The notes beneath the pieces were generated by a model. The model did no database searches, was not told the DNA's origin, and was given only the letters and a program-made list of their open reading frames with translations. Source: Hyphomonas johnsonii MHS-2 (GTDB lineage: Bacteria; Pseudomonadota; Alphaproteobacteria; Caulobacterales; Hyphomonadaceae). From it: 64,000 nt of DNA. Position 1 is the stretch's first letter; every line of letters begins with the position of its first letter. Location of the stretch: positions 1 through 64,000 of the forward strand of contig NZ_ARYK01000001.1 in assembly GCF_000685275.1 (NCBI RefSeq), read 5' to 3'. A program made the translations under genes and the position numbers. Shown here piece by piece: positions 1 to 64,000 of this stretch.

Positions 1-2
1 CC

Positions 3-1328
3 TGCCTGCAGACCGAGATCACGGGCCTGGCATGGGACGGCCAACGCAAGGTCTGGCTGGTCGAGACCGACCGGGGAGACCGCATGACGGCCAACCATGT
101 CATCATGTCGAACGGGCCGCTCAACCGCCCGAAACTGCCGGGTATTCCGGGCGTCGAGACGTTCGCCGGGCACAGCTTTCACACCAGCCGCTGGGACTAT
201 GCCTATACCGGCGGCGACGCGTCCGGCGGGCTTGCAGGCCTCAAGGACAAGCGCATCGGCATCATCGGAACGGGGGCGACAGCGGTGCAATGCGTGCCGC
301 ATCTCGCCGAGGGCGCCAAGGCGCTCTACGTGTTCCAGCGCACGCCGTCGTCGATTGACGTGCGGGCGAACCGGCCGACCGATCCGGAGTGGGCAGCCAG
401 CCTGGAACCCGGCTGGCACCGGCGGCGGATGGAGAATTTCAACACGCTGGTCTCGGGCGGTTACGAGCCGGAAGACCTGGTGATGGACGGATGGACCCAT
501 ATCATCCGCAACCTGCTTTTCATTGCGTCGCAGGAAGGCAACCAGGATCTCGATCCGGCGAAGCTGGAAGAATTGGCCGAACTGGCCGATTTCCAGAAGA
601 TGGAACAGGTGCGCTCGCGGGTCGACGAGATTGTCACGGACGCCGCGACGGCCGAGGCGCTGAAGCCCTGGTACCGGCAGTTCTGCAAGCGGCCTTGCTT
701 CCATGACGACTATCTCGCCGCGTTCAACCGGCCGAATGTCACGCTGGTCGATACCAATGGGCAGGGCGTGGAACAGATCACGGAGTCGGCGATCATCGCG
801 AATGGTGAAACCTACGAGATCGACTGCCTGATCTATGCGACGGGGTTTGAAGTCGGCACCGAGTTCACGCGCCGGGCCGGCTATGATGTTGCCGGCGAGG
901 GCGGGCGTCTCCTGTCGGACCATTGGGCCGACGGCTATCGCAGCCTGCATGGCGTGCATGTGAACGGGTTCCCGAACCTGTTCGTGATGGGCACGGTGCA
1001 GGCCGGGTTCACGGCGAACTATCCCCACCTGCTGGACGAGCAGGCCCGCCACATCAGCTATATCATCGGCGAGGCTGCCCGCCGGAAGGCCCGCACGATC
1101 GAGGTGACGCCCGAAGCGGAAGCTGCTTGGGTCGCCGAGATTGTCGACAATGCCCGACTGCGCGAAAGCTTCTTCGAGGAATGCACGCCGGGTTATTACA
1201 ACAATGAGGGCAAGCTGAGCGACCGGGCGCGCCAGAATACGGCCTATGGCGCAGGCTCGAACGCCTATTTCGCCATTCTCGACCGCTGGCGCGAGAGCGG
1301 CGCGATGGAGGGGCTTAGCCTCAGCTAA
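3..1328 (+). CDS. Flavin-containing monooxygenase, Baeyer-Villiger type (5' end missing)
   Basis: The gene enters from the left edge; the frame is open from base 3, so the N-terminal FAD-binding Rossmann fold lies outside the window. The visible part holds the second nucleotide-binding motif (GIIGTGATAVQ, near 255-290), typical of the NADPH fold of class B flavoprotein monooxygenases, followed by a VFQRTPSS segment seen in cyclohexanone and phenylacetone monooxygenase-like proteins. A late stretch reading IYATGFEVG is the usual ATG-type flavin-fold motif. Such enzymes insert oxygen next to a ketone or oxidise soft heteroatoms; the substrate cannot be told. It ends four bases before the convergent GNAT gene. 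Confidence 0.85.
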   Translation, partial: CLQTEITGLAWDGQRKVWLVETDRGDRMTANHVIMSNGPLNRPKLPGIPGVETFAGHSFHTSRWDYAYTGGDASGGLAGLKDKRIGIIGTGATAVQCVPHLAEGAKALYVFQRTPSSIDVRANRPTDPEWAASLEPGWHRRRMENFNTLVSGGYEPEDLVMDGWTHIIRNLLFIASQEGNQDLDPAKLEELAELADFQKMEQVRSRVDEIVTDAATAEALKPWYRQFCKRPCFHDDYLAAFNRPNVTLVDTNGQGVEQITESAIIANGETYEIDCLIYATGFEVGTEFTRRAGYDVAGEGGRLLSDHWADGYRSLHGVHVNGFPNLFVMGTVQAGFTANYPHLLDEQARHISYIIGEAARRKARTIEVTPEAEAAWVAEIVDNARLRESFFEECTPGYYNNEGKLSDRARQNTAYGAGSNAYFAILDRWRESGAMEGLSLS

Positions 1329-1332
1329 GCGG

Positions 1333-1812
1333 TCATTCGTCGAGATTGAACCGCATTTCGGTGATGTGCGACGCGAACCCCGCCTTTTCGTAGGCGCGAA
1401 TGGCTGGCGTATTCTCGCTGTAGACGGTCAACTGGATCTCCGGAAGGCCCTTCGCCCGCGCCCAATCGAAGAGGTGGTCGAGAAGGCGCTTGTTGATGCC
1501 TTGCCCCCGATGCTCGGGCACGACGTACATGAAGCCGAGAAAGGCAAAATGCATGTGCTTCAGGTAGTCCCTGGCCGATCGCTTGTGCGCATAGCCTGAT
1601 GCGATGATGACGCCGCCCGCCTCGACCACGGCCACTTCCGCGTCGTCGGAATCAATCAGGGCGCCGAGGTCATAATAACTGATCGGGTCGGGTTTGAGCG
1701 TATGATCATATGGCCGCTCGGCTGTTATGATCCCCTGTTCGAAGGCTTTCAGGACAGGCAGGTCCGCCTGGCTGGCAGAGCGAACGGTCAGGCCTGTATC
1801 AGCGGGCGGCAC
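1333..1812 (-). CDS. GNAT family N-acetyltransferase
   Basis: A 159-residue protein with the GNAT fold. The acetyl-CoA pyrophosphate loop is visible as PEHRGQGINKRLL (motif A), followed by NTPAIRAYEKAGF (motif B), where residues after the conserved Asn and Tyr pack on the cofactor. The acceptor substrate is unknown. It lies nine bases downstream of the SDR gene on the same strand and is probably the last gene of the radA-cvpA-purF-SDR run. It ends tail to tail with the monooxygenase gene. Confidence 0.85.
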   Translation of the reverse strand: MPPADTGLTVRSASQADLPVLKAFEQGIITAERPYDHTLKPDPISYYDLGALIDSDDAEVAVVEAGGVIIASGYAHKRSARDYLKHMHFAFLGFMYVVPEHRGQGINKRLLDHLFDWARAKGLPEIQLTVYSENTPAIRAYEKAGFASHITEMRFNLDE

Positions 1813-1821
1813 GGCCTGGCC

Positions 1822-2544
1822 TCAAGCGGTTGTAGCAGCGATTTCGCGATAGCGGATGCGTTCGCCGGTCCGGGATTCTTCGGCCGCCACGAGCTTGACC
1901 AGTTCTGCGGCAACCTGGTCTGCGGTCGGCAGCGTCATCGGATCTTCGCCGGGGGCGGCGGTGGCACGCATTTCGGTGCGGGTGGCGCCCGGATCGAACA
2001 AGTTGACGCGCAGCGCCATTTTTTCGGTCTCGTCGGCCCAGCCGAGAATCATGGCCTCGAGCCCGGCCTTGGACGCCTGGTAGGGCCCCCAGAATGCGCG
2101 GGGGTGGGAAGCGACACTCGAGGTCACGAACACGGCCCGGGGCGCGGCGGCCTGGTGCAGCCAGGGGGCGAGCGCGGCGATCAGGCGCCAGTTGGCGGTG
2201 AGGTTGACCTCGATCGTTTCCTCGAAACTGCGCCGACCGCTGGTTTCCAGCGGGCCGAGGGTGCCGAGCACGCCGGCGTTGCCGATCAGGCCGTCGAGGC
2301 GGCCGAACTGATCGCCGATGACCTTGCCGAGGGTCTCGATGCCCTTGGCGTCCTTGAGGTCCAGCGGCACGAGGATGGCTTCGTTGCCCTCGGCGCGGAT
2401 GGCGTCGTCGAGCTGTTGCAGTGCGGTCTTGGACCGGGCGACAGCAACGACCATATGGCCGGCGCGCGCGAGCTGGAGCGCAGCAGCACGGCCGATCCCG
2501 CGCGAGGCACCGGTAACGAGTATCAGTCTGGGGTGTTCAGTCAT
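1822..2544 (-). CDS. Short-chain dehydrogenase/reductase
   Basis: A 240-residue classical SDR. The N-terminal cofactor motif is VTGASRGIGRAAALQLA (TGxxxGxG), with NAG (IGNAGVLG) near residue 90 and the catalytic Ser and YxxSK (GPYQASKAG) around residues 145-160. The reaction is NAD(P)-dependent oxidation or reduction of an alcohol or ketone with unknown substrate. An SDR directly after purF is a recurring arrangement in alphaproteobacteria, but no role in purine synthesis is implied by the sequence. It starts 21 bp after the purF stop. Confidence 0.88.
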   Translation of the reverse strand: MTEHPRLILVTGASRGIGRAAALQLARAGHMVVAVARSKTALQQLDDAIRAEGNEAILVPLDLKDAKGIETLGKVIGDQFGRLDGLIGNAGVLGTLGPLETSGRRSFEETIEVNLTANWRLIAALAPWLHQAAAPRAVFVTSSVASHPRAFWGPYQASKAGLEAMILGWADETEKMALRVNLFDPGATRTEMRATAAPGEDPMTLPTADQVAAELVKLVAAEESRTGERIRYREIAATTA

Positions 2545-2565
2545 GCGGCGCGTTTAGCGCAGCGC

Positions 2566-4017
2566 TTACACATCGTCCAGCAGCGAGAGTTGCTGTTCCT
2601 TGTCGGATTCGTCGTGCTGGTGATCGACCAGCGCGGTCGGGTAGTCGCCGGTAAAGCAATGGTCTGCGAATTGCGGCTGCATGCCGTTGCGAACAGGTTC
2701 GCCAATCGCCTTGTAGAGGCCCGGAACGGAGAGAAAGCCGAGGCTGTCGACCTTGAGTTCACGCACCATTTCCTCATGCGTGTGGATGGCGGCGAAGAGT
2801 TCGGACTTGGCGGCCATGTCGATGCCGTAGAAATCCGGGTTCACGATTGGCGGGCTGGCCGAACGCAGGTGGACTTCCTTGGCGCCCGCTTCGCGAACCA
2901 TCTGGACGATCTTCTTCGAGGTGTTGCCGCGAACGATGGAATCATCGACCAGGATGACGCGCTTGCCTTCGAGGACCGCGCGGTTCGGGCTGTGTTTCTT
3001 CGAGATTGCGGCCTGACGGCCGACATTGGTCGGCTGGATGAACGTCCGCCCGACATAGTGGTTGCGGATGATGCCCATGCCGAAGGGAATGCCGGAAGCC
3101 TCGGAATAGCCGAGCGCGGCAGGCACGCCGCTGTCTGGCACCGGCACGACAACGTCTGCCTCCACCATCGTCTCGGCCGCGAGATTGTGGCCCATGCGGC
3201 GGCGCACTTCATAGATGGACCGGCCCTGCACAACGCTGTCGGGCCGGGCAAAATAGACGTATTCGAAGACGCACGGGCTGGCCGTGCGCGGCGGGAAGGC
3301 CCGGATCGATTCAATGCCATCATCGGTGATGACGACGATCTCGCCATTCTCGACTTCGCGCACGAATTCGGCGCCGATAATGTCGAGCGCGCAGGTCTCG
3401 GATGCCAGGACATAGGCTTCGCCCAGCTTGCCGATCACGAGCGGACGCAGGCCGATCGGGTCACGCGCGCCGATCAGTTTCTTGCCGGTCAGGCCGACAA
3501 GGGCATAGCCGCCTTCGATCTGCTGAAGCGCGTCAACCAGGCGGTCGAGGAAGCGTGGCTTGGCGCTGCGCGCGACCAGGTGGAGGATGACTTCGGTGTC
3601 CATCGTGGACTGGAAGATCGCCCCTTCGCGCACCAGTTCGTGCCGCAGTTGACGGGAATTGGTCAGGTTGCCGTTATGGGCAACGGCAAAGCCGCCGAAG
3701 GAGAGGTCGGCGAAAATCGGCTGGATGTTGCGCAAGGTCGGCCGGCCTTGCGTGGAATAGCGGTTGTGGCCGATCGCGGCAAAGCCGGGCAGGCGGGTCC
3801 GCAGGTCGCCGCCGAAATGCTCGCCGACGAGGCCCATGTGGCGCTCGGACGGGAAGCGCTTCCCGTCAAAGGTGGTGATGCCGCAGGCTTCCTGACCGCG
3901 ATGCTGAAGGGCGTGAAGCCCGAGCGCAGCGTAAAGACTTGCTTCGTTGTTGCCGTAGATTCCGAAAACACCGCATTCTTCACGGGGTTTGTCATCGTCA
4001 TGATCGAATAGGATCAT
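2566..4017 (-). CDS. purF: Amidophosphoribosyltransferase
   Basis: 483 residues, the usual length. It catalyses the first committed step of purine synthesis, PRPP plus glutamine to phosphoribosylamine. A short propeptide precedes Cys15 in EECGVFGIYG, which becomes the N-terminal nucleophile of the glutaminase domain after processing. The PRPP loop reads VILVDDSIVRGNTSKK near residue 360. The C-terminal CxxC seen in the iron-sulfur PurF of Bacillus is absent (only one Cys before FTGDYPT), so a cluster is unlikely. It lies between cvpA and the SDR gene, the classic cvpA-purF neighbourhood. Confidence 0.97.
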   Translation of the reverse strand: MILFDHDDDKPREECGVFGIYGNNEASLYAALGLHALQHRGQEACGITTFDGKRFPSERHMGLVGEHFGGDLRTRLPGFAAIGHNRYSTQGRPTLRNIQPIFADLSFGGFAVAHNGNLTNSRQLRHELVREGAIFQSTMDTEVILHLVARSAKPRFLDRLVDALQQIEGGYALVGLTGKKLIGARDPIGLRPLVIGKLGEAYVLASETCALDIIGAEFVREVENGEIVVITDDGIESIRAFPPRTASPCVFEYVYFARPDSVVQGRSIYEVRRRMGHNLAAETMVEADVVVPVPDSGVPAALGYSEASGIPFGMGIIRNHYVGRTFIQPTNVGRQAAISKKHSPNRAVLEGKRVILVDDSIVRGNTSKKIVQMVREAGAKEVHLRSASPPIVNPDFYGIDMAAKSELFAAIHTHEEMVRELKVDSLGFLSVPGLYKAIGEPVRNGMQPQFADHCFTGDYPTALVDHQHDESDKEQQLSLLDDV

Positions 4018-4059
4018 ATGAGACCGGAGCCTCCCTCGTGCGTGACGGGTTCGTGACGT

Positions 4060-4605
4060 CTATAGGCCTGTTTCGGCCGTCGAGGGAAGGGCGGTTCGTG
4101 CATCCTGACCAACTTTCGTGGCATTCTCGTTCACATAATCAGCAACACTGCTGAGAGCGGGGTACACGGCAGCGTTCTGGATGAAGGCGGGAATCCTGCT
4201 CTCATCAAGGGCGAGGTGGAGGAGGACGACAAAGAATACAAGGGCGATTATGCCGCGGGCGACGCCAAAGGCCAGCCCGGCAAAATGATCGAACATGCCG
4301 ATTCCGTCTGCGCCCTGGATGTTCTTCGACAGGCGCTGTCCGAACCAGGCAACAAGCACGTAGACCACGATGAAGGCGCCGACGACGAGTATTCCGTCCG
4401 CCAGCAATTCATGCGAGCCTTCGGGCAGCAGGGCCTGTAGCGGGTCATGCAGGAACTTGCGGGCATAGAAGGCAGCCGTCAGTGCGCCGATGAATGCGCC
4501 GAGCGTTGCAAGCTCTCTCAGGAACCCCCTGGCAAACGCCATGATGGCGGAAATGACGATAACAGCCACGGCGATGGCGTCGAAAGCTGTAACGGAATCA
4601 AGCAT
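4060..4605 (-). CDS. cvpA: CvpA family inner-membrane protein
   Basis: A 181-residue protein with about four hydrophobic helices (starting AFDAIAVAVIVISAIMAFARGF, then ALTAAFYARKF, ILVVGAFIVVYVLVAWFG, and a last span near residues 105-125). GFLRE after the first helix is the typical CvpA signature. The family was named for colicin V production in E. coli; its biochemical role is unresolved, with links to membrane stress tolerance. It overlaps the radA stop by 8 bp and precedes purF by 42 bp, so all three are likely co-transcribed. Confidence 0.9.
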   Translation of the reverse strand: MLDSVTAFDAIAVAVIVISAIMAFARGFLRELATLGAFIGALTAAFYARKFLHDPLQALLPEGSHELLADGILVVGAFIVVYVLVAWFGQRLSKNIQGADGIGMFDHFAGLAFGVARGIIALVFFVVLLHLALDESRIPAFIQNAAVYPALSSVADYVNENATKVGQDARTALPSTAETGL

Positions 4606-5980
4606 TCAGGGCGTCCGGGGCAAGTAGGTCCACAAGCTCGATAAGCCTCTTTATCGGGGTGATCGTCAAGCCATCGACTGTGGCCGGACTGCCTTCGGGC
4701 ACATAGGCGCGGGTGAATCCGAGCCGTGCGGCTTCCTTCAGGCGCTGCTCGATCCGGGCCACTGGCCGGACGGCGCCGGAGAGGGCGACTTCGCCGAAGA
4801 AGACCGAGCGTTCCGGCGCGGCGGCGGCTGACAGCGAGGTCAGGAGGGCGGCGGCGGCGGCGAGGTCGCCGGCCGGTTCGCTGATACGATAGCCGCCCGC
4901 AACCGAGAGATAGACGTCCATCCCGGCGAGGCTGATGCCGCAGCGGGCTTCGAGTACGGCAAGCAGCATGGCGAGGCGGCCGGTATCCCAGCCGACAACG
5001 CTGCGCCGGGGCGTGCCATAGGCGCTCTTGGCGACAAGCGCCTGCACTTCGGCAAGGACGGGGCGCGAGCCTTCCATGGCCGCAAACACCGCCGCGCCGC
5101 CTTCGGCGCCGCCATCAGCCGACAGGAACAGGGCGGAGGGTTCCTTGGCCGGCGCAAGGCCGTACTGGTGCATCTCGAAAATGCCGATTTCGTCAGTCGG
5201 GCCGTAGCGGTTCTTCACCGCGCGCAGGATGCGGAACTGGTGGCCGCGTTCGCCTTCGAAATAGAACACGGTGTCGACCATGTGTTCGACCACGCGGGGG
5301 CCGGCAATCGTGCCCTCCTTGGTGACGTGGCCAACAAGAACGAGGGCGGCGCCGGAGCGTTTGGCCCAGCGTGTCAGTTCCTGCGCGCAGGCGCGGACCT
5401 GGCCGACCGAGCCGGGCGCGGCTTCAAGGCTGTCCGACCACATGGTCTGGATCGAATCGATCACGACGAAATCCGGCTGGGCCGCCTTGAGGGCGGACAG
5501 GATCTTGCGCAGGTCGGTTTCGGTGGCGAGCTGGACCGGGCTTTCGGCGACCTTCAGGCGCACGGCCCGCTCCTGGATCTGGGCGGCGGCCTCTTCGCCG
5601 GAGACATAGACGGTCTTCAGGCCGTTGCGGGCAAGGCGGGCCGCGACCTGCAGCAGCAACGTCGATTTGCCGATGCCGGGATCGCCGCCGATCAGCGTGG
5701 CGGACGCGGGCACCAGCCCGCCGCCGAAGGCGCGATCGAGTTCCTCGACCCCCATGACGATGCGCTGTGGCGCTTCAGTCTTGGCATTGAGGGCGACGAA
5801 TTCGGTCTTGCTGGAGCGTTTGGTGCCGGATTTTGCCGGTGCGAGGCCACCGGGCACGGCGCCCACGGCTTCCTCGACCAGCGTGTTCCACTCGCCGCAC
5901 CCATTGCACTTGCCGGTCCATTTGGAATGAACCTCGCCACAGGACTGGCAGACGAAAGCAGAGGTCGCGGTTTTGGCCAT
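4598..5980 (-). CDS. radA: DNA repair protein RadA
   Basis: 460 residues, normal length. Order of parts: an N-terminal C4 zinc finger (CQSCGEVHSKWTGKCNGCG), a RecA-like ATPase with Walker A GGDPGIGKST near residue 99, the RadA-specific KNRYG motif (AVKNRYGPTDEIG), and a C-terminal Lon-protease-like domain. RadA drives branch migration of recombination intermediates and supports RecA. It is the first gene of a run with cvpA and purF. The start ATG is nine bases below the stop of the preceding small membrane-protein gene. Confidence 0.97.
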   Translation of the reverse strand: MAKTATSAFVCQSCGEVHSKWTGKCNGCGEWNTLVEEAVGAVPGGLAPAKSGTKRSSKTEFVALNAKTEAPQRIVMGVEELDRAFGGGLVPASATLIGGDPGIGKSTLLLQVAARLARNGLKTVYVSGEEAAAQIQERAVRLKVAESPVQLATETDLRKILSALKAAQPDFVVIDSIQTMWSDSLEAAPGSVGQVRACAQELTRWAKRSGAALVLVGHVTKEGTIAGPRVVEHMVDTVFYFEGERGHQFRILRAVKNRYGPTDEIGIFEMHQYGLAPAKEPSALFLSADGGAEGGAAVFAAMEGSRPVLAEVQALVAKSAYGTPRRSVVGWDTGRLAMLLAVLEARCGISLAGMDVYLSVAGGYRISEPAGDLAAAAALLTSLSAAAAPERSVFFGEVALSGAVRPVARIEQRLKEAARLGFTRAYVPEGSPATVDGLTITPIKRLIELVDLLAPDALNA

Positions 5981-5989
5981 GCGCGCAAG

Positions 5990-6583
5990 CTAGGGCGTGT
6001 CGGCCGCGGGCGAAAGACCGTCAGCTGGCAAATCTCCCGATGCCGGCGGTACGCAGACGAAGGCGGGCACGCCGCCGGGCATCTTTCCGTCAGTCAGGCG
6101 CACGGCGCGGGCGGGGCCGCGGGCGTTGCCGGCGGTGAAGGCGAACGTGCCGTCCAGCACGTCGGCATTGCGCTGGTAGAAGGGCAGGTAGCCGGAGAAC
6201 AGGCGCTTGGAGAGGGTCGGATGGAACTCGAAGCGGCCCGTGGAGGCGCGGCGGGCGCCCTCGAACCGGCCGGTCAGTGTGACCGAGTTGATTTCCTTGG
6301 TGCCGACGAGGCGGACCGGATAGCGCGCGGCAGCCGGAATGGGCTTGAACGCTTCCTCGATCTTCTCGCCATCGCCGACCACCGGGGCCGAGAGCGGGTC
6401 GTCCGACAGGAAGACGCGCCAGGCGAGGTGGAGGCCTTCATAGGATTCCAGGTCGGCCTCAACCGTGCAGGTGTCGATATGCCATTCGCCGTCGAGCCGG
6501 AATTTCTCGTATTGCAGCCAGCCGGTGAAGCCGAGCGAGAGCGCCGTGAACGCAATCGATACATACTTGATGAAGTCCATCAT
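5990..6583 (-). CDS. Uncharacterised membrane-anchored protein
   Basis: 197 residues. One N-terminal membrane segment (YVSIAFTALSLGFTGWLQY, residues 7-25) is followed by a soluble part that is probably periplasmic and ends in a Pro/Ala-rich tail. I do not recognise a family. It sits directly after mlaF, where an MCE-domain substrate-binding protein (MlaD) is often found, but no MCE signature is visible. The first of two tandem ATG codons is chosen because a GGGGGGAG Shine-Dalgarno lies about 7 bp upstream. A link to the lipid transporter is only positional. Confidence 0.7.
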   Translation of the reverse strand: MMDFIKYVSIAFTALSLGFTGWLQYEKFRLDGEWHIDTCTVEADLESYEGLHLAWRVFLSDDPLSAPVVGDGEKIEEAFKPIPAAARYPVRLVGTKEINSVTLTGRFEGARRASTGRFEFHPTLSKRLFSGYLPFYQRNADVLDGTFAFTAGNARGPARAVRLTDGKMPGGVPAFVCVPPASGDLPADGLSPAADTP

Positions 6584-6663
6584 GGCATTGCTCCCCCCGC
6601 GGTGCCGTCAGGGAGCGTAACCCGGCGTTCCGCCGAGGCAAACCTCGCATTTCACCGTTGCTG

Positions 6664-7428
6664 TCAGATCGCCGGCTGGATCGGCCCGTCGGCGCGGCCG
6701 TGGACGAACTGGTCGACATATTCGTTGCCGCTGTGGTCGACATCGCTGGCCTTGCCGCGCCAGATGATCTTGCCCTCGAACAGCATGGCCACTTCGTCGG
6801 CGATCTTGCGGGCGGACGCCATGTCATGGGTGATCGACACGGTGGCGGCGCCCAGACTGCGCACCTGCTCGATGATCAGGTCGTTGATGGCATCGGCCGT
6901 GATCGGGTCGAGGCCGGTGGTCGGCTCGTCGAAGAAGATCAGGTCCGGTTCGGATATGATCGAGCGGGCCAGCGAGACGCGCTTCTGCATGCCGCCGGAA
7001 ATCTCGGCCGGATAGAGCCCGGCGACATCAGAGCCGAGCCGTACCTTCTTCAGCGTGGCGAGGGCGCGCTCCTTGGCGTCACGGCGCTTGACGCCGTCAG
7101 CATGGATCAGGCGGAAGGCGACGTTTTCCCAGACCGTGAGACTGTCGAACAAGGCGCCGGACTGGAACAGCATGCCGACGCGGGCGCGCATGCGTTCGCG
7201 CGTCTTGCCCTTCGACTGGGTGACATCATGCCCGTCAAAGAAGACCTTGCCGGCGTCAGGCGTCATCAGGCCGAGCGCGTTCTTCAGCATGACCGACTTG
7301 CCGGAGCCCGATCCGCCGATCACGACAAGGCTTTGCCCGGGCGCAACATCAATGTCGACGCCGCGCAGGACTTCGTTGCGGCCGAATGATTTCACCACGC
7401 CTTCCAGTTTCAGGATGGGCTGGGTCAC
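6664..7428 (-). CDS. mlaF: Mla-type lipid ABC transporter ATP-binding protein
   Basis: 254 residues. The Walker A motif is GGSGSGKS (near residue 35), the ABC signature is ISGGMQKRVSLAR and Walker B is LIFFDEPTTGLDP. GLDP rather than the common GLD(S/A) and the MQKR signature are typical of the MlaF/Ttg2A branch, which powers phospholipid movement between inner and outer membrane. The start overlaps the mlaE stop by 4 bp (ATGA), so the two are translationally coupled. Confidence 0.92.
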   Translation of the reverse strand: MTQPILKLEGVVKSFGRNEVLRGVDIDVAPGQSLVVIGGSGSGKSVMLKNALGLMTPDAGKVFFDGHDVTQSKGKTRERMRARVGMLFQSGALFDSLTVWENVAFRLIHADGVKRRDAKERALATLKKVRLGSDVAGLYPAEISGGMQKRVSLARSIISEPDLIFFDEPTTGLDPITADAINDLIIEQVRSLGAATVSITHDMASARKIADEVAMLFEGKIIWRGKASDVDHSGNEYVDQFVHGRADGPIQPAI

Positions 7429-8264
7429 AGGCCAATCTCCACGAACAGGTTGGACATCACGTAATTGGACGCCAGCACGAGCACGGCGGCGCCGACCATG
7501 GAGAGGGTCGCTGCGCGGCCGACGCCGGTGGCACCAGCCTGCGACCGGTCACCCTGGTAACAGCCCATCAGCGCAATGACGCCGCCGAACACGACAGCCT
7601 TGATCAGGCCGACGATGATGTCTTCCGTCGTCACGAAATCCAGCGTGTTGCGCAGGTAGGTCGTGGAGTCGAACCCGAGGCTGTAGACGCTGACCAGCCA
7701 GCCGCCCATCACGCCGATAATGTCGGACGCGGCCACCAGGATCGGCAGGGTGATCAGGGCTGCGAGGAAGCGGGGGGCGTAGAGATAGCGATAGGGAGAG
7801 GCGGAGAGGGTTTCGAGGGCGTCGATCTGCTCGGTCACGCGCATGGCGCCGATCTCGGCTGAAATGCCGGCCGACACGCGCCCGGCCAGCATCAGGCCGG
7901 TGATCACCGCGCCGAGTTCGCGCGTGATGCCCAGCACGACGATGTTCGGCACGAACTGTTCGGCGCCATAGCGGCTGCCACCTGTGTAGATGTTGAGGGC
8001 GAGCGCCGCACCGATGAACACGGCCGACATGCCGACGACCGGGAAGGAATAGAACCCGATCCGGATCATCTGGCGCCAGATTTCGCCCCAGAACCAGCGC
8101 GGCGTGAAGGCTGCCAGCTTGACCCGGGCGGAGAAGACCGACAGCCGGCCGATCTCGGCGAACAGGCCGAGCACGCTGGCACCGATCCAGCGCAGGGGGT
8201 TGGGAAATCCGCTTTTATGCGTAGACACGTTCGACACGATTGCTGAGCCCTGTAAGTAGTTCAT
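7425..8264 (-). CDS. mlaE: Mla-type lipid ABC transporter permease
   Basis: About 279 residues, matching the MlaE/YrbE permease family (usual length 260-370). Several membrane spans are visible, with the family core around FVPNIVVLGITRELGAVITGLMLAGRVSAGISAEIGAMRVTEQIDALETL, which holds the ELGPV-like and EIGTM-like motifs. It works with MlaF to move phospholipids. The chosen ATG overlaps the end of alr by 50 bp; a GTG near 8230 that nearly avoids the overlap is possible, so the start is uncertain. No mlaD or mlaC homologue follows. Confidence 0.9.
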   Translation of the reverse strand: MNYLQGSAIVSNVSTHKSGFPNPLRWIGASVLGLFAEIGRLSVFSARVKLAAFTPRWFWGEIWRQMIRIGFYSFPVVGMSAVFIGAALALNIYTGGSRYGAEQFVPNIVVLGITRELGAVITGLMLAGRVSAGISAEIGAMRVTEQIDALETLSASPYRYLYAPRFLAALITLPILVAASDIIGVMGGWLVSVYSLGFDSTTYLRNTLDFVTTEDIIVGLIKAVVFGGVIALMGCYQGDRSQAGATGVGRAATLSMVGAAVLVLASNYVMSNLFVEIGL

Positions 8265-9267
8265 AGCCAAGCGTACCCGCGCGGGCGGCCTGATCCTCAA
8301 GTTTGGCATGCTCGCCGATGAATTCAACGCGCACACCGGCTTTTGCTTTGTCCTGTGCCTTTGTTACATCAATGATGGTCAGGTCCATGGAAATCCGGCC
8401 GACAACCGGACAGGCGACATCTCCGATATAGGCCAGCAGCTTTCCAGACCCGCTGCGCAGCAGGCCGTCGGCATAGCCGATGGAAACCGTCGCGAGCCGC
8501 GTGTCTTCGGTCAGTGTCTGCGTGGCGCCATACCCGACCGTTTCGCCTGCCTTCGCATCGGAGACGCAGAGGATTTCCGCGTCGAGCGTCACGCCGGGGC
8601 GGATCGTTACGCCTTCCGGCGGCACTGATCCGCCATAGAGGGCGATGCCGGGCCGGGTCAGGTCATAGCCCCAGCCCCGGCCGAGATAGCAGCCGGCGGA
8701 ATTGCTGATGCTGGCCGGCACGTCGGCAAAGCTCTCGCAGATTGCGTCGAAATCGGCCCTCTGGCGGGCGTTCATCGGATTGCCGGGGTCATCGGCGCAG
8801 GCAAGGTGAGTCATCACCAGTACCGGCTGCAACTTGCGCAACCCGGCTGCGTCCTCGGCCGACAGGCCGCGGAAGCCGAGCCGGTTCATGCCCGTGTCGA
8901 ACTGGATCGCACAACTGCCTTTCGGCGCCGTTGCCCATGCGGCCGCCTGGGCCCGGTTCGAGAGAACCGCCGTCAGCTGGGCGCCCTTGTATGTGCTGGC
9001 CTCGCCCGGCCGCGGGCCGTTCAGGACCAGAATGCGCGGGCCGAGCCCCAGTGCCTTTCGCAGCGCGAGACCCTCGGCCAGGTAGACGACGAAAAAGGTC
9101 GAGCAGCCCGCCCTCAGCAGCGCGCGCGCAACCGGCACGGCCCCGAGGCCATAGGCGTCAGCCTTCACCACTGCGGCCGTTGTCGTCCCGGGATGCAGGG
9201 CGTCCAGCGTCAGCCAGTTCGCGACGATGTTCGACAGGTGGATTGTGGCGCGCGGCATCGAATTCAT
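8215..9267 (-). CDS. alr: Alanine racemase
   Basis: About 350 residues, a normal Alr length. The PLP lysine lies in AVVKADAYGLGA near residue 34 and the second catalytic base, Tyr, in TVGYGATQTL near residue 245; the SNSAGCY and GRISMDLTIID segments are also family hallmarks. The enzyme makes D-alanine for peptidoglycan. The ATG at 9267 (MNSMPRATIHLS) is chosen since the longer reading frame upstream is only a shadow of the exporter gene. The neighbouring radA, cvpA and purF often lie near alr in this group. Confidence 0.95.
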   Translation of the reverse strand: MNSMPRATIHLSNIVANWLTLDALHPGTTTAAVVKADAYGLGAVPVARALLRAGCSTFFVVYLAEGLALRKALGLGPRILVLNGPRPGEASTYKGAQLTAVLSNRAQAAAWATAPKGSCAIQFDTGMNRLGFRGLSAEDAAGLRKLQPVLVMTHLACADDPGNPMNARQRADFDAICESFADVPASISNSAGCYLGRGWGYDLTRPGIALYGGSVPPEGVTIRPGVTLDAEILCVSDAKAGETVGYGATQTLTEDTRLATVSIGYADGLLRSGSGKLLAYIGDVACPVVGRISMDLTIIDVTKAQDKAKAGVRVEFIGEHAKLEDQAARAGTLGYELLTGLSNRVERVYA

Positions 9268-9299
9268 GGCCGCCGATTTAGGACGCTTCGGGCCCGGTG

Positions 9300-10751
9300 T
9301 CACTTCTTCGCCGCATGCGCTTCCCAGGCAGCGCCTTTCATGTTCCAGACCGGCGTGAAGAAGATCATCCACAGAATGATCAGCGCCATGCCGCCAGCCG
9401 GAACGATGGCGATCTTCTGCGGGCCGAACAGGTCGACCAGCGCGCCCATCAGGGCTGCGCCGATGGGCGCCCCGGCCATGAATCCGAGCTGGTAGATCGA
9501 CAGGACACGCGCCAGCTTTTCCTTCGGCGCGGCGTCCTGCACGATCGACCGGCTCATCGCGATCGAGATGCCGCCGGCCAGGCCCCAGGCGAACACGATG
9601 CCGAGAAAGGCCCAGTGGGGAATCTCCCACATCATGGCCAGGATGCTGCTGGACCCCAGCAGTTGCGCGATCAGCATGAGACGGCCCTGCCGCTTGATGC
9701 GCTTGAAGATCGACAGCACGACGGACGAGACAAAGGCGCCCATCCAGAACGTGACGAACATGTCGCGAATGCCGTCGGACCCAAAGCCGTAGACGTCCCG
9801 GTTGATGATTGGCAGCACGACAAGGAATGCGCCGATCACGAAAATGCCGACGCCAAACATCAGGGCCGTCATCGCCCAGAGCTTGCCGTCCGATCGCACG
9901 GCGCGGAATCCCTCGGCAATGTCACCGAAGGCAGCGCCCATGCCGCGCCGACCGGTGCGTACCTGCCGCCCCTTGGCGAGGTACAGCGCAAACATCGATC
10001 CGAACACGAGGATGATGCCCTGCGCCACCAGCAGCTTTTCCGCCGCGATCGGCCCGATTCCGAAGCCGCCCATCCATTGCGGCATCCGGGTCATCTTGTC
10101 AGCGTAGCCAGCCAGGATCAGGCCGGCGATCTGCGCCAGGAACTGTGCCATCGTGGCGAGCGTCACGCCGAGCTGGAGCGTCACGCCGGAGCCGACGCGC
10201 ATCCGCCGTTCGACCACTTCGTTCACGATGGAATCCCGGGCCGGCATCATGAAGGCGCCGACCGTGCCGATCACAAGGCCGTAGGCGATCATCGCGGGAT
10301 AGGACAAATGCCCCCGCGCAACCGCCAGACCGAGAATGAGGGCAGGCACAGCGGCCAGGAGATGGAGGATTATCAGCAGGCGCCGACCGTCCGCGCGTTC
10401 CGCGACAACGCCGCCCAGAAGAAGGAAAAGCACCGAAGGCGCCGACAGGGCCATATTGGCCAACCCGAGCGCCAGGCCGTCGAGATGCAGGTGGTTCTGG
10501 CCGGTGATCAGGTAGGGAAACAGCACCATCTGCAGGCCGAACGCCATGAACCAGCTGCACTGGACGAGCAGGTAGGCCGGCAATTCGATGCGCACGCCAC
10601 GCCGCAATTGCCGGGCGCGCCAGTGTGAGGCGGTGGAGAGCAGCGATGCACCCGCGCCCATGGCTTCGCTGACGCCGCTGACCGGGGACGTCACGTCGCC
10701 AGCCGCGTCCTCGGCCATGTCGTCTACGAGTTCCTCGATGCGGTCTGTCAT
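9300..10751 (-). CDS. MFS transporter, EntS/MFS_3-like
   Basis: 483 residues with about 12 hydrophobic segments and a hydrophilic acidic N-terminus of roughly 50 residues. GGVVAERADGRRLLI after the third span corresponds to the MFS loop 2-3 motif (GxLaDrxgRR). The split halves and the PARDSIVNEVV segment fit the MFS_3 group, which includes the enterobactin exporter EntS and many putative drug exporters. The substrate is unknown. The start at 10751 follows a GGGAGCAGGA ribosome-binding site. It lies 91 bp downstream of nepR on the same strand. Confidence 0.85.
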   Translation of the reverse strand: MTDRIEELVDDMAEDAAGDVTSPVSGVSEAMGAGASLLSTASHWRARQLRRGVRIELPAYLLVQCSWFMAFGLQMVLFPYLITGQNHLHLDGLALGLANMALSAPSVLFLLLGGVVAERADGRRLLIILHLLAAVPALILGLAVARGHLSYPAMIAYGLVIGTVGAFMMPARDSIVNEVVERRMRVGSGVTLQLGVTLATMAQFLAQIAGLILAGYADKMTRMPQWMGGFGIGPIAAEKLLVAQGIILVFGSMFALYLAKGRQVRTGRRGMGAAFGDIAEGFRAVRSDGKLWAMTALMFGVGIFVIGAFLVVLPIINRDVYGFGSDGIRDMFVTFWMGAFVSSVVLSIFKRIKRQGRLMLIAQLLGSSSILAMMWEIPHWAFLGIVFAWGLAGGISIAMSRSIVQDAAPKEKLARVLSIYQLGFMAGAPIGAALMGALVDLFGPQKIAIVPAGGMALIILWMIFFTPVWNMKGAAWEAHAAKK

Positions 10752-10842
10752 TCCTGCTCCCTGGAACAATCCCGACTGTAGGGATGCGGAGGGGGCAAGA
10801 AAAGGAAATTCCCCTCATGCGCAACGGGCGCTGGTGCCGCAG

Positions 10843-11034
10843 TCAGCGCCGCTTGTTTTCCGCCGAGCGGATATCCTGGAGCAAAGCCGCCAGCGTATCG
10901 GGCAGGGGTTCCTGAATCACGCTTTCGTATCGGGCGCGCAGGGCGGCGCGCAAATTCAGGGACAGGGCGTCGCTGCCGGTGTCTGACATGCCGTCGTGCA
11001 CGGGCTCTCCCCAATTGTCGCTCTTGTCGTTCAC
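10843..11034 (-). CDS. nepR: NepR family anti-sigma factor
   Basis: A small protein of 48-63 residues; the core reads LNLRAALRARYESVIQEPLPDTLAALLQDI, matching the NepR pattern (LR..Y..V...P.PD....LL..L). NepR binds the general stress sigma factor EcfG until phosphorylated PhyR removes it. Two starts are possible: GTG at 11034 (63 residues, typical size) or ATG at 10989 (48 residues). No ecfG or phyR gene is next to it. The call is supported by a well-matched EcfG-type promoter about 700 bp upstream on the same strand. Confidence 0.78.
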   Translation of the reverse strand: MNDKSDNWGEPVHDGMSDTGSDALSLNLRAALRARYESVIQEPLPDTLAALLQDIRSAENKRR

Positions 11035-11243
11035 GAGTGCGCCATTCCGTTCGTCCCCGCCGGGTCGTCTAGCGTTGATCGGTTGGAGACTCAACGCGCG
11101 AATTCGAATTTCGCAAAATGACAGGGCTAACATGTCCCAATGCGTGCAAATTGTACTGAATTCGGGCGGAAATGGTCTCAGGTCGAGCGTCTTGTGGCCT
11201 GTTCCGATCCAAGCCGGCCTGGCCGTGCACAGATGTGAAAGGC

Positions 11244-11603
11244 TTATTTCAGGATCGCCATCAGGTCGGTCAGCGGCATGTGGGCGATCGCATATGTGCC
11301 ATCCTCATTGCGCGCCAGGTGAACCGGATGGACGCACGTATCGCGCACATCGTCGACATAGGCGACAAAGGCCGCTTCGAGTTCGTTCTCATCAACCGGG
11401 CCATTGGCAAACGCCGCGTCACGGTGAACGCGGCTTACGAAACCGGCGACAAGATTGAGGGCCTGCTCCGGATCTTTCACGACGAGAACGGCAACGGCGT
11501 GATAATGCGCGACAACGGCGTCGAGCGCATCCGGCAAGGATGCGTGGCGCCGGGCGCCAGTCCCGCTGGTGTCGGGCAAGATGGGTCGGGATGGCTTGTT
11601 CAT
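11244..11603 (-). CDS. Hypothetical protein behind an EcfG-type promoter
   Basis: About 119 residues, acidic and helical in character, without membrane segment or recognised domain. Codon use is clearly coding (third positions mostly G/C) on this strand. Possible starts are ATG at 11648, 11630 or 11603; the last is chosen because AGGGA lies 12 bp upstream and coding bias begins there. An EcfG-type promoter at 11709-11734 points into it, so it is likely part of the general stress response. It lies about 210 bp upstream of nepR on the same strand. Confidence 0.65.
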   Translation of the reverse strand: MNKPSRPILPDTSGTGARRHASLPDALDAVVAHYHAVAVLVVKDPEQALNLVAGFVSRVHRDAAFANGPVDENELEAAFVAYVDDVRDTCVHPVHLARNEDGTYAIAHMPLTDLMAILK

Positions 11604-11708
11604 GGTTGCGGTAGTTCCCTGAAAAATCATTCTCGCCTCTGTGGTCATCGTCCTCTGGCGGCCGCTGCGTTGGGGCATTCCCGGTGCTCCGGCCTGACCA
11701 ATCAGTGG

Positions 11709-11734
11709 AACGGGTGGGATATCGGCTTTGTTCC
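11709..11734 (-). promoter_or_regulatory. EcfG (general stress sigma factor) promoter
   Basis: On the minus strand the sequence reads GGAAC, 17 bp, CGTT: -35 at 11734-11730 and -10 at 11712-11709. This exactly matches the alphaproteobacterial EcfG consensus (GGAAC-N16/17-CGTT). It lies about 100 bp upstream of the hypothetical gene at 11244-11603 and on the same strand as nepR. Confidence 0.7.
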
Positions 11735-11901
11735 GTCCACTTCGCACCTGCGCCGGCTGAGCGTGCGAGCGACAGGGGTGTACGGTCCGTTCCGTGACCG
11801 ATTCGCCACACCTGATGCGCCAGTGTCAGTTGCCATCAGCGCCCCGGCTTTGTAGCGTCGTGGCGTGGCATCCTGCCTCAGCAAGCCATGGGTGGAGTAA
11901 C

Positions 11902-12363
11902 ATGAGACTGTTCCGGCATCTCGTCAGTTGGGCGTTGGCCCTGTTCCTGATCGCCATGTTTGTGCAGGCGACGATTCATCCTCTGCCCAATCCGCCTGCC
12001 GGATCGGTCAAATTCTTCGACCCGCCGGGGGAGAACATCATCTTCCAGACCATAGCCGAACGCTCCGGCCTGACGCTCTTCGAGCCTGCAGGGCGTGTCA
12101 TGACGGGACTTCTGGAACTGGTGGCTGCGCTGTTCCTGCTATTGCCGATGACACGGCGGTTCGGTGCCATCCTGTCCACGATCGTTCTTGGGGGCGCTGT
12201 CGCGTTCCACTTGTCACCGTGGCTTGGCCGCGAGGTCCCGATTTCCCTTGATCCCGCAAGTACAGCTACAGATGGCGGCAGTCTGTTCATGCTCGCGATC
12301 CTGATGCTGGTGGCCAGCCTGCTGGTTCTGGTGGTGCATCCGGGCGCGCGGGGGCGCACCTGA
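11902..12363 (+). CDS. DoxX-like small integral membrane protein
   Basis: 153 residues with four hydrophobic helices (SWALALFLIAMFVQATI; TGLLELVAALFLLLP; GAILSTIVLGGAVAF; LFMLAILMLVASLLVLVV). The layout and the AGRVMTGLLELVAALFLL stretch resemble the DoxX/DoxD-like fold. Function is unknown. The ATG at 11902 follows a GGTGGAG site and is preferred to upstream starts, which would add a non-coding-looking extension. It is divergent from the stress-promoter gene. Confidence 0.7.
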   Translation: MRLFRHLVSWALALFLIAMFVQATIHPLPNPPAGSVKFFDPPGENIIFQTIAERSGLTLFEPAGRVMTGLLELVAALFLLLPMTRRFGAILSTIVLGGAVAFHLSPWLGREVPISLDPASTATDGGSLFMLAILMLVASLLVLVVHPGARGRT

Positions 12364-12438
12364 CATTTCCGGCTTATCGGCTACCCCTCGTTAACGGTTT
12401 ACGGTCACTCTGGCGCGTACGTGCAACCGGGCCCGCAT

Positions 12439-13641
12439 ATGACTGTCCAGCAAGAGCCATTACAGCCACCGCGCATCGGACGCGCGCGGGACGCCCTTCT
12501 CAGGCGGCTGGTTGACCTTGTTGCCATGCCGGCATCGCGCCTGGCCCACCAGGATCGCAGCATGGTCGGCGATATCCTGCTGGACATGCTGTTCCACGCA
12601 ACCGAACGCGAGCGCATGATGTGCGCCCACCGGCTGGCGGCGAGCCGGGAAGCGCCGCGGCGCCTGCTGCGCTATCTGGCCCAGTGCGAGTTCGAGATTG
12701 CCCAGCCCCTGCTGGAACAGAATGAAGCATTCGATTCATCGGACCTTTGCGAAATCGTCCAGGTGACAACGACCGAGCACCGCTTTGCCGTGGCCAACCG
12801 CAAGGTCGTGCCGCCCAGCGTCAGCGAAGCCCTTGCCGAGTACGGCGAGCTGCACGTCGTGCGCGAGCTGATCCTGAACGAGGGCGCCAGCCTGCCTGAA
12901 CAGGCCGTCGACCGGTTGCTGGCACGCTCACGCGAAGAGGTGGAGTTGTGCCCGCTCCTGGTCGAACGCCTGGAACTCAGGCCGTCCCAGGCCATGGCGA
13001 TGTTCTGGTGGTCCGACGGACTCACACGCCGCAAGATTCTCCAGCGCCACTCGGCCGACCGGCTTGAAGTCATCGAAACCTGCAAGGACGTGTTCGAGAT
13101 GATGGCCGCCGAGAAATGGGCCGATCCGGTGGCGCGCAAGGCATTGCAGCTGATCGAGCGCCGCCAGCGCAACCGTTCGGCACTCGACCGCAGCGAATAT
13201 GACAGCCTGGAAGGCGCCATCAACGCCGCCGCGATCGAGGGCATGAATCCCGAGCTGGCCCAGGAGATCGGTTTCATCAGCGGCGTGCGGCCCGTGACGA
13301 TCGCAAAGATCATGTCCGACGCCGGCGGAGAGGGCCTGGCAGTCCTGTGCAAGGCCACCGGCGTGAAGCGCGACTTCCTGCCGGTGCTCTGGGCGGCGCT
13401 GCGGCGGCCGCTGGAAATCGAGGAAGGCCAGATCCACCCGCAATTCGCCATCGTCGCCGAAACCTACGAACTGCTCACCGTGGCGAAAGCGCAAACGACG
13501 CTGCGCTACTGGAACTGGTCGCTGTCGTCGGCCTTTTCGTCGCAGGCGTTGCGCGATGCCGAAGACATGGACACGCCTGCCAATGAAGAAGCCGCGTTCT
13601 CGACGTCACAACGCACCGCTCGACTGGTTTTTGGCAAATAG
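12439..13641 (+). CDS. DUF2336 domain-containing protein
   Basis: About 400 residues, all helical with no signal peptide or membrane span. The repeated short helices (for example RLVDLVAMPASRLAHQDRSMVGDILLDMLFHATERERM and REEVELCPLLVERLELRPSQAMAMF) fit the alphaproteobacterial DUF2336 family, of HEAT-like character and unknown function. A GTG 18 bp upstream of the chosen ATG is another possible start; neither has a clear ribosome-binding site. It ends about 95 bp before the antiporter operon, on the same strand. Confidence 0.72.
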   Translation: MTVQQEPLQPPRIGRARDALLRRLVDLVAMPASRLAHQDRSMVGDILLDMLFHATERERMMCAHRLAASREAPRRLLRYLAQCEFEIAQPLLEQNEAFDSSDLCEIVQVTTTEHRFAVANRKVVPPSVSEALAEYGELHVVRELILNEGASLPEQAVDRLLARSREEVELCPLLVERLELRPSQAMAMFWWSDGLTRRKILQRHSADRLEVIETCKDVFEMMAAEKWADPVARKALQLIERRQRNRSALDRSEYDSLEGAINAAAIEGMNPELAQEIGFISGVRPVTIAKIMSDAGGEGLAVLCKATGVKRDFLPVLWAALRRPLEIEEGQIHPQFAIVAETYELLTVAKAQTTLRYWNWSLSSAFSSQALRDAEDMDTPANEEAAFSTSQRTARLVFGK

Positions 13642-13736
13642 CTCCGGAAATTTCATGAAAGAGTCTTCCCAAGGCGTGCGCAGGCCATTAGGTCAGGCGT
13701 TCGTGAATCGGGTTGGTAAGGGAGCAAACGCGCATA

Positions 13737-14225
13737 GTGGCGTACTTTCTCGGGCTTTTTGTTGCACTCGTTGCGTTCTGGCTCGGCATGTCCGGTCATT
13801 ACACGCCGCTACTCCTCTGTCTTGGTAGTGTTTCCGTCGCCCTCTGCCTCATCCTGGCGTACCGGCTTGACCTGATCGACAGCGAGGGATCGCCCTACGG
13901 CCGGATGCTCGGCTTCTCGCTTTATTTCCCATGGTTGATGAAAGAGATCATCAAGGCGAACTGGACCGTGATCCAGGCCTGCCTGCGCGCCGACCTCGAT
14001 ATCGCGCCGGCGCTGGTCAAGGTGAAATCGGTCTGTCGCTCTGATCTCGCCAAGGTGACGTTTGCCAATTCCATTACGCTGACACCAGGCACGGTCACCG
14101 TCGCCATCGAGGGTGACAAGTTGCTGGTCCACGGCCTGTACGAACAGGACTCCCAGCCAGAAGCGTTTGCCGAGATGGATCGGCGGTCAGCGCGTGCGAT
14201 TGACGGGCGGGGTGCCACGACATGA
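13737..14225 (+). CDS. mrpE: Mrp/Mbh-type antiporter subunit E
   Basis: 162 residues with two N-terminal hydrophobic helices and a soluble C-terminal part containing VTFANSITLTPGTVTVAIEGDKLLVHGL, the hallmark of MrpE/MnhE (and MbhA). MrpE is a small membrane subunit of multi-protein Na+/H+ antiporters. The GTG at 13737 is chosen because an AGGGAGC site lies about 12 bp upstream; a TTG at 13713 is the alternative. It is the first gene of a ten-gene run and overlaps mrpF by 4 bp. Confidence 0.9.
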   Translation: MAYFLGLFVALVAFWLGMSGHYTPLLLCLGSVSVALCLILAYRLDLIDSEGSPYGRMLGFSLYFPWLMKEIIKANWTVIQACLRADLDIAPALVKVKSVCRSDLAKVTFANSITLTPGTVTVAIEGDKLLVHGLYEQDSQPEAFAEMDRRSARAIDGRGATT

Positions 14226-14530
14226 CCGCCGCCGCACTCATCGCCATCCTGCTCGGAATGGTCCTGCTTTTGATTCGCACGCTGCTCGGGCCGACGCTGT
14301 ATGATCGCGTGCTCGCCGTGAACTCGTTCGGCACCAAGACCGTGCTGGCGCTGGGCCTGCTCGGCTTCGTCATGGGCCGGCCGGAATTCCTCGACATTGC
14401 GATCCTCTACGCGCTGATCAATTTCGTTTCGACCATCGCGATCCTCAAGTTCTTCCGCTACCGCTCGTTCCAGGTGCCGCTGACGGGGCGTACCGGCACA
14501 GGTGGCCAGGGAGGCAAGCGCAATGTCTGA
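14222..14530 (+). CDS. mrpF: Mrp/Mbh-type antiporter subunit F
   Basis: 102 residues, three membrane helices. The RTLLGPTLYDRVLAVNSFGTKTV stretch is the conserved MrpF/MnhF segment (GPtl.DRvlA.n..g), and FLDIAILYALINFVSTIAILKF is the third helix. A structural subunit of the antiporter. Overlaps mrpE by 4 bp at its start and mrpG by 8 bp at its end, so it is translationally coupled on both sides. Confidence 0.93.
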   Translation: MTAAALIAILLGMVLLLIRTLLGPTLYDRVLAVNSFGTKTVLALGLLGFVMGRPEFLDIAILYALINFVSTIAILKFFRYRSFQVPLTGRTGTGGQGGKRNV

Positions 14531-14897
14531 TTTCATCGCCAACCTGCAGGCCTGGTTTGAAGTGGTCCGCTACCCCGCCGGCGCGGCGGTCAGCCTGGCT
14601 GGCGCGCTGCTTTGCATGGTCGGCACGATCGGCGTCATGCGCTTCCCCGATTTCTACACGCGCCTGCACGCAGCCAGCATCACCGACACATCCGGCGCGA
14701 CGCTCGTGCTGATCGGCATGGCGCTGATGGCGCCGGGCTGGCTGATCGTGGCGAAACTGCTGACGATCTTCCTGTTCATGTTCTTCACCAGCCCGACTGC
14801 CTCTCACGCCGTGGCCAATGCGGCACACACTGCCGGCCTGCAGCCGCTGATCGGCCCCATCAATGGGCGCCGGAACCGTGAGGAGGACAGCCAATGA
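14523..14897 (+). CDS. mrpG: Mrp/Mbh-type antiporter subunit G
   Basis: 124 residues, three membrane helices. IGVMRFPDFYTRLHAAS is the family signature (G..RfPD.y.RlHA.s), followed by DTSGATLVLIGMAL and LTIFLFMFFTSPTASHAVA. The ATG at 14523 with a GGGAGGCAAG ribosome-binding site is preferred to the start 21 bp upstream. It overlaps the next gene by 4 bp. Confidence 0.94.
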   Translation: MSDFIANLQAWFEVVRYPAGAAVSLAGALLCMVGTIGVMRFPDFYTRLHAASITDTSGATLVLIGMALMAPGWLIVAKLLTIFLFMFFTSPTASHAVANAAHTAGLQPLIGPINGRRNREEDSQ

Positions 14898-15532
14898 GCG
14901 ATCCTGTTCAGGCCGATATCGGCCTCGCGCTGGTCAATATCCTGCTGCTGGGCATCCTGTTCGTGGTGGCGCTCTCGATTGCGCGCATCCGCAGCCTGTT
15001 CGCCATCGTCATGCTTTCCGGCGTCTATTCGCTCGTGTCGGCTGTCTGGTATGTCGTGGTGGATGCTGTCGATGTTGCCTTTACCGAAGCGGCAGTCGGT
15101 GCCGGCATGTCGACCGTTGTCCTGCTGGGCGCAATGCTGCTGACCTCGCGGACGGTCAAGCCGGACAAGAAATTCGCCAGGCTTGGCCCGGCGCTCGTGG
15201 TGATCGCGACAGGCATCATGCTGATTTACGCCAGTGTAGACCTGCCGGCGCTGGGCGATCCGACATCGCCCGTCAATACCGGCGTCGGCCTCACCTACTT
15301 GCAGGTCAACTGGGCCGACACGGGCATTCCCAACGTCGTGACCTCGGTTCTGGGCAGCTACAGGGGCTACGATACGCTGGGGGAAACGTCGGTCGTGTTC
15401 ATTGCCGGCCTGGCTGTGGCCCTGCTGCTCGGTTTCGGCGAGCGCTCCCTGGCCGATTCCATCCGCAAGGGCGATCGCCTGCCAACGCCGCGCGAGTCCG
15501 AGCCGGCCAAGGATGAGGACGACGCGTCATGA
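14894..15532 (+). CDS. MrpA C-terminal/MbhD-MbhE-like subunit (DUF4040)
   Basis: 212 residues with about six hydrophobic helices. The first half (ARIRSLFAIVMLSGVYSLVSAVWYVVVDAVDVAFTEAAVGAGMSTVVLLGAMLL) matches the DUF4040/MbhD-type segment with its conserved DVAFTEAAVG; the second half (NVVTSVLGSYRGYDTLGETSVVFIAGLAVALLL) matches the MbhE/MrpA C-terminal portion with conserved RgfDTlgE. In canonical Mrp operons these parts are fused to the C-terminus of MrpA; here they form a separate gene, as in membrane-bound hydrogenase (Mbh) operons. Confidence 0.85.
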   Translation: MSDPVQADIGLALVNILLLGILFVVALSIARIRSLFAIVMLSGVYSLVSAVWYVVVDAVDVAFTEAAVGAGMSTVVLLGAMLLTSRTVKPDKKFARLGPALVVIATGIMLIYASVDLPALGDPTSPVNTGVGLTYLQVNWADTGIPNVVTSVLGSYRGYDTLGETSVVFIAGLAVALLLGFGERSLADSIRKGDRLPTPRESEPAKDEDDAS

Positions 15533-15981
15533 ACAGCGACCACCACATCATCCTCCGCGCTGTCTCGAAGATGCTGATCCCCTTGATCATCCTCTACGCG
15601 TTCTATGTGCAGTTCCATGGTGATTTCGGGCCGGGTGGCGGCTTCCAGGCTGGCATCATCATTGCGGTTGGCATCATCCTCTACGCGCTCATTTTCGGCG
15701 TGCCGGCCGCGATGCGCGCCGTGCCGCCAGTGTTCACGCGGTCGCTCGCGGCAGTTGGCGTCATCATCTATGCCGGCGTCGGCTTCTGGGCCCTGTTCAG
15801 CGGCGGCAACTTCCTTGAATACCAGGCGCTCTTCCACGAGCCGCCGGGCGAACATCACGGCCAGCATATCGGCATCATGGTCATCGAGATCGGCGTCCTC
15901 TGCGGCGTCGCAGGCGCGATGCTCACGATCTTCTACGCGTTTGCCGGCCGTGTCGCTGAAATCAGAGATAAAGACTGGTAA
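15529..15981 (+). CDS. mrpB: Mrp/Mbh-type antiporter subunit B
   Basis: 150 residues, four membrane helices. YAFYVQFHGDFGPGGGFQAGIIIAVGIILYAL is the MrpB/MnhB signature (G...PGGGFqgG). A loop reading EPPGEHHGQH is histidine-rich and could bind metal, though this is only an inference. It overlaps the upstream gene by 4 bp and is followed by mrpC after 3 bp. Confidence 0.94.
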   Translation: MNSDHHIILRAVSKMLIPLIILYAFYVQFHGDFGPGGGFQAGIIIAVGIILYALIFGVPAAMRAVPPVFTRSLAAVGVIIYAGVGFWALFSGGNFLEYQALFHEPPGEHHGQHIGIMVIEIGVLCGVAGAMLTIFYAFAGRVAEIRDKDW

Positions 15982-15984
15982 TCC

Positions 15985-16500
15985 ATGCTGGAATTCTTTC
16001 TGGAACGCGCAAACTACTGGGCGATCATCGGGCTGATGATGATCGGCCTGTACATCACGTTTGCCAGCAACAACTTCATCAAGCGCCTCGTCGGCATCTC
16101 GCTGTTCCAGACATCCGTCTGCCTGTTCTATGTCACGCTCGGCAAGATTGCCGGCGGCACGGCGCCGATCCTGTATGGCCCTGATGCCGTGGAGCATGGC
16201 GGTGGCCATGCCGGCGAAGCCGTGCACCATGCCGTTGCCGTGCCGGGCGGCCATGCGATGGGCAATATCAGTGCGCCGGTCGAACTGGTGAACATCTATT
16301 CCAACCCGCTGCCGCACGTCCTGATGCTGACGGCGATTGTCGTGGGCGTTGCAACCTTGTCCGTGGGGCTTGCCCTGATCGTTCGTATCCGCGAGGCCTA
16401 TGGCACGATCGAAGGCGATGAAGTCCGCGCAATCGACCTTGAAACGGCGCTTGCACAGGAAACCGAATTGGACGCCCAGTTGGGCGAGGCGGGCGCATGA
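15985..16500 (+). CDS. mrpC: Mrp/Mbh-type antiporter subunit C (NuoK-like)
   Basis: 171 residues against about 110-120 in most MrpC. NuoK-like helices include IGLMMIGLYITFASNNFIKRLVGISLFQTSVCLFYV and DPLPHAL-like NPLPHVLMLTAIVVGVATLSVGLALIVRI. The added length is a histidine- and glycine-rich loop (residues about 68-93, six His) between helices two and three, plus an acidic C-terminal tail. It overlaps mrpD by 4 bp. Confidence 0.93.
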   Translation: MLEFFLERANYWAIIGLMMIGLYITFASNNFIKRLVGISLFQTSVCLFYVTLGKIAGGTAPILYGPDAVEHGGGHAGEAVHHAVAVPGGHAMGNISAPVELVNIYSNPLPHVLMLTAIVVGVATLSVGLALIVRIREAYGTIEGDEVRAIDLETALAQETELDAQLGEAGA

Positions 16501-18029
16501 TCGATCTGTTGCTGAATTCCGCGCCGGCCTGGGCCCTTACCCACGCGGCGCCGCTGATGATCATGGTGCCGCTGATGCTGGGCGCCATACTGGCGCTGGT
16601 GCCAAGCGGCCGGATCGCCTGGATCGTCAGCATCGTGGCGACCCTGTCATCCTTCCTGCTGTCTCTCATCCTGCTGGGAATCGTGCAGACGAACGGCACC
16701 GGCATCGTCAGCTATGCCATCGGCAACTGGGCGCCGCCGCTGGGCATCGAACTGCGCGTCGATGCGCTGAACGCGATGATCCTCCTGCTTGTCGCCTCGA
16801 TCGGCCTGCTGGCGTCGATCTTCTCCTGGCCGACGGTGGAATCGGAAGTCCGCAAGGAAAAGACGTCCCTGTTCTATTCGGCATTCCTGCTCTGTTTCGG
16901 CGGGCTTTGCGGCGTCGCGATCACGGGTGACGCGTTCAACCTGTTCGTCTTTCTCGAGGTCAGCTCGATTTCGACCTATGTGCTCGTCGCGCTCGGCGCA
17001 GGGCGCGACCGCCGGGCGCTGCCGGCAGCGTTCAACTACCTCATCATGGGCACGATCGGCGCGACCTTCTTCATCATCGGCGTCGGCTTCCTGTATGCCG
17101 CGACCGGCACGCTCAACATGGCCGACATTGCCGAGAAACTGCCGGCGGTTTCGGGCAGTCGCACGGTCCAGGCGGGCTTTGCGTTCATCGTCGTCGGGCT
17201 TGGCCTGAAGGCGGCCATGTGGCCACTGCACCAGTGGCTGCCGAATGCCTATTCCTACGGCCCGAGCTTCGTGTCGATGTTCCTGTCGGCGACCACGACC
17301 AAGGTGGCGCTATATGCGCTGATCCGCTTCCTGTTCAGCGTGTTCGGGCCTGAATTCTCGTTCGAGATTGCCAGCTTTACCTACCTGTTCATGCCACTCG
17401 GCATTGCCGCCATGGTGGCGTGCAGTTTCCAGGCCGTGTTCCAGAACGATGTACGCCGCGTGCTGGCCTATTCCTCGGTCGCCCAGGTCGGCTACATGAT
17501 CCTTGGCCTGTCGCTCGGCACGGCAGACGGCCTCAGCGCCGGCCTGTTCTACCTGCTCAACCACGCGATGATCAAAGGCACGTTGTTCATGGCCGTGGCC
17601 GGCGTCGTGCTGACCTACAAGGGCACGACCATTCGCGATTTTGCCGGCCTTGGCCGGTCGGCGCCATGGACGATGACCGCCTTTGCCATTGCGGCCCTGT
17701 CACTGATCGGCATGCCGCTGACCGCGGGCTTCCAGTCCAAGCTGCAGCTTGGCTATGCCTTGTTCGAGCATGGCTGGTGGTGGGCCGTGCTGCTCGTCGT
17801 CTTCTCCAGCGCCCTGGCCGTGATCTACATGGGGCGCATCCTCGAGGCCGTGTTCTTCCAGCCGCCGGCCAATCCGCGCAAGACGCGCAAGGAAGCACCG
17901 ATCGTGATGCTGGTGCCGCTTTGGGTCATGGCGCTCGCGAACATCTATTTCGGCATAACCACCAAGCTGCCGCTCGACCTCGCGCGTGACGCCGCCGCTG
18001 CGGTCTTCGGCATGGGGGCAGGACGATGA
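16497..18029 (+). CDS. mrpD: Mrp/Mbh-type antiporter subunit D (NuoL/M/N family)
   Basis: 510 residues, about 14 membrane helices of the proton-conducting NuoL/M/N family. Residues that carry ion transport in this family are present: Glu in FLEVSSISTYVLVALG, Lys in GLGLKAAMWPLHQWLPNAY and Lys in SATTTKVALYALIRF. YSSVAQVGYMILG follows. It works with the neighbouring subunits in monovalent cation/proton exchange. First of three paralogues in the same operon; overlaps both neighbours by 4 bp. Confidence 0.93.
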   Translation: MIDLLLNSAPAWALTHAAPLMIMVPLMLGAILALVPSGRIAWIVSIVATLSSFLLSLILLGIVQTNGTGIVSYAIGNWAPPLGIELRVDALNAMILLLVASIGLLASIFSWPTVESEVRKEKTSLFYSAFLLCFGGLCGVAITGDAFNLFVFLEVSSISTYVLVALGAGRDRRALPAAFNYLIMGTIGATFFIIGVGFLYAATGTLNMADIAEKLPAVSGSRTVQAGFAFIVVGLGLKAAMWPLHQWLPNAYSYGPSFVSMFLSATTTKVALYALIRFLFSVFGPEFSFEIASFTYLFMPLGIAAMVACSFQAVFQNDVRRVLAYSSVAQVGYMILGLSLGTADGLSAGLFYLLNHAMIKGTLFMAVAGVVLTYKGTTIRDFAGLGRSAPWTMTAFAIAALSLIGMPLTAGFQSKLQLGYALFEHGWWWAVLLVVFSSALAVIYMGRILEAVFFQPPANPRKTRKEAPIVMLVPLWVMALANIYFGITTKLPLDLARDAAAAVFGMGAGR

Positions 18030-19534
18030 GCCCGGACATGTTGATTTTCGCCGCCCTTTGCATCCCGCTGCTGATGGCCATTGGCATCGCGGCAGCCGGG
18101 CGTTTCCCGAACGTGCGCGAATCCGTCACGATTGTCGGGGCGTTCATCCTGCTCGGCGTCGTGATTGCGCTGGTTGCCGACGTGGCGCGTGGCGGCGTGC
18201 CGGCACTCGACCTGGGCGAGGCGGCACCGGGCCTGTCCTTTGCGTTCAAGCTGGAGCCGCTCGGGGCGCTGTTCGCGGTCGTTGCCAGCGGTCTCTGGAT
18301 CGTCAATTCCTTCTATTCGATCGGCTACATGCGGGGGAACCGCGAGCGTAACCAGACGCGTTTCTACATCTGCTTTGCCCTCTCCATCTTCGGCGCCATG
18401 GGCATTGCCATGGCCGGCAACCTGTTCACCCTGTTCGTGTTCTATGAAGTGCTGACGCTGGCGACCTATCCGCTGGTTGCCCACAAGGGCGACGCGGCGG
18501 CCAAGCGCGGTGGACGCATCTACCTGCTGACGCTGCTGGGCACATCGATCGGCCTGTTCCTGACGGCCGTGATGTGGACCTGGGTGCTTGCTGGGCAAAA
18601 CCTCGATTTCGTGCAGGGCGGCCTGCTCGCAAATGTCGAGATGAGCCCGGTTGTAGCGACCTCGCTGCTCCTGCTGTTCGTCTTCGGTATCGGCAAGGCG
18701 GCGCTGATGCCGGTCCATTTCTGGCTGCCGAACGCCATGGTCGCGCCCACGCCCGTTTCAGCCTTCCTGCACGCGGTTGCTGTGGTGAAGGCCGGCGTGT
18801 TCGCGGTGATGAAAGTGTCGATCTACATTTTCGGGACAGACCTGCTGTACGCCACGCCGGGGCGTGAATTCCTTCTCGGGGTCGCCTGCTTCACCATCAT
18901 CGTGGCGTCCCTGGTGGCGATGACAAAGGACAACCTGAAGGCCCGGCTGGCCTACTCGACGATTGCACAGCTGGCCTATATCACGGCTGGCGCCATGCTC
19001 GCGAACCAGGCCGGCTTCCTGGGGGGCAGCCTGCAGATCGCGGCCCATGCGGCGGGCAAGATGACCCTGTTCATGTGTGCAGGCGCGATCTATGTCGCCA
19101 CCGGCGCCACCAACATTTCCGACATGCGCGGCCTTGGTCGGCGCATGCCCTGGGTGTTCATCGCCTTTCTTGTCGCCTCGCTGTCGATCATCGGCATTCC
19201 GCCCATGGCGGGCGCGTGGCCGAAATACGAGCTGTTGCGCGGCGCGATCGATGGTGGGAACGGGTATGTGGTATGGGTCCTGATCGGGTCGTCCATGCTC
19301 AACATCGCCTACCTCCTGCCGATCCCCATTCTTGCCCTGATGCCGCCGCCCGGATCGCCCGAGCCGAGACCGTTCAAGCGGCCCGGCGGCGCGCCTGCGC
19401 TGACGGTTGCTGCGCCGGTCTTCACGGCGATCCTTTGCGTGGTGCTCTTCTTCACCATAGGTGACATCGCAGACTTCCTTGCGCCCGCCCTCGGTGGGGC
19501 AGCCCAGGCCGTCATGACAGGAGGCCAGCCATGA
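18026..19534 (+). CDS. Second NuoL/MrpD-type proton-translocating subunit
   Basis: 502 residues, again of the NuoL/M/N family. Key residues are kept: Glu in FVFYEVLTLATYPLVAHKG, Lys in FGIGKAALMPVHFWLPNAM and the broken-helix stretch SAFLHAVAVVKAGVFAVMKV with HAxxVVKAG, which is more like NuoL/MrpA than MrpD. It may supply the antiporter module that full-length MrpA normally provides. Overlaps both neighbours by 4 bp. Confidence 0.9.
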   Translation: MSPDMLIFAALCIPLLMAIGIAAAGRFPNVRESVTIVGAFILLGVVIALVADVARGGVPALDLGEAAPGLSFAFKLEPLGALFAVVASGLWIVNSFYSIGYMRGNRERNQTRFYICFALSIFGAMGIAMAGNLFTLFVFYEVLTLATYPLVAHKGDAAAKRGGRIYLLTLLGTSIGLFLTAVMWTWVLAGQNLDFVQGGLLANVEMSPVVATSLLLLFVFGIGKAALMPVHFWLPNAMVAPTPVSAFLHAVAVVKAGVFAVMKVSIYIFGTDLLYATPGREFLLGVACFTIIVASLVAMTKDNLKARLAYSTIAQLAYITAGAMLANQAGFLGGSLQIAAHAAGKMTLFMCAGAIYVATGATNISDMRGLGRRMPWVFIAFLVASLSIIGIPPMAGAWPKYELLRGAIDGGNGYVVWVLIGSSMLNIAYLLPIPILALMPPPGSPEPRPFKRPGGAPALTVAAPVFTAILCVVLFFTIGDIADFLAPALGGAAQAVMTGGQP

Positions 19535-19971
19535 GCAATGATAGCCCTGACGGTCGCGACACAGCGGGCCGTTTCATGAAACAGGCTGCCGAAAAGGCCC
19601 ATCAGCTGCACACCGTCTCCGACGACGGCATGCATCCGATGGCGAAAATCCTGTTCGGCTGGACAGAGACGAAGCATATCGGCGCAATCATGTTCTGGGG
19701 CCTTGGCGTGTTCGGGGCCGGCCTGATCATCCTCGACCTTGTCGTCAACCGGCATGACTATTTCACGTTCGCCAATTCGACCGGGTTCTATGGCCTTTAC
19801 GGTTTTGCCTGCTTTACCTTCGTGGTGCTGATGGGCTGGCCGTTGGGCAACCTGCTGCGCCGCAACGAGAATTACTATGGCGATGCCGGCGGCCCACCCG
19901 CCGATGTTGACCCGGACCTGCCGGAAACGCCCGACCTGCCGTCGCACCCAGACTATGAGGGGGATGAGTGA
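19531..19971 (+). CDS. Small membrane protein of the antiporter operon
   Basis: 146 residues with two hydrophobic helices (IGAIMFWGLGVFGAGLIILDLVV and GLYGFACFTFVVLMGWPLGNLL). Both ends are hydrophilic; the C-terminal tail is acidic and proline-rich (DVDPDLPETPDLP). No family is recognised. It is coupled by 4-bp overlaps to a MrpD-type gene on each side, which strongly suggests it is a subunit or assembly factor of this antiporter. Confidence 0.75.
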   Translation: MSNDSPDGRDTAGRFMKQAAEKAHQLHTVSDDGMHPMAKILFGWTETKHIGAIMFWGLGVFGAGLIILDLVVNRHDYFTFANSTGFYGLYGFACFTFVVLMGWPLGNLLRRNENYYGDAGGPPADVDPDLPETPDLPSHPDYEGDE

Positions 19972-21719
19972 TGTCTGCCATGCTCGCTGCCCTGAATCCC
20001 GGCTGGTTGCTGATCTTCGTTGGTGTCGTCGCCATGTTCCTGCCGGCGCGCCGCATCCGGCAGTCGCTGGCGATTGGTGCGCCACTCGTCGGCATCTTGA
20101 TGCTGGCCCTTGCCGACCAGAACGTGAACCACCTGACGGCCAGCGTGCTCGGGCTCGATCTCGTGCTCTACCGCGTCGACGGGCTCAGCTTCGTGTTCGG
20201 CCTGGCCTTCCTCATCGCGGCATTGTTGAACGCCATCTACGCCTGGCATACCGACGACCGGATCCAGGACGGCATGGCGCTCGCCTATGGTGGCGCGGCG
20301 ATCGCAGCCGCCTTCTGCGGCGACCTGATGACCCTGTTCGTTTTCTGGGAAATCACCGCGGTGACCTCGGTCTTCATGGTGCTCGGCGCCGGAACGCGGG
20401 CATCCTATTTCGCGTCGATGCGCTATCTCGGTATGCAGATCCTGTCCGGCGTGCTGCTGCTGGCAGGCATCGCCTATGTCTACCATGACACTGGCGATAT
20501 CGGCCTGCAGGTGTTCGAGGACCTGGCCCAGCCCGGGGCCATGCTGATCTTCATTGCTTTCGGCATCAAGGCGGCCTTCCCCTTCCTGCACAACTGGCTG
20601 CAGGATTCCTATTCCAAGGCGTCCGTGGTCGGCGCGGTCGTGCTGTCCGCCTTCACGACAAAACTGGCCGTCTATGCCTTTGCCCGCATGTTCCCCGGCC
20701 AGGACTCGCTGATCTGGATCGGCGCGATCATGACCTGTTTCCCGGTCTTCTTCGCCGTCATCGAGAACGACCTGCGCAAGGTTCTGGCCTATTCGACCAA
20801 CAACCAGATCGGCTTCATGATCTGCGCCATCGGCGTCGGTACGCCACTGGCCATGAATGGCGCGGTCGCACACGCCTTTGCCGACATCATGTTCAAGGGC
20901 CTGCTGTTCATGTCGATGGGTGCGGTCCTTTACCGGACGGGCACGACCAAGGCGTCCGAACTGGGCGGTCTCTTCCGCTCGATGCCGTGGACGACGCTGT
21001 TCTGTCTTGTCGGCGCGCTGTCGATTTCGGCCATGCCGCTATTCTCGGCCTTCGTGACCAAGTCCATGATCCTCAGCGCCGTGGCCCATGCCGGCCTGCC
21101 GATCATCTGGTTGATGCTGATGTTCGCTTCTGCCGGTGTGCTTGAGCACTCGGGGATCAAGATCCCGTACTTCGCGTTCTTCGGCCATGACAGCGGCAAG
21201 CGCGTCAAGGAAGCACCATTCAACATGCTGCTGGCCATGGGCATGGCGGCGTTCATCTCGATCGCAATCGGCATTCCCGCCCTCATTCCGGGGCTCGGCT
21301 ATGAATGGCTCTACAACCTGCTGCCATACCGTCAGGAGGCGATGACCTACCAGCCATTTACCTTCGATCACGTGCTGACCCAGATGCAGTTGCTGGTGCT
21401 CGCGACATTCGCCTTCGTGCTGCTCAAGCGGTTCAACATCTACCCGCCCGAGAAGCGCGGCGAGATCCTGGATACCGACTGGGCCTATCGCCGCGTCGGC
21501 TTCAGCATGGCCAATTGGGCAGGCACGGTCTGGGGCAAGGTGGGGCCGGCGATGACGAGCGTGTTCTTCAAGCTTTCCAGCAGGGCCTATGACCGGATCG
21601 AAGCAACGTTCAGCCCGCGCGGCGAACTGGCCCGGGGCGGCCTGACCGGCGCGATGGCTGTTTGGACCGCTGCATTGCTCGGACTCGTCCTGTTACTTGC
21701 TTTCATCTCGGTGCGCTAA
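19968..21719 (+). CDS. Third NuoL/MrpD-type proton-translocating subunit
   Basis: 583 residues. NuoL/M/N family with Glu in FVFWEITAVTSVFMVLGAG, Lys in FGIKAAFPFLHNWLQDSYSKAS and Lys in VLSAFTTKLAVYAFARMF. The C-terminal extension of roughly 130 residues has two more hydrophobic helices separated by a soluble loop. Last gene of the operon; about 130 bp separate it from the MucR gene. Confidence 0.9.
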   Translation: MMSAMLAALNPGWLLIFVGVVAMFLPARRIRQSLAIGAPLVGILMLALADQNVNHLTASVLGLDLVLYRVDGLSFVFGLAFLIAALLNAIYAWHTDDRIQDGMALAYGGAAIAAAFCGDLMTLFVFWEITAVTSVFMVLGAGTRASYFASMRYLGMQILSGVLLLAGIAYVYHDTGDIGLQVFEDLAQPGAMLIFIAFGIKAAFPFLHNWLQDSYSKASVVGAVVLSAFTTKLAVYAFARMFPGQDSLIWIGAIMTCFPVFFAVIENDLRKVLAYSTNNQIGFMICAIGVGTPLAMNGAVAHAFADIMFKGLLFMSMGAVLYRTGTTKASELGGLFRSMPWTTLFCLVGALSISAMPLFSAFVTKSMILSAVAHAGLPIIWLMLMFASAGVLEHSGIKIPYFAFFGHDSGKRVKEAPFNMLLAMGMAAFISIAIGIPALIPGLGYEWLYNLLPYRQEAMTYQPFTFDHVLTQMQLLVLATFAFVLLKRFNIYPPEKRGEILDTDWAYRRVGFSMANWAGTVWGKVGPAMTSVFFKLSSRAYDRIEATFSPRGELARGGLTGAMAVWTAALLGLVLLLAFISVR

Positions 21720-21851
21720 GCAACGCTGGTACAGGCGTGATATTTTAGTGTCACAACTGTCTGGATTCTGCAGTAGCGGCTGTAAATAATCGTTTTACTC
21801 TCCCTTCGCTTGGATTACCCAAGAATAAATTATCGATGGAGGGGTAAGATA

Positions 21852-22268
21852 ATGGTCGATGCCACGAGGGGACATGTTCGCGACGGCATGCTTGTTGAAC
21901 TCGCGGCAGAAATCGTATCTGCCTATGTGAGCAACAACGCCGTCGAGTCGGTCGATCTGCCGGGCCTGATCCGGAATGTGTATTCGTCACTCGCCGGAAT
22001 TGGCAATCCCGACCTCGATACTGCCCGCCCGAAGCCGGCCGTTTCGGTCAAGCGCTCGCTCGGGGACGACTTCCTGATCTGCTTGGAAGACGGCAAGAAA
22101 TTCAAGTCATTGAAGCGGCATCTTCGAACGAAATACGACATGTCTCCTGAAGAATACCGGGAAAAATGGAACCTGCCGGCTGATTACCCGATGGTGGCGC
22201 CGGGCTATTCCAAGCACCGTTCAATGCTGGCCAAGAAGATGGGGCTGGGCAAGGGCGAAAAGGCCTGA
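21852..22268 (+). CDS. mucR: MucR/Ros family transcriptional regulator
   Basis: 138 residues. The C-terminal DNA-binding part reads CLEDGKKFKSLKRHLRTKYDMSPEEYREKWNLPADYPMVAP, the MucR/Ros signature. The usual CxxC of the zinc finger is CxxD here (CLED), a variant known from other MucR proteins. MucR proteins are nucleoid-associated regulators that in Caulobacterales-type bacteria act with CcrM and SciP in the cell cycle. The ATG at 21852 follows a GGAGGGG site. AT-rich sequence upstream probably holds its promoter. Confidence 0.93.
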   Translation: MVDATRGHVRDGMLVELAAEIVSAYVSNNAVESVDLPGLIRNVYSSLAGIGNPDLDTARPKPAVSVKRSLGDDFLICLEDGKKFKSLKRHLRTKYDMSPEEYREKWNLPADYPMVAPGYSKHRSMLAKKMGLGKGEKA

Positions 22269-22377
22269 GTAATCGCGCGCCAATACTTTTCGTTGCCATA
22301 GCGAAATGAAATAATTTGGTAAGACTGGTTAAGAATTCCTGTAGTTGACTCTTGATCCGCGACTCCACTCGCGCGAT

Positions 22378-22399
22378 AGGTGATTCTATCGAATCACCT
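22378..22399. promoter_or_regulatory. 9-bp perfect inverted repeat before the PAS gene
   Basis: AGGTGATTC, TATC, GAATCACCT: two perfect 9-bp arms around a 4-nt spacer, ending 1 bp before the GGGGTGG ribosome-binding site of the gene at 22414. It could be an operator for a dimeric regulator, or in RNA a hairpin next to the ribosome-binding site. Confidence 0.6.
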
Positions 22400-22413
22400 G
22401 GGGGTGGCGAACG

Positions 22414-22914
22414 ATGACCAAACAAGCAGTCTTTCAGGGCGTGACAATCGCCCAACGTACCTTGATCGAATACTGGCAACGCTTGCGCAGCGAGGCTGGT
22501 GCGGTCCCGCGCGACGCGATTGATCCTGGCGTCCTGCGCAGCATGCTGGCCAGCATCTCACTTGTACAGTTCGATGCATCCGGCGATGGCCGGTTCCGGA
22601 TTGCCGGGTCGCGCCTTCGCGACATTTTCGGGATGGAGGCGCGCGGGCGCCGCGTCGCAGATGTTGTCGGCGATCATGGTGACACTTATTCACTCGGCCT
22701 GTCCGCAGCGCTCGAACGGCGCGCACCTGTTGGCGGTGTGATCGAGGAGGGCGGGTCTGTCCACGCCTGGTTGCGCCTGCCGCTCGCGGATGCAAACGGC
22801 CAGCTCACCATGGTGCTGTGCCATGACGAACTCCTGCCCAGTCGCCGGCTGGCCATCCCGTCGACCGGGTCGAACAGTACTGTCCACAAGTCTTCCTCGC
22901 GCGCGGCCGCCTGA
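22414..22914 (+). CDS. PAS_5 domain protein
   Basis: 166 residues, a single PAS domain of the alphaproteobacterial PAS_5 type. Signs are YWQRLRSEAGAVPRDAIDPGVLRSMLASISLVQFD at the start, then FRIAGSRLRDIFGMEARGRRVADVV. The role and ligand are unknown; related proteins are thought to sense small molecules or act as regulatory adaptors. The ATG follows a GGGGGTGG site. The tail after residue 145 is Ser-rich and probably disordered. A strong inverted repeat sits just upstream. Confidence 0.8.
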   Translation: MTKQAVFQGVTIAQRTLIEYWQRLRSEAGAVPRDAIDPGVLRSMLASISLVQFDASGDGRFRIAGSRLRDIFGMEARGRRVADVVGDHGDTYSLGLSAALERRAPVGGVIEEGGSVHAWLRLPLADANGQLTMVLCHDELLPSRRLAIPSTGSNSTVHKSSSRAAA

Positions 22915-22948
22915 ATCACCCGCCAGCCCTGACCTTGGCTTGCTGATA

Positions 22949-22964
22949 TAGGAAAGTTATCCTA
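22949..22964. promoter_or_regulatory. Inverted repeat with TTATCC, possible DnaA-box-like operator
   Basis: TAGGA, AAGTTA, TCCTA: 5-bp arms around 6 nt. The right half contains TTATCC (22957-22962), the core of a DnaA box, and the site lies 52 bp upstream of a gene for a lone DnaA domain IV. Autoregulation is an inference. Confidence 0.4.
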
Positions 22965-23015
22965 CACCTTCGATTGCCGGGTAGTCTTCTGCCTGTCAGA
23001 CAGAAGGAGACGGTG

Positions 23016-23360
23016 ATGGCGAAATTCGATCCAAGAAAAGACGAGGACCGGGCCTATCTGGCCGCTGCCCTCACGGCGTACGCGCTGGGGCTTCGCCTTG
23101 ACGTCATCCTGTCACACGAACGCGGGCGACCGATCGAGTCCCGTGCCCGGCATATCGCGATGTACCTGACGCATGTTGCACTCGGCATGAGCCTGGCCCG
23201 CATTGCCCGCGCATTCGACCGCGACCGCTCGACCGTTGCCTATGCCTGCCACCTCATCGAGGATCGCCGCGACGATGGTGATTTCGACGACTGGATCGAG
23301 CAATTATCGGTCGGCCTGTCGAGCGTGGTGCTGCTCAGCGAGGCGCCCGCCGTCGCCTGA
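23016..23360 (+). CDS. Lone DnaA domain IV-like DNA-binding protein
   Basis: 114 residues. Residues about 40-80 read RARHIAMYLTHVALGMSLARIARAFDRDRSTVAYACHLIED, which follows the DnaA domain IV pattern (R..aMYL....  SL..I...F.RDhsTV..A...ie) that binds DnaA boxes. The AAA+ domains of DnaA are absent, so it cannot be an initiator by itself. It might compete with or modulate DnaA, or be an ordinary regulator. The ATG at 23016 follows AGAAGGAG. Confidence 0.8.
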   Translation: MAKFDPRKDEDRAYLAAALTAYALGLRLDVILSHERGRPIESRARHIAMYLTHVALGMSLARIARAFDRDRSTVAYACHLIEDRRDDGDFDDWIEQLSVGLSSVVLLSEAPAVA

Positions 23361-23366
23361 ATCCGG

Positions 23367-23786
23367 TCAGGCCGCCAGGGCCTCGCGCGCATCCCGCTGG
23401 ATCCGCTCGAGCATTGAGGCGAGGCCGTTTGAGCGTTGCGAGGTCAGGGCGCCGGAGACGCCGATCTCGTCCAGCAGGGCCTTCGCATCGAATGAAGCGA
23501 CTTCAGACAGGCGCGCACCGGAATACAGCCGGATCAGCAGGGCGATCAGGCCCGACACGATCATCGCATCGGATTCCGCCCGCACGTTGAGGCGGCCGTC
23601 CGCAATGTCGGTAACGATCCAGACCTGTGACGTGCAACCGCGCACGCGGGTCTCCTCGGTCCGTTCACCGTCTGCCAATGCGGGGTTCTCCCTGCCGAGA
23701 TCGATGATGTGCGCATAGCGCGCTTCCCAATCGTCCAGCCAGGAAAACTCTTCACGGATGTCGGCGGCGGTGGTCTCGATGCTCAT
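23367..23786 (-). CDS. sufE: Cysteine desulfuration protein SufE
   Basis: 139 residues, the usual length. SufE takes sulfur from the cysteine desulfurase SufS on a conserved Cys, here in RVRGCTSQVWI (near residue 50). The N-terminal EEFSWLDDWEARYAHIIDLGR and C-terminal SQRSNGLASMLERI are family features. The start at 23786 is chosen because a longer frame (to 23831) would run through the terminator of the gene upstream. It converges with the DnaA-like gene and no other suf genes are next to it. Confidence 0.93.
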   Translation of the reverse strand: MSIETTAADIREEFSWLDDWEARYAHIIDLGRENPALADGERTEETRVRGCTSQVWIVTDIADGRLNVRAESDAMIVSGLIALLIRLYSGARLSEVASFDAKALLDEIGVSGALTSQRSNGLASMLERIQRDAREALAA

Positions 23787-23814
23787 TGCCCTGAAATGGG
23801 GCATCACCGGACAA

Positions 23815-23851
23815 AAGAAAACCCCCGGCACCGATCAGGGCAGCCGGGGGT
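23815..23851 (-). terminator. Rho-independent terminator
   Basis: ACCCCCGGC (23821-23829) pairs perfectly with GCCGGGGGT (23843-23851). Read on the minus strand the hairpin is followed by TTTTCTTTT, so it ends transcripts of the secreted-protein gene at 23878-24855 before sufE. On the plus strand only TCTTT follows. Confidence 0.85.
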
Positions 23852-23877
23852 CTTTGACGTGATGGGGTTTGGGTCGC

Positions 23878-24855
23878 CTACTGGTAGACGCCGCCAATGC
23901 ATTTGCCGACGTCCGACAGGGCATGTTCGCCGATGCAGAACGGGACTTCGTACTGCTGGTTGGCCGCTGCGACACACTGCTGCAGGTTCAGGTTGGCCAT
24001 GTTCAGGCAGCCCTTGGTCTCCCGCTCGGCCATGGCCGAATTGATCTGGCTGGAGTTCTTTTCGGTGCTGGAACCCAGCACGCGATAGGCAGCCAGTGTG
24101 GCAATCTGGTCAGCAATCGGTTCCTTGCCGAACTTCACGCGCTTGCGGTTGCCGGTCAGGCCGGACTTGACCGCGGCCGGAAAGCGGATGGCGCTTGCGG
24201 CACCGGACACGCTGTCCCACAGCGACGGCGCACCGGATGCGCCCGCCTGCAACAGAACGCTGTCGAAATCAGCTGCGTTCATGGCGGTCACCAGGCCCAG
24301 TTTCGCGGGGATACCAGCCGACTGGCTGCTGTCCAGCTTGCGGGCTTTCGCGCCGGAATTGCCGATCTTGGCTTTCGCCCAGCCGGCTGCCTGGAGCGAA
24401 TAGGCTTGTTCCTTCACATAGGCTGCGGCGCTGTTCAGGCGCCGGCTGTCAGCCTCGGTGGCCATGAGGGCTGCGCTGACGGCATTGTCGCCGCCGCCCA
24501 GTGTGCGGGCATAACGCACATCGTTGCGCATGCCGCTTTCGAGCGCTTCACGGCCGTAAAAGCTTTCAATGTCGCGCACGGCGGCCCGGTATTCAGGGTC
24601 CTGTGACGCGATCAGCGCGGAATAGGCGATCCAGCCTTTCGACAGCTGGTCCGGATTGTGACCGCCCAGCGATGTCAGGGCATGGTCGATGTCGCCAGCG
24701 GACGAGAGCGGTTTTTCTTTTACCACTGTGACCTCGGACTGGTACGTCGCATAGACGGCGGCGGTATCGGAAATCGGGTCAGACCCCTGTGCAGACGCAC
24801 CAGCAGCCAGTCCCAACCCGATAAGCGCGGCCCCGATCATTCTGATGGAATTCAT
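23878..24855 (-). CDS. Hypothetical exported protein
   Basis: 325 residues with a clear signal peptide (MNSIRMIGAALIGLGLAAGASAQ, cut after ASA). The mature part is mostly helical with no recognised domain. The last 45 residues hold four Cys (CLNMANLNLQQC, then PFCIGEHALSDVGKC), probably two disulfides in the periplasm. It is a single-gene unit: a strong terminator follows and a histidine kinase gene lies divergent upstream. Confidence 0.75.
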   Translation of the reverse strand: MNSIRMIGAALIGLGLAAGASAQGSDPISDTAAVYATYQSEVTVVKEKPLSSAGDIDHALTSLGGHNPDQLSKGWIAYSALIASQDPEYRAAVRDIESFYGREALESGMRNDVRYARTLGGGDNAVSAALMATEADSRRLNSAAAYVKEQAYSLQAAGWAKAKIGNSGAKARKLDSSQSAGIPAKLGLVTAMNAADFDSVLLQAGASGAPSLWDSVSGAASAIRFPAAVKSGLTGNRKRVKFGKEPIADQIATLAAYRVLGSSTEKNSSQINSAMAERETKGCLNMANLNLQQCVAAANQQYEVPFCIGEHALSDVGKCIGGVYQ

Positions 24856-24956
24856 GTCTCAACTCTCCCTCACGCAGTACGCGATACTCTTGCCCCATCT
24901 TCCCCCCGTGGGGAACCTCACCTTGCCTGCCCAAAGCATTACAAATACAGCAAGGG

Positions 24957-26618
24957 ATGGGTAATACGTCCAGAATGCCTAATGAATCTCTATGGGATGT
25001 TAAGATGTCCCTGCGCATGATGCAGAAGCGATTACAGTTCGTTAATGTAGCCTGGCTCGCCCTCGTGGCGGCTGCCGGGCTCATTGCGGCGCTGCGTGGC
25101 ATCGCGATTCTTCCGCTTGTCTGCGGCCTGGTTCTGGCGGCGTTGCCCAGTGTTGTGGGCCTTGTCTTCCTGCGGCCGGGGCATGCGCCCTCACCCTATG
25201 CCGCCCCCTTGCTGGTCATATCCTGGACCCTGGTGGCCGTGCTCAGCGTGGCACTGACCGGCGGGGCCGGCTCGTCGCTGACCATCCTGTTCGCCGTTGC
25301 ACCGCTGGTCGCGCTGACCCTCGACGACACCGACATGGCCGCAGAATCGGCGATTTTCGGCGCAATGGCCTATTTCGCGACGCTGCTGATGGGGCGGTTC
25401 GACCTGTTGCCGATGACGACAGAGCTGTTTTTCCCGCTGACCGTTGCCGTCGGCTTTGCCGCGCTGGTCCTGACGGGGCTGCTGATCTGGACCGTCGTGC
25501 GCGCCCGCCGGGAGGAATTGCGCCCGGCTGCGGCGGCGCTGGTCGAGCCGGCTGAGCCAGCGCCGTCCAGTCTGGCCGCGCTGCCCGCATCGGCGGGCCT
25601 GCTGCTGCTCGATGTCACCCCTGAAGGCCGCGTCAGGCACGTCTCGGGCGACACGTTCGGCATTGCGGCGATCAAGCCCGGCGCCGTCCTGTCGGCCCTG
25701 TTCGATGATACCGCAGACCTCTCCTTGCTCCAGCCGGGCGAGGAGACGGTGAAGGGCGAGCTGAACCTGGAGGATGGCCGGCCGGTTGCCTTCACGGCAG
25801 AGGCGCACGCCACCGGCACATGGCTTGTCCTGCGCGACCTCAGCGACGCGCGCCAGCAGGCCGAGGAAACCGCCGCCGCGCTGGAATCCGCAGCTGGCCG
25901 CCTGAAGGACCGCACCGCGTTCTTCGCATCGCTGGGGCACGACCTGAAGACGCCGCTCAATGCCATCCTCGGCTATGCCGACATGATGCGGGCCGAAATT
26001 CGTGGGCCCATGCCCAAGGCCTATGCCGACTATCCCGGCATCATCCACGAAAGCGGGCAGGACCTGCTGCTGCTGGTCGACGACATCCTCGACCTGGCCA
26101 AGGCCGATGCCGATCGCCAGCGGCTCGAACCGGAGCCGGTCGATCTCGTCGCCTCGGCCCTTTCGATCGTCCGCCAGCTCGAGAACCAGGCCGACCGGGC
26201 AGGGGTGAAGCTGAAACTGAAGGCGGACGTGGAAGTCTGGGCCGAGGCTGACGCCCGCGCCGTTCGCCAGATCTGGCAGAACCTCGTTTCCAACGCGATC
26301 AAGTATTCCGAAAGCGGCGGCACGGTGACCCTGGACGCCTTCGAAGCAGGCGGCGCTGCCGTTCTCAGTGTCACCGACAAGGGCGCCGGCATGACGGAGG
26401 ACGACCTGAAGCGGGTGACAGAGCCCTTCTCGCAGGGTGGCAATTCGCGCGGCCGCGTTGGCACCGGGCTTGGCCTTGCCGTCGTGCGCAGCTTTGCCGA
26501 ACTACATGGTGGCCAGCTGTCGCTGCGCTCCCAGCCCGGCAAGGGCACCCGGGTCGAGGTGACGTTGCCGCTGGCCAATCCAGCCGACATCGCACCGCTC
26601 GAAGACGCCGCCGAATAG
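24957..26618 (+). CDS. Membrane sensor histidine kinase
   Basis: 553 residues. About five to six N-terminal helices (residues 25-185), a PAS-like linker region (about 205-305), then HisKA with H-box FFASLGHDLKTPLNAILGYADMM near residue 325 and an HATPase with N box (QNLVSNAIKYSESGG), G1 (DKGAGM), F (PFSQG) and G2 (GTGLGLAVV). No response regulator is adjacent, so the partner is unknown. Starts at 24957, 24975 or 25005 are all possible; none has a strong ribosome-binding site. Confidence 0.87.
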   Translation: MGNTSRMPNESLWDVKMSLRMMQKRLQFVNVAWLALVAAAGLIAALRGIAILPLVCGLVLAALPSVVGLVFLRPGHAPSPYAAPLLVISWTLVAVLSVALTGGAGSSLTILFAVAPLVALTLDDTDMAAESAIFGAMAYFATLLMGRFDLLPMTTELFFPLTVAVGFAALVLTGLLIWTVVRARREELRPAAAALVEPAEPAPSSLAALPASAGLLLLDVTPEGRVRHVSGDTFGIAAIKPGAVLSALFDDTADLSLLQPGEETVKGELNLEDGRPVAFTAEAHATGTWLVLRDLSDARQQAEETAAALESAAGRLKDRTAFFASLGHDLKTPLNAILGYADMMRAEIRGPMPKAYADYPGIIHESGQDLLLLVDDILDLAKADADRQRLEPEPVDLVASALSIVRQLENQADRAGVKLKLKADVEVWAEADARAVRQIWQNLVSNAIKYSESGGTVTLDAFEAGGAAVLSVTDKGAGMTEDDLKRVTEPFSQGGNSRGRVGTGLGLAVVRSFAELHGGQLSLRSQPGKGTRVEVTLPLANPADIAPLEDAAE

Positions 26619-26668
26619 ACAGGTCGAGGCCGCTTGCGGGGCCCGCCAAAACAAGAGACAGTCACCGT

Positions 26669-27016
26669 ATGGAACGCCTCCCCACATGGCTCTGGGTCGA
26701 TGCCCTCATCCGGCGCGTCGAAGTCGCTGGCGCATCTGCCTTTGTTGTCCAGAAGGGCGATCATTCGCGCGGCGATACCCTGATCAAGGTCGCGCGGCTC
26801 GACGGTACGGCCGCCGTGTACCTGCCCAGCACGAACCTTGATGGCGAGCGCGTGTTCCTCAACCTCATCGTGCAGGGCGTCGGACCGGACGAAGCGAGCG
26901 TCGACGCCTATGTCACCCGTGCCCGCCAGCGGGACAGCGACTTGTGGATCGTCGAAATCGAGGATCGCGAAGGCCGTCACTTCCTGACCGAAGAGGTCGA
27001 AGGCGACGCCGGCTAG
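26669..27016 (+). CDS. DUF1491 family protein
   Basis: 115 residues. The LWVDALIRRVEVAGASAFVVQKGDHSRGDTLIKVARLDG stretch matches the alphaproteobacterial DUF1491 family, whose function is unknown. No signal peptide or membrane span. It starts 50 bp after the histidine kinase gene on the same strand and may be co-transcribed. Confidence 0.8.
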   Translation: MERLPTWLWVDALIRRVEVAGASAFVVQKGDHSRGDTLIKVARLDGTAAVYLPSTNLDGERVFLNLIVQGVGPDEASVDAYVTRARQRDSDLWIVEIEDREGRHFLTEEVEGDAG

Positions 27017-27112
27017 GATTTCCAAAATCTTTGTAACGCGATTGGCGATAAACACTGTGTTAACCCCGTCCGGGCAGCCTTGAGACGAAATCACTGCTGG
27101 GGGTGGGCAGAC

Positions 27113-27487
27113 ATGTTGTTTCTTTTGAATGACAGGATTGCGGAAATCGACATTCCGGAGATCCATTTATCCAAGTGCTGGAAGACGCTGGGATGCGGCG
27201 ATCCCTATGGATTGCGGGCACGTGACGCGCTCGATTTTGCGACGCGGGTGATTACCCAGCACGTCGCCGACAACCTGCCGCTCGAACCGGAACTGGTTGA
27301 AGACCTCGGGTCCCTGATCATCGCGAAGACCGGCGCCAATGCGGCCCTGTTCCCTGTCCAGGGCAACGCGGTGGGCGAACCGCGGCTGACGATCCTGCCC
27401 GAAGCCATCCTCCGCTCGCTGCAGCAGCGGGCCGAGGAAGAGGGCACATTGCCCGACATTGCCGAGATCTGGCCGCTCGCCGCCTGA
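27113..27487 (+). CDS. Hypothetical protein
   Basis: 124 residues, soluble, no recognised domain. Starts MLFLLNDRIAEIDIPEIHLSKCW and has a likely helical C-terminal end rich in Glu. The ATG at 27113 follows GGGGGTGGGCAG; an earlier start 33 bp upstream is less likely. About 95 bp separate it from the next gene, the prfC homologue, on the same strand. Confidence 0.6.
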   Translation: MLFLLNDRIAEIDIPEIHLSKCWKTLGCGDPYGLRARDALDFATRVITQHVADNLPLEPELVEDLGSLIIAKTGANAALFPVQGNAVGEPRLTILPEAILRSLQQRAEEEGTLPDIAEIWPLAA

Positions 27488-27581
27488 CCTCCCGACATGC
27501 CGGACGCGTTGCAGGCCTTCATTCCTGCCAGCAAATCGGCTAGGGGCTGGCGGGTGAACTAAATTTTACCCGGAAACCGCA

Positions 27582-29180
27582 ATGTCCCACATCGAGGAAG
27601 CCGCCCGCCGGCGCACCTTTGCCATTATTTCGCACCCGGATGCGGGCAAGACGACACTGACCGAAAACCTGCTCCTGGCGGGCGGTGCCATCCGCGCAGC
27701 CGGTGAAGTCGCCGCGCGGGGCGCCCAGCGGCGCACACGGTCCGACTGGATGAAGATCGAACGCGACCGCGGTATCTCCGTGTCCGCGTCGGTCATGACA
27801 TTCGAATACCGCGACCTTGTGTTCAACCTGCTCGACACGCCGGGCCACGAAGACTTTTCCGAAGACACCTACCGTACGCTGACGGCGGCTGACTGTGCCG
27901 TCATGGTGCTCGACGCCGCCAAGGGGATCGAGCCGCAGACTCTCAAACTGTTCGAAGTCTGTCGCTTGCGTGACATCCCGATCGTCACCTTCATCAACAA
28001 GATGGACCGCGAGGCGCTGGAGCCCATCGAACTGCTCGACGAAGTGCAGGACAAGCTCCAGCTCGACACGGCGCCGCTCTACTGGCCGGCCGCATCCGGC
28101 CAGCGCTTTGCCGGCATGAAGGATCTGACGACCGGTGAATTCTGCCAGTTCGACCGGCGGCCCGGCGAGGCGCCCGTCATCGGCCCCGCCCAGCGCATTC
28201 CCGGCAGCAATGAAGCCCTGATCGGCAAGCTGGACGATCCTGTCCATGCCGAGCTGGTTGAAGGCGTCGAGATGGTCACGGGCCTGCTTCCGAAATTCGA
28301 TCCGGATGCCTTCAATGCCGGCAACATGACGCCCGTCGTGTTCGGCTCGGCCCTGCGCCATTTCGGGGTCGCGGAACTGCTCAACACGCTGCATGATTTC
28401 GCGCCTGCGCCGCGCGACCAGAAGGCCGAGCGCAAGGACGTGCCCGTGATGGTGCATCCGTCCGATCCGGCGGTGTCGGGTTTCGTGTTCAAGATCCAGG
28501 CGAACATGGACCCCAACCATCGCGACCGTGTCGCTTTCCTCCGCCTATGCTCGGGCGAATTCAAGCGCGGCATGCGCCTGAAGAGCGCCAGCGGCAAGCA
28601 GCTGAATATCCACAATCCGCTGATGTTCCTGGCGCAGGACCGCGAGATCGCCGAAACCGCCTATGCGGGTGACGTGATCGGCGTGCCCAACCACGGCCAG
28701 CTGCGGGTCGGCGACAGCCTCTCGGAAAGCGGCGAGATCCAGTTCGCCGGCATCCCGAACTTCGCGCCGGAACTGCTGCGCCGCGCGCGGGTGAAGGATC
28801 CGATGAAGGCGAAACACCTGCGCAAGGCGCTGGAAAGCCTCGCGGAGGAGGGGGTGACGCAGCTCTTCAAGCCGGCCATCGGTTCGGACATGATCGTCGG
28901 CGCGGTCGGCCAGCTGCAGTTCGAAGTCATGACCGAGCGTGTGGCAGCAGAATACAATCTTGAAGTCGTGTTCGAACCGGCGCCCTACAATGTCGCCCGC
29001 TGGCTCGCCTCCGAGGATCCGCAGAAACTTGAAGACTTCCTTGACCGGAACAAGTCGGCGTCGGGGACAGACCTTGATGGCGCACCGGTCTACCTGGCCA
29101 AGAACGCCTGGGATGTCGGTTACGCGCAGGAGAAGAACCCGGCCATCCGCTTTACGGCGACAAGGGAACGCTCGATCTAG
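27582..29180 (+). CDS. prfC: Peptide chain release factor 3
   Basis: 532 residues, the standard RF3 length. GTPase motifs are G1 SHPDAGKTTLTE, G2/switch RGISVSASVM, G3 DTPGHEDFSEDTYRTL and G4 NKMDR. RF3 removes RF1 and RF2 from the ribosome after peptide release. The stop codon overlaps the stop of the convergent PAN-domain gene, sharing CTAG at 29177-29180. Confidence 0.96.
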   Translation: MSHIEEAARRRTFAIISHPDAGKTTLTENLLLAGGAIRAAGEVAARGAQRRTRSDWMKIERDRGISVSASVMTFEYRDLVFNLLDTPGHEDFSEDTYRTLTAADCAVMVLDAAKGIEPQTLKLFEVCRLRDIPIVTFINKMDREALEPIELLDEVQDKLQLDTAPLYWPAASGQRFAGMKDLTTGEFCQFDRRPGEAPVIGPAQRIPGSNEALIGKLDDPVHAELVEGVEMVTGLLPKFDPDAFNAGNMTPVVFGSALRHFGVAELLNTLHDFAPAPRDQKAERKDVPVMVHPSDPAVSGFVFKIQANMDPNHRDRVAFLRLCSGEFKRGMRLKSASGKQLNIHNPLMFLAQDREIAETAYAGDVIGVPNHGQLRVGDSLSESGEIQFAGIPNFAPELLRRARVKDPMKAKHLRKALESLAEEGVTQLFKPAIGSDMIVGAVGQLQFEVMTERVAAEYNLEVVFEPAPYNVARWLASEDPQKLEDFLDRNKSASGTDLDGAPVYLAKNAWDVGYAQEKNPAIRFTATRERSI

Positions 29181-29650
29181 TTGTCGGTCGGTACCAGGGC
29201 GGTCGGGCCGTCAATATCGACTTTTTCGATCTCGACCGTGATGGCCTTGATGTCACCGGCATCGGTGCCCGCTTCGGCGCCGAGCAATTCGTCCGCGGGC
29301 GTGGTTGGCTCCGGCGAGAACAGGGCTTCATGGCGCGGTGAGATGCCGGACGTGGCCGTCGGGTTGCGTTCCAGGCGTCCACCACTGCGTTTCAGTTCGC
29401 ACCGGGCGTCTGAATCGCCTGCCGCGTCGATAAAGCTCCACGCCTTGCACACCTCGTCATCGGCGCACGCTGTTTGGCAGCTGAGGGCGGAATCCAGGTC
29501 TGTCACGCTGTAGGTGGCGCCGAACCGGTACAGGCCCTGCTCGTAGCCCACCGGCTTGGCGGCCACGGCATCGGCTTTCAGTGTCGGCGCGTCGGCCAGG
29601 GCCGGTGCGGCGAAACAGGCGGCAATCGCAAGCATCCATGTATGGCGCAT
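29177..29650 (-). CDS. Exported PAN/Apple-domain protein
   Basis: 157 residues with a signal peptide (MRHTWMLAIAACFAAPALA). The mature N-terminal part, YRFGATYSVTDLDSALSCQTACADDEVCKAWSFI...CELK, is a small PAN/Apple domain with four Cys; such domains bind proteins or sugars. The C-terminal 50 residues are acidic. The start at 29650 is chosen for the signal peptide. It converges with prfC and lies 64 bp downstream of the ABC-F gene. Confidence 0.75.
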   Translation of the reverse strand: MRHTWMLAIAACFAAPALADAPTLKADAVAAKPVGYEQGLYRFGATYSVTDLDSALSCQTACADDEVCKAWSFIDAAGDSDARCELKRSGGRLERNPTATSGISPRHEALFSPEPTTPADELLGAEAGTDAGDIKAITVEIEKVDIDGPTALVPTDN

Positions 29651-29714
29651 CAGCGGGACTCCCATGTATCCAGGGCCGAAACCTAGGTGGCGCCGGTTAA
29701 GGAAGCTTTTACGC

Positions 29715-31529
29715 TCATCCCGCCAGCGTTTCACGCTTTTCCTCGATTTCCAGCCATTCGAGTTCCGCCGCTTCCAGTTCGCTGCGCGCTGCCCCCACCC
29801 GGTCGGACTTGGCCTGGAAGGCCTTGGGATCACGGGCATAGAGGTCAGCATCTGCCAGGGCCTTTTCCAGCGCGGCGATTTCGGCCTGCAGTTCCGGGAT
29901 CAGCGCATTGATTTCCTTCTGGCGGTGCTCGTCCTTGAACGACAGCTTGGTCTGCGGCTTTGCCTTGGGCGCTTCGGCGGCCTTCGCCTTGCCGGCATTG
30001 CTCGCCGTTTCACGGTCACGCGCATGGGCCAGCTGGTCCTGTGCGTCTGTCCAGCCGCCCGCCGTCTGCACCCATTTGCCATCGCCCAGCGGGCACAGGC
30101 AGCTGGTCACCGTGGAATCGAGGAAGGCCCGGTCGTGGCTGACCAGCAGCAGCGTGCCTTCATAGTTCAGCAGCATGTCCTCCAGCAGGTCCAGTGTCTG
30201 CAGGTCCAGGTCGTTGGTCGGTTCATCCATCACCAGCAGGGTGGAGGGCTTGGCCAGGCCGATCGCCAGGGCCAGCCGGTTGCGCTCGCCGCCCGACAGG
30301 GCACCGACGGGCTGGCGCAGCTGTTCGGGCTTGAACAGGAAGTCCTTCGCATAGGCCGCAATGTGGCGTTGCTGGCCCTGCACCATCAGCGAGTCGCCGC
30401 CGGATGGCGCCAGCGCCTCCCAGATCGTGTCTTTCGGGTCCAGCGTGTCGCGCGTCTGGTCAAGATAGGTGACGTCCAGCGTCTTGGCATGGCGGACACT
30501 GCCTTCGTCGGGCTCGATCTCGCCAAGCAACAGGCGCACCAGCGTCGTCTTGCCCGCCCCGTTCGGCCCGATGATCCCGATGCGGTCGCCGCGCAGGATT
30601 TTCAGGGACAGGTCCCTGGCGATCACCAGCGGCCCGTTCGGGGTGTCGAATGTCTTCGACAGGCCCTTCGCCTCGATCACCTTCTTGCTCATCGAGTCGC
30701 CGACACCCGCGCTGAACTCGGCGGTGTTCTTGCGATCATTCAATGCCGCCCGCATGGCGCCATGGGTCGCGCGCATCTCGTGCAGCTTGGCGAGGCGCCC
30801 CTGGTTGCGTTTGCGCCGGCCGGTAACGCCGCGCGACAACCAGTGCTGCTCGGCCTTCAGCTGTGTCGACACGCGCTTCAGCTGGCGTTCTTCCTCGACC
30901 TCGATGGCTTCAGCCCACTGGTCGAATTTCACGTAGCCATCCGGCGATTTCAGCACGAGGCCCTGGCGCAGCCACAGCGTGTTGGTGGAAATGTTCTCGA
31001 GGAACCTGCGGTCGTGGCTGACAACCAGCACGACGCCGCTGAACGCCTTGAGGCGGCCCTCCAGGTATTCGATCATCGGCACGTCGAGGTGGTTTGTCGG
31101 TTCGTCCAGCAGGATAACGTCGGGTTCCGCCGCGAACGCCCTGGCCAGTGCCACGCGTCGCTGCTGTCCACCGGACAGTGTGGCCGGGTCGGCCGCGCCG
31201 TCGACGCCGAACTCCATCAGCTCGGCCTCGGCCATATAGGTGTATTCCAGTCCCTCGCTGACATAGTCGAGCACGGTGGCATAGCCGTCGAACCGCGGTT
31301 CCTGCACCACGGTTGCATAGGTTGTGCCCGGTTGGCGCCAGACCTGGCCGCTGTCGGCCTCCATCTGTTCGGAGATGATTCGCATCAATGTGGACTTGCC
31401 GGCCCCGTTGCGGCCCACAAGCGCAGCGCGCTCGCCTTTGGACAGGCTGAGCGTCACCCCTTCGAACAGGGGCTTTGCGCCCAGCGAGAGGCGGACATCG
31501 GACAGGGAAATCAGGGGAGGTTGAGCCAT
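29715..31529 (-). CDS. uup: ABC-F family ATPase, Uup-like
   Basis: 604 residues without membrane spans. Two ABC cassettes: Walker A GRNGAGKST and GPNGAGKTT, signatures LSGGQQRRVALAR and LSGGERNRLALA, Walker B LLDEPTNHLD and VMDEPTNDLD. The C-terminal coiled coil ends in ELEAAELEWLEIEEKRE, typical of Uup, which acts on ribosomes and protects genome stability (for example against transposon excision). The ATG at 31529 is where homology-like sequence begins (MAQPPLISL); the upstream frame looks non-coding. Confidence 0.9.
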   Translation of the reverse strand: MAQPPLISLSDVRLSLGAKPLFEGVTLSLSKGERAALVGRNGAGKSTLMRIISEQMEADSGQVWRQPGTTYATVVQEPRFDGYATVLDYVSEGLEYTYMAEAELMEFGVDGAADPATLSGGQQRRVALARAFAAEPDVILLDEPTNHLDVPMIEYLEGRLKAFSGVVLVVSHDRRFLENISTNTLWLRQGLVLKSPDGYVKFDQWAEAIEVEEERQLKRVSTQLKAEQHWLSRGVTGRRKRNQGRLAKLHEMRATHGAMRAALNDRKNTAEFSAGVGDSMSKKVIEAKGLSKTFDTPNGPLVIARDLSLKILRGDRIGIIGPNGAGKTTLVRLLLGEIEPDEGSVRHAKTLDVTYLDQTRDTLDPKDTIWEALAPSGGDSLMVQGQQRHIAAYAKDFLFKPEQLRQPVGALSGGERNRLALAIGLAKPSTLLVMDEPTNDLDLQTLDLLEDMLLNYEGTLLLVSHDRAFLDSTVTSCLCPLGDGKWVQTAGGWTDAQDQLAHARDRETASNAGKAKAAEAPKAKPQTKLSFKDEHRQKEINALIPELQAEIAALEKALADADLYARDPKAFQAKSDRVGAARSELEAAELEWLEIEEKRETLAG

Positions 31530-31883
31530 GCGCGCCAGATAGCGTGTGCCGGGGCGCCGCGCTAGGGGTGGCCTGCGCCGCGCCGGGGCCAGTCGCCCCG
31601 CCCGCGCGTCACTCATGTAAAGGCTTTTGGGCGGGTAAACTCCCCTGACACGCGAATGAGTGGCCGCCGGCAGGCAATCACAGCCATTTCTGTTCATATT
31701 CATATAAGGTTCATTACGGAACCTTCATGAGGGGCACATGTTGCTCAGTTGGCGGATAATTACCCGCAGCACTGTCCATGCGATATACCTAGTGGAGGTT
31801 GCGTTTGCGCGCGAGACTCCGATCACAGATTAAAACACAGATTGATCCGATTCCTGATGGGGCGGATATTTAAGGGGAATAAT
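31530..31883. other. 354-bp intergenic region between divergent genes
   Basis: This gap separates uup from the repeat-protein gene. It is more AT-rich than its surroundings from 31680 on. It holds a perfect 7-bp inverted repeat at 31706-31725 and two ACAGATT repeats near 31825-31840. A 31-codon frame at 31739 has a GAGGGG before its ATG but no other support. No RNA gene is recognised. Confidence 0.5.
31706..31725. promoter_or_regulatory. Inverted repeat in the uup/repeat-protein intergenic region
   Basis: AAGGTTC, ATTACG, GAACCTT: perfect 7-bp arms with a 6-nt spacer. Probably an operator for one of the two divergent genes. GGAAC at 31718-31722 followed after 16 bp by TGTT is one base off the EcfG consensus, so a stress promoter for the repeat protein is possible. 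Confidence 0.45.
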
Positions 31884-32846
31884 ATGTCCAAGAAAATGCT
31901 TTTGATTTCGGTTGCCGCGACCGCGTTTGCCGGAATGGCGTTCGCACAAGGTTCGGCAGACTATCCGCCGGAATCCGATGCGGGTACATGCTATGCACGC
32001 GTGCTGACGCCTGAGACCACGAAAGTCGTCACCGAGCAGGTCATCGACCGCCCGGAAGGCACGGAAATCAAGCTGATTCCGGCGACTTACGAAACCGTGA
32101 CCGAGCAGGTCCTGGTCAAGGAAGAATCCAAGGACGTTCGCGTCACGCCGACCATGTTCGAAACCGTGACCGAGCAGGTCCTGCAGACACCGGAGCGCAC
32201 TGACACGGTCGTCATTCCGGCGCAATACGAAACGTATACGGAACAGGTCATGACCCGCGCTGCATACACGACGTGGAAGCCGGGCAACGGACTCTACGGT
32301 CGCGCCATTGATGCGTCAGTCTCCAACAATGGTGTGTCGACGGGCGAGCTGCTGTGTCGCGTCGAAGTGCCTGCGCAATACGAAACCGTCACCCGCACGC
32401 GCCTCGTTTCGCCTGAGCGCACCGAAGCCAAGGTGATCCCGGCAACCTACAAGACGGTTACCCGTCAGGTTGTCAGCCAGCCGGCACAAGTGACCGAAGA
32501 GGTCGTACCGGCTGTCTACGAAACCATTTCCGTCCAGAAGCTGGTGACCGCTGCGTCTGAAGAGACCATCGTCATTCCGGCCACGTACAAGACGCTCGAA
32601 AAGCGTGTTGTCAGCGGTGGTGGCAGCCTCGAATGGCGTGAAGTGCTTTGCGACACGAACGCAACGCCCGGCAAGATCTCGGCAGTCCAGACGGCACTGA
32701 CCAAGGCTGGCTACAAGGCCCCGGTCGACGGCGAGTTTGGTCCGGGCACGCTCAAGGCCATGGAAGCTTACCAGCGCGCCAACAACCTGCCGGTCGGCTA
32801 CCTCACCGTGTCCACGGTTGAATCGCTCGGCCTGACCAAGAACTAG
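31884..32846 (+). CDS. Exported repeat protein with peptidoglycan-binding C-terminus
   Basis: 320 residues with a signal peptide (MSKKMLLISVAATAFAGMAFA). Residues about 35-240 are a run of 23-25-residue repeats of the type ETVTEQVLxxPExTExxxIPAxY, at least seven copies and interrupted by a segment around residues 130-160. The C-terminal 70 residues look like a PG_binding_1 domain (VQTALTKAGYKAPVDGEFGPGTLKAMEAYQ). The repeats are conserved at the DNA level: an identical 25-bp stretch recurs at 32090 and 32159. AAGGGGAAT precedes the ATG. It is probably a periplasmic or cell-wall-bound protein. Confidence 0.8.
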   Translation: MSKKMLLISVAATAFAGMAFAQGSADYPPESDAGTCYARVLTPETTKVVTEQVIDRPEGTEIKLIPATYETVTEQVLVKEESKDVRVTPTMFETVTEQVLQTPERTDTVVIPAQYETYTEQVMTRAAYTTWKPGNGLYGRAIDASVSNNGVSTGELLCRVEVPAQYETVTRTRLVSPERTEAKVIPATYKTVTRQVVSQPAQVTEEVVPAVYETISVQKLVTAASEETIVIPATYKTLEKRVVSGGGSLEWREVLCDTNATPGKISAVQTALTKAGYKAPVDGEFGPGTLKAMEAYQRANNLPVGYLTVSTVESLGLTKN

Positions 32847-32869
32847 AGTCAGTCCGCCGACAAGATTGG

Positions 32870-32903
32870 CCCTGCGAACCTCCGGGTTCGCGGGGCTTTT
32901 TTT
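32870..32903 (+). terminator. Rho-independent terminator
   Basis: An 11-bp stem (CCCTGCGAACC with GGTTCGCGGGG, one G-U pair) with loop TCCG, followed by C and seven T. It ends the repeat-protein transcript, 23 bp after its stop codon. Confidence 0.92.
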
Positions 32904-33059
32904 GTCAGCGCGTACGCGGTGGTTCTGAAGCGTCACTCCAGCAGGGCACCTCTGCGTGAGCGGGGTCTCGGCATGGTTTACGGCCATTAATAATTGATAA
33001 AAGGTACGCGCGTAAATTCGGCGGAGGCCGAAGGCCGGGATCTGGGGACGCTTGATACG

Positions 33060-34127
33060 ATGCAGACCACGCCAGTGAGTGAGGAAAACGCGTTGGCGCG
33101 CCCCGGCGCGAGCGGTGAATCGGCCGATGTGTATCACACGGCCGGCAAGGTATTCGACCTGATCCACCGGTATCGCACACCGCCAACACCGCAAACCTAT
33201 GCGCTCTGGTATGCCTATGTGGCGGGGGCAGACCCGCTGCTGGTGGCGCGCGTGGACGAGCTGATCGCGGCCAAGGGCGAACTCAGCGCCTATGACATCG
33301 AGACGATCCATTGGGAATTCGTCGCAACCGGTGCCGATGATACCGACACGATGAATATCGGCGATGCAATCGAACGAGAGGTCGAGAGTGTTCTCGGCAT
33401 CATCCAGCAAGGCGTCACCAGTAACGAAGTCTATCATGCCTCCCTCAGCGCGGTCGGCAGTCGCATACCCGAGGCGGCATCGGGCGATAACCTGTCCGCC
33501 CTCGTCTCCAGCCTCATCGAAGACAACCGGCGCATGGTTGAGACCACGCGAGAGCTGGGTGAGGGGCTGAGCGAATCCCAGAAACAGCTCGAGACGCTGA
33601 ACAAGGAGCTGGAAGAGGTGCAGACCCAGTGCCTGCGCGATCCGTTGACAGCGGTGCCCAATCGCCGGGCCTTCGACAAGCGCCTCGAAGAGAATGTTGC
33701 CGAGGCATCCAGGACCGGCAAGAAATTGTGTGTCGCCATGGCCGATATCGATCACCTCAAGAAGGTGAATGAAATCTACGGGCGATCGGCTGGCGATGCC
33801 GTTCTGAAAATGTTCGGCGCGCTCATCACCCGCAACATCAAGGGCCAGGACATGGTTGCGCGGATTGGCGGCGAGGAGTTTGCGATCATTCTCCCGCAAA
33901 CCGAAACCATCGCCGCGTACAATCTCCTGATAAAGATCAAGTCCATCCTGAAGGGGTCCGACCTGGTCCTCCATGACGGAACCCGGATTTCCAATCTCAC
34001 CGCGTCGTTCGGTGTGGCATCCCTTGAGCCGGGAATGGACGCCAGGCAACTGGTCCAGCAGGCCGACACGTTCCTCTCGGATGCCAAGAAGGCCGGCCGG
34101 GACAAGGTCAAGACGCGCAGCTTCTAG
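33060..34127 (+). CDS. GGDEF diguanylate cyclase
   Basis: 355 residues, no membrane span. An N-terminal domain of about 170 residues of unknown type is followed by a coiled coil (about 170-200) and a GGDEF domain: DPLTAVPNRRAFDKRL, ADIDHLKKVNEIYGRSAGD, and active-site GGEEF. The enzyme makes cyclic di-GMP from GTP. The product-inhibition site is KxxD (KGQD) instead of RxxD, so feedback control may be weaker. The start at 33060 is favoured; a TTG at 32994 is inside the AT-rich promoter region. Confidence 0.9.
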   Translation: MQTTPVSEENALARPGASGESADVYHTAGKVFDLIHRYRTPPTPQTYALWYAYVAGADPLLVARVDELIAAKGELSAYDIETIHWEFVATGADDTDTMNIGDAIEREVESVLGIIQQGVTSNEVYHASLSAVGSRIPEAASGDNLSALVSSLIEDNRRMVETTRELGEGLSESQKQLETLNKELEEVQTQCLRDPLTAVPNRRAFDKRLEENVAEASRTGKKLCVAMADIDHLKKVNEIYGRSAGDAVLKMFGALITRNIKGQDMVARIGGEEFAIILPQTETIAAYNLLIKIKSILKGSDLVLHDGTRISNLTASFGVASLEPGMDARQLVQQADTFLSDAKKAGRDKVKTRSF

Positions 34128-34147
34128 GCGACCCCCGCGCCTGAGCG

Positions 34148-34849
34148 TCAGCCGAGGCCCGCCACTTCCTCCGGTGCCAGCAACCGCCACTCGCCTTCGG
34201 CCAGTCCGTCCAGCGTCAGGGCACCAAAGCGCGCGCGGTGGAGGGTTTCGACATGGTTGCCCACGGCGGCGAACATGCGGCGCACCTGGTGGTAACGGCC
34301 CTCGGTCAGGGTGACGCGCGCGGCGCGCTCTCCGGTCACTTCCAGCGTCGCCGGCTTCAGCGGCTTGTCTTCGCCGCGCAGCACCAGCGTGCCGCTGGCA
34401 AAGGCCTGGCCCTCGTGCCCTTCCAGCGGCCGGGCGAGCGCCACTTCATAGACTTTCTCCACCGCAGACTTCGGCGAGATCAGCCGGTGCAGCAACTGCC
34501 CATCATCGGTGAACAGCAGCAGGCCTGTCGTCGCCGCGTCGAGCCGGCCGACAGTCGAAAGGGCGGGGTCACGTTTCAGGTAGCGCGGCGGCAGCAATTC
34601 ATAGACGAGGCTGCCGGCATCGGAGCGCGAGCAGGTGAAGCCCGCCGGCTTGTGCATCGCGATGACCATGCCGGGCGGCGGGTCCAGCGGCTCGCCGTCG
34701 AAGGTAACCTCCTCCCACGCCCCGCCCACGCCCACACCGGCGCCATCAATGCCCTTCACCCGCCCCCGCCGGATGGCCGTCTCGACCTCCTTGCGGCTGC
34801 CATAGCCGAGGCCTGCCAGGTATTTCGAAACGGCGCGGATATCCTTCAT
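34148..34849 (-). CDS. rsuA: 16S rRNA pseudouridine synthase, RsuA/RluB family
   Basis: 233 residues. An S4-like N-terminal part (SKYLAGLGYGSRKEVETAIRRGRV) and a catalytic domain with GRLDAATTGLLLFTDDG, whose Asp is the nucleophile. The C-terminal EGRYHQVRRMFAAVGNHVETLHRARFG is typical. RsuA converts U516 of 16S rRNA to pseudouridine. The start overlaps the stop of the methyltransferase gene by 4 bp, so the two rRNA-modification genes are coupled. Confidence 0.9.
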   Translation of the reverse strand: MKDIRAVSKYLAGLGYGSRKEVETAIRRGRVKGIDGAGVGVGGAWEEVTFDGEPLDPPPGMVIAMHKPAGFTCSRSDAGSLVYELLPPRYLKRDPALSTVGRLDAATTGLLLFTDDGQLLHRLISPKSAVEKVYEVALARPLEGHEGQAFASGTLVLRGEDKPLKPATLEVTGERAARVTLTEGRYHQVRRMFAAVGNHVETLHRARFGALTLDGLAEGEWRLLAPEEVAGLG

Positions 34850-35886
34850 TTCTGGCGCTTCGGCCGATCGGCGCGGATCACCTTGTAGCCGCCTGAATCC
34901 TCAAGGATTTCATATTGCTTGAAGCAGGCTTTCACCGTCGCCTCATAGGGCAGGTGGCGATTGGCGACCATGTACAATGCCCCGCCCGGCTTCAGCGCCC
35001 GCGCGGCGGCCTGGATGAAGGCCTGGCCGAGGCCGGCGGCGTCCGCCCGTCCAACGTGGAAGGGCGGGTTCATCAGGATGAAATCGTAGCGGCTTTCCTG
35101 CGGGTCACGGGTGACATCGGCCCAGTGAATGGCGACGTTATCGATGCCTTCAAGCGTCTTCTCCGCGCAGGCGATGGCGCGGTGTTCGGCCTCGTAGAGG
35201 TCCATGTGGGTAATGCGGGGGCAATGGGCGAGCACCGCTTTGGTCAGATAGCCTTGGCCGGCACCGAAGTCGGCGCCTGCGCCCTTGATGTCCTCGGGAA
35301 CGCTTTCGGCCAGCAGTTCGGACCCGGCATCTACCCGGTCCCATGAAAAAAGGCCCGGGCGGCTCCACATCTCGCCATCCGCGACAGGCTGTGGCTGGTC
35401 GGCGGCAACCCATGCCTCGGCGAGCGCCTTGTTGAAACGGGCGCTGTCCTTGCGGGCCCAGAAGGCGCGGCACTTGTTCTTGCTCAGGCTCTGCGTCTCG
35501 CCCGCAATCTCGCCCAGCGTCTTTTCGGCAGTCTTGGCGCCCAGCGTGTTCGGCAGGCAGGCCAGCACGGTGGCGCCCTCGGGCGCAGCCAGCATGGCGC
35601 GGGCATACAGGCCGCGCGCCTCGTCCTTCTGGCGGGGCGGAAGGATCAGCGTCAGTGCGGCGGGCCCGAACTGTTCGCTCCCGGGGGCAAGCAGCGTGTG
35701 TCCCGCTGCCTTGAGGGCGTCATGAGGCGGCTTGAACGTCTGCTGGCAGGTCAGCCGGGCGGTCGGCAAAAGCGAAAGCACAGGGCCCGGTTCGGCGCGG
35801 AGGAACAGGATGTCCCCCGTTTCCGGAACGGTCACGCCGCCGCCATCGAGGGCGAGCATCAGGGTGTCGAGAACATCAGTATCCAT
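34846..35886 (-). CDS. rsmC: 16S rRNA (guanine-N2) methyltransferase, RsmC-like
   Basis: 346 residues with the RsmC layout of two related domains. The C-terminal SAM-binding domain has GADFGAGQGYLTKAVL and the catalytic NPPF motif in FILMNPPFHVGRADAAGLGQAF. RsmC methylates G1207 of 16S rRNA; the RsmD or RlmG activity cannot be fully excluded from sequence alone. Coupled to rsuA by a 4-bp overlap. Confidence 0.88.
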   Translation of the reverse strand: MDTDVLDTLMLALDGGGVTVPETGDILFLRAEPGPVLSLLPTARLTCQQTFKPPHDALKAAGHTLLAPGSEQFGPAALTLILPPRQKDEARGLYARAMLAAPEGATVLACLPNTLGAKTAEKTLGEIAGETQSLSKNKCRAFWARKDSARFNKALAEAWVAADQPQPVADGEMWSRPGLFSWDRVDAGSELLAESVPEDIKGAGADFGAGQGYLTKAVLAHCPRITHMDLYEAEHRAIACAEKTLEGIDNVAIHWADVTRDPQESRYDFILMNPPFHVGRADAAGLGQAFIQAAARALKPGGALYMVANRHLPYEATVKACFKQYEILEDSGGYKVIRADRPKRQK

Positions 35887-35931
35887 GGCCCAGCCTGTTA
35901 GGCGGAATGCAGCGCGCTGAAAAGCCCGGCT

Positions 35932-37926
35932 TTACTGCGGCGAGGAATTGCCCGCAGCGCGATTGGAGGCGGCGACGCTGAAGGCCTGGCTGAGACCGCG
36001 ATAGAACGAGATGCGCTTTTCAGCTGCTTCGCTGACCACCATGCCACCCTCGGCACCGATCAGGCTTTCAGGCGGTTTGCCGGCATGGACGATTTCCATC
36101 ATGTCCGACCAGAGATCAGCCGGCAGGCCACCGCCGGTAACGCGCTTCATCGCGCTGTCATCGTCATTGCCAACCCAGACGGCCCCGACATAGGCGGCGG
36201 TGAAGCCGACGAACCAGGCGTCGCGCCAGTCCTGTGACGTGCCGGTCTTGCCCGCGACGGTCCACTTGCTGATTTTGGCCCGCCCGCCGGTGCCGATCGG
36301 CGCGTTGACCACGCGGGCCAGCATGGCGTTCATGTCCTCGGCCAGTTCGAACGGGTAGACTCGTTCGCGGTCGTATTCCGGACGCTGGTACAGCACGTTG
36401 CCGCGCGAATCCTCGATCTTGTCGATGAGATAGGGGTCCAGGCGCAATCCGCCTGACTGGAACGCACCATAGGCGCGGACAAGTTCCCACATGGTCACTT
36501 CCTGGCTGCCGAGTGCCAGCGACGGGAAGGGCTGCATCGGGGTGGTCATGCCGAAGCGCTTGGCCAGCGCGATGATGCGTTCCTCGCTGGCGGCCTGTCC
36601 GAGCTGGGCTGCGACCGTATTGGTCGACCGGGTCAGCGCTTCGCTCAGCGTCATCGGGCCAAGAAAGCCGCCGCCGTAATTGGTCGGTTGCCACTTGTCG
36701 ATCGTCACCGGCTCGTCGATCATCACGTCATAGGGCGAATAGCCGTCTTCCAGCGCCGCGGCGTAGACGAAGGGCTTGAAGCTGGAGCCCGGCTGGCGTT
36801 TCGCCTGGGTCACGCGGTTGTATTCCGACGCGGCATAATCCATCCCGCCCACCATGGCGACGACCCGGCCATCCTTGGCCATCACCAGCGCGCCGACCTG
36901 GCTGGCGCCCTGCGCCTTGCCGTCCTTGGTCATGCGTTCGGTGAGCATGGCCTCGACCTTTTCCTGCACCTTCGGGTCGATCGACACAGTGACCACAAGG
37001 TCGCCGGGCAGGCGCGGCAGCATGGCCTTCGCCCGCTCGCCGGCCGTGTCCAGCACATAGCCGAGCTGGGCGTCATAGACCGGCGCCTCGATGATGTTGA
37101 TCCTGGTTTCCCGCGCGGCTGCGGCCTGCTCCTTCGTGATGAAGCCAAGATCGGTCATTTCTGTCAGGACGTAGGACTGGCGCGCCAGCGCGCCTTCGAG
37201 GTTATCGCGCAGGTTCAGTTTCGAGGGTGCCTTGGGCAGGGCCGCGAGCAGCGCGGCTTCCGGCAGGGCCAGTTCCTGCGGTGGCTTGCCGAAATAATAG
37301 CGCGCGGCCGCGTCAATTCCGTAGAGGCCGGCGCCGAAATAGACGCGGTTGAGATACAGCGACAGCACCTCGTCCTTGCTGATCCGCGTTTCAAGTTCGC
37401 GGGCAAGCTTCATTTCCTGCGCCTTCCGGCTCAGCGTCTGGCGATTGTCGAGGACGAGGTTCTTGATCAGCTGCTGGGTGATCGTGGAGGCACCGGACAC
37501 GGTTTCGCCGGCGCGCAAGTTCGACAGCGCGGCCCGGGCAATGGCGGCGTCGTCGGCCCCGTCATGCTCGTAGAAGCGCTTGTCCTCGGCGGCGATGAAG
37601 GCCTGCGGGACAAATGCCGGCAGGGTGGAGATGTCGGCCGCCCGGCCATAGCGGGGGCCGCGCACGTCCAGCGTGTTGCCGTCGCGGTCGATGAACTCGA
37701 ACGCCTGTTCGCGATGGGTTTCCCAGAGTTCGGACGTTTCCGGCAGCTGCGGCATGCCGAAATACAGCGAACGCCATTTGTAGAGGGCAAATCCGCCCGC
37801 CAGCAGCATGGCGACCAGCACGATCAGGATCAACCAGCCGCGCACCGTCCGGGGCCAGCGAAAGATCGGCTCGCGCGGCACCTTTATGGCGCGCGGCGGG
37901 GGCGGAGGCGGGGCGGATTTAGCCAT
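35932..37926 (-). CDS. Penicillin-binding protein 1A-type (transglycosylase/transpeptidase)
   Basis: 664 residues. A Pro-rich cytoplasmic tip, one membrane helix (WLILIVLVAMLLAGGFALY), a glycosyltransferase 51 domain with AEDKRFYEHDG and GASTITQQLIKN, and a transpeptidase domain with SxxK (GSSFKPF), SxN (STNTVAAQ) and KTG (AGKTGTSQDWRDAWF). It polymerises and crosslinks peptidoglycan. At 664 residues it is shorter than E. coli PBP1A and closer to compact alphaproteobacterial forms. An LpoA-like gene lies 2 kb to the right. Confidence 0.95.
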   Translation of the reverse strand: MAKSAPPPPPPRAIKVPREPIFRWPRTVRGWLILIVLVAMLLAGGFALYKWRSLYFGMPQLPETSELWETHREQAFEFIDRDGNTLDVRGPRYGRAADISTLPAFVPQAFIAAEDKRFYEHDGADDAAIARAALSNLRAGETVSGASTITQQLIKNLVLDNRQTLSRKAQEMKLARELETRISKDEVLSLYLNRVYFGAGLYGIDAAARYYFGKPPQELALPEAALLAALPKAPSKLNLRDNLEGALARQSYVLTEMTDLGFITKEQAAAARETRINIIEAPVYDAQLGYVLDTAGERAKAMLPRLPGDLVVTVSIDPKVQEKVEAMLTERMTKDGKAQGASQVGALVMAKDGRVVAMVGGMDYAASEYNRVTQAKRQPGSSFKPFVYAAALEDGYSPYDVMIDEPVTIDKWQPTNYGGGFLGPMTLSEALTRSTNTVAAQLGQAASEERIIALAKRFGMTTPMQPFPSLALGSQEVTMWELVRAYGAFQSGGLRLDPYLIDKIEDSRGNVLYQRPEYDRERVYPFELAEDMNAMLARVVNAPIGTGGRAKISKWTVAGKTGTSQDWRDAWFVGFTAAYVGAVWVGNDDDSAMKRVTGGGLPADLWSDMMEIVHAGKPPESLIGAEGGMVVSEAAEKRISFYRGLSQAFSVAASNRAAGNSSPQ

Positions 37927-38159
37927 GTCAGCCTGTCGATCGAATCATGAGCGATTTTGTACATGCGATTTGATTACGGCAGGGTGAAGGCGCTGTTCAT
38001 GCGCATGGCAGCGCCACAATAATTCGCGCCTCGGGATCATTACGTATATGAGGGGGTGTCTGATACTTTATCCTCAGCACGACGTATTCCCGTCAACGCC
38101 ATGCACGGACCGTAATCCAGGCGATCCGGTGTGTGCCGCAATCGAAAGGTGCCCCACCC

Positions 38160-38582
38160 ATGACAGGATTCCACTTTCGCCCCGTTGCCCTTGCCCTGAT
38201 CCTCACGGCCGGCATTGCGGCCTGCGACCGCGTTAAGGAGGGCGAGGTTCCCTTCACGATCATCAAGACCGATGCCCAGTCGATCGCAGACGGCCGCGTG
38301 ATCGCCGAAGCGCAGTGCTCCAATTGCCATGCGCTGGACAATGACCCGAAAATCCGTCCGGAAGACCCGCCACCGCTGCGCTACCTGCTGGCACAATACA
38401 ATCCGGACACGCTGTCCCAGGATTTCCAGGATGGAATCCATATCGGCCACGAGATGATGCCGGAATTCGTGTTTGGCCCGCTCGGTGCCGAAGTGCTGCT
38501 GGCCTATATCGCGTCGATCCAGCAGGAACCGCCTGCACCGGACCAGCCAACCACGCCGGACGAGCCGACCACGCCCGAATAG
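38160..38582 (+). CDS. Lipoprotein c-type cytochrome
   Basis: 140 residues. A lipobox-type signal sequence ends in LTAGIAAC, so the mature protein is probably lipid-anchored. The heme-binding motif CSNCH lies near residue 52 and a likely axial Met in IGHEMMPEF near residue 98, so this is a small class I cytochrome c. The tail is Pro- and Thr-rich (PTTPDEPTTPE). Electron partners are unknown. The start at 38160 is chosen for the signal sequence. It converges with yraN. Confidence 0.85.
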   Translation: MTGFHFRPVALALILTAGIAACDRVKEGEVPFTIIKTDAQSIADGRVIAEAQCSNCHALDNDPKIRPEDPPPLRYLLAQYNPDTLSQDFQDGIHIGHEMMPEFVFGPLGAEVLLAYIASIQQEPPAPDQPTTPDEPTTPE

Positions 38583-38586
38583 CGGG

Positions 38587-38958
38587 TCATCCCATGCCCG
38601 GCCGCCACGCGTCACGCACGTGCACCGGCAGGCGCCCGGGCTGCAACGCGACCAGGTCATAGCGCCAGCCGAAATCGGCATAGCGCGGGCGGCGGGCCAT
38701 CCAGGCGTCCGCCGCGCGGGAGATGCGTTGCCATCCGGCGAGCGTGACGGCGGCGAGGGCGTGGTCGCGGTTGGCGCGCGCCTTCACTTCCACAAAGACG
38801 ATGATCCGGCCCTTCCTGGCGATGAGGTCGATCTCGCCGACCGGTGTGCGCAGGCGGGTTTCGAGGATGCGGTAGCCCTTGAGGCGCAGCCACAGCGCGG
38901 CGCGCATCTCGGCAGCCCGGCCCCGGCGTTCCGCCCGCTGGCGTGCGGCTTCAGCCAT
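38587..38958 (-). CDS. yraN: YraN family (UPF0102) endonuclease-fold protein
   Basis: 123 residues, the normal size. [21 protein letters not shown] contains the nuclease-fold motif (E..DlI....  vFVEVK.R) shared with Holliday-junction resolvases. Biochemical function is unproven. The ATG overlaps the rsmI stop by 8 bp; rsmI, lpoA and yraN are also neighbours in E. coli. Confidence 0.92.
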
Positions 38959-39886
38959 TGGCTTTCAGCTGGAGGGCGCGCTGGTAGACATCCCGTTTCG
39001 GCAGGCCGAGCGCATCGGCCACGGCGCTGGCGGCGGCCTTGGTCGGCTGGTCCTTCAGGGCATCGCGCAGGGCCGCGTCGATGGAATCCTGCGTGATGTC
39101 CGTTTCGAGCGGTGGGCCGACCAGCAGCACGATCTCGCCGCGCGGCGGGCCGGCTTCGGCATAATGCGCGGCCAGCTGCGACAGCGTTCCCCGCCGGGTT
39201 TCCTCGAACAGCTTGGTCAGTTCGCGGGCAACGGCGGCCTGCCGATCGCCGCCAAGGGCAATGGCGAGATCTTCGAGCGAGGCGGCAAGGCGGGGCCCGC
39301 TTTCATAGAAAATCAGTGTGCCGGGAACGGCTTTCAGCGCCTCGGCGGCGGCGCGGCGCGCCCCGCTTTTCGGCGGCAGGAAGCCGGCAAACAGGAAATG
39401 GTCGCTCGGCAGGCCGCTGGCAACCAGGCCCGCCAGCATGGCCGAGGCACCGGGAATCGGGAAGACACGCACGCCCGCCTCAAGCGCTTCATGGGCCAGT
39501 TTCCAGCCGGGATCTGAAACCAGCGGCGTGCCGGCATCCGAGATGAGGGCGATTTTTGCACCCTCCTGCATGCGGGAAATCAGGCCTGGTCGCCGTTCCG
39601 CCCCATTGTGGTCATGGTAGGGGCTCAGCCGCACCTTAAGGCCATAGGCGGACATCAGTTTCCCGGCGACGCGGGTGTCTTCGGCCAGCACTTCCTCAAC
39701 CGCGCCCAGGACATCAAGTGCCCGAAGCGTGATGTCGCGAAGGTTGCCGATCGGCGTTGAGACAACATAAAGGCCGGCGCCAAGTGCCTGCGCCGGTTGC
39801 CCGGCACGGAGGCTGCCCGTAGAGTCGCCTGAGGCATGAAGTGCTTCGGGCTTGGAAGGATCAGGAGATGACATTGCTGCAACCAT
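38951..39886 (-). CDS. rsmI: 16S rRNA 2'-O-ribose C1402 methyltransferase
   Basis: 311 residues. The family signatures are present: [33 protein letters not shown] and [26 protein letters not shown]. RsmI methylates the ribose of C1402 in the decoding centre. Start codons at 39886 and 39874 are both possible, and both overlap the first bases of the divergent lpoA-like gene (ATG at 39868), so the two promoters must lie inside each other's coding region. Confidence 0.94.
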
Positions 39887-41166
39887 TGCTCAGGAAGCTG
39901 AAAGCGCCAAGTCTTGTCCTGGCATCCCTCCTGTTTGCGACAGCCTGTGCCACGGCGCCGCCGCGGCCGCCAGTGCAGATCGGAACCGGCGGGCCGCGCG
40001 TCGACCCGGTCACCGGCGAGCAGATGAAACCGGGCGACATAGCCGAAAACGAGATTGAAGACCTGGCCTCGACCAAGCCGGTGCGCGGCGATGGCGGCCT
40101 GATCCCGCCCTTCATGGAGGGGCGTGACATCAAGCGCGCAGCTGTCCTGCTGCCATTCTCGCACCCCAATGCGCAGGTGCGCGCCGAGGCCGAGAGCATG
40201 CTGGCCGGCATCGAACTCGCCCTGTTCGAATATGCCGGCAACAGTTTCCTGATCCTGCCCAAGGACACGGCCGGCAAGCAGTCGGTGACCGAGGCACGTG
40301 TCGATGAAGCGCTGCACGAAGGCGCCGACATCATCCTTGGCCCCCTGTTCGGGGACAATGTGAAGGCCGTTCGCGAAACGGCCAATCGCAAGCAGGTGCC
40401 GATCATTGCCTTCTCCAATGACCGCAGCGCAGCCGGCGGCGGGGCCTATCTCGCCTCGATCTCGCCGGACGAGGAAGTCGCCCGCGTCATGCAATATGCG
40501 GCAGCACGCGGCGTGCGCAGTTTCGTTTTCCTCGGGCCCGCGTCCGAATATGGCCGTCAGGTCGATTCGGCGATGCGCTACCAGGCGTCGCTGCAGGGCG
40601 GGGTCGTGGTGGCATCCGCCTTCTATGACCCGGCGGGCGACGCGAGTGCCCAGGCCCGCCAGATCGCCACTGTCCTCCAGAAGGAAATCGAACGTGGCAA
40701 GGTGGCGGTGATGATCCCGGAGCGCGGCGTGAAGCTGCTCTCGGTGGCACCGCTGCTGCCCTATAATGGCGTCGACATGCGCCAGGTCATGCTGCTGGGG
40801 ACCAGCCTGTGGGATGATTCGAGCATCTGGCGCGAACCGACCCTTGCCGGCGGCCTCTACGCCGCGCCGGACCCGGAAAACCTGGCCGGGTTCCGCCAGA
40901 CCTACCAGCGCATCTACGGCAAGCGGCCGACAGACCTTGCGGCGGTGGCCTATGATGCGGCGGCGCTTTCGGTGCGTCTCGCGGCCGATGACAACATGCG
41001 GTACAATGGTGTCACCGACCCCGACGGTTTCATGGGGGTTAACGGGCTGTTCCGGTTCCGCATCGATGGCACGTCGCAACGGGGGCTGGCTGTCATGCAG
41101 ATCCAGCCATCCGGCGTCTCCGTGGTCGAAAAGGGCATCAGCGTTTTTGGGCCGGGGCCGAGCTGA
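39868..41166 (+). CDS. Penicillin-binding protein activator, LpoA-like lipoprotein
   Basis: 432 residues. A lipoprotein-type leader (SLVLASLLFATAC) is followed by a low-complexity linker and a periplasmic-binding-protein fold (AAVLLPFSHPN, EALHEGADIILGPLFGDNVKAV, VPIIAFSNDRSAAG, AYLASISPDEEVARVMQYA). This matches the C-terminal half of LpoA, the outer-membrane activator of PBP1A. Divergence from rsmI-yraN is the same neighbourhood as in E. coli. It lacks LpoA's N-terminal helical domain. Confidence 0.85.
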   Translation: MTLLQPLLRKLKAPSLVLASLLFATACATAPPRPPVQIGTGGPRVDPVTGEQMKPGDIAENEIEDLASTKPVRGDGGLIPPFMEGRDIKRAAVLLPFSHPNAQVRAEAESMLAGIELALFEYAGNSFLILPKDTAGKQSVTEARVDEALHEGADIILGPLFGDNVKAVRETANRKQVPIIAFSNDRSAAGGGAYLASISPDEEVARVMQYAAARGVRSFVFLGPASEYGRQVDSAMRYQASLQGGVVVASAFYDPAGDASAQARQIATVLQKEIERGKVAVMIPERGVKLLSVAPLLPYNGVDMRQVMLLGTSLWDDSSIWREPTLAGGLYAAPDPENLAGFRQTYQRIYGKRPTDLAAVAYDAAALSVRLAADDNMRYNGVTDPDGFMGVNGLFRFRIDGTSQRGLAVMQIQPSGVSVVEKGISVFGPGPS

Positions 41167-41191
41167 TCTTCTTTACAATCTGCACGTTTCC

Positions 41192-41220
41192 CTTGCGAGC
41201 CGGGGTTAATCCCCCCACAT
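41192..41220 (+). promoter_or_regulatory. Possible RpoH heat-shock promoter of dnaJ
   Basis: CTTG (41192-41195), 17 bp, then CCCCACAT (41213-41220), a loose match to the alphaproteobacterial sigma-32 pattern, about 40 bp upstream of dnaJ. The motif is short, so it may be chance. Confidence 0.3.
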
Positions 41221-41262
41221 GTCTCGCCACACGAGGGATAACGGGAAGACGGCTATCATACG

Positions 41263-42417
41263 ATGAGTAAGCGCGATTATTATGAAATTCTCGGTTGTAC
41301 GCGCGATGCCGATGAGAAGCAGCTGAAATCGGCCTATCGCAAGCTGGCCATGAAGTATCACCCCGACCAGAATGGCGGGAATCCCGAGGCTGAAGAAAGA
41401 TTCAAGGAAGTCGGCGAGGCCTACGCAGTCCTGTCCAGTGCGGACAAGCGGGCGGCGTATGACCGGTTCGGCCATGCGGCCTTCGAAAATGGTGGCGCCG
41501 GCGGTGGCAATCCGTTCGGCGGCGGGGCCAACCCCGAAGACATTTTCCAGGACCTGTTCAGCCAGGTGTTCGGTGCCGGCGGGTTTGGCGGACGTCGCCG
41601 CGGCGGCCCCCAGCGCGGGGCAGACCTGCGCTACGATCTCGAGATCACGCTGGCCGAAGCCTATACCGGCAAGGACGAGAGCATCCACGTGCCCCAGGCC
41701 GTGGCCTGCGAGCCCTGTTCGGGCAGCGGCGCCGCGCCGGGCAGCACGCCCGAGACCTGTGACATGTGCGGCGGCGCGGGCCGTGTGCGCGCGCAGCAGG
41801 GCTTTTTCACCATGGAGCGCACCTGCCCGCGCTGTTCGGGCAAGGGCAAGGTTATCCGCAAGCCCTGCAAGGAATGCGGCGGCGCCGGCCAGGTTCGCCA
41901 GGAACGCCAGCTGTCAGTGAAAATTCCGGCCGGTGTCGAAAGCGGCATGCGCATCCGCCTGTCAGGCGAAGGCGAAAGCGGCACCGCGGGTGGATCGAAG
42001 GGCGATCTGTATATTTTCGTCGATGTGGTCGAGCATGACATTTTCGAGCGTGACGGACCGAACCTCTATTGCCGGGCACCCGTGCCGATGGCGACCGCCG
42101 CGCTTGGTGGCGAGATCGAGATTCCGACAATCGACGGCGGCCGCGCCAAGGTCGCCATTCCCGAAGGCGCCCAGACCGGTCGCAAGCTGCGCCTGCGCGG
42201 CAAGGGCATGCCGTCGGTGCGGTCCTCGGCCCAGACCGGCGACCTCTATGTCGAGATGTTCGTCGAGACGCCGCGGAACCTGACCAGCCGCCAGAAGGAA
42301 TTGCTGCGCGAATTCTGCGACTGCACCGGCGCCGATTGCCATCCGGAAAGCGAAGGCTTCCTCGGTCGCATCAAGCGCTTCTGGAACGGCGCAGAGGACG
42401 AAAAGCGGGCGAACTAG
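41263..42417 (+). CDS. dnaJ: Chaperone protein DnaJ
   Basis: 384 residues. J domain with HPD (KYHPDQNGG), G/F-rich linker (GGAGGGNPFGGG), four zinc repeats (CEPCSGSG, CDMCGGAG, CPRCSGKG, CKECGGAG) and the C-terminal client-binding domain. Co-chaperone of DnaK. dnaK is not next to it in this window, and a second J-protein gene lies at 61.7 kb. The start ATG (MSKRDYYEILG) is unambiguous. Confidence 0.97.
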   Translation: MSKRDYYEILGCTRDADEKQLKSAYRKLAMKYHPDQNGGNPEAEERFKEVGEAYAVLSSADKRAAYDRFGHAAFENGGAGGGNPFGGGANPEDIFQDLFSQVFGAGGFGGRRRGGPQRGADLRYDLEITLAEAYTGKDESIHVPQAVACEPCSGSGAAPGSTPETCDMCGGAGRVRAQQGFFTMERTCPRCSGKGKVIRKPCKECGGAGQVRQERQLSVKIPAGVESGMRIRLSGEGESGTAGGSKGDLYIFVDVVEHDIFERDGPNLYCRAPVPMATAALGGEIEIPTIDGGRAKVAIPEGAQTGRKLRLRGKGMPSVRSSAQTGDLYVEMFVETPRNLTSRQKELLREFCDCTGADCHPESEGFLGRIKRFWNGAEDEKRAN

Positions 42418-42477
42418 GCAGGATACCCTGCGCCGGGTTCAGTTGCACCACCTGCATGGCGTACCCATGTGAAACGC

Positions 42478-42840
42478 ATGTTCACGCCCATCAAAAACAC
42501 CCCGCCCGGTCTCGTCGCGCTCGATGCGACGGGAAAGATTACGGATGCTGACTACAAGGACACGTTCGAGCCACAGCTGGATGCGGCTGTTGCCGCGCAT
42601 AGCAAGGCGCGTGTCCTGATCCGGTTTGGTCCGGAATTCGACGGCTACAGCGCCCACGCTGCGCTGGATGATGCCATGCTCGGCATGAAGCACTGGAGCC
42701 ATTTCGAACGCCTGGCTGTCGTCACCGATGTGGACTGGATCGAGCATGGTGTACGTTTGTTCGCGCCGCTGATTCCTGCGAAAGTCCGTATCTTCCCGGT
42801 TGGTTCTCTGGATGAGGCGCTGGCCTGGGCTGCGGCCTAG
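42478..42840 (+). CDS. SpoIIAA-like (STAS-fold) protein
   Basis: 120 residues. The layout PPGLVALDATGKITDADYKDTFEPQLDAAV and FERLAVVTDVDWIEHGVRLFAPLIPAKVRIFPVGSLDEALAW matches the SpoIIAA-like family (formerly DUF3478), whose role is unclear. A GTG nine bases upstream is another possible start. It follows dnaJ by 60 bp on the same strand and ends tail to tail with the hydrolase gene. Confidence 0.75.
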   Translation: MFTPIKNTPPGLVALDATGKITDADYKDTFEPQLDAAVAAHSKARVLIRFGPEFDGYSAHAALDDAMLGMKHWSHFERLAVVTDVDWIEHGVRLFAPLIPAKVRIFPVGSLDEALAWAAA

Positions 42841-43724
42841 CGGCACCCCTCCGCCCAATCGAGCACCTCATCGATCAGCGCGTCCCGTGACCATGAAAAC
42901 GAATGGTCGCCTGACAGGATTCTGGCGGTGAGGGTGATGTCCGGCGCGGCCTCGTAGGCCGCCACGAGCGGTTCGATCGCGGTGTCTGCGGGAACAGACG
43001 TATCCTTGTCCCCGCCGATGATGAGCACGGATTTGCCGGCGAGCCTGGGCGCAAGCAGGCGGGTATCGAAGGCGTCGCGATTGGCCATGATTTCCGCAAC
43101 CGCGTTTTCGCCGGTCATGCCCGCCAGCATCTGCATCGTGTCGGCGTATCCCGTGAAGCCCTTGGCGCTGGCCGGATCAGCCTCGAACGCGTCGGCGATC
43201 AACCCCAGGTTTGCCGGTGCGATACCCGCGACGCAGGCAACTTGCGGGTCACGTGCCGCCGCTTCGAGCGCGGCGAACCCGCCCATGGAATGGCCGATCA
43301 GGATCAGCTTGTCCGGGTCGGCGCGATAGGTTTCGGTATTGGCGCGCAGCATGTCTGTCGCGGCCGCAACGTCTTCGATGACATGGGTGAAGCTGTAGGT
43401 ACCCTCGCTGCCCCAGGCACCGCGATAGTGGAAGAAGAGGACATTGAAGCCATCGCTGCGCAGGTCCTGCGCAAGGTCCAGGTTGCGCTCATTGCCGGGG
43501 AAGCCATGCAGCAGCACGACGGTCGGGTGCGGGCCTTCGCCCTCGGCAAGGTAGGCGTGGCCGTTCAGGCGGTCACCGTGGCTTTCGAAATTCAGCTCCA
43601 CCAGGGCGGGCGGGAAAGCGGCGTCCAGTGGTACCGGATCGACGGCGACCTCGGGCGCAGTGGCGCAGGCCGAGACGAGCATGAACGCGCCCAGCGACGC
43701 GGCTGTCGAGATGATGGTTCTCAT
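42837..43724 (-). CDS. Alpha/beta hydrolase lipoprotein
   Basis: 295 residues. A lipobox leader (LGAFMLVSAC) indicates an exported lipid-anchored enzyme. The alpha/beta-hydrolase features are HGFPGNERN (oxyanion region), GHSMGG (nucleophile elbow with Ser), an acid in GGDKDTS and a final His in SGDHSFSW. The substrate is unknown, probably an ester or peptide. The ATG at 43724 follows AAGGGGGAC. Its end overlaps the STAS-fold gene by 4 bp. Confidence 0.85.
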   Translation of the reverse strand: MRTIISTAASLGAFMLVSACATAPEVAVDPVPLDAAFPPALVELNFESHGDRLNGHAYLAEGEGPHPTVVLLHGFPGNERNLDLAQDLRSDGFNVLFFHYRGAWGSEGTYSFTHVIEDVAAATDMLRANTETYRADPDKLILIGHSMGGFAALEAAARDPQVACVAGIAPANLGLIADAFEADPASAKGFTGYADTMQMLAGMTGENAVAEIMANRDAFDTRLLAPRLAGKSVLIIGGDKDTSVPADTAIEPLVAAYEAAPDITLTARILSGDHSFSWSRDALIDEVLDWAEGCR

Positions 43725-43780
43725 GTGAGGTCCCCCTTGGTTTTTCAGCACTCTAGGGCGGGACGCGCGGCTGTGCCACG

Positions 43781-43813
43781 AAAAAGCCCGCCCCCGGATG
43801 CCGGGAGCGGGCT
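43781..43813 (-). terminator. Rho-independent terminator
   Basis: AGCCCGC (43785-43791) and GCGGGCT (43807-43813) form a stem extended by CCCGG/CCGGG; on the minus strand it is followed by five T. It lies 25 bp after the thiolase stop codon. Confidence 0.85.
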
Positions 43814-43837
43814 GATGGCCTGGCTTTCGCCGGGTGC

Positions 43838-45082
43838 CTAGATGCGTTCGATGATGATGGCCGGGGCCATGCCGCCAGCGGCGCACATGGTGACCAGGCC
43901 GTAACGGCCGCCGGAGCGTTCCAGCTCGTCAAGCGCGGTGCCGATCAGGATCGAACCGGTGGCGCCGATCGGGTGGCCGAGGGCCATGGCGCCGCCATTG
44001 ATGTTGACCTTTTCACGGTCGAGTTCGAGATCGCGGATGAACTTTTCGGCAACCACCGAAAAGGCTTCGTTGATTTCCCAGACGTCGATGTCGTTCTTGG
44101 TGAGGCCGGCTTTTTCGAGCACTTTCTTCGCGGCGGGAACCGGCGCGTTGAGCATCAGGGTCGGGCAGTCGCCCATGTTCGCCGTCGCGACAATGCGACC
44201 GCGGGGCTTCATGCCGTGCTTGTCGGCATATTCTTTCGAGGTGAGCAGGAGCGCGGCAGCGCCGTCGACCACGCCGGACGAGTTACCGGCATGGTGAACG
44301 TGGTTCATCTTGCCTTCGAGTTCAGGGTATTTCCGCGTGACAAGGTTGCCATAGGTGTTGCCCTGGTCATCGACAGGGATGTCCATATAGGCCGGGAACA
44401 CGGTGCGCAGGCCGGCCAGCGTTTCCATGGTCGTGCCGGGACGCGGGAATTCTTCATGGTCCAGGGCCAGCGTTCCGTCCTCGTTGTAGACAGGCACCAG
44501 CGACTTGTCGAAGCGGCCTTCCGCGATGGCCTTGGCGGCGCGCTGCTGGCTGGTGAAGGCCAGGCGGTCGACAGCTTCACGGTCGATACCTTCCAGCGTG
44601 GCGATGGCATCGGCGCAGACACCTTGCTGGGTTTGCGGGTGCGAGGCGCGCAGGCGCGTGTTGCCGGCGTCGAGCACGGGCGGGGCTTTCGGATCGGCCG
44701 TGGCCGCCGTGTAGCTCATCATTTCCGTGCCGCCGGCGATGACGCAGTCTTCCATGCCGGACATGACCTGCGCAGCGGCGAGGGCGACGGACGTGATGCC
44801 CGAACCGCAGAAACGGTCGAGCGTGACGCCTGAGGCCTTGATGTCATAACCGGCATCGAGGGCGGCCATGCGGCCAAGGTCGGCGCCCTGTGCGCCGCGC
44901 TGGCTGCTGGTGCCCCAGATGATGTCGTCGACCGTGGCGGTGTCGAGCTTGTTGCGCTCGGCCAGGGCTTTCAGCACGGTGGCGGCCAGTTGCTGGGGGT
45001 GGATATGGGCAAGCGCGCCCTTGCCCACTTTGCCGATGCCGCGCGGCGTGCGGCAGGCGTCGATGATATAGGCTTCAGCCAT
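43838..45082 (-). CDS. Acetyl-CoA C-acyltransferase (thiolase)
   Basis: 414 residues. The acyl-Cys is in DRFCGSGITSVALAA near residue 91, the active-site His in GGAMALGHPIGATGS near residue 365, and the second Cys in MCAAGGMAPAII close to the end. Thiolases cleave 3-ketoacyl-CoA in fatty acid oxidation or form acetoacetyl-CoA. No fadB-type gene is next to it. A palindrome lies about 50 bp upstream. Confidence 0.94.
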   Translation of the reverse strand: MAEAYIIDACRTPRGIGKVGKGALAHIHPQQLAATVLKALAERNKLDTATVDDIIWGTSSQRGAQGADLGRMAALDAGYDIKASGVTLDRFCGSGITSVALAAAQVMSGMEDCVIAGGTEMMSYTAATADPKAPPVLDAGNTRLRASHPQTQQGVCADAIATLEGIDREAVDRLAFTSQQRAAKAIAEGRFDKSLVPVYNEDGTLALDHEEFPRPGTTMETLAGLRTVFPAYMDIPVDDQGNTYGNLVTRKYPELEGKMNHVHHAGNSSGVVDGAAALLLTSKEYADKHGMKPRGRIVATANMGDCPTLMLNAPVPAAKKVLEKAGLTKNDIDVWEINEAFSVVAEKFIRDLELDREKVNINGGAMALGHPIGATGSILIGTALDELERSGGRYGLVTMCAAGGMAPAIIIERI

Positions 45083-45129
45083 TAGGGTTTCTCCCGGTTC
45101 GCATCACTGTTGAAGGGTGTGCCGCAGGT

Positions 45130-45143
45130 TTACGCGCACGTAA
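45130..45143. promoter_or_regulatory. Palindrome upstream of the thiolase gene
   Basis: TTACG, CGCA, CGTAA: perfect 5-bp arms with 4-nt spacer, 47 bp upstream of the thiolase ATG. It could be an operator for a TetR-type fatty-acid regulator, but no such gene is adjacent. Confidence 0.35.
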
Positions 45144-45237
45144 GCGTCAGTGGAAGGGATGACGTTGCGAGAGGCAGCCAAATCGCCGCGATCCGCATGG
45201 CACCGGACCGGGCATGCCCGGCCCGGTGGCGTGGTGC

Positions 45238-45609
45238 CTAGCGCACGACGATCTTGATGAGCGCCGGCTGGCTGGCGCGCCCCTTGGGGGCCGCGACGAA
45301 CTGGTAATACCCGCCGCGGCCAGCATAGACTTTTGACGGGCCGGTATAGACGCGGGGGCCATTCCGGAATGTCTCGCCCTTGGCGGGAATGAAGGTCCAG
45401 GCAGAGGCAGGGCAGTTCACCTGGCGCATGTCGCGCAGGTCTTCCCTGAGGTCGGCGCGGGATGTCGTGACGCGCTGGTCAAGCCGGTCTTCGACGAGGT
45501 CAGGACATCGCCGGGGATCAAGCCGCCATTCACCGGCGGACGCGGCGAGGGAAAAGCCGACGGCGAGGACTGACAGGCTGGCGGCTTTGAGGGCGAGGGA
45601 CGGTGTCAT
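45238..45609 (-). CDS. Hypothetical exported protein
   Basis: 123 residues. A signal peptide (ALKAASLSVLAVGFSLAASA) precedes GEWRLDPRRCPDLVEDRLDQRVTTSRADLREDLRDMRQVNCPASAWTF, where the two Cys are likely to form a disulfide. No family is recognised. AGGAGACCCGCC precedes the ATG. It lies alone between the thiolase and the DUF2306 gene. Confidence 0.65.
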   Translation of the reverse strand: MTPSLALKAASLSVLAVGFSLAASAGEWRLDPRRCPDLVEDRLDQRVTTSRADLREDLRDMRQVNCPASAWTFIPAKGETFRNGPRVYTGPSKVYAGRGGYYQFVAAPKGRASQPALIKIVVR

Positions 45610-45760
45610 GGCGGGTCTCCTGGGTTGATCGACAGACGTTCAACGGCGACCGGCGCCGGGTCCGTCGCGGCGCGCCTGACAATGACAGGGTTTTAACGAA
45701 ACAGCCGTCCGGGCCCGCCTCCGGCAGGTGTCCCGTGGCGGCCTGGAACGCCCGGCGCGG

Positions 45761-46594
45761 TCATGGCCAGAGGTAGGCTTTCCACATGAACATGTAGGCG
45801 CCGAATATGCCGACCGCCATGACGAGGGTGGCCAAAGTGACGAGGCCGGCGACGGCATATTTGTGGAGGGCGGACCCCGTCGCACGGGCACGGAGGTAAA
45901 GCTCAAGTATCGCGAGCGGCAAGAGATAGCTGCCGACAACCCAGAAATAATCGAACCAGCCATCCATGTTGCTGGTCATGCCGACGGGGCCCTGGTTGAT
46001 GATAATCCAGCCCATCAGGCCGACCCGGATGAACCACACGCCGCTGACCACGATGAACAGGCGCAGGGCCCAGCGCTGGTGCACGGCGATGTTCCGGGCG
46101 ATGGCATGTTTCAGCGTCAGGAATGCGAACGCGAGAATGAGCACGGCGTTGAGCGAGATGGCCAGCGCGCCGGGTATGTGAAAATAGCCGCCGCGCACCC
46201 AGACGAGGTACAGGCCGCCGAGCGCCATGACGCAGGCTGTTACCATGTAGACGCGGCCGTTCCAGCGGTGGAACGTCCTGGCATGCGTGCGGATCTGCGG
46301 GATCAGCTGCAGCGTGCCGCCGAGCGTGATCAGCGCGGCCCCCATCATGTGCGCGCCGAACATGGCGTTGCCCGTGAAGTCGCCGGCGACATAGCCGTTG
46401 AACAGGCCGGTATTGCGGCTCCAGCCTTCGAAATGGCCCGTCACAGTTGGCCCGCCATAGAGCGACAGGATATAGGCGACGAACAGCGACTGTCCGATCA
46501 CGACCGTGATGAACCAGAAGATTGACGCTGCCTTCAGGGCAAGCGCGCTGCGCGGCATTCGGACGGCGGGACTCAAATAGGTGGTTGGGGTCAT
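45761..46594 (-). CDS. DUF2306 family membrane protein
   Basis: 277 residues with about seven membrane helices. His residues near helix ends (GAHMMGAALITLGGTLQL, RTHARTFHRWNGRVYMV, AVHQRWALR) are typical of DUF2306, where they may bind heme or metal; the family function is not known. The start at 46594 has an AAGGAAATCCC site. It is divergent from an AraC-type regulator (105 bp between starts), which probably controls it. Confidence 0.82.
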   Translation of the reverse strand: MTPTTYLSPAVRMPRSALALKAASIFWFITVVIGQSLFVAYILSLYGGPTVTGHFEGWSRNTGLFNGYVAGDFTGNAMFGAHMMGAALITLGGTLQLIPQIRTHARTFHRWNGRVYMVTACVMALGGLYLVWVRGGYFHIPGALAISLNAVLILAFAFLTLKHAIARNIAVHQRWALRLFIVVSGVWFIRVGLMGWIIINQGPVGMTSNMDGWFDYFWVVGSYLLPLAILELYLRARATGSALHKYAVAGLVTLATLVMAVGIFGAYMFMWKAYLWP

Positions 46595-46698
46595 GGGATT
46601 TCCTTGGTACTTACCGTTTACCGATAATAGTTCCGGGGATTTCGTCACATGACGGCTGGGCTCAAAAAAATGACCTTTGGTGACAGGAGGCAGGCCCG

Positions 46699-47727
46699 GT
46701 GAAGCAGCCAACCGTCTCGGCCGGCTATGCGAAAGCGCTGTTCGACTTCGCGATCAGGCAGGGCGCGAGCGCAGCGGAGCTGCAAAGCCGGTCCGGGCTG
46801 GACGCAGCGGTGCTGGGCGATCCGGACAACCGGGTGGCCTTGCAGGTCTATGTCGACCTGACGGCGGCGGCGAAGGACCTGTGCAATGATCCCGCCCTGC
46901 CGCTGCATCTCGGTGCGGCGCAGAATTTCACGGAGATCTCGGTGGTCGGGCTGATCTGCTATGCGGCGGACACGATGGGCGAAGCGCTGGCGGAACTGAA
47001 CCGGTTCGGCCGGCTGGTCGCCGAACTCGACGTTCCGGGCAGCGATGAACGGTTCCAGGTCCAGCAGCGCGACGGCGGCCTCTGGCTGGTCGACACGCGG
47101 GCCGACCCCAACAGTTTTCCCGAAATGACGGAGGAGACCTGGTCACGGTTCATCTGCGAGACGGCGCGCAACTTTCCGGGCCACAAGCTGGCCAGGCAAG
47201 TCCACGTCACGCATGCCCGCCCTGCGCATGGTGATGCGTACGAGCGGGTCATGCAGGCCCCGGTCGTGTTCGGCAGCGACCGCAATGCCATCGAAATTGA
47301 CGCCTCATGGCTGACCATGCCCACCAATCGCGCGAACGCCTACGCCTTCGGCGTGTTGAGCGAGCGGGCGGAAAAGCTGCTCGAGGAACTCCAATCCTCC
47401 GGCACGGTGCGGGGACGGGTGGAGCGCCTCCTGATCCCGATCCTGCACAAGGGTGACGCGACCATGGAGAGTGTCTCGGCGCAGCTGGGCATGAGCCGGC
47501 AATCCCTCTATCGGCGCCTGAAGGACGAGGACATCAGTTTCGAAGCCTTGCACGATGACCTGCGCCACCGGATGGCGGTTCATTTCCTCAACGCGCGGAA
47601 AGTGTCGGTCAACGAGACGGCCTACCTGGTCGGGTTTTCCGATCCGAGTTCGTTCTCGCGGGCATTCAAGCGCTGGACCGGCGAAAGCCCGGGCAGCTGG
47701 AAGCGCGCCTACCCGAACGCGCCATAG
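46699..47727 (+). CDS. AraC family transcriptional regulator
   Basis: 342 residues, the OruR/ArgR-like type with an Arabinose_bd N-terminal domain (about residues 20-200) and a C-terminal AraC DNA-binding domain: SVSAQLGMSRQSLYRRLKDEDISF and NETAYLVGFSDPSSFSRAFKRWTGESPGSWK. The GTG start has an AGGAGG site 8 bp upstream. It is divergent from the DUF2306 gene, its likely target; the ligand is unknown. Its last 19 bp overlap the convergent PEPC-like gene. Confidence 0.9.
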   Translation: MKQPTVSAGYAKALFDFAIRQGASAAELQSRSGLDAAVLGDPDNRVALQVYVDLTAAAKDLCNDPALPLHLGAAQNFTEISVVGLICYAADTMGEALAELNRFGRLVAELDVPGSDERFQVQQRDGGLWLVDTRADPNSFPEMTEETWSRFICETARNFPGHKLARQVHVTHARPAHGDAYERVMQAPVVFGSDRNAIEIDASWLTMPTNRANAYAFGVLSERAEKLLEELQSSGTVRGRVERLLIPILHKGDATMESVSAQLGMSRQSLYRRLKDEDISFEALHDDLRHRMAVHFLNARKVSVNETAYLVGFSDPSSFSRAFKRWTGESPGSWKRAYPNAP

Positions 47728-50570
47728 GCATGCGTGATGGCCAGGCTGATGCCGTGCAGGGCGCGGTCGATGTCTTCCAGCGGGCCGATAATGGTCTTGT
47801 TGATGCGGGCATAGCCATAGCTGGCACCGGACCGGGCCTCGCTGCCAGGTTCGGTGATCTCGCTGAACGGCGTTTCGGCATCCTGGGCCTGCGGGAAGAT
47901 CGTGCCGAGCAGGTCGACGGCTTCGCGGATCCGCAACTGGGTGACCATCTGCAACAGGCCGCGGGCGTCGATGTCGTGACGCTCTGAAATGCGCGGCAGC
48001 TGGCCGACCAGCACGAAGGCCCGCATCATCAGGGCGAGCCGCAGGGCATGCAGGGCGTGCAGGTTCAGCCGGCCCTGATGGCGTTCCTCGGCAGACGGCG
48101 CATCGTCGAGCCGGGCCAGGAGGCGGTCGAACTTGCCAAGGTCGATCGAGAGGAGGTTGGCGATGCGGTTGATCGAGACCGAGGTCTCGTCATCGCGCAG
48201 GCCGTAATAGACGGCGCGATAGGCTGGTGCGCGGTCCGGATCCGCAAGGCGGGCGTGGGCGATCCAGACGCTGGCGTCGAACACGCTGGCATAGGCGCGC
48301 AGGGTGGGCAGGCTGGTCACGATGCGGGCCTTCAGGGCCAGCAGGATCAACCCGCGCATGCGCGGGCTGGCATTGATCAGCTGTACGAGGCGGTCATTCT
48401 CGCGCTGCAGGGACGAGCCGATGCCGGCGGCGGTGTTCACCGGGATGCCAAGCTGTTGCAGGGTGGCATTGTGCAGGATCGCGCGCAGGGCGCGGGGGCC
48501 GGTCGGCCCGCCGGTGCGGCGTCGCTGGCGCGAGCCGGCCTTGGCCAGCAGGCCGGCGGCGAAATTCCCGAACAGGCGGCCATAGTCCGGGTTGACGAAC
48601 AGGCGCTCGTGCCAGGCACGCAAGGCACGGTAGAAATCCCAGACAAGGTCCGTACGCGTATAGAACGGGTCGGTCGACGTGTCGGCCGGTTCCGACAGGG
48701 CGTGCGTGCACCAGGCGGCATAGGTCGTGCCGGCCAGCGCTGGTGTTGCAAAGTGCAGGAAGCCGTCGCCACCCTGGAAGCTGACCTCGTGCATCAGCTG
48801 CAGGTGGCGGGCGCGGGCGCCGCCGCGTGTCCACGGTGTCAGGGCGTGGTCGAACCGCTGTTCGAAACTGCCGGGCCAGGCACCGCGGCCCATGGATTCG
48901 CCATGCGTGTTGAAGATCAGCAGCGCGACGCCGGTGGTCTTCGCGGCGAGCGCGCGGGCGATCAGGTTGTGGATGCGCTCGATCGCCATGTCGGCGGCGA
49001 CCTGTCCGATGAAGCGGCCGGCATCGGAGAAGCCGAGCTGGATCGAGAGATAGCCGCGCTCTTCGACATAGCGCAGGAATTCCGGCTCCTCGAGCAGGCG
49101 TTCGATGAACCGGCCGCCGGTCTCCAGCGCTTCCGGCGTTTCGAACAGGGGCGAGATGTCGAGCTTTTCGGCGACGCCATACTGGCGGGCGAGATACAGT
49201 GCGCCCATCACGGTTGCGGGGTTCTCGCTCTCGGCGATGAGGAAGCGGATGACCGACCCGGAATCGATGTGCTTCAGGATCTGCGCGCACATCATGAACT
49301 GGCGCCGGGCGGTGGACTGTTCGAGGAACAGGTCGGCGAAATTGACCTGGACCGGCTTGGAGACACGGGCCTTCTGGGACAGTTCGGCCAGGGCGAGGCG
49401 GCCGAGTTCGCGGTCTTCCGTTTCGAGGCCGAGATCGCGATTGATGACGCTGCGCACCTGCGCGGCGTTGACCCGGAGGTGGATGCGGGCAGTGCCGAGC
49501 TGAAGCGAGTCCACTTCGGCGCGGAAGGCGATCAGCGCGGCGGCGAGGCCGGCTTCGGCGTCGGGGATGACCTTGTCGATCACCGCGGTGATCTCGTCGG
49601 CATTGTAGATCATGCGCTTGCTGTGGGCCGTCAGCGTATTGGCGGCGCGCACCAGGTTTTCCGGGTCGGTCAGGTCAACGGCGAAGAGCTCGGCCTGGCT
49701 TTCGGCTTCACTGGCGGCCAGGCGCAGGCGCTGGGTGAGACGGGCCAGGGCGGCGATCTTGTTGCTGCCGGGGATCGCGTCCAGCCGGTCGCTGTAGCGG
49801 GCAAGCTGCACCGCCTTTTCCTGCAGCCGGAATGTCAGCGACTGCGACCAGTGAATGTCGGTGCGCCCGTCAAGGTCGTAGCCGACCCAGCTGGCCAGTG
49901 TGGGCAGGAAGGGGCGAAGCGATGTCCACGTGTCCGGGAACGCCTTGCGGGCGACGTCCAGGACCAGCCGGGCATAGGTCGCCTGGGCGCTGGCCGCATT
50001 GACCAGCGCGGTCTGGACCTCGTCATGTTCGCCCTGGAGGTTGATCGCGGCGTTCCACGGGCGGCTGTCCTCGCGGATATGTTTCAGCAGCCCGGCACGG
50101 CTGGTCTTGTTGGGCCGCATGACATGGGCGGCAAATGCCTCGCGCAGGTCACGCGAGAGTGCGAATGTCGGGTGCGCGGTGAACACGATCCCGCCGGTCG
50201 GCTGTTCGACCGCCGCGCGGAAGGCGTCGAATCCCTTGCCTGCAAGCGATTCGAGCGCTGTCTGGACGCCTGACCAGGCCAGGGCCGGATCGCCGCCGGA
50301 GTGCTGCAATCTGAAGCGTTCTGCCCGTTCTTCGATCAGGGTGAGGTGCAGCTCGGCCGAGAAGCGGGACAGGTCGGCGACGCTGGCCTTGCCGGTCTCC
50401 ATGTCGTGAAAATAGGTCTGGGCCAGTGCGAAGACCGAGTTGGTCATCGGGTCGACTTCGATGCGGGCAGACCGTTCGCGCAGGAAATCCTGAGCGGTAT
50501 CAAGGGTCAGCGGGGAGGCGTCGTCAGGTTTCATGTCGGCACTGAAAGCCGCCTTTGAGCCCATTGTCAA
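47709..50570 (-). CDS. Divergent phosphoenolpyruvate carboxylase homologue
   Basis: 953 residues, close to bacterial PEPC length. The TAHPT motif holds the catalytic His (His133, FTAHPTFALS). Other PEPC motifs are changed: the GYSDSxKDxG lysine motif reads GFSDAGRFIG, the HGRGGSIGRGG loop is shortened to HGESMGRGA and lacks the first Arg, the SWxGGDRDGNP motif reads SWVGYDLDGRT, and the C-terminal NTG is absent. PEPC makes oxaloacetate from PEP and bicarbonate. Whether this protein is an active PEPC, has another substrate or is regulatory cannot be told. Confidence 0.8.
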   Translation of the reverse strand: MTMGSKAAFSADMKPDDASPLTLDTAQDFLRERSARIEVDPMTNSVFALAQTYFHDMETGKASVADLSRFSAELHLTLIEERAERFRLQHSGGDPALAWSGVQTALESLAGKGFDAFRAAVEQPTGGIVFTAHPTFALSRDLREAFAAHVMRPNKTSRAGLLKHIREDSRPWNAAINLQGEHDEVQTALVNAASAQATYARLVLDVARKAFPDTWTSLRPFLPTLASWVGYDLDGRTDIHWSQSLTFRLQEKAVQLARYSDRLDAIPGSNKIAALARLTQRLRLAASEAESQAELFAVDLTDPENLVRAANTLTAHSKRMIYNADEITAVIDKVIPDAEAGLAAALIAFRAEVDSLQLGTARIHLRVNAAQVRSVINRDLGLETEDRELGRLALAELSQKARVSKPVQVNFADLFLEQSTARRQFMMCAQILKHIDSGSVIRFLIAESENPATVMGALYLARQYGVAEKLDISPLFETPEALETGGRFIERLLEEPEFLRYVEERGYLSIQLGFSDAGRFIGQVAADMAIERIHNLIARALAAKTTGVALLIFNTHGESMGRGAWPGSFEQRFDHALTPWTRGGARARHLQLMHEVSFQGGDGFLHFATPALAGTTYAAWCTHALSEPADTSTDPFYTRTDLVWDFYRALRAWHERLFVNPDYGRLFGNFAAGLLAKAGSRQRRRTGGPTGPRALRAILHNATLQQLGIPVNTAAGIGSSLQRENDRLVQLINASPRMRGLILLALKARIVTSLPTLRAYASVFDASVWIAHARLADPDRAPAYRAVYYGLRDDETSVSINRIANLLSIDLGKFDRLLARLDDAPSAEERHQGRLNLHALHALRLALMMRAFVLVGQLPRISERHDIDARGLLQMVTQLRIREAVDLLGTIFPQAQDAETPFSEITEPGSEARSGASYGYARINKTIIGPLEDIDRALHGISLAITHAYGAFG

Positions 50571-50728
50571 AGGCGGATCGGCGGGAAAACCGAGAAAATG
50601 TTACCGTACGTCAACCCCTGCCGCCGATGCAGCCTGCCTGCACCAGATGTGGTGCAATTGGATAAGATGTCGTATTAGTCATGTGGTCGAGCACCGGACC
50701 GACTGATGGCCGGACGAGGGGCGTGTAG

Positions 50729-51151
50729 ATGTACCAACGAGTGAAAGGCGGAATGCTGGCCGTGGCGGCCAGCGTGGTCATCCTCAACGGGCCGGCAGAA
50801 GGCCAGGATACGGCGCGCACGCCGGAGGCGGCGCCTGTCGCCGATATGCCGCTGCCCAAGGTAGTGTCGCCCAGGCCCTTGCCGACAGCCAATACGCCGG
50901 CGCCTGTTTCTGTTCCCAGCCGCGTGATCATTTCCCCGCCGGCGGTGTGCCGTATCCGGTCAGAGAACGAATGCCACCACGAAGCGGCAGCCTGCCTGAC
51001 CGCGCGCGGCATAGACGACCTGTACGATGTCTCGTGGAAGGATGGCCGACCGGTTGTCATCCACGCTCACGGCGATGGTGTCGACGTGCCGGAAGACGAC
51101 GCGCGCGGGTGTGCGACCGACCTGCAGCTTTGCCTCAGCGCGAGCTGCTGA
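50729..51151 (+). CDS. Hypothetical exported Cys-rich protein
   Basis: 140 residues with a signal peptide-like start (MLAVAASVVILNGPAEG). After a Pro/Ala-rich linker the C-terminal 70 residues hold six Cys (VCRIRSENECHHEAAAC ... GCATDLQLCLSASC), consistent with three disulfides. No family is recognised. It ends five bases before the convergent membrane-protein gene. Confidence 0.62.
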   Translation: MYQRVKGGMLAVAASVVILNGPAEGQDTARTPEAAPVADMPLPKVVSPRPLPTANTPAPVSVPSRVIISPPAVCRIRSENECHHEAAACLTARGIDDLYDVSWKDGRPVVIHAHGDGVDVPEDDARGCATDLQLCLSASC

Positions 51152-51155
51152 CCGC

Positions 51156-52079
51156 CTAGCGCCTGCCGAAGAAGCGAATGGCACCGAGCAGGCCGGCAAT
51201 CGCCGATCCGAGACCACCGAGCAGCACGAAGAGCGGGTTGGCCTGGTCTGCGAACGCGATCGCGCGATTGATGCCCGACACCTGGACCGACACCGTGTCG
51301 CGGAAGGTGCGCAGGGGCACGACCGAATCAGCGTCGATGGCATAGATTTCGAACACGAGATCATGCTCGCCGGCCGACAGCGGCATGACCGACCAGCGCC
51401 AGATGTTCTCTGTCAGGGGCGACAGCGACTGGACGGGCGGGGACAGTTCGATGATCTCGAAATTGGCGCCGCTGACGCGGGCCTCGACCCGGTCTGACAC
51501 TTTCGCTTCGCCGGTGACAATGTTGCCGCCACGGTTCGGCAGGGCGTCGACGGCCGTATCGTCGCCGGTTGCGTCAATTGCCAGTGTGACGTCGAAGGCG
51601 CGCTTGTATTCAGCGGATGTCGGCGTTTCGTGGGCGACCGGAACGGTCTGCAGCGTTTCAAGGAAGGCTTCGGTGCGCGATTTGGTGACCGAGGGCGAGG
51701 CGGCCGGGATCGGGCCGGTTATGCCGGCCACTTCGGCGACCGGGTCAGACGCGGTGCCGATTTCGCCGAGGCCACTTTCCATGAAGTCCTCTTCGGCTTC
51801 GGCCACGTCGAAATCATCGGCTGCACCGAACCCTCCGGATTCAGCTTCAACGCTTTTCGCCATCGACCGCGAGGTGGCCATTGGGGCGGTGTCCGGTGCA
51901 GGTTCCATTGCGGGTTCGGACATGGTTTCCATCGCCGCATCCGCGGTGTCGGCCATGGGCGGCGGTGCGGCCTCCGTCATGGCGTCGTGCGGGCGGTAGG
52001 ATTCGAGCAGGGCGGCGCCACCAATACCGGCAACGGCCAGGCCTGCCAGCAGCAGCAGAATGGAAATCAATCTTAGCAT
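51156..52079 (-). CDS. Hypothetical bitopic membrane protein
   Basis: 307 residues: an N-terminal membrane helix (LISILLLLAGLAVAGIGGAALL), an Ala/Met/Pro/Glu-rich disordered stretch (about 35-150), a beta-rich domain (about 165-275; ENIWRWSVMPLSAGEHDLVFEIYAI), and a C-terminal helix (PLFVLLGGLGSAIAGLLGAIRFF). The beta domain resembles extracytoplasmic immunoglobulin-like modules, with no clear family. GGGAGCA precedes the ATG. It lies downstream of rlmB, 49 bp after its stop codon. Confidence 0.65.
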   Translation of the reverse strand: MLRLISILLLLAGLAVAGIGGAALLESYRPHDAMTEAAPPPMADTADAAMETMSEPAMEPAPDTAPMATSRSMAKSVEAESGGFGAADDFDVAEAEEDFMESGLGEIGTASDPVAEVAGITGPIPAASPSVTKSRTEAFLETLQTVPVAHETPTSAEYKRAFDVTLAIDATGDDTAVDALPNRGGNIVTGEAKVSDRVEARVSGANFEIIELSPPVQSLSPLTENIWRWSVMPLSAGEHDLVFEIYAIDADSVVPLRTFRDTVSVQVSGINRAIAFADQANPLFVLLGGLGSAIAGLLGAIRFFGRR

Positions 52080-52127
52080 CGCAGGTGCTCCCGTCTGGCG
52101 ATTCCTCGCGTTAACCCTAGCAGAGCT

Positions 52128-52955
52128 TCATCCGGCTGGGAAACGCTGACGGCTGGCTTCATAGAACGCAATTGCGGCAGCATTGGACACGTTGAGGCTC
52201 TCCATTTCCGGCGCGATCTCGATACGGGCGAGTTCGGCGCAGGCCTTGGCAACGGCGGGGCGCAGGCCGGACCCTTCAGCGCCGAGCACGATGGCGACCT
52301 TTGCTGCGCCTGCAACAGCATCTGCCAGGTTGCGGCGGCCTTCACCGGCAAGGCCCACCGTGTGGAAACCGGCGTCGCCGAGCTGTTCGAGGGCGCGGGC
52401 AATGTTGACCACGCGGGCCTCGGCGACGGTTTCAACGGCGCCAGCGGCGCTCTTGGCGACAACACCGGTGACAGGCGGGGCATGGCGCGTCTGCAGGACA
52501 AGGCCGCCAAAGCCGAATGCGGCGGCAGACCTGTAGATGGCACCGAGATTGTGCGGATCGGAGACCTGGTCGAGCACGCAGATGCGGGTGAGGCCGCGGT
52601 CGATCAGGTCTTCGAGGCTGGCCGGGTTGAGCGGTGCCACCTTGATGGCCAGGCCCTGGTGGACGGCGCCGGGCGGCAGGCGATTGTCGAGATCCTTGCC
52701 GAGAATGATGTCCGGCGTGACCCGTGCCGGGCCGAGGCGCGCGGCGGCATTTTCGGTGGCCAGCAGCATGTGGATCGTGCGGGACGGGTTGGCGAGCGCC
52801 GCGCTGACAGCGTGCGTGCCCCACAGCCAGCCTTCGCCGCTGCCGCCGTGGCTGCGTTCGCGCGGCCCATCCTGGCGTGGGCGCTGTGCATCGCCGGGAC
52901 CGGCAGGCCCGTGTGCGTTTCGGCGTTTTGGATGGTTGCGCGCCATTTGGTTCAT
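52128..52955 (-). CDS. rlmB: 23S rRNA 2'-O-ribose methyltransferase (RlmB/TrmH family)
   Basis: 275 residues. A basic N-terminal tail is followed by the substrate-binding domain (WGTHAVSAALANPSRTIHMLL) and a SPOUT domain with the knot motifs DPHNLGAIYRSAAAFG, VLGAEGSGLRPAVAKAC and LNVSNAAAIAFYEASRQ. RlmB methylates G2251 in the 23S rRNA P loop. The start could also be the ATG nine bases downstream. Confidence 0.92.
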   Translation of the reverse strand: MNQMARNHPKRRNAHGPAGPGDAQRPRQDGPRERSHGGSGEGWLWGTHAVSAALANPSRTIHMLLATENAAARLGPARVTPDIILGKDLDNRLPPGAVHQGLAIKVAPLNPASLEDLIDRGLTRICVLDQVSDPHNLGAIYRSAAAFGFGGLVLQTRHAPPVTGVVAKSAAGAVETVAEARVVNIARALEQLGDAGFHTVGLAGEGRRNLADAVAGAAKVAIVLGAEGSGLRPAVAKACAELARIEIAPEMESLNVSNAAAIAFYEASRQRFPAG

Positions 52956-53060
52956 CCCTATAAGGCCGTCTCCCGAAGCGGGTGCAGGATACGGGTTCGC
53001 CCGTGCCTTTAGGCGCTCCGGGGCGACGGCGTCAATTATCGTGAGTCGCAGGCAGCCCTT

Positions 53061-53145
53061 GGAGGGGTGGCCGAGTGGTTAAAGGCAGCAGACTGTAAAT
53101 CTGCCCGCATAGCGTACACAGGTTCGAATCCTGTCCCCTCCACCA
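53061..53145 (+). tRNA. tRNA-Tyr (GTA)
   Basis: 85 nt with encoded CCA. Acceptor GGAGGGG (53061-53067) pairs with CCCCTCC (53135-53141); the anticodon loop is CTGTAAA, anticodon GTA; T loop GGTTCGAATCC. A long variable arm (class II) is present, as expected for tRNA-Tyr. Confidence 0.95.
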
Positions 53146-53178
53146 CTGACTGTGCTAAGGATGAGAGACGTACCGGTT

Positions 53179-53252
53179 GCGGGTATAGCATAATGGTAAT
53201 GCACCAGCCTTCCAAGCTGAGTATCTCGGTTCGATCCCGTGTACCCGCTCCA
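53179..53252 (+). tRNA. tRNA-Gly (TCC)
   Basis: 74 nt with encoded CCA. Acceptor GCGGGTA (53179-53185) pairs with TACCCGC (53242-53248); anticodon loop CTTCCAA, anticodon TCC. Two stem mismatches are visible (first anticodon-stem pair C-A and second T-stem pair U-U). A T-rich stretch (GTTTTT) follows the CCA. It lies 33 bp after tRNA-Tyr. Confidence 0.92.
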
Positions 53253-53268
53253 GTTTTTCCATTTTAAT

Positions 53269-54114
53269 TCAGTAGGTTGGTGTTCCCGGCACCGCCACGT
53301 CGACCGTTTCGATGCGGGCAGAACGCAGGGCGCGGCATTTGTCGCGGTGCGTGGTTTCGGCGGTTGAGAGGAAGAGCGTCTTCCCGTCAGCGCCGCCAAG
53401 GGCGCAGGCGATGGCCTGGCGGCCCGTTGTGATGGTGTCGAGCACCTCGCCGCCCTCTTTCAGGCGGATACAGGTGCCGGTCGTGGGCGAGGCGGCCCAG
53501 ACGGCACCTTCCGCATCAAGGCAGATGCCGTCCGGCACCGCGCCTTCGGGCAGGGCGGCCCAGTCGCGCTGGTTGGACAGGGTATTGTCGGCCCCGATGT
53601 CAAAGGCGGTCAATTTGGCACCGAAGGTTTCGGCAGCGATCAGCGTCTTGCCGTCCGGCGTGATGACCATGCCGTTCGGGAAGAGGAGGCCGTCGGCGGC
53701 CCGTGTGGCCGTTCCGTCAGGTGAAATGCCGGCAAGGGCGGCCGGGGCGGGCGCTTCGCCGGTGTCGAAATCGAAGCCGAAATTGCCGACCCAGGCATGG
53801 CCGGTCGACGCGACGACCATGTCATTGGCGCGGCGGGTGGCGATGGCGGAGAGGTCAGCATGCCGGACGAGCGCGCCGCCGGGTTCCTGGCGCAGGACCT
53901 GCTTGTCCAGCATCGAGACAACGAGGAGGCGGCCATCCGGCAGCCAGCCGAGGCCGGACGGGTTGCCCGGCACGTCTGCCATCTTTTCGGGCGCCTTGCC
54001 GGGAGCGGCGCGCCAGACGGTGTCGTCGTGCATGTCGGAAAACCAGAGGGCGCCATCGTGCCAGCGCGGGCCTTCGATGAAGGCGAATCCGTCGTGCAGG
54101 ATGGTCGGGGTCAT
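53269..54114 (-). CDS. SMP-30/gluconolactonase family protein
   Basis: 281 residues of the six-bladed SMP-30/gluconolactonase/LRE-like fold: FIEGPRWHDGALWFSDMHDDTVWR at the start (Glu is a metal ligand), NDMVVASTGHAWVGN (Asn, metal-ligand region), PNGMVITPDGKTLIAAET (Asn) and PDGICLDAEGAVWAAS (Asp). Typical function is hydrolysis of sugar lactones with a divalent metal; the actual substrate is unknown. The start at 54114 is chosen by the family start. Confidence 0.88.
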   Translation of the reverse strand: MTPTILHDGFAFIEGPRWHDGALWFSDMHDDTVWRAAPGKAPEKMADVPGNPSGLGWLPDGRLLVVSMLDKQVLRQEPGGALVRHADLSAIATRRANDMVVASTGHAWVGNFGFDFDTGEAPAPAALAGISPDGTATRAADGLLFPNGMVITPDGKTLIAAETFGAKLTAFDIGADNTLSNQRDWAALPEGAVPDGICLDAEGAVWAASPTTGTCIRLKEGGEVLDTITTGRQAIACALGGADGKTLFLSTAETTHRDKCRALRSARIETVDVAVPGTPTY

Positions 54115-54206
54115 GGCGCGTTTCCTCGTCTTTTCCCCGAGGCTATTGCGGATCGGCGGGCGAGTCTCGCATTTCCTGATGGCGCAGAGCGGTGAGAGAC
54201 AGGCCT

Positions 54207-54800
54207 TTATCCGACCGGGTCCGGGGCGGGGGTATTGTCGAGGGTCGCCAGCGCCACGAAGCGTTGGCTTGTCGGCGTGAGCGCGCCGAACGGGTAGCAG
54301 GTGGTGAGGGCGATCGTGGCCGGGCCGGTACCGCCGGGGGTGAGCGTGCTGGCATGGGCGTCGACGATGCGGGTTTCGGTGAGGGCATAGGTGTGGGGCG
54401 TGCCGTCCGGGCCGGTGAGGGTCAGCGCGTCGCCGATGCGGGCATGCTGCAGGAAGGCGAAATGGCTGTCGCGGTGGCCGGCCAGAAGGGTGAGGCCGGG
54501 CTGGCCGGGGGCGGCAGAGCCGGTCATCAGGCCGGGACCGAAGGCGAGGGCCTGTCCGCTGGTGCCGGCGAGAACGATGGCGGAGGCATGGAGGCGGGGA
54601 AGTTCGAGTTTCGCGGCGGGCGTGATGTCGGCCCAGGGCCACGGGCGGGCGTGCGTGGCGCCCTGCACCGTCTGCTGCCAGGCATGGGCGAGGAGCACCT
54701 GGGAGAGGTGCGCCTTGGCCTTCATGTACGCGCCGTTCCCGAACAGGAGGAGACCGGCGAGGAGGAGGGCTGTGGTGATTGACCTGAATCCTGTTTTCAC
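54207..54800 (-). CDS. Class GN sortase
   Basis: 197 residues. A membrane helix (SITTALLLAGLLLFGNGAYM) and a sortase domain with His in LLAGHRDSHF (about 109), Cys in IALTTCYPF (about 168) and Arg in SQRFVAL (about 180). Class GN sortases of Gram-negative bacteria act on one target encoded beside them. GTG at 54800 is the likely start, because the upstream frame lies in the palindromic repeat region. Its substrate is the LPNTG protein upstream. Confidence 0.9.
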   Translation of the reverse strand: MKTGFRSITTALLLAGLLLFGNGAYMKAKAHLSQVLLAHAWQQTVQGATHARPWPWADITPAAKLELPRLHASAIVLAGTSGQALAFGPGLMTGSAAPGQPGLTLLAGHRDSHFAFLQHARIGDALTLTGPDGTPHTYALTETRIVDAHASTLTPGGTGPATIALTTCYPFGALTPTSQRFVALATLDNTPAPDPVG

Positions 54801-54808
54801 GCGGCTTG

Positions 54809-54900
54809 CCCCCCCACCCCTGCTGCGGGGCAATCGATCCTCGATCGATTGCTGATCCCTCCGCAGCCCCCTTCCACGGGGAGGAACAGCCTGTTCCGCG
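54809..54900. repeat. Palindromic intergenic element (REP-like)
   Basis: Contains a perfect 9-bp inverted repeat, CAATCGATC/GATCGATTG with loop CTC (54831-54851), flanked by imperfect CTGCGGG/CCGCAG arms, and a second perfect 7-bp palindrome GGAACAG/CTGTTCC at 54883-54897. The CCTCCGCAG and GGGGAGGA blocks look like dispersed intergenic palindromes known from alphaproteobacteria. It lies between the sortase target gene and the sortase gene and could act on their shared mRNA. Confidence 0.6.
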
Positions 54901-54915
54901 GGGCGGGCTTGTGTG

Positions 54916-57141
54916 TCAGGCCGCATGGTGGCGGATCCGGCGGAAGACCAGTTTCAGCATGAAGGCCATGAGGACGAGGATGATGCCGGCGAGCAGTTTC
55001 AGGTCGGAAAAGGTGCCGGTATTGGGCAGGGGTACGCCGCGTTCCACCTGCATCGGGGCGTTGGCCCCCTGCGGATCCGGCTTGCGGACGGCGAGGGCGT
55101 CCACGGGGATCAGCGGCATGTCCGAGCGCAGGCCGTCATGGCCGAAGACCTTGCCGAAATCCCAGCCGGCGGGAAGGTTCAGCGGCACCTGCGCGCTGTC
55201 CAGGTCGGCGCCGTCCGGGCGGCTGGGCGTCACGTCCACCGCGACGAGGCTGGTCAGGCGCGAGACAAGATGATGGGCGAGCGCGGTGCCGAGAATCTGG
55301 TCGTCGATGATGTCGGGCAGCGTGTCGGCGCGGGCGCGATCCAGTTCCAGCGAGGCGATCTTCTTGCGGGCCCAGAGTTTCGAGATGCCGGCGCGGTCGG
55401 CGGCCTGCTTGAGGGGGAGGCCGACTTTCCACGGCTGGTCGCCATTGATGCCGGAGACCCAGACGAGGCCGTCCCTGGTCGCCGCATGCGCGGCGATGAC
55501 GAGGGTTTCGCCGGAATAGACATCCGGCAGGGGCGACGGCCAGGCCTCGACGGCGGTGCCGTCCGGCCATGTCGCGGCAAGGTTGGTGATCGCCGGGCTT
55601 TCGAGCCGGGTGAACAGGGCGCCCATGCGGGTGGCGACTTCGCCGATATCGCCAATGTAGGTGTAGCTGCCCTGGCCGAGTTCGGCGGCGCGGGACATGA
55701 AGAAGCTGTTCGGGGCCGAACCGATGCCGACAGTGAAGATGCGGGCATCCTTGCGGTACTGGCTGATGGTTTCGAACAGCTGCTGCTCGTTGCCGATGGC
55801 GCCGTCGGTGAGGAAGACGACCTGGCGCAGGCGCCCGCCGGCATTGCGGTGGTCGGCGAGGGCTTCGCGCAGGGCGGGCAGCATTTCCGTGCCGCCGGTG
55901 GCCTCGAGATTGCTGACCCAGCGCGTGGCGCGGGCGAGATTTGCCTGCGTGGCATCACGGGGATGGTCGAACAGGGCGGTGGTGACGGAATTGAATTCGA
56001 TCACGTTGAACCGGTCCTCCGGCTTGAGGCGCGCGATGGCCAGCGCGAGGCTCTGGCGGGCCTGGCGGATCGACTCGCCGCCCATCGAGCCGGACGTGTC
56101 GATGATGAAGGTGATCTCGCGCGGTGGCGGCGGCGCAGATTGCGCGGCGACCGGTGGGGTGACCATCAGGAGGTAATAGGGCTCGCCGTCGACGGTTTCG
56201 GTGAACAGGGCGGCGCTGGGCGCCTTCGAGGCCTTGGGTGTCCAGGTCAGTTCGAAGTCGCGATTGGCCGGCACGCTGCCGGCCGACAGCGTCAGCGTGG
56301 CGGCGCTGGCACCGGACCAGTCAGTGTCCATCGCGTGATAGGTCGACTCGAGCTTTCCGACCGGGAAACCGGCATCGAGCGAGACGTTCAGCGTAAGCGG
56401 GTTGGTGTCGCCGGTTTGCGGGTTGAGAACCGGCGGTGCGATACGCTCGCGGTCCGGCACGGGGTCGACCACGGCCCAGCCCTCGTCGCCGAGGGAGGCG
56501 GTGAGCACCTGCGGTTCCGGCATGTAGCGCGGGGCAACCACCATGGGGAAGCGCAGCGAGAACGTGTCGTCGGCGAGGTGGACGGTTTCCTGGTATTCGA
56601 TCTGGACAATGATGGTTTCGCCGGGGCCGATATTGGCGACGGAATTGGTGAAAAGATTGGGACGTTCCTGTTCGAGCAGGGCGGTCTTCCTGCCCTCCGC
56701 CTTGGCCTGTTCGTAGATGGCTTTCGCCTTCTGGCGTTCCTCGATCATGCCTTCGATGAAGCGGTCACCGATCTGCATGCGGAGCGTGTCGACGGCGCTT
56801 TCATCCGGCAGGGGGAAGACATAGACGCCTTCGACCCAGCCATCGGTGGTGTTCTCGAAGCGCTGGGTGACGCGGGTGCGGGCGATCGGGCCTGAAATGT
56901 CGATCTGCACATCGGTCAGCAGGGCCGGGGCCTGGACGTACTTGCCGGGCGTGGAGGATTTCAGCAGCAGCGTGCCGGAGGTGGCGTCATTCGGCGTGAC
57001 GAGGCGGGGTTCCTGGTCGGCCCAGGCCGCCCCGGCCGCGAAAGCCGCCGCCGTCAGGAGGGCACCAATCCACTGACCCGATCGGGACAACAAAGGGCTC
57101 CGGTCTGTGATCCTGGCGCGTATCCTGATGGCGGCGAGCAT
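54916..57141 (-). CDS. Sortase target protein, VIT and VWA domains with LPNTG signal
   Basis: 741 residues. A signal peptide (about 25-42), a VIT domain (about 60-185), a VWA domain with metal-site motif DTSGSMGG (348-355), and at the C-terminus a sorting signal: LPNTGT (about 705), a hydrophobic helix (LLAGIILVLMAFMLKLVF) and a basic tail (RRIRHHAA). This is the marine proteobacterial sortase target architecture. The sortase probably anchors it at the cell surface or in the membrane. AAGGAAAGGAAAC precedes the ATG. VIT/VWA proteins usually bind other proteins. Confidence 0.92.
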   Translation of the reverse strand: MLAAIRIRARITDRSPLLSRSGQWIGALLTAAAFAAGAAWADQEPRLVTPNDATSGTLLLKSSTPGKYVQAPALLTDVQIDISGPIARTRVTQRFENTTDGWVEGVYVFPLPDESAVDTLRMQIGDRFIEGMIEERQKAKAIYEQAKAEGRKTALLEQERPNLFTNSVANIGPGETIIVQIEYQETVHLADDTFSLRFPMVVAPRYMPEPQVLTASLGDEGWAVVDPVPDRERIAPPVLNPQTGDTNPLTLNVSLDAGFPVGKLESTYHAMDTDWSGASAATLTLSAGSVPANRDFELTWTPKASKAPSAALFTETVDGEPYYLLMVTPPVAAQSAPPPPREITFIIDTSGSMGGESIRQARQSLALAIARLKPEDRFNVIEFNSVTTALFDHPRDATQANLARATRWVSNLEATGGTEMLPALREALADHRNAGGRLRQVVFLTDGAIGNEQQLFETISQYRKDARIFTVGIGSAPNSFFMSRAAELGQGSYTYIGDIGEVATRMGALFTRLESPAITNLAATWPDGTAVEAWPSPLPDVYSGETLVIAAHAATRDGLVWVSGINGDQPWKVGLPLKQAADRAGISKLWARKKIASLELDRARADTLPDIIDDQILGTALAHHLVSRLTSLVAVDVTPSRPDGADLDSAQVPLNLPAGWDFGKVFGHDGLRSDMPLIPVDALAVRKPDPQGANAPMQVERGVPLPNTGTFSDLKLLAGIILVLMAFMLKLVFRRIRHHAA

Positions 57142-57355
57142 GGTCGTTTCCTTTCCTTGCGCATGTGCAATGACTGCAGGCTGCGCCCCGAATGCGGCGG
57201 GAAATGTCAGGCATTCGGGCAGGGGCGGGATATGTTCAGGGCGGTTTGGTGCGGGGATTGGGGCGAGGGTGTGCCGAAGGCTGACGAAATGGGGCGGAAC
57301 GGGGGATAGCCCTGTTCCTGTCCGACCGTGGTGCCTGCGGCTGTATAGTCGGCGC

Positions 57356-57964
57356 ATGATTACATCAGGCAAACGGCGGCAGGTGAGTGAGCGGGAGGGG
57401 CGGGAGATGCGCCTGTTCTGGTTGCTTGGGCATACGGGCAAGGCGATTGCGCAGCGGATGGGGCGGGACCGGAAAACGGTGTGCGCGACGATCCGCGAGC
57501 GCGGGCTGGATGCGCCGGAAGGGCCGTTCGAGATGGCGTGGCTGGTGATGAAGCGGGAACTGGATGCGATGGCAGAGGCGCTGGCCGGGGGTGGCGAGGT
57601 GGACACGGCGAAGATGCTGAGGCTGGCCGCCGAGCTGCGCCATACCGAGGCGGCGATGCGGGCAGCGGCGCGGGACGTGCTGGAGGATGAGGCAGATGCG
57701 GGGGAAGCGGATGACGCGCAGGGAATCTGGGAGCGTCTCGAAGCAGTGGAACAGCAACGCCGCCTGGACGCCGCAGGATTACCGGCTGAGGGAGCGGGCG
57801 ATTCAGCAGGGTTTGAACAGTCTGACGCAGGAGATGCAGGATTACCTGAAACGAAATCCGTTTATCTTCGAAGCCCGCGATACGCAGGTTCCACCGCGGG
57901 GCCCCTGGCGGACATGGCTGTTCATGGGCGGGCGCGGCGCCGGCAAGACGCGGGCGGGGGCTGA
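57356..57964 (+). CDS. Putative small terminase subunit (HTH protein)
   Basis: About 200 residues as an open frame; the functional part is probably the first 150. A helix-turn-helix is visible in HTGKAIAQRMGRDRKTVCATIRERGL (residues 20-50), followed by helices and an acidic end. It lies directly before and overlaps the large terminase gene, the position of a small subunit (gene g1 in gene transfer agents). The final 70 codons overlap the terminase frame and lose coding bias. I cannot prove the function from sequence. Confidence 0.55.
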   Translation: MITSGKRRQVSEREGREMRLFWLLGHTGKAIAQRMGRDRKTVCATIRERGLDAPEGPFEMAWLVMKRELDAMAEALAGGGEVDTAKMLRLAAELRHTEAAMRAAARDVLEDEADAGEADDAQGIWERLEAVEQQRRLDAAGLPAEGAGDSAGFEQSDAGDAGLPETKSVYLRSPRYAGSTAGPLADMAVHGRARRRQDAGGG

Positions 57965-59063
57965 ATGGGTGCGCATGGCGGTGCGGGCCGGGTGCCGCCG
58001 CGTGGCGCTGGTCGGGCCGGCGCTCTCGGACGTGCGCGAGGTGATGATCGAGGGGCCGAGCGGATTGCGGCACCTGAAGGGCGCAGGCGGCACGCCAGTG
58101 TATGAAGTGTCGCGGCGGCGGCTGGTATGGCCGAACGGGGCGGAGGCGTTCGTCTTCTCGGCGGAAGACCCGGACAGTTTGCGCGGGCCGCAATTCGACG
58201 CGGCCTGGTGCGACGAGGTGGGGGCCTGGGCGAAGGGGGATGCGGTGTGGGACACGCTCCAGATGGGGCTTCGGCTGGGGCCGGGGCCGCGCTGTGTGGC
58301 GACGACCACGCCGCGCCCGGTGGACCTGGTGAAGCGGCTGGTGGGCGCGCCGGACAGCCGGGTGACGCGCAGCGCGACGCGGGAGAATGCGGTGAACCTG
58401 TCACCCGGATTCGTGGCGGCAATGGAGGCGGCCTATGCCGGCTCGTCACTGGCACGGCAGGAGTTGATGGGCGACCTTCTGGAAGACCCGAAGGGCGCGC
58501 TCTTTGTAAGGAGCATGCTGGACAGGAACCGCGTGTTCGCCGCGCCGGGGATGGCGGACATTGTCGTGGCCGTGGACCCGCCGGCGACGAGCGGGCCGCG
58601 GGCCGATGCCTGCGGGATCGTGGCGGCGGGCGTGGCCGAGGCGGCAGGCTTCGGGCGGCGTTGTTTCGTGCTGGGCGATGCCTCGGCGCCGGGGCTGCGG
58701 CCAGCCGACTGGGCGGGCCGGGCCGTCTCGCTGGCCGAGGCGGTGGGCGCGTCGATGATCATCGCCGAGGCCAACCAGGGCGGCGAGATGGTGCGCCAGA
58801 CGCTGGTGAGTTCGGGCTGCCGGTTGCCAGTGCGGCTGGTGCATGCGCGGTTGGGCAAGCGGGCACGGGCGCTGCCGGTGGCGCTGCTGTATGAGCAGGG
58901 CAAGGTGGCGCATGTCGGGCTGCTGGCGACACTGGAAGACCAGATGTGCCGGTTCGGAGCGGACGGGTTCGCCGGCTCGCCGGACCGGGTGGATGCACTG
59001 GTCTGGGCCGTGTGGGCGCTGATGCTGGAGCGCGGCGAGGGGCCGCGTATCAGGGCGCTCTAG
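57711..59063 (+). CDS. Terminase large subunit, gene-transfer-agent type
   Basis: About 450 residues. Walker A FMGGRGAGKTRAGAEWVR (residues 73-80), Walker B with the catalytic acid FDAAWCDEVG, TTPRP motif, and a nuclease domain with Asp in VVAVDPPATSG and in DRVDALVWAVW. This GGRGAGKTRAGAEW pattern is typical of RcGTA gene g2 and related phage terminases. Such proteins package DNA into heads. Starts at 57687, 57711 and 57834 are possible. No portal, capsid or tail gene follows, so it is an isolated packaging gene pair. Confidence 0.88.
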   Translation: MTRRESGSVSKQWNSNAAWTPQDYRLRERAIQQGLNSLTQEMQDYLKRNPFIFEARDTQVPPRGPWRTWLFMGGRGAGKTRAGAEWVRMAVRAGCRRVALVGPALSDVREVMIEGPSGLRHLKGAGGTPVYEVSRRRLVWPNGAEAFVFSAEDPDSLRGPQFDAAWCDEVGAWAKGDAVWDTLQMGLRLGPGPRCVATTTPRPVDLVKRLVGAPDSRVTRSATRENAVNLSPGFVAAMEAAYAGSSLARQELMGDLLEDPKGALFVRSMLDRNRVFAAPGMADIVVAVDPPATSGPRADACGIVAAGVAEAAGFGRRCFVLGDASAPGLRPADWAGRAVSLAEAVGASMIIAEANQGGEMVRQTLVSSGCRLPVRLVHARLGKRARALPVALLYEQGKVAHVGLLATLEDQMCRFGADGFAGSPDRVDALVWAVWALMLERGEGPRIRAL

Positions 59064-59521
59064 TTGCCGGCGCGGAAGGACTTGCGGCCGAAATAGGCGT
59101 TCTTCGGCGCATCGTCCGTGCCCGTCGGTTCAGTACCTGCGGCGGGGGTTTCGGCTTCGGCTTCGACCGCGGTTGCCTGCGGGGCGGTGGTCTCGCCGGC
59201 CATGACCTTGCGGATGTGCGCGGCAGCGGCGCCGGCAGTGGAGACTTCATAATCGTCGACCGCCTTGTCGAGGCGGCGGGCGAGCAGGCGAGCCTGGTGG
59301 GCCGTCAGTTTCTTCAGTTCGGTTTCGAAGATCTCGTGACCGACCGCCTCGCGCAGGGCGATCATGTCTTCGGTGGCCTGGCCGGCCGAATTCATGAGCT
59401 TGCGGACAAGCAGGCCGGCGGCATTGGCGAAGTCGCGGTCGGCAAGCCGGCTGAAACGGTCGCGATTTTCCAGCAGGGCCGCGAGCGCGGCGGCGCCGGC
59501 GGTCGGCGGTGTCAGGCTCAT
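59060..59521 (-). CDS. Small helical partner of ParA
   Basis: 153 residues, mostly helical (about residues 15-110: ALLENRDRFSRLADRDFANAAGLLVRKLMNSAGQATEDMIALREAVGHEIFETELKKLTAHQ), then an Ala/Pro/Glu-rich disordered tail ending in NAYFGRKSFRAGN. It shows no ParB HTH. The ATG overlaps the parA stop by 4 bp (ATGA at 59518-59521), so it is coupled to ParA. Its stop codon shares CTAG with the convergent terminase stop. It could be an adaptor that couples ParA to a cargo. Confidence 0.65.
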   Translation of the reverse strand: MSLTPPTAGAAALAALLENRDRFSRLADRDFANAAGLLVRKLMNSAGQATEDMIALREAVGHEIFETELKKLTAHQARLLARRLDKAVDDYEVSTAGAAAAHIRKVMAGETTAPQATAVEAEAETPAAGTEPTGTDDAPKNAYFGRKSFRAGN

Positions 59522-60402
59522 TTGAGGCGCTCCTGGACTTCGTTGAGCAGCTTCTGGATGGTGGACAGGGCATCGCCCGGCCATTTGGCCGCCAGGGTCG
59601 GATCGGGGCCGAGCTCGATCGGGTTGGTGGCAAAGCCGGTCTTGAGGGGGATGACCGTGTCGAACATCTCGAATTCGGCGTCCTCTGACTTGGCCGCTTC
59701 GCGCATGGCCTGAAGGACGACCTGCTGGTGCGGCGTGTTGTCGAACCGCGTCGCCAGCACGACCGGCAGGCTTTCGATGTCCCGGTCGCGCAGATTCGCC
59801 ATGATGTCGCCAGTGAAGAGGTCGAGACCGAGCGTGGACATGAAATCCGGGATCGTGGGCACGATGATGAGGTGGCTGGCGGCGAGGACGCTTTCGGTCA
59901 TCACCGAGATGCCGGGCGGGCAGTCGCAGATGATGACGTCATAATCGGCCTTGAGCAGGTTGAAATCGTCGCGCAGGCGGCGGCCGACCTGGCCCTGCAG
60001 GGCCTCCATCGAGTATTTCTTGGCGGTGAGTTCGTAGATCAGCTCGCGCTCGGTCTTGCGCAGGCGCGGGCTGGACGGGATGAGGTCGAGCGGCAGCGGC
60101 TTGCCGTCATGGCTGACATCGCTGGCATTGGTGACGACGAAGTCGGACAGGCGCTTCTGCTCATTGGCGAAGAAGTTTTCCAGCAGCCAGTCGGAAATCG
60201 TGGCGTAGTCATTGATGGCCTGGAACAGGTGTTCGTCGCCCTCGTGGCCGTAGACCAGCAGCGAGGCGTTGGCCTGCGTGTCGAGATCGACGACCAGCGT
60301 GCGGCGACCAGAGGCGGCGAAGGCCTCGGCCAGGCTGACGCAGGTCGTGGTCTTTCCGACGCCGCCTTTGGAATTGGCGATCGAGATGACGCGTGCCGAC
60401 AT
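59518..60402 (-). CDS. ParA family ATPase
   Basis: 294 residues. The deviant Walker A motif KGGVGKTTT is near residues 12-20 (signature Lys12 and Lys17), DLDTQANASLLVYG follows and the Walker B region is IICDCPPGISVMTESVL. This is a ParA/Soj-type ATPase that would form dynamic nucleoid-bound gradients. No ParB or parS is recognised next to it, and MipZ or chromosomal ParA would not lie here. The start (MSARVISIANSKGG) has a GAGGAGC site. Confidence 0.92.
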   Translation of the reverse strand: MSARVISIANSKGGVGKTTTCVSLAEAFAASGRRTLVVDLDTQANASLLVYGHEGDEHLFQAINDYATISDWLLENFFANEQKRLSDFVVTNASDVSHDGKPLPLDLIPSSPRLRKTERELIYELTAKKYSMEALQGQVGRRLRDDFNLLKADYDVIICDCPPGISVMTESVLAASHLIIVPTIPDFMSTLGLDLFTGDIMANLRDRDIESLPVVLATRFDNTPHQQVVLQAMREAAKSEDAEFEMFDTVIPLKTGFATNPIELGPDPTLAAKWPGDALSTIQKLLNEVQERLK

Positions 60403-60562
60403 TCTGCTAGCTCCTCTGCCCCGGACTGAAGCGCGGGACAAAGCAGAATTCAATGGGAATGGCTATCGCCGCAAGGTCACAAATTGCAGCACCCGCAATA
60501 TGATTTCCCTCAGGTTTCCAACGTAGTGCCCGAGGATTCCTTGGAAAAATCCTTTTCGGTCC

Positions 60563-60617
60563 GACCGGCATCCCGGTCGCGGTAAATTCTCCCGGTCGAA
60601 ACAAGTTCAACCGGGAG
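60563..60617. promoter_or_regulatory. Inverted and direct repeats between parA and the small gene
   Basis: GACCGG-CATC-CCGGTC (60563-60578) and CTCCCGGT/ACCGGGAG arms (60589-60596 and 60610-60617). TCCCGGTCG also occurs as a direct repeat at 60571-60579 and 60590-60598, 19 bp apart. Such clustered sites suit a regulator or a partition-type (centromere-like) site. Function is inferred only from position and symmetry. Confidence 0.5.
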
Positions 60618-60628
60618 CGAGACAAGGC

Positions 60629-60990
60629 ATGAATTGGACCTGGCCGTTTGCACGTCAAGGTGGTGAGTCGAAGGCGGCAATGCCGGGGGCGAGACACTGG
60701 CCTATGAGGACATTGGCGGCCGACCGTGGCCGGTCGCGCATGTGCGCCTGCGCGCCAGCGTGCTGGACTGGGTGCGCCGGGGCGCTGACGTGGCAGAGAG
60801 CTGGGCCTTCCCGGAGGCCGGGAATTCCGGGCGCTTTGCGGTTGAGGTCGACACCGGAAGCGGCTTTGGCGGGCGGTTTGATGTCGGCAGCCCGGTTGCC
60901 GAACTGGCGGAGGGCGTGCTGGCCGCACGGGTGGCCGAGATCGGACCGGACGGGCGGATCGGCCCGTGGGCGGTGATCACGAGCGGGTAG
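60629..60990 (+). pseudogene. Small gene with an apparent frameshift
   Basis: Frame 2 from ATG 60629 encodes MNWTWPFARQGGESKAAMPG; coding-like bias then passes to frame 1, which reads GETLAYEDIGGRPWPVAHVRLRASV... up to the TAG-class stop at 60990. Adding one G to the GGGGG run at 60685-60689 joins both into one frame of about 120 residues. The end (IGPDGRIGPWAVITSG) resembles the last strand of a fibronectin-type module. Either a real indel, a sequencing error or -1 slippage is possible. Confidence 0.4.
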
Positions 60991-61042
60991 CAGAATCAGT
61001 TGGCCCCCGGTAAACTGCTGCAGACGCAAGAGGGTGGCGGGC

Positions 61043-61537
61043 ATGTCTGACGATTTCCAGATCAGGGCGTTTCGCCCGGGTGACCTGACGCAGATGCAGG
61101 CCGTCCGCGAAGTGGCCTTCCGGCCCGTCTTCAAGTCACTCCGCCAGATTGTCGGTGAGGCGCTGGCGCCGGTCGTGTTCGCCGAAGCGGAACGGGCGCA
61201 GGCAGACCTTCTGGACCAGATATGCGCGGAGGATTCAGCCGACATCGTATTCGTCGCCGAACAGGCCGGCGACATTGTCGGGTTCTGTTCGCTGAAACTG
61301 GACCCCGAGACAAAGGTCGGCGAAATCGGGCTGAATGCCGTGGACCCGGTGGTGCAGCGCGAAGGTCTCGGCACGGCGATGTATGTTTACGCGCTTGATA
61401 TCATGCGGGCGCAGGGCATGATCGCGGCGAGTGTCGGAACCGGCGGCGACCCGAGCCATGCGCCGGCCCGCCGCGCTTACAAGAAGGCCGGGTTCGCGCG
61501 GGCTGTGCAGAGCGTTTATTTGTACCGGACACTGTAG
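61043..61537 (+). CDS. GNAT family N-acetyltransferase
   Basis: 164 residues. The cofactor loop region is VVQREGLGTAMYVYALDIMR (motif A, R/QxxGxG) and the later PARRAYKKAGF. The N-terminal half (IRAFRPGDLTQMQAVREVAF) fits a GNAT fold. The acceptor is unknown. The ATG at 61043 is preceded by AGAGGGTGG. A single gene between the ParA/terminase region and the J-protein gene. Confidence 0.82.
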   Translation: MSDDFQIRAFRPGDLTQMQAVREVAFRPVFKSLRQIVGEALAPVVFAEAERAQADLLDQICAEDSADIVFVAEQAGDIVGFCSLKLDPETKVGEIGLNAVDPVVQREGLGTAMYVYALDIMRAQGMIAASVGTGGDPSHAPARRAYKKAGFARAVQSVYLYRTL

Positions 61538-61695
61538 GGCCTGCCGGGGCCGGAGCCTCAGGTGCCGCGGCAGGTGTTCAGGCTGGCAGGACCAGTCTGG
61601 ACGGGCGAACGGACGCAGGTGGGTTTCATTCAGGGCCGGAACACCCTAACTCATGGCGGACACGACGTTTTACCCAATCAGAGGAATACCCGACC

Positions 61696-62568
61696 TTGGC
61701 CCTTGATCCCTACAGCGTGCTCGGCGTTTCCCGCACCGCGAGCGATGCCGACATCAAGAAAGCCTATCGCAACAAGGCGAAAGCCCTGCACCCGGACCTG
61801 CATCCGGATGACGAAAAGAAGATGGAAGAGTTCAAGCGGGTCTCCCAGGCCTGGGACATCCTTGGTGACAACGACAAGAAGGCCAAGTTCGACCGCGGCG
61901 AAATCGACGGCGACGGCAACCCGGCCGGGTTTGCCGGCAGCTATCCCGGTGGTGGCGCGGGCCCGGGCGGCACCCATCGCTGGGAAACGCGCGGCGGCGC
62001 CCCGTTCGGGGCACAGGGCGATCCGTTCGAGGATATCCTGGGCGGCATGTTCGGCGGGCGCCGGCGCAGCCCCGGCCCGCAAAAGGGCCGTGATATCCGT
62101 TATCGTGTGGAAGTTTCGTTCGAGGACGCCGTGAATGGCGCCCGGCGGCGCATGACCATGGCCGACGGAACCGCACTGGACGTCAATATCCCGGCCGGGA
62201 TCGATACCGGCCAGACCCTGCGCCTGAAAAGCCAGGGCCAGCCTTCACCCAATGGCGGGGCACCGGGCGATGCCCTGCTCGAAGTCGAGGTACGCAAGAG
62301 CACTGTCTGGCAACGCGACGGGCGCGATTTGCACATGGATGTGCCGATCGGCCTGAAGACGGCGGTCCTTGGCGGCAGCGTGGAAGTGAAAACACCATCC
62401 GGCCAGCTGACCCTGAAAGTGCCGGCGGGCTCGAATACCGGATCCCAGCTGCGCCTGCGCGGCAAGGGTGTGCAGGGCGCCAATCCCGGCAATCTCTATG
62501 CCCACCTCAAGATCGTGCTGGACGACCCGGCCGATGCCGGGTTGAAGCGATGGGCCGAAGGGCGTTAG
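61696..62568 (+). CDS. DnaJ-class co-chaperone, CbpA-like
   Basis: 290 residues. J domain with HPD (KALHPDLHPDD) and helix YSVLGVSRTASDADIKKAYR, a Gly-rich linker (SYPGGGAGPGGTHRW), and the C-terminal DnaJ domains (VSFEDAVNGARRRMTMADGTALDVNIPAGIDTGQTLRLKSQG and the second GSNTGSQLRLRGKGVQG). It has no zinc-finger domain, so it is of the CbpA type rather than DnaJ. The start codon is TTG with AGAGGA 9 bp upstream. Confidence 0.9.
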   Translation: MALDPYSVLGVSRTASDADIKKAYRNKAKALHPDLHPDDEKKMEEFKRVSQAWDILGDNDKKAKFDRGEIDGDGNPAGFAGSYPGGGAGPGGTHRWETRGGAPFGAQGDPFEDILGGMFGGRRRSPGPQKGRDIRYRVEVSFEDAVNGARRRMTMADGTALDVNIPAGIDTGQTLRLKSQGQPSPNGGAPGDALLEVEVRKSTVWQRDGRDLHMDVPIGLKTAVLGGSVEVKTPSGQLTLKVPAGSNTGSQLRLRGKGVQGANPGNLYAHLKIVLDDPADAGLKRWAEGR

Positions 62569-62634
62569 GATCCTGAACAGTTCCAACACATACGTTCACT
62601 TCGCATTCAGGGCTTTGGACCTATAGGCTGAGCC

Positions 62635-62952
62635 ATGAAACGGATTATTGCCTCCCTTGCGATTCTCGGCCTGTTTGCGGCCGGGCCAGCGCTTGCGCAG
62701 CCGAAATGGGGAGATTCCTTCTCTCCGGGACAGGCGCGTGAGGCCGTGCGCGACGGCAAGACCGTGCCGCTGAGCAAGATTTTCCAGAACCTGAAGCGGG
62801 AATATGGCGGCTACCAGCTGAGCGCGGACCTGTTCTCGAAGTCCGGGGGCGGCGCTGAATACCACATAGACTGGATGACCGGCGATGGGCACAAGGTGCG
62901 CTTTGTCGTCGATGCCCAATCCGGAACCATAACGAATCGTCGCGGTTCGTAA
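62635..62952 (+). CDS. Small exported PepSY-like protein
   Basis: 105 residues with a signal peptide (MKRIIASLAILGLFAAGPALA). The mature part, AREAVRDGKTVPLSKIFQNLKREYGGYQLSADLF...AEYHIDWMTGDGHKVRFVVDAQSGTI, matches the PepSY-like layout, often with protease-inhibitor-like roles or linked to sensor kinases. It lies 34 bp upstream of the response regulator gene, so it is probably part of that two-component operon. Confidence 0.75.
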   Translation: MKRIIASLAILGLFAAGPALAQPKWGDSFSPGQAREAVRDGKTVPLSKIFQNLKREYGGYQLSADLFSKSGGGAEYHIDWMTGDGHKVRFVVDAQSGTITNRRGS

Positions 62953-62986
62953 TGTGTGATAATCCGTTACAAGGAAGGTAGTTCCC

Positions 62987-63670
62987 ATGCGTATCCTCGT
63001 CGTTGAAGATGATGCAGACCTGCGTCGCCAACTGGCCGACGTGCTGTCGCAATCCGGCTATGCGGTCGATCTGGCCGCGGATGGCGAAGACGGGCATTTC
63101 CTGGGCGACACCGAACCCTATGACGCGGTGATCCTGGACCTTGGCCTGCCCAAGATGGACGGTGTCAGCATTCTCAAGAAATGGCGCGCGGACGGCAAGT
63201 CGTTCCCCGTACTGATCCTGACCGCCCGCGACCAGTGGAGCGAGAAGGTGGCCGGCTTCGATGCCGGCGCCGATGACTACCTGGCCAAGCCGTTCGTCAC
63301 GGAGGAATTGCTGGCGCGCATGCGTGCGCTGCTGCGCCGCGCCGCCGGGCATTCGGCCGCGACCCTGGAAGCCGGCAAGCTGATGGTCGACACGCGCGCT
63401 GCCCGCGCGATGGTCAATGGTGAACCGGTCAAGCTGACCGCGCACGAATACCGCGTGCTGTCCTACCTCATGCATCATCAGGGCCGGGTCGTGCCGCGCA
63501 CGGAACTGGTCGAGCATATCTACGATCAGGATTTCGACCGTGACTCGAACACGATCGAGGTGTTCATCGGGCGCCTGCGCCGAAAAATCGGCGTTGACCG
63601 GATCCAGACCGAGCGGGGCCTTGGCTACCGCCTGATCGTGCCGGAGAACGAAGCGCGCGTTGCCGGATAG
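62987..63670 (+). CDS. OmpR-family response regulator
   Basis: 227 residues. Receiver domain with phospho-acceptor Asp51 in AVILDLGLPKMDG, the acidic pair EDD near residue 8 and the conserved Lys in LAKPF. C-terminal winged helix with DSNTIEVFIGRLRRKIGVDRIQTERGLGYRL. It follows the PepSY-like gene by 34 bp and is followed by a histidine kinase gene 25 bp downstream. Confidence 0.93.
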   Translation: MRILVVEDDADLRRQLADVLSQSGYAVDLAADGEDGHFLGDTEPYDAVILDLGLPKMDGVSILKKWRADGKSFPVLILTARDQWSEKVAGFDAGADDYLAKPFVTEELLARMRALLRRAAGHSAATLEAGKLMVDTRAARAMVNGEPVKLTAHEYRVLSYLMHHQGRVVPRTELVEHIYDQDFDRDSNTIEVFIGRLRRKIGVDRIQTERGLGYRLIVPENEARVAG

Positions 63671-63695
63671 GCGCGGGTCGCGCTAGACCGCCTGA

Positions 63696-64000
63696 ATGGA
63701 CGCACCGGCCAATCCTGTCACCCGATTCGCGGACCGCTGGTCCAGCGTGTCCCTGGCGCGCCGGATCATGATCGCCGCCGCGATCTGGGGCCTTGTCGTC
63801 CTGGTCGGCGGATCGCTGGCCCTGTCGGCCCTCTATCGCGCCCAGACGCTGGCCCTGCTGGAGGAAGACCTCGACCAGACGCTGGTCAGCCTGTCGCGCG
63901 ACCTGGTGCGGGAACAGGCGTTCCTGCCGGACGGGCGGGTCACCGATACCGAGCGCGACCTGCTGAGCGGCGACACGCGGTTCCAGACTCAATATTCCGG
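63696..64000 (+). CDS. Sensor histidine kinase, N-terminal part
   Basis: Truncated by the window end, so only about 100 residues are seen. The start ATG at 63696 (MDAPANPVTRFADRW) is followed by one membrane helix (IMIAAAIWGLVVLVGGSLALSALY) and the beginning of a periplasmic sensor domain (EEDLDQTLVSLSRDLVREQAFLPDG). It is the partner of the response regulator just upstream by gene order. No kinase motif is visible in the window. Confidence 0.75.
   Translation, partial: MDAPANPVTRFADRWSSVSLARRIMIAAAIWGLVVLVGGSLALSALYRAQTLALLEEDLDQTLVSLSRDLVREQAFLPDGRVTDTERDLLSGDTRFQTQYS

Follow-up and report, generated by a model that had tools for sequence, protein, structure and literature searches.

A ParA-type ATPase and its small partner in the gene transfer agent locus of Hyphomonas: a probable positioning cassette with a partner tail that recurs in prophage peptides

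Introduction

The window, a 64,000 bp stretch of the marine bacterium Hyphomonas johnsonii MHS-2 (contig NZ_ARYK01000001.1, positions 1 to 64,000), carries a gene for a ParA-type ATPase that is joined to a gene for a small protein and lies beside a packaging gene (Table 1). This raises the question of whether the pair serves the host cell, the phage-like locus in which it is found, or a mobile element. An earlier note, made from the sequence alone, had likened it to ParA-based cargo-positioning systems and had named an element-derived system as another option.

Table 1. Features of the locus, in window coordinates
Feature	Position	Strand	Evidence or remark
GTA large terminase, g2 homologue, intact frame	57687..59063	+	terminase family matches; 86% identity to L069 terminase
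Small partner protein, 153 aa, overlapping parA by ATGA	59060..59521	-	no match in Pfam, NCBIfam, PHROGs
Basic tail at the partner's C-terminus, residues 137-153, DAPKNAYFGRKSFRAGN; proposed ParA-contact peptide	59063..59113	-	motif in 45/45; prophage copies
Partner acidic disordered linker, residues 111-136	59114..59191	-	pLDDT mostly < 50
Partner helical head, residues 9-110	59192..59497	-	AlphaFold2 model
parA, type I ParA-type ATPase, 294 aa	59518..60402	-	deviant Walker A, signature lysine, orthologues
Box ~48 bp upstream of parA, AATTCTGC	60443..60450	-	35/47 upstream regions
First TCCCGGTCG copy of the direct repeat, unconserved	60571..60579	+	
Second TCCCGGTCG copy of the direct repeat, unconserved	60590..60598	+	
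Remnant of GTA portal gene, first ~18 codons	60629..60682	+	comparison with L069 and L224
Remnant of GTA gene g15 homologue (GTA_TIM / Rcc01698_C protein), last ~96 codons	60697..60990	+	
DnaJ-like gene, landmark on the far-side flank of the GTA locus	61696..62568	+	named from sequence

Results and Discussion

The ATPase and its partner

The signature lysine of the ParA is K12, in KGGVGKTT, and K12-GGVGK is unchanged across 31 aligned ParAs. The protein scores 116.2 bits with the Pfam family AAA_31 (PF13614), whose cut-off is 27, and matches the ParA-like phrog_164 of PHROGs at E 5.4e-49, while the NCBIfam partition models that match it all do so below their cut-offs. The full ParA ATPase with a deviant Walker A motif described in the earlier note is thus borne out. 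So is its coupling, through an ATGA overlap, to a 153-residue helical protein lacking a ParB DNA-binding domain, since searches of Pfam, NCBIfam and PHROGs give the partner no ParB or HTH match. Chromosomal parAB is excluded, as had been stated, because the only ParB_N match in this genome is on contig C5, beside another ParA, and not in the partner.

The earlier note had proposed that both proteins be searched against databases, and that a partner from a known ParB-like or phasin family would overturn its reading. No such family is matched in Pfam or NCBIfam; there is no phasin model among the Pfam matches up to E = 1, and no Pfam receptor domain in the 153-aa helical protein. Type I partners match DIMCO_N (PF16844) at E 0.031, 0.018, and 0.00048, all below the 36.7-bit cut-off, and this is taken to be a helical look-alike. 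Fold searches found no counterpart at E < 0.001 in the PDB for either partner model, nor in BFVD for that of type I.

In the AlphaFold2 model the partner has helices between residues 9 and 107, with pLDDT values of 85-94 in ten-residue blocks over residues 11-110. The linker that follows is 21-97 aa long in the 45 aligned partners, with a net charge of -20 to 0, and after this acidic segment all 45 carry the near-invariant tail motif, with a net charge of +3 to +6. This alignment (A1) omits the row of one genome (G030, locus L152), where a frame change has removed the tail of the partner and ParA is retained.

The region 5' of parA

The 9-bp direct repeat spaced 19 bp that had been reported 5' of the pair is present. 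In all, TCCCGGTCG has five copies in the window where 1.07 would be expected, which is only mildly unusual. When the upstream region was simulated 2000 times with a Markov model, 5% of the sequences contained a directly repeated 9-mer within 60 bp, and an 8-base inverted repeat equally close arose in 15% of 1000 simulations. Across 47 upstream regions, including that of L088 with only 27 bp, two exact copies are found in the window alone and a single copy only in L130. Because they are not conserved, there is no support for the repeats as part of the system, and a role as operator or centromere was rejected.

These repeats were the sole parS-like candidate examined in the 47 regions, and their lack of conservation bears on the idea that the pair is an orphan DNA-partition system, that is, a ParA with a small centromere-binding protein left behind by a plasmid or phage. 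Small-adaptor plasmid partition cassettes do have a similar operon layout and size, and 271 plasmid records carry a ParA that is similar at E 1e-15, every one of them below 60% identity. However, the partner has no match at E 0.01 in 72,556 plasmid and 50,697 phage records, and the pair has been resident in the chromosome for a long time, which with the lack of conservation of the repeats makes this origin highly improbable.

The box closer to parA is present in loci both with and without the gene transfer agent described below. Its sequence is AAATCTGC or AAATCTGG in the majority of Hyphomonas loci, and it is missing from the ten loci of the genera labelled g15 and g21, from L146, and from the 27 bp region of L088. 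It is probably part of the parA promoter.

The gene transfer agent locus

Its family matches identify the packaging neighbour in the window as a large terminase, belonging to a gene transfer agent (GTA) of RcGTA type. The identity of the cluster in relatives is given by portal, protease, capsid, connector, and tail families, together with the g15 gene. Some 11 kb of the GTA has been lost from the window, leaving a scar of portal 5' end and g15 3' end beside the intact pair. In Hyphomonas and two sister genera the pair is antisense to such a cluster, next to its portal and in most cases close to its terminase.

From this location the pair could be a functional accessory of the GTA, one that positions packaging or the assembly of capsids at a pole or on the nucleoid, or that regulates the expression of the cluster by lying antisense between terminase and portal. 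The GTA portal directly adjoins parA in all 22 capsid-bearing loci mapped (two of which are from the same genome) and stands alongside the partner gene in 17/17 partner-bearing loci of IMG/VR, some of these being near-identical. The pair is at the GTA address in every mapped locus except a second copy (L127), which would allow some GTA role where the GTA persists, and in Caulobacter crescentus two genes, gtaQS, are likewise placed between terminase and portal (PMC11150451). Against this, sister lineages have the two GTA genes in direct succession. Among pair-less loci, terminase and portal are contiguous in 10 of 12 from a first set, the terminase of the other two being outside the stretch, and in four of six from a second set, where one locus has no terminase in the stretch and one is unclear. 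Capsid is also carried by 15 of the 19 genus g15 genomes that do not have the pair.

The retention of the pair speaks further against an accessory role. No capsid match is found in 21 of the 41 pair-bearing genomes of the genus, and a tree built from 45 parA rows shows 14 changes of capsid state, at least 10 of them forced. For ParA, dN/dS is 0.013-0.135 in 12 comparisons in which neither genome has a capsid match; by this measure the pair is under purifying selection in such genomes. A pair that persists after the GTA is lost is not accounted for by the GTA, and a GTA accessory is quite unlikely. We regard the pair as residing at the GTA locus without belonging to the GTA. The element-derived option of the earlier note was right in part, the adjoining gene being a GTA gene and the pair lying within that cluster in relatives, but it does not account for the persistence of the pair.

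Distribution of the pair

Type I ParA is present in 41/42 genomes of the genus, in 10/29 of genus g15, and in 2/3 of genus g21. The partner is found in the same 53 genomes, in three of the 59 genera of the order, and its type I profile has no match outside these three genera among 398 genomes of the order. The two genes are adjacent in all 47 type I loci mapped.

PHA synthase is present in 100 of 105 genomes, making its co-occurrence with the pair uninformative. In genus g15, two or more copies are found in 9/10 pair-bearing and 3/19 pair-less genomes, which is at best a single contrast because the pair-bearing genomes may be one clade.

Two further ParA types, II and III, form one set with type I (98/93), apart from 30 outgroup rows that include the chromosomal ParA of the window's own genome. 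Each of the three types adjoins a small partner with a conserved C-terminus. The partners of types II and III are related (hhalign probability 92.6%), while type I against type III gives 0.4%. For types I and II the probability is 2.6% (E 0.018), the alignment is in register, and the predicted helix spacing of the models agrees, which is no more than suggestive of kinship in sequence.

Peptides encoded by prophages

Two related prophage-like stretches of Hyphomonas type encode peptides of 28-29 aa, each consisting of an acidic stretch followed by the C-terminal tail of the partner. Between the two, the 12 tail codons have four synonymous and no non-synonymous differences, and ribosome-binding sites can be seen by eye before both. 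The match of the peptide in genome G016 has an E-value of 3.4e-4 for one genome, which with 398 searched is not decisive alone. As both peptides come from related prophage ends, they may share one origin. Relatives of a neighbouring prophage gene were not found in viral contigs, and those of the divergent small gene only on the same contig.

The occurrence of the tail as a free prophage mini-protein points to it as the segment of the partner that may touch ParA. A tentative reading, with somewhat less than an even chance of being correct, is that these stand-alone genes copy the ParA-contact tail of the host partner and that the free peptide binds or triggers ParA, collapsing or redirecting positioning; such mimicry would target a new class of ParA partner, one with a C-terminal tail. 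To our knowledge, no phage micro-protein that interferes with intracellular positioning has been described, and one loose literature search listed none. If prophage peptides do act on ParA, phages would be disturbing intracellular positioning by means of a micro-protein.

Two other frames resemble the tail, an 801-aa frame with an internal NRYFGRKSFR (L257) and a 139-aa phage frame ending in KFGRKPFRT (L261); these are leads only and may be due to chance. Four of the further matches to the tail pattern (L250, L255, L256/L258, and L260) look like chance.

The peptides could instead be counter-measures, if the pair were mobile-element cargo engaged in phage conflict, as a defence or as a target, and carried on GTA loci and phage satellites. 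The second copy of the pair, in genome G079, is in an island with an integrase, a Toprim primase, a DUF3987 helicase, a small terminase, and a SIR2-like protein, as such a role would suggest. This is the only such island seen, however, and defence genes come and go between genomes, unlike a pair that is near universal in its genus and has a single address in the mapped loci. A known anti-phage system was rejected, as PADLOC has no match to the partner and none of full length to ParA, where only partial regions of the ATPase are covered (best match PDC-M28B, E 3.3e-10, residues 10-101). A role in phage conflict is accordingly considered unlikely.

Proposed mechanism

The explanation favoured here, and probably the correct one, is that the two genes form a cassette of ParA type which positions a cargo of the host, with the partner touching ParA through the C-terminal peptide that the prophages mimic; the cargo-positioning suggestion of the earlier note is thus retained as the best reading. 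ParA-ATP dimers would bind the nucleoid non-specifically and the head of the partner would bind a host cargo, or cluster upon it. Docking of the tail on the ParA dimer would stimulate ATP hydrolysis, and the cargo would in this way be moved or spread along a gradient of ParA. As free copies of the docking tail, the prophage peptides would bind ParA or trigger it, so breaking its coupling to the partner. The GTA would be a mere address, at which the cassette arrived by insertion in a common ancestor.

The contact between tail and ParA is inferred, and the tail could bind the cargo instead, in which case the prophage peptides would mimic cargo binding. According to PMC10241942, published partners use a disordered N-terminus of positive charge for their contact with ParA, and because of this a C-terminal contact in the proposed cassette would depart from precedent. 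The same paper describes ParA partners as very diverse, with many still to be identified. A conserved, portable tail that has been copied by phages would be a handle on the contact peptide, the cargo, and new families of partner.

Comparison with known systems

The locus can be seen as a natural experiment, in which a host system has been inserted in a GTA cluster and has survived many losses of the GTA. An address in a phage-like locus is therefore no proof of a phage-like job. The terminase, portal, capsid, tail, and g15 genes of the RcGTA and CcGTA clusters likewise surround the pair in relatives. In contrast to these genes, the pair is antisense, is missing from the GTA clusters read in pair-less lineages, and outlasts GTA loss. 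In the C. crescentus GTA locus, CCNA_02873 is an antisense putative bleomycin-resistance gene according to the main text of PMC9632790, in which the word ParA does not occur; it is like the pair in being a host-function gene antisense inside a GTA locus, and differs in gene and place.

The pair shares the ParA ATPase family with chromosomal ParABS, from which it differs in having no adjoining ParB and no conserved parS-like site, and in being on a different contig from the parAB of its own genome. The closer likeness is to McdA-McdB and PpfA-TlpT, which have ATPases of the ParA/MinD (A/D) group. McdB and TlpT are small, non-ParB proteins with a disordered, charged segment, and the partner described here, adjoining its ParA-type ATPase, is alike in each of these respects. 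It differs from them in having no Pfam or NCBIfam family, in the position of the pair within a GTA cluster, and in the candidate ParA contact, which is at the C-terminus here and is reported at the N-terminus in known partners (PMC10241942).

The ParA gene and its partner

The earlier note had described a full ParA ATPase with the signature lysine, overlapping a 153-residue partner by ATGA, and this is confirmed: the KGGVGKTT motif, which includes that lysine, is invariant across 31 aligned relatives, AAA_31 of Pfam is matched at 116.2 bits, and the parA stop and partner start share the ATGA. That this is not the chromosomal parAB also holds, the genome's own chromosomal-type parA being on contig C5, adjoining the only ParB_N match of the genome. 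The upstream repeats that the note listed are not conserved among relatives, so that a part for them in the system is not supported. For the partner, Pfam, NCBIfam, PHROGs, and PADLOC gave sub-threshold matches only and so no family. The terms "ParA-like" and "ParA homolog" do not occur in the available text of the H. neptunium segregation paper (PMC6650430).

Features of the window and of compared loci (L numbers)
Feature	Position	Strand	Basis
ParA-type ATPase, 294 residues	60402-59518	-	reading frame, KGGVGKTT, AAA_31
Partner, 153 residues	59521-59060	-	reading frame
Reading frame upstream of terminase	57107-57961		weak HTH_23 match, E 0.0016
GTA portal remnant, first ~18 codons	60629-60682		comparison with relatives
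Remnant of g15 homologue (GTA gene), last ~96 codons	after portal remnant, up to 60990		comparison with relatives
Type II cassettes	L133-L142, L153-L156, L202-L221		conserved partner C-terminus
Type III cassettes	L157-L160		conserved partner C-terminus
Stand-alone tail peptide, genome G016	L246:9605-9694	-	acidic stretch + partner's C-terminal tail
Stand-alone tail peptide, IMG/VR	L247, around 1430-1515	-	acidic stretch + partner's C-terminal tail

Going by named records, the nearest relatives are Hyphomonas, with some records carrying misleading MAG names. The contigs L077, L081, and L084, from records named Acidobacteria or Sulfopaludibacter, carry this same Hyphomonas pair, and their names look wrong. 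ParA of the window's kind (type I) is present in 41 of the 42 genomes of the genus, and within the same family in 10/29 of coded genus g15 (not the GTA gene) and 2/3 of genus g21; the partner is found in the same 53 of 105 family genomes. The partner profile matches 48/398 genomes of the order, in 3 of 59 genera, and across 385 genomes of the class it matches two, both of the window's genus. There is no partner match at E 0.01 in 72,556 plasmid records or 50,697 phage records.

The pair within the GTA locus

The gene cluster around the pair is identified as a gene transfer agent (GTA) of the RcGTA type by family searches, which matched HK97 portal, protease, capsid, and connector, TP901-1 tail, TIGR02217, TIGR02218, and TIGR02219 on locus L143, and GTA_TIM and Rcc01698_C on locus L223. 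For its homologues we use the RcGTA gene names g2, g3, and g15.

In gene order, partner and parA are adjacent in 47 of 47 type I loci compared. The portal is directly beside parA, on the opposite strand, in 22/22 loci that also show a capsid gene (counting L072 and L151, both from one genome). The terminase is on the partner side, at most 7 called genes away, in 17 of these 22 and directly adjacent in 10; it is uncalled in 5, one of them at a contig end. Partner-bearing loci from IMG/VR, which are short and in some cases near-identical, have the GTA portal on one side in 17/17 and the terminase on the other in 9/17. Rather than viruses, these 17 "viral" loci (L185-L201) seem to be GTA clusters of the Hyphomonas type that were deposited under a viral label.

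Among relatives without the pair, terminase and portal are neighbours in 10 of 12 GTA loci, the terminase being beyond the stretch in the other two; in 8 of the 10 the gap is 26-174 bp, and in 2 it is 1.0-1.3 kb and holds neither ParA nor partner. In a second such set the two are 48-197 bp apart in 4/6 loci, with one locus having no terminase in the stretch and one unclear. No description of a ParA gene within a GTA cluster was found in the literature searched, in so far as it was accessible, with few subscription papers within its scope.

Persistence of the pair without the GTA

The window retains an intact terminase frame but has lost the remainder of the GTA, a deletion of ~11 kb by comparison with genome G036. 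The scar, 60629-60990, has the portal start followed by the g15 end, with the intact terminase frame upstream. The frame further upstream is possibly the GTA small terminase.

There is no capsid match anywhere in the window's genome. Within the genus, capsid is matched in 20/42 genomes (that of G029 being only an 84-residue piece) and in none of the other 22, of which 21 retain the pair, G031 having neither. In genus g15, 5 of the 10 pair-bearing genomes have the capsid (with an internal stop in G085), against 15 of 19 without the pair. Three genomes, one with L070, one with L181, and one with both L090 and L182, have fragments of portal, terminase, or g6 next to an intact pair. The type I parA tree (45 rows, one genome twice as L126/L127) requires at least 14 changes of capsid state, 10 of these forced by well-supported branches, a count that is blind to gain versus loss; losses are favoured by the GTA remnants.

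In 12 comparisons where both genomes lack a capsid match, the dN/dS of parA is 0.013-0.135, and that of the partner is 0.062-0.369 in the 10 that yielded a value. That the pair is kept, with low dN/dS, where there is no capsid makes a host function independent of the GTA most likely.

Related cassettes and a second copy

Two further ParA and small-partner cassettes, types II and III, were found in the window's family and in a second family of the same order; their partners have a conserved C-terminus. Type II is present in genera g16, g17, g20, and g22 and in 18 genomes of family f3, where ParA adjoins the partner in 17/18 loci, L218 being cut short. It is often beside a gene assigned by us as a putative glutathione reductase. 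ParA types I, II, and III group together (98/93) to the exclusion of 30 outgroup rows, with limited outgroup sampling. The partners of types II and III are related; those of types I and II have the same helix spacing in models and no significant sequence similarity. No genus of the family was found to have both type I and type II, based partly on a sample of genomes, in which there were weak matches elsewhere in Hyphomonas genomes G012 (E 3.6e-4) and G016 (E 5.2e-6).

One genome of genus g15 has a second copy of the pair (L127:1902-12078) within an island carrying phage integrase, Toprim primase, DUF3987 helicase, small terminase, and SIR2-like protein genes, company that leaves room for a role of the pair in phage conflict. 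The island adjoins genes reading like ribosomal proteins L21 and L27.

Partner architecture and free-standing tail peptides

The partner is modelled (mean pLDDT 75.9) with a helical head at 9-107, disorder at 113-138, and a low-confidence C-terminal tail. In 45 aligned partners the acidic linker is 21-97 residues with a net charge of -20 to 0, and the tail, of charge +3 to +6, has the motif Y[FLI]GR[KR][SA]FR in 45/45; residues 1-8 are uncharged and show poor conservation. The alignment omits L152 (7252-7917, genome G030), where the tail is lost through a frame change, real or a sequencing error. The tail is the predicted ParA-docking segment, which would trigger ATP hydrolysis while the head would hold the cargo. 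PHA synthase co-occurrence is uninformative as to cargo, the gene being in 100/105 genomes.

In the order-wide partner search one additional match, in G016, covers just the tail (E 3.4e-4, calculated for a single genome), which alone is not decisive because 398 were searched. The matched reading frame, MMTDQKETEQQEPEQQTNPYFGRKCFRTS, has 29 residues and, judged by eye, a ribosome-binding site, and it lies at the end of a prophage-like stretch (DUF1353, GH108 endolysin) adjoining tRNA-Gly(ccc). A pattern scan of viral contigs gave a second peptide, MKEDQTPTETEEKPTNPYFGRKCFRTGK, with a ribosome-binding site, adjoining tRNA-Gly(tcc) and sharing its IMG/VR contig with a type I pair. Both peptides, of 28-29 aa, are divergent to a small gene.

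The two stretches, which hold the only two such peptides known, are related (95.6% over 363 bp); the 12 shared tail codons have 4 synonymous and 0 non-synonymous differences, and the leaders vary freely. Of 60 distinct C-terminal motif contexts in 2.44 Mb of loci, duplicates included, 59 resemble partner ends and one is the G016 peptide. Such a picture would be expected if a free tail peptide were under selection. Its likeliest use would be binding or triggering ParA in competition with the partner; it is also possible that it binds the cargo rather than ParA. The peptide has no match in the phage records, and a loose literature search found no phage peptide mimicking a ParA partner. Two viral-contig frames also carry the motif, perhaps by chance: L257 (801 aa, internal) and L261 (139 aa, at the end after an acidic stretch).

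Comparison with known systems

The position of the pair has a precedent in the C. crescentus GTA locus, where, in the available text of PMC9632790, CCNA_02873 is likewise a host gene lying antisense. In known ParA partners the contact with the ATPase is reportedly made by a disordered N-terminus of positive charge, as far as the available text of PMC10241942 goes, whereas in the window-type partner the conserved basic, disordered segment is C-terminal.
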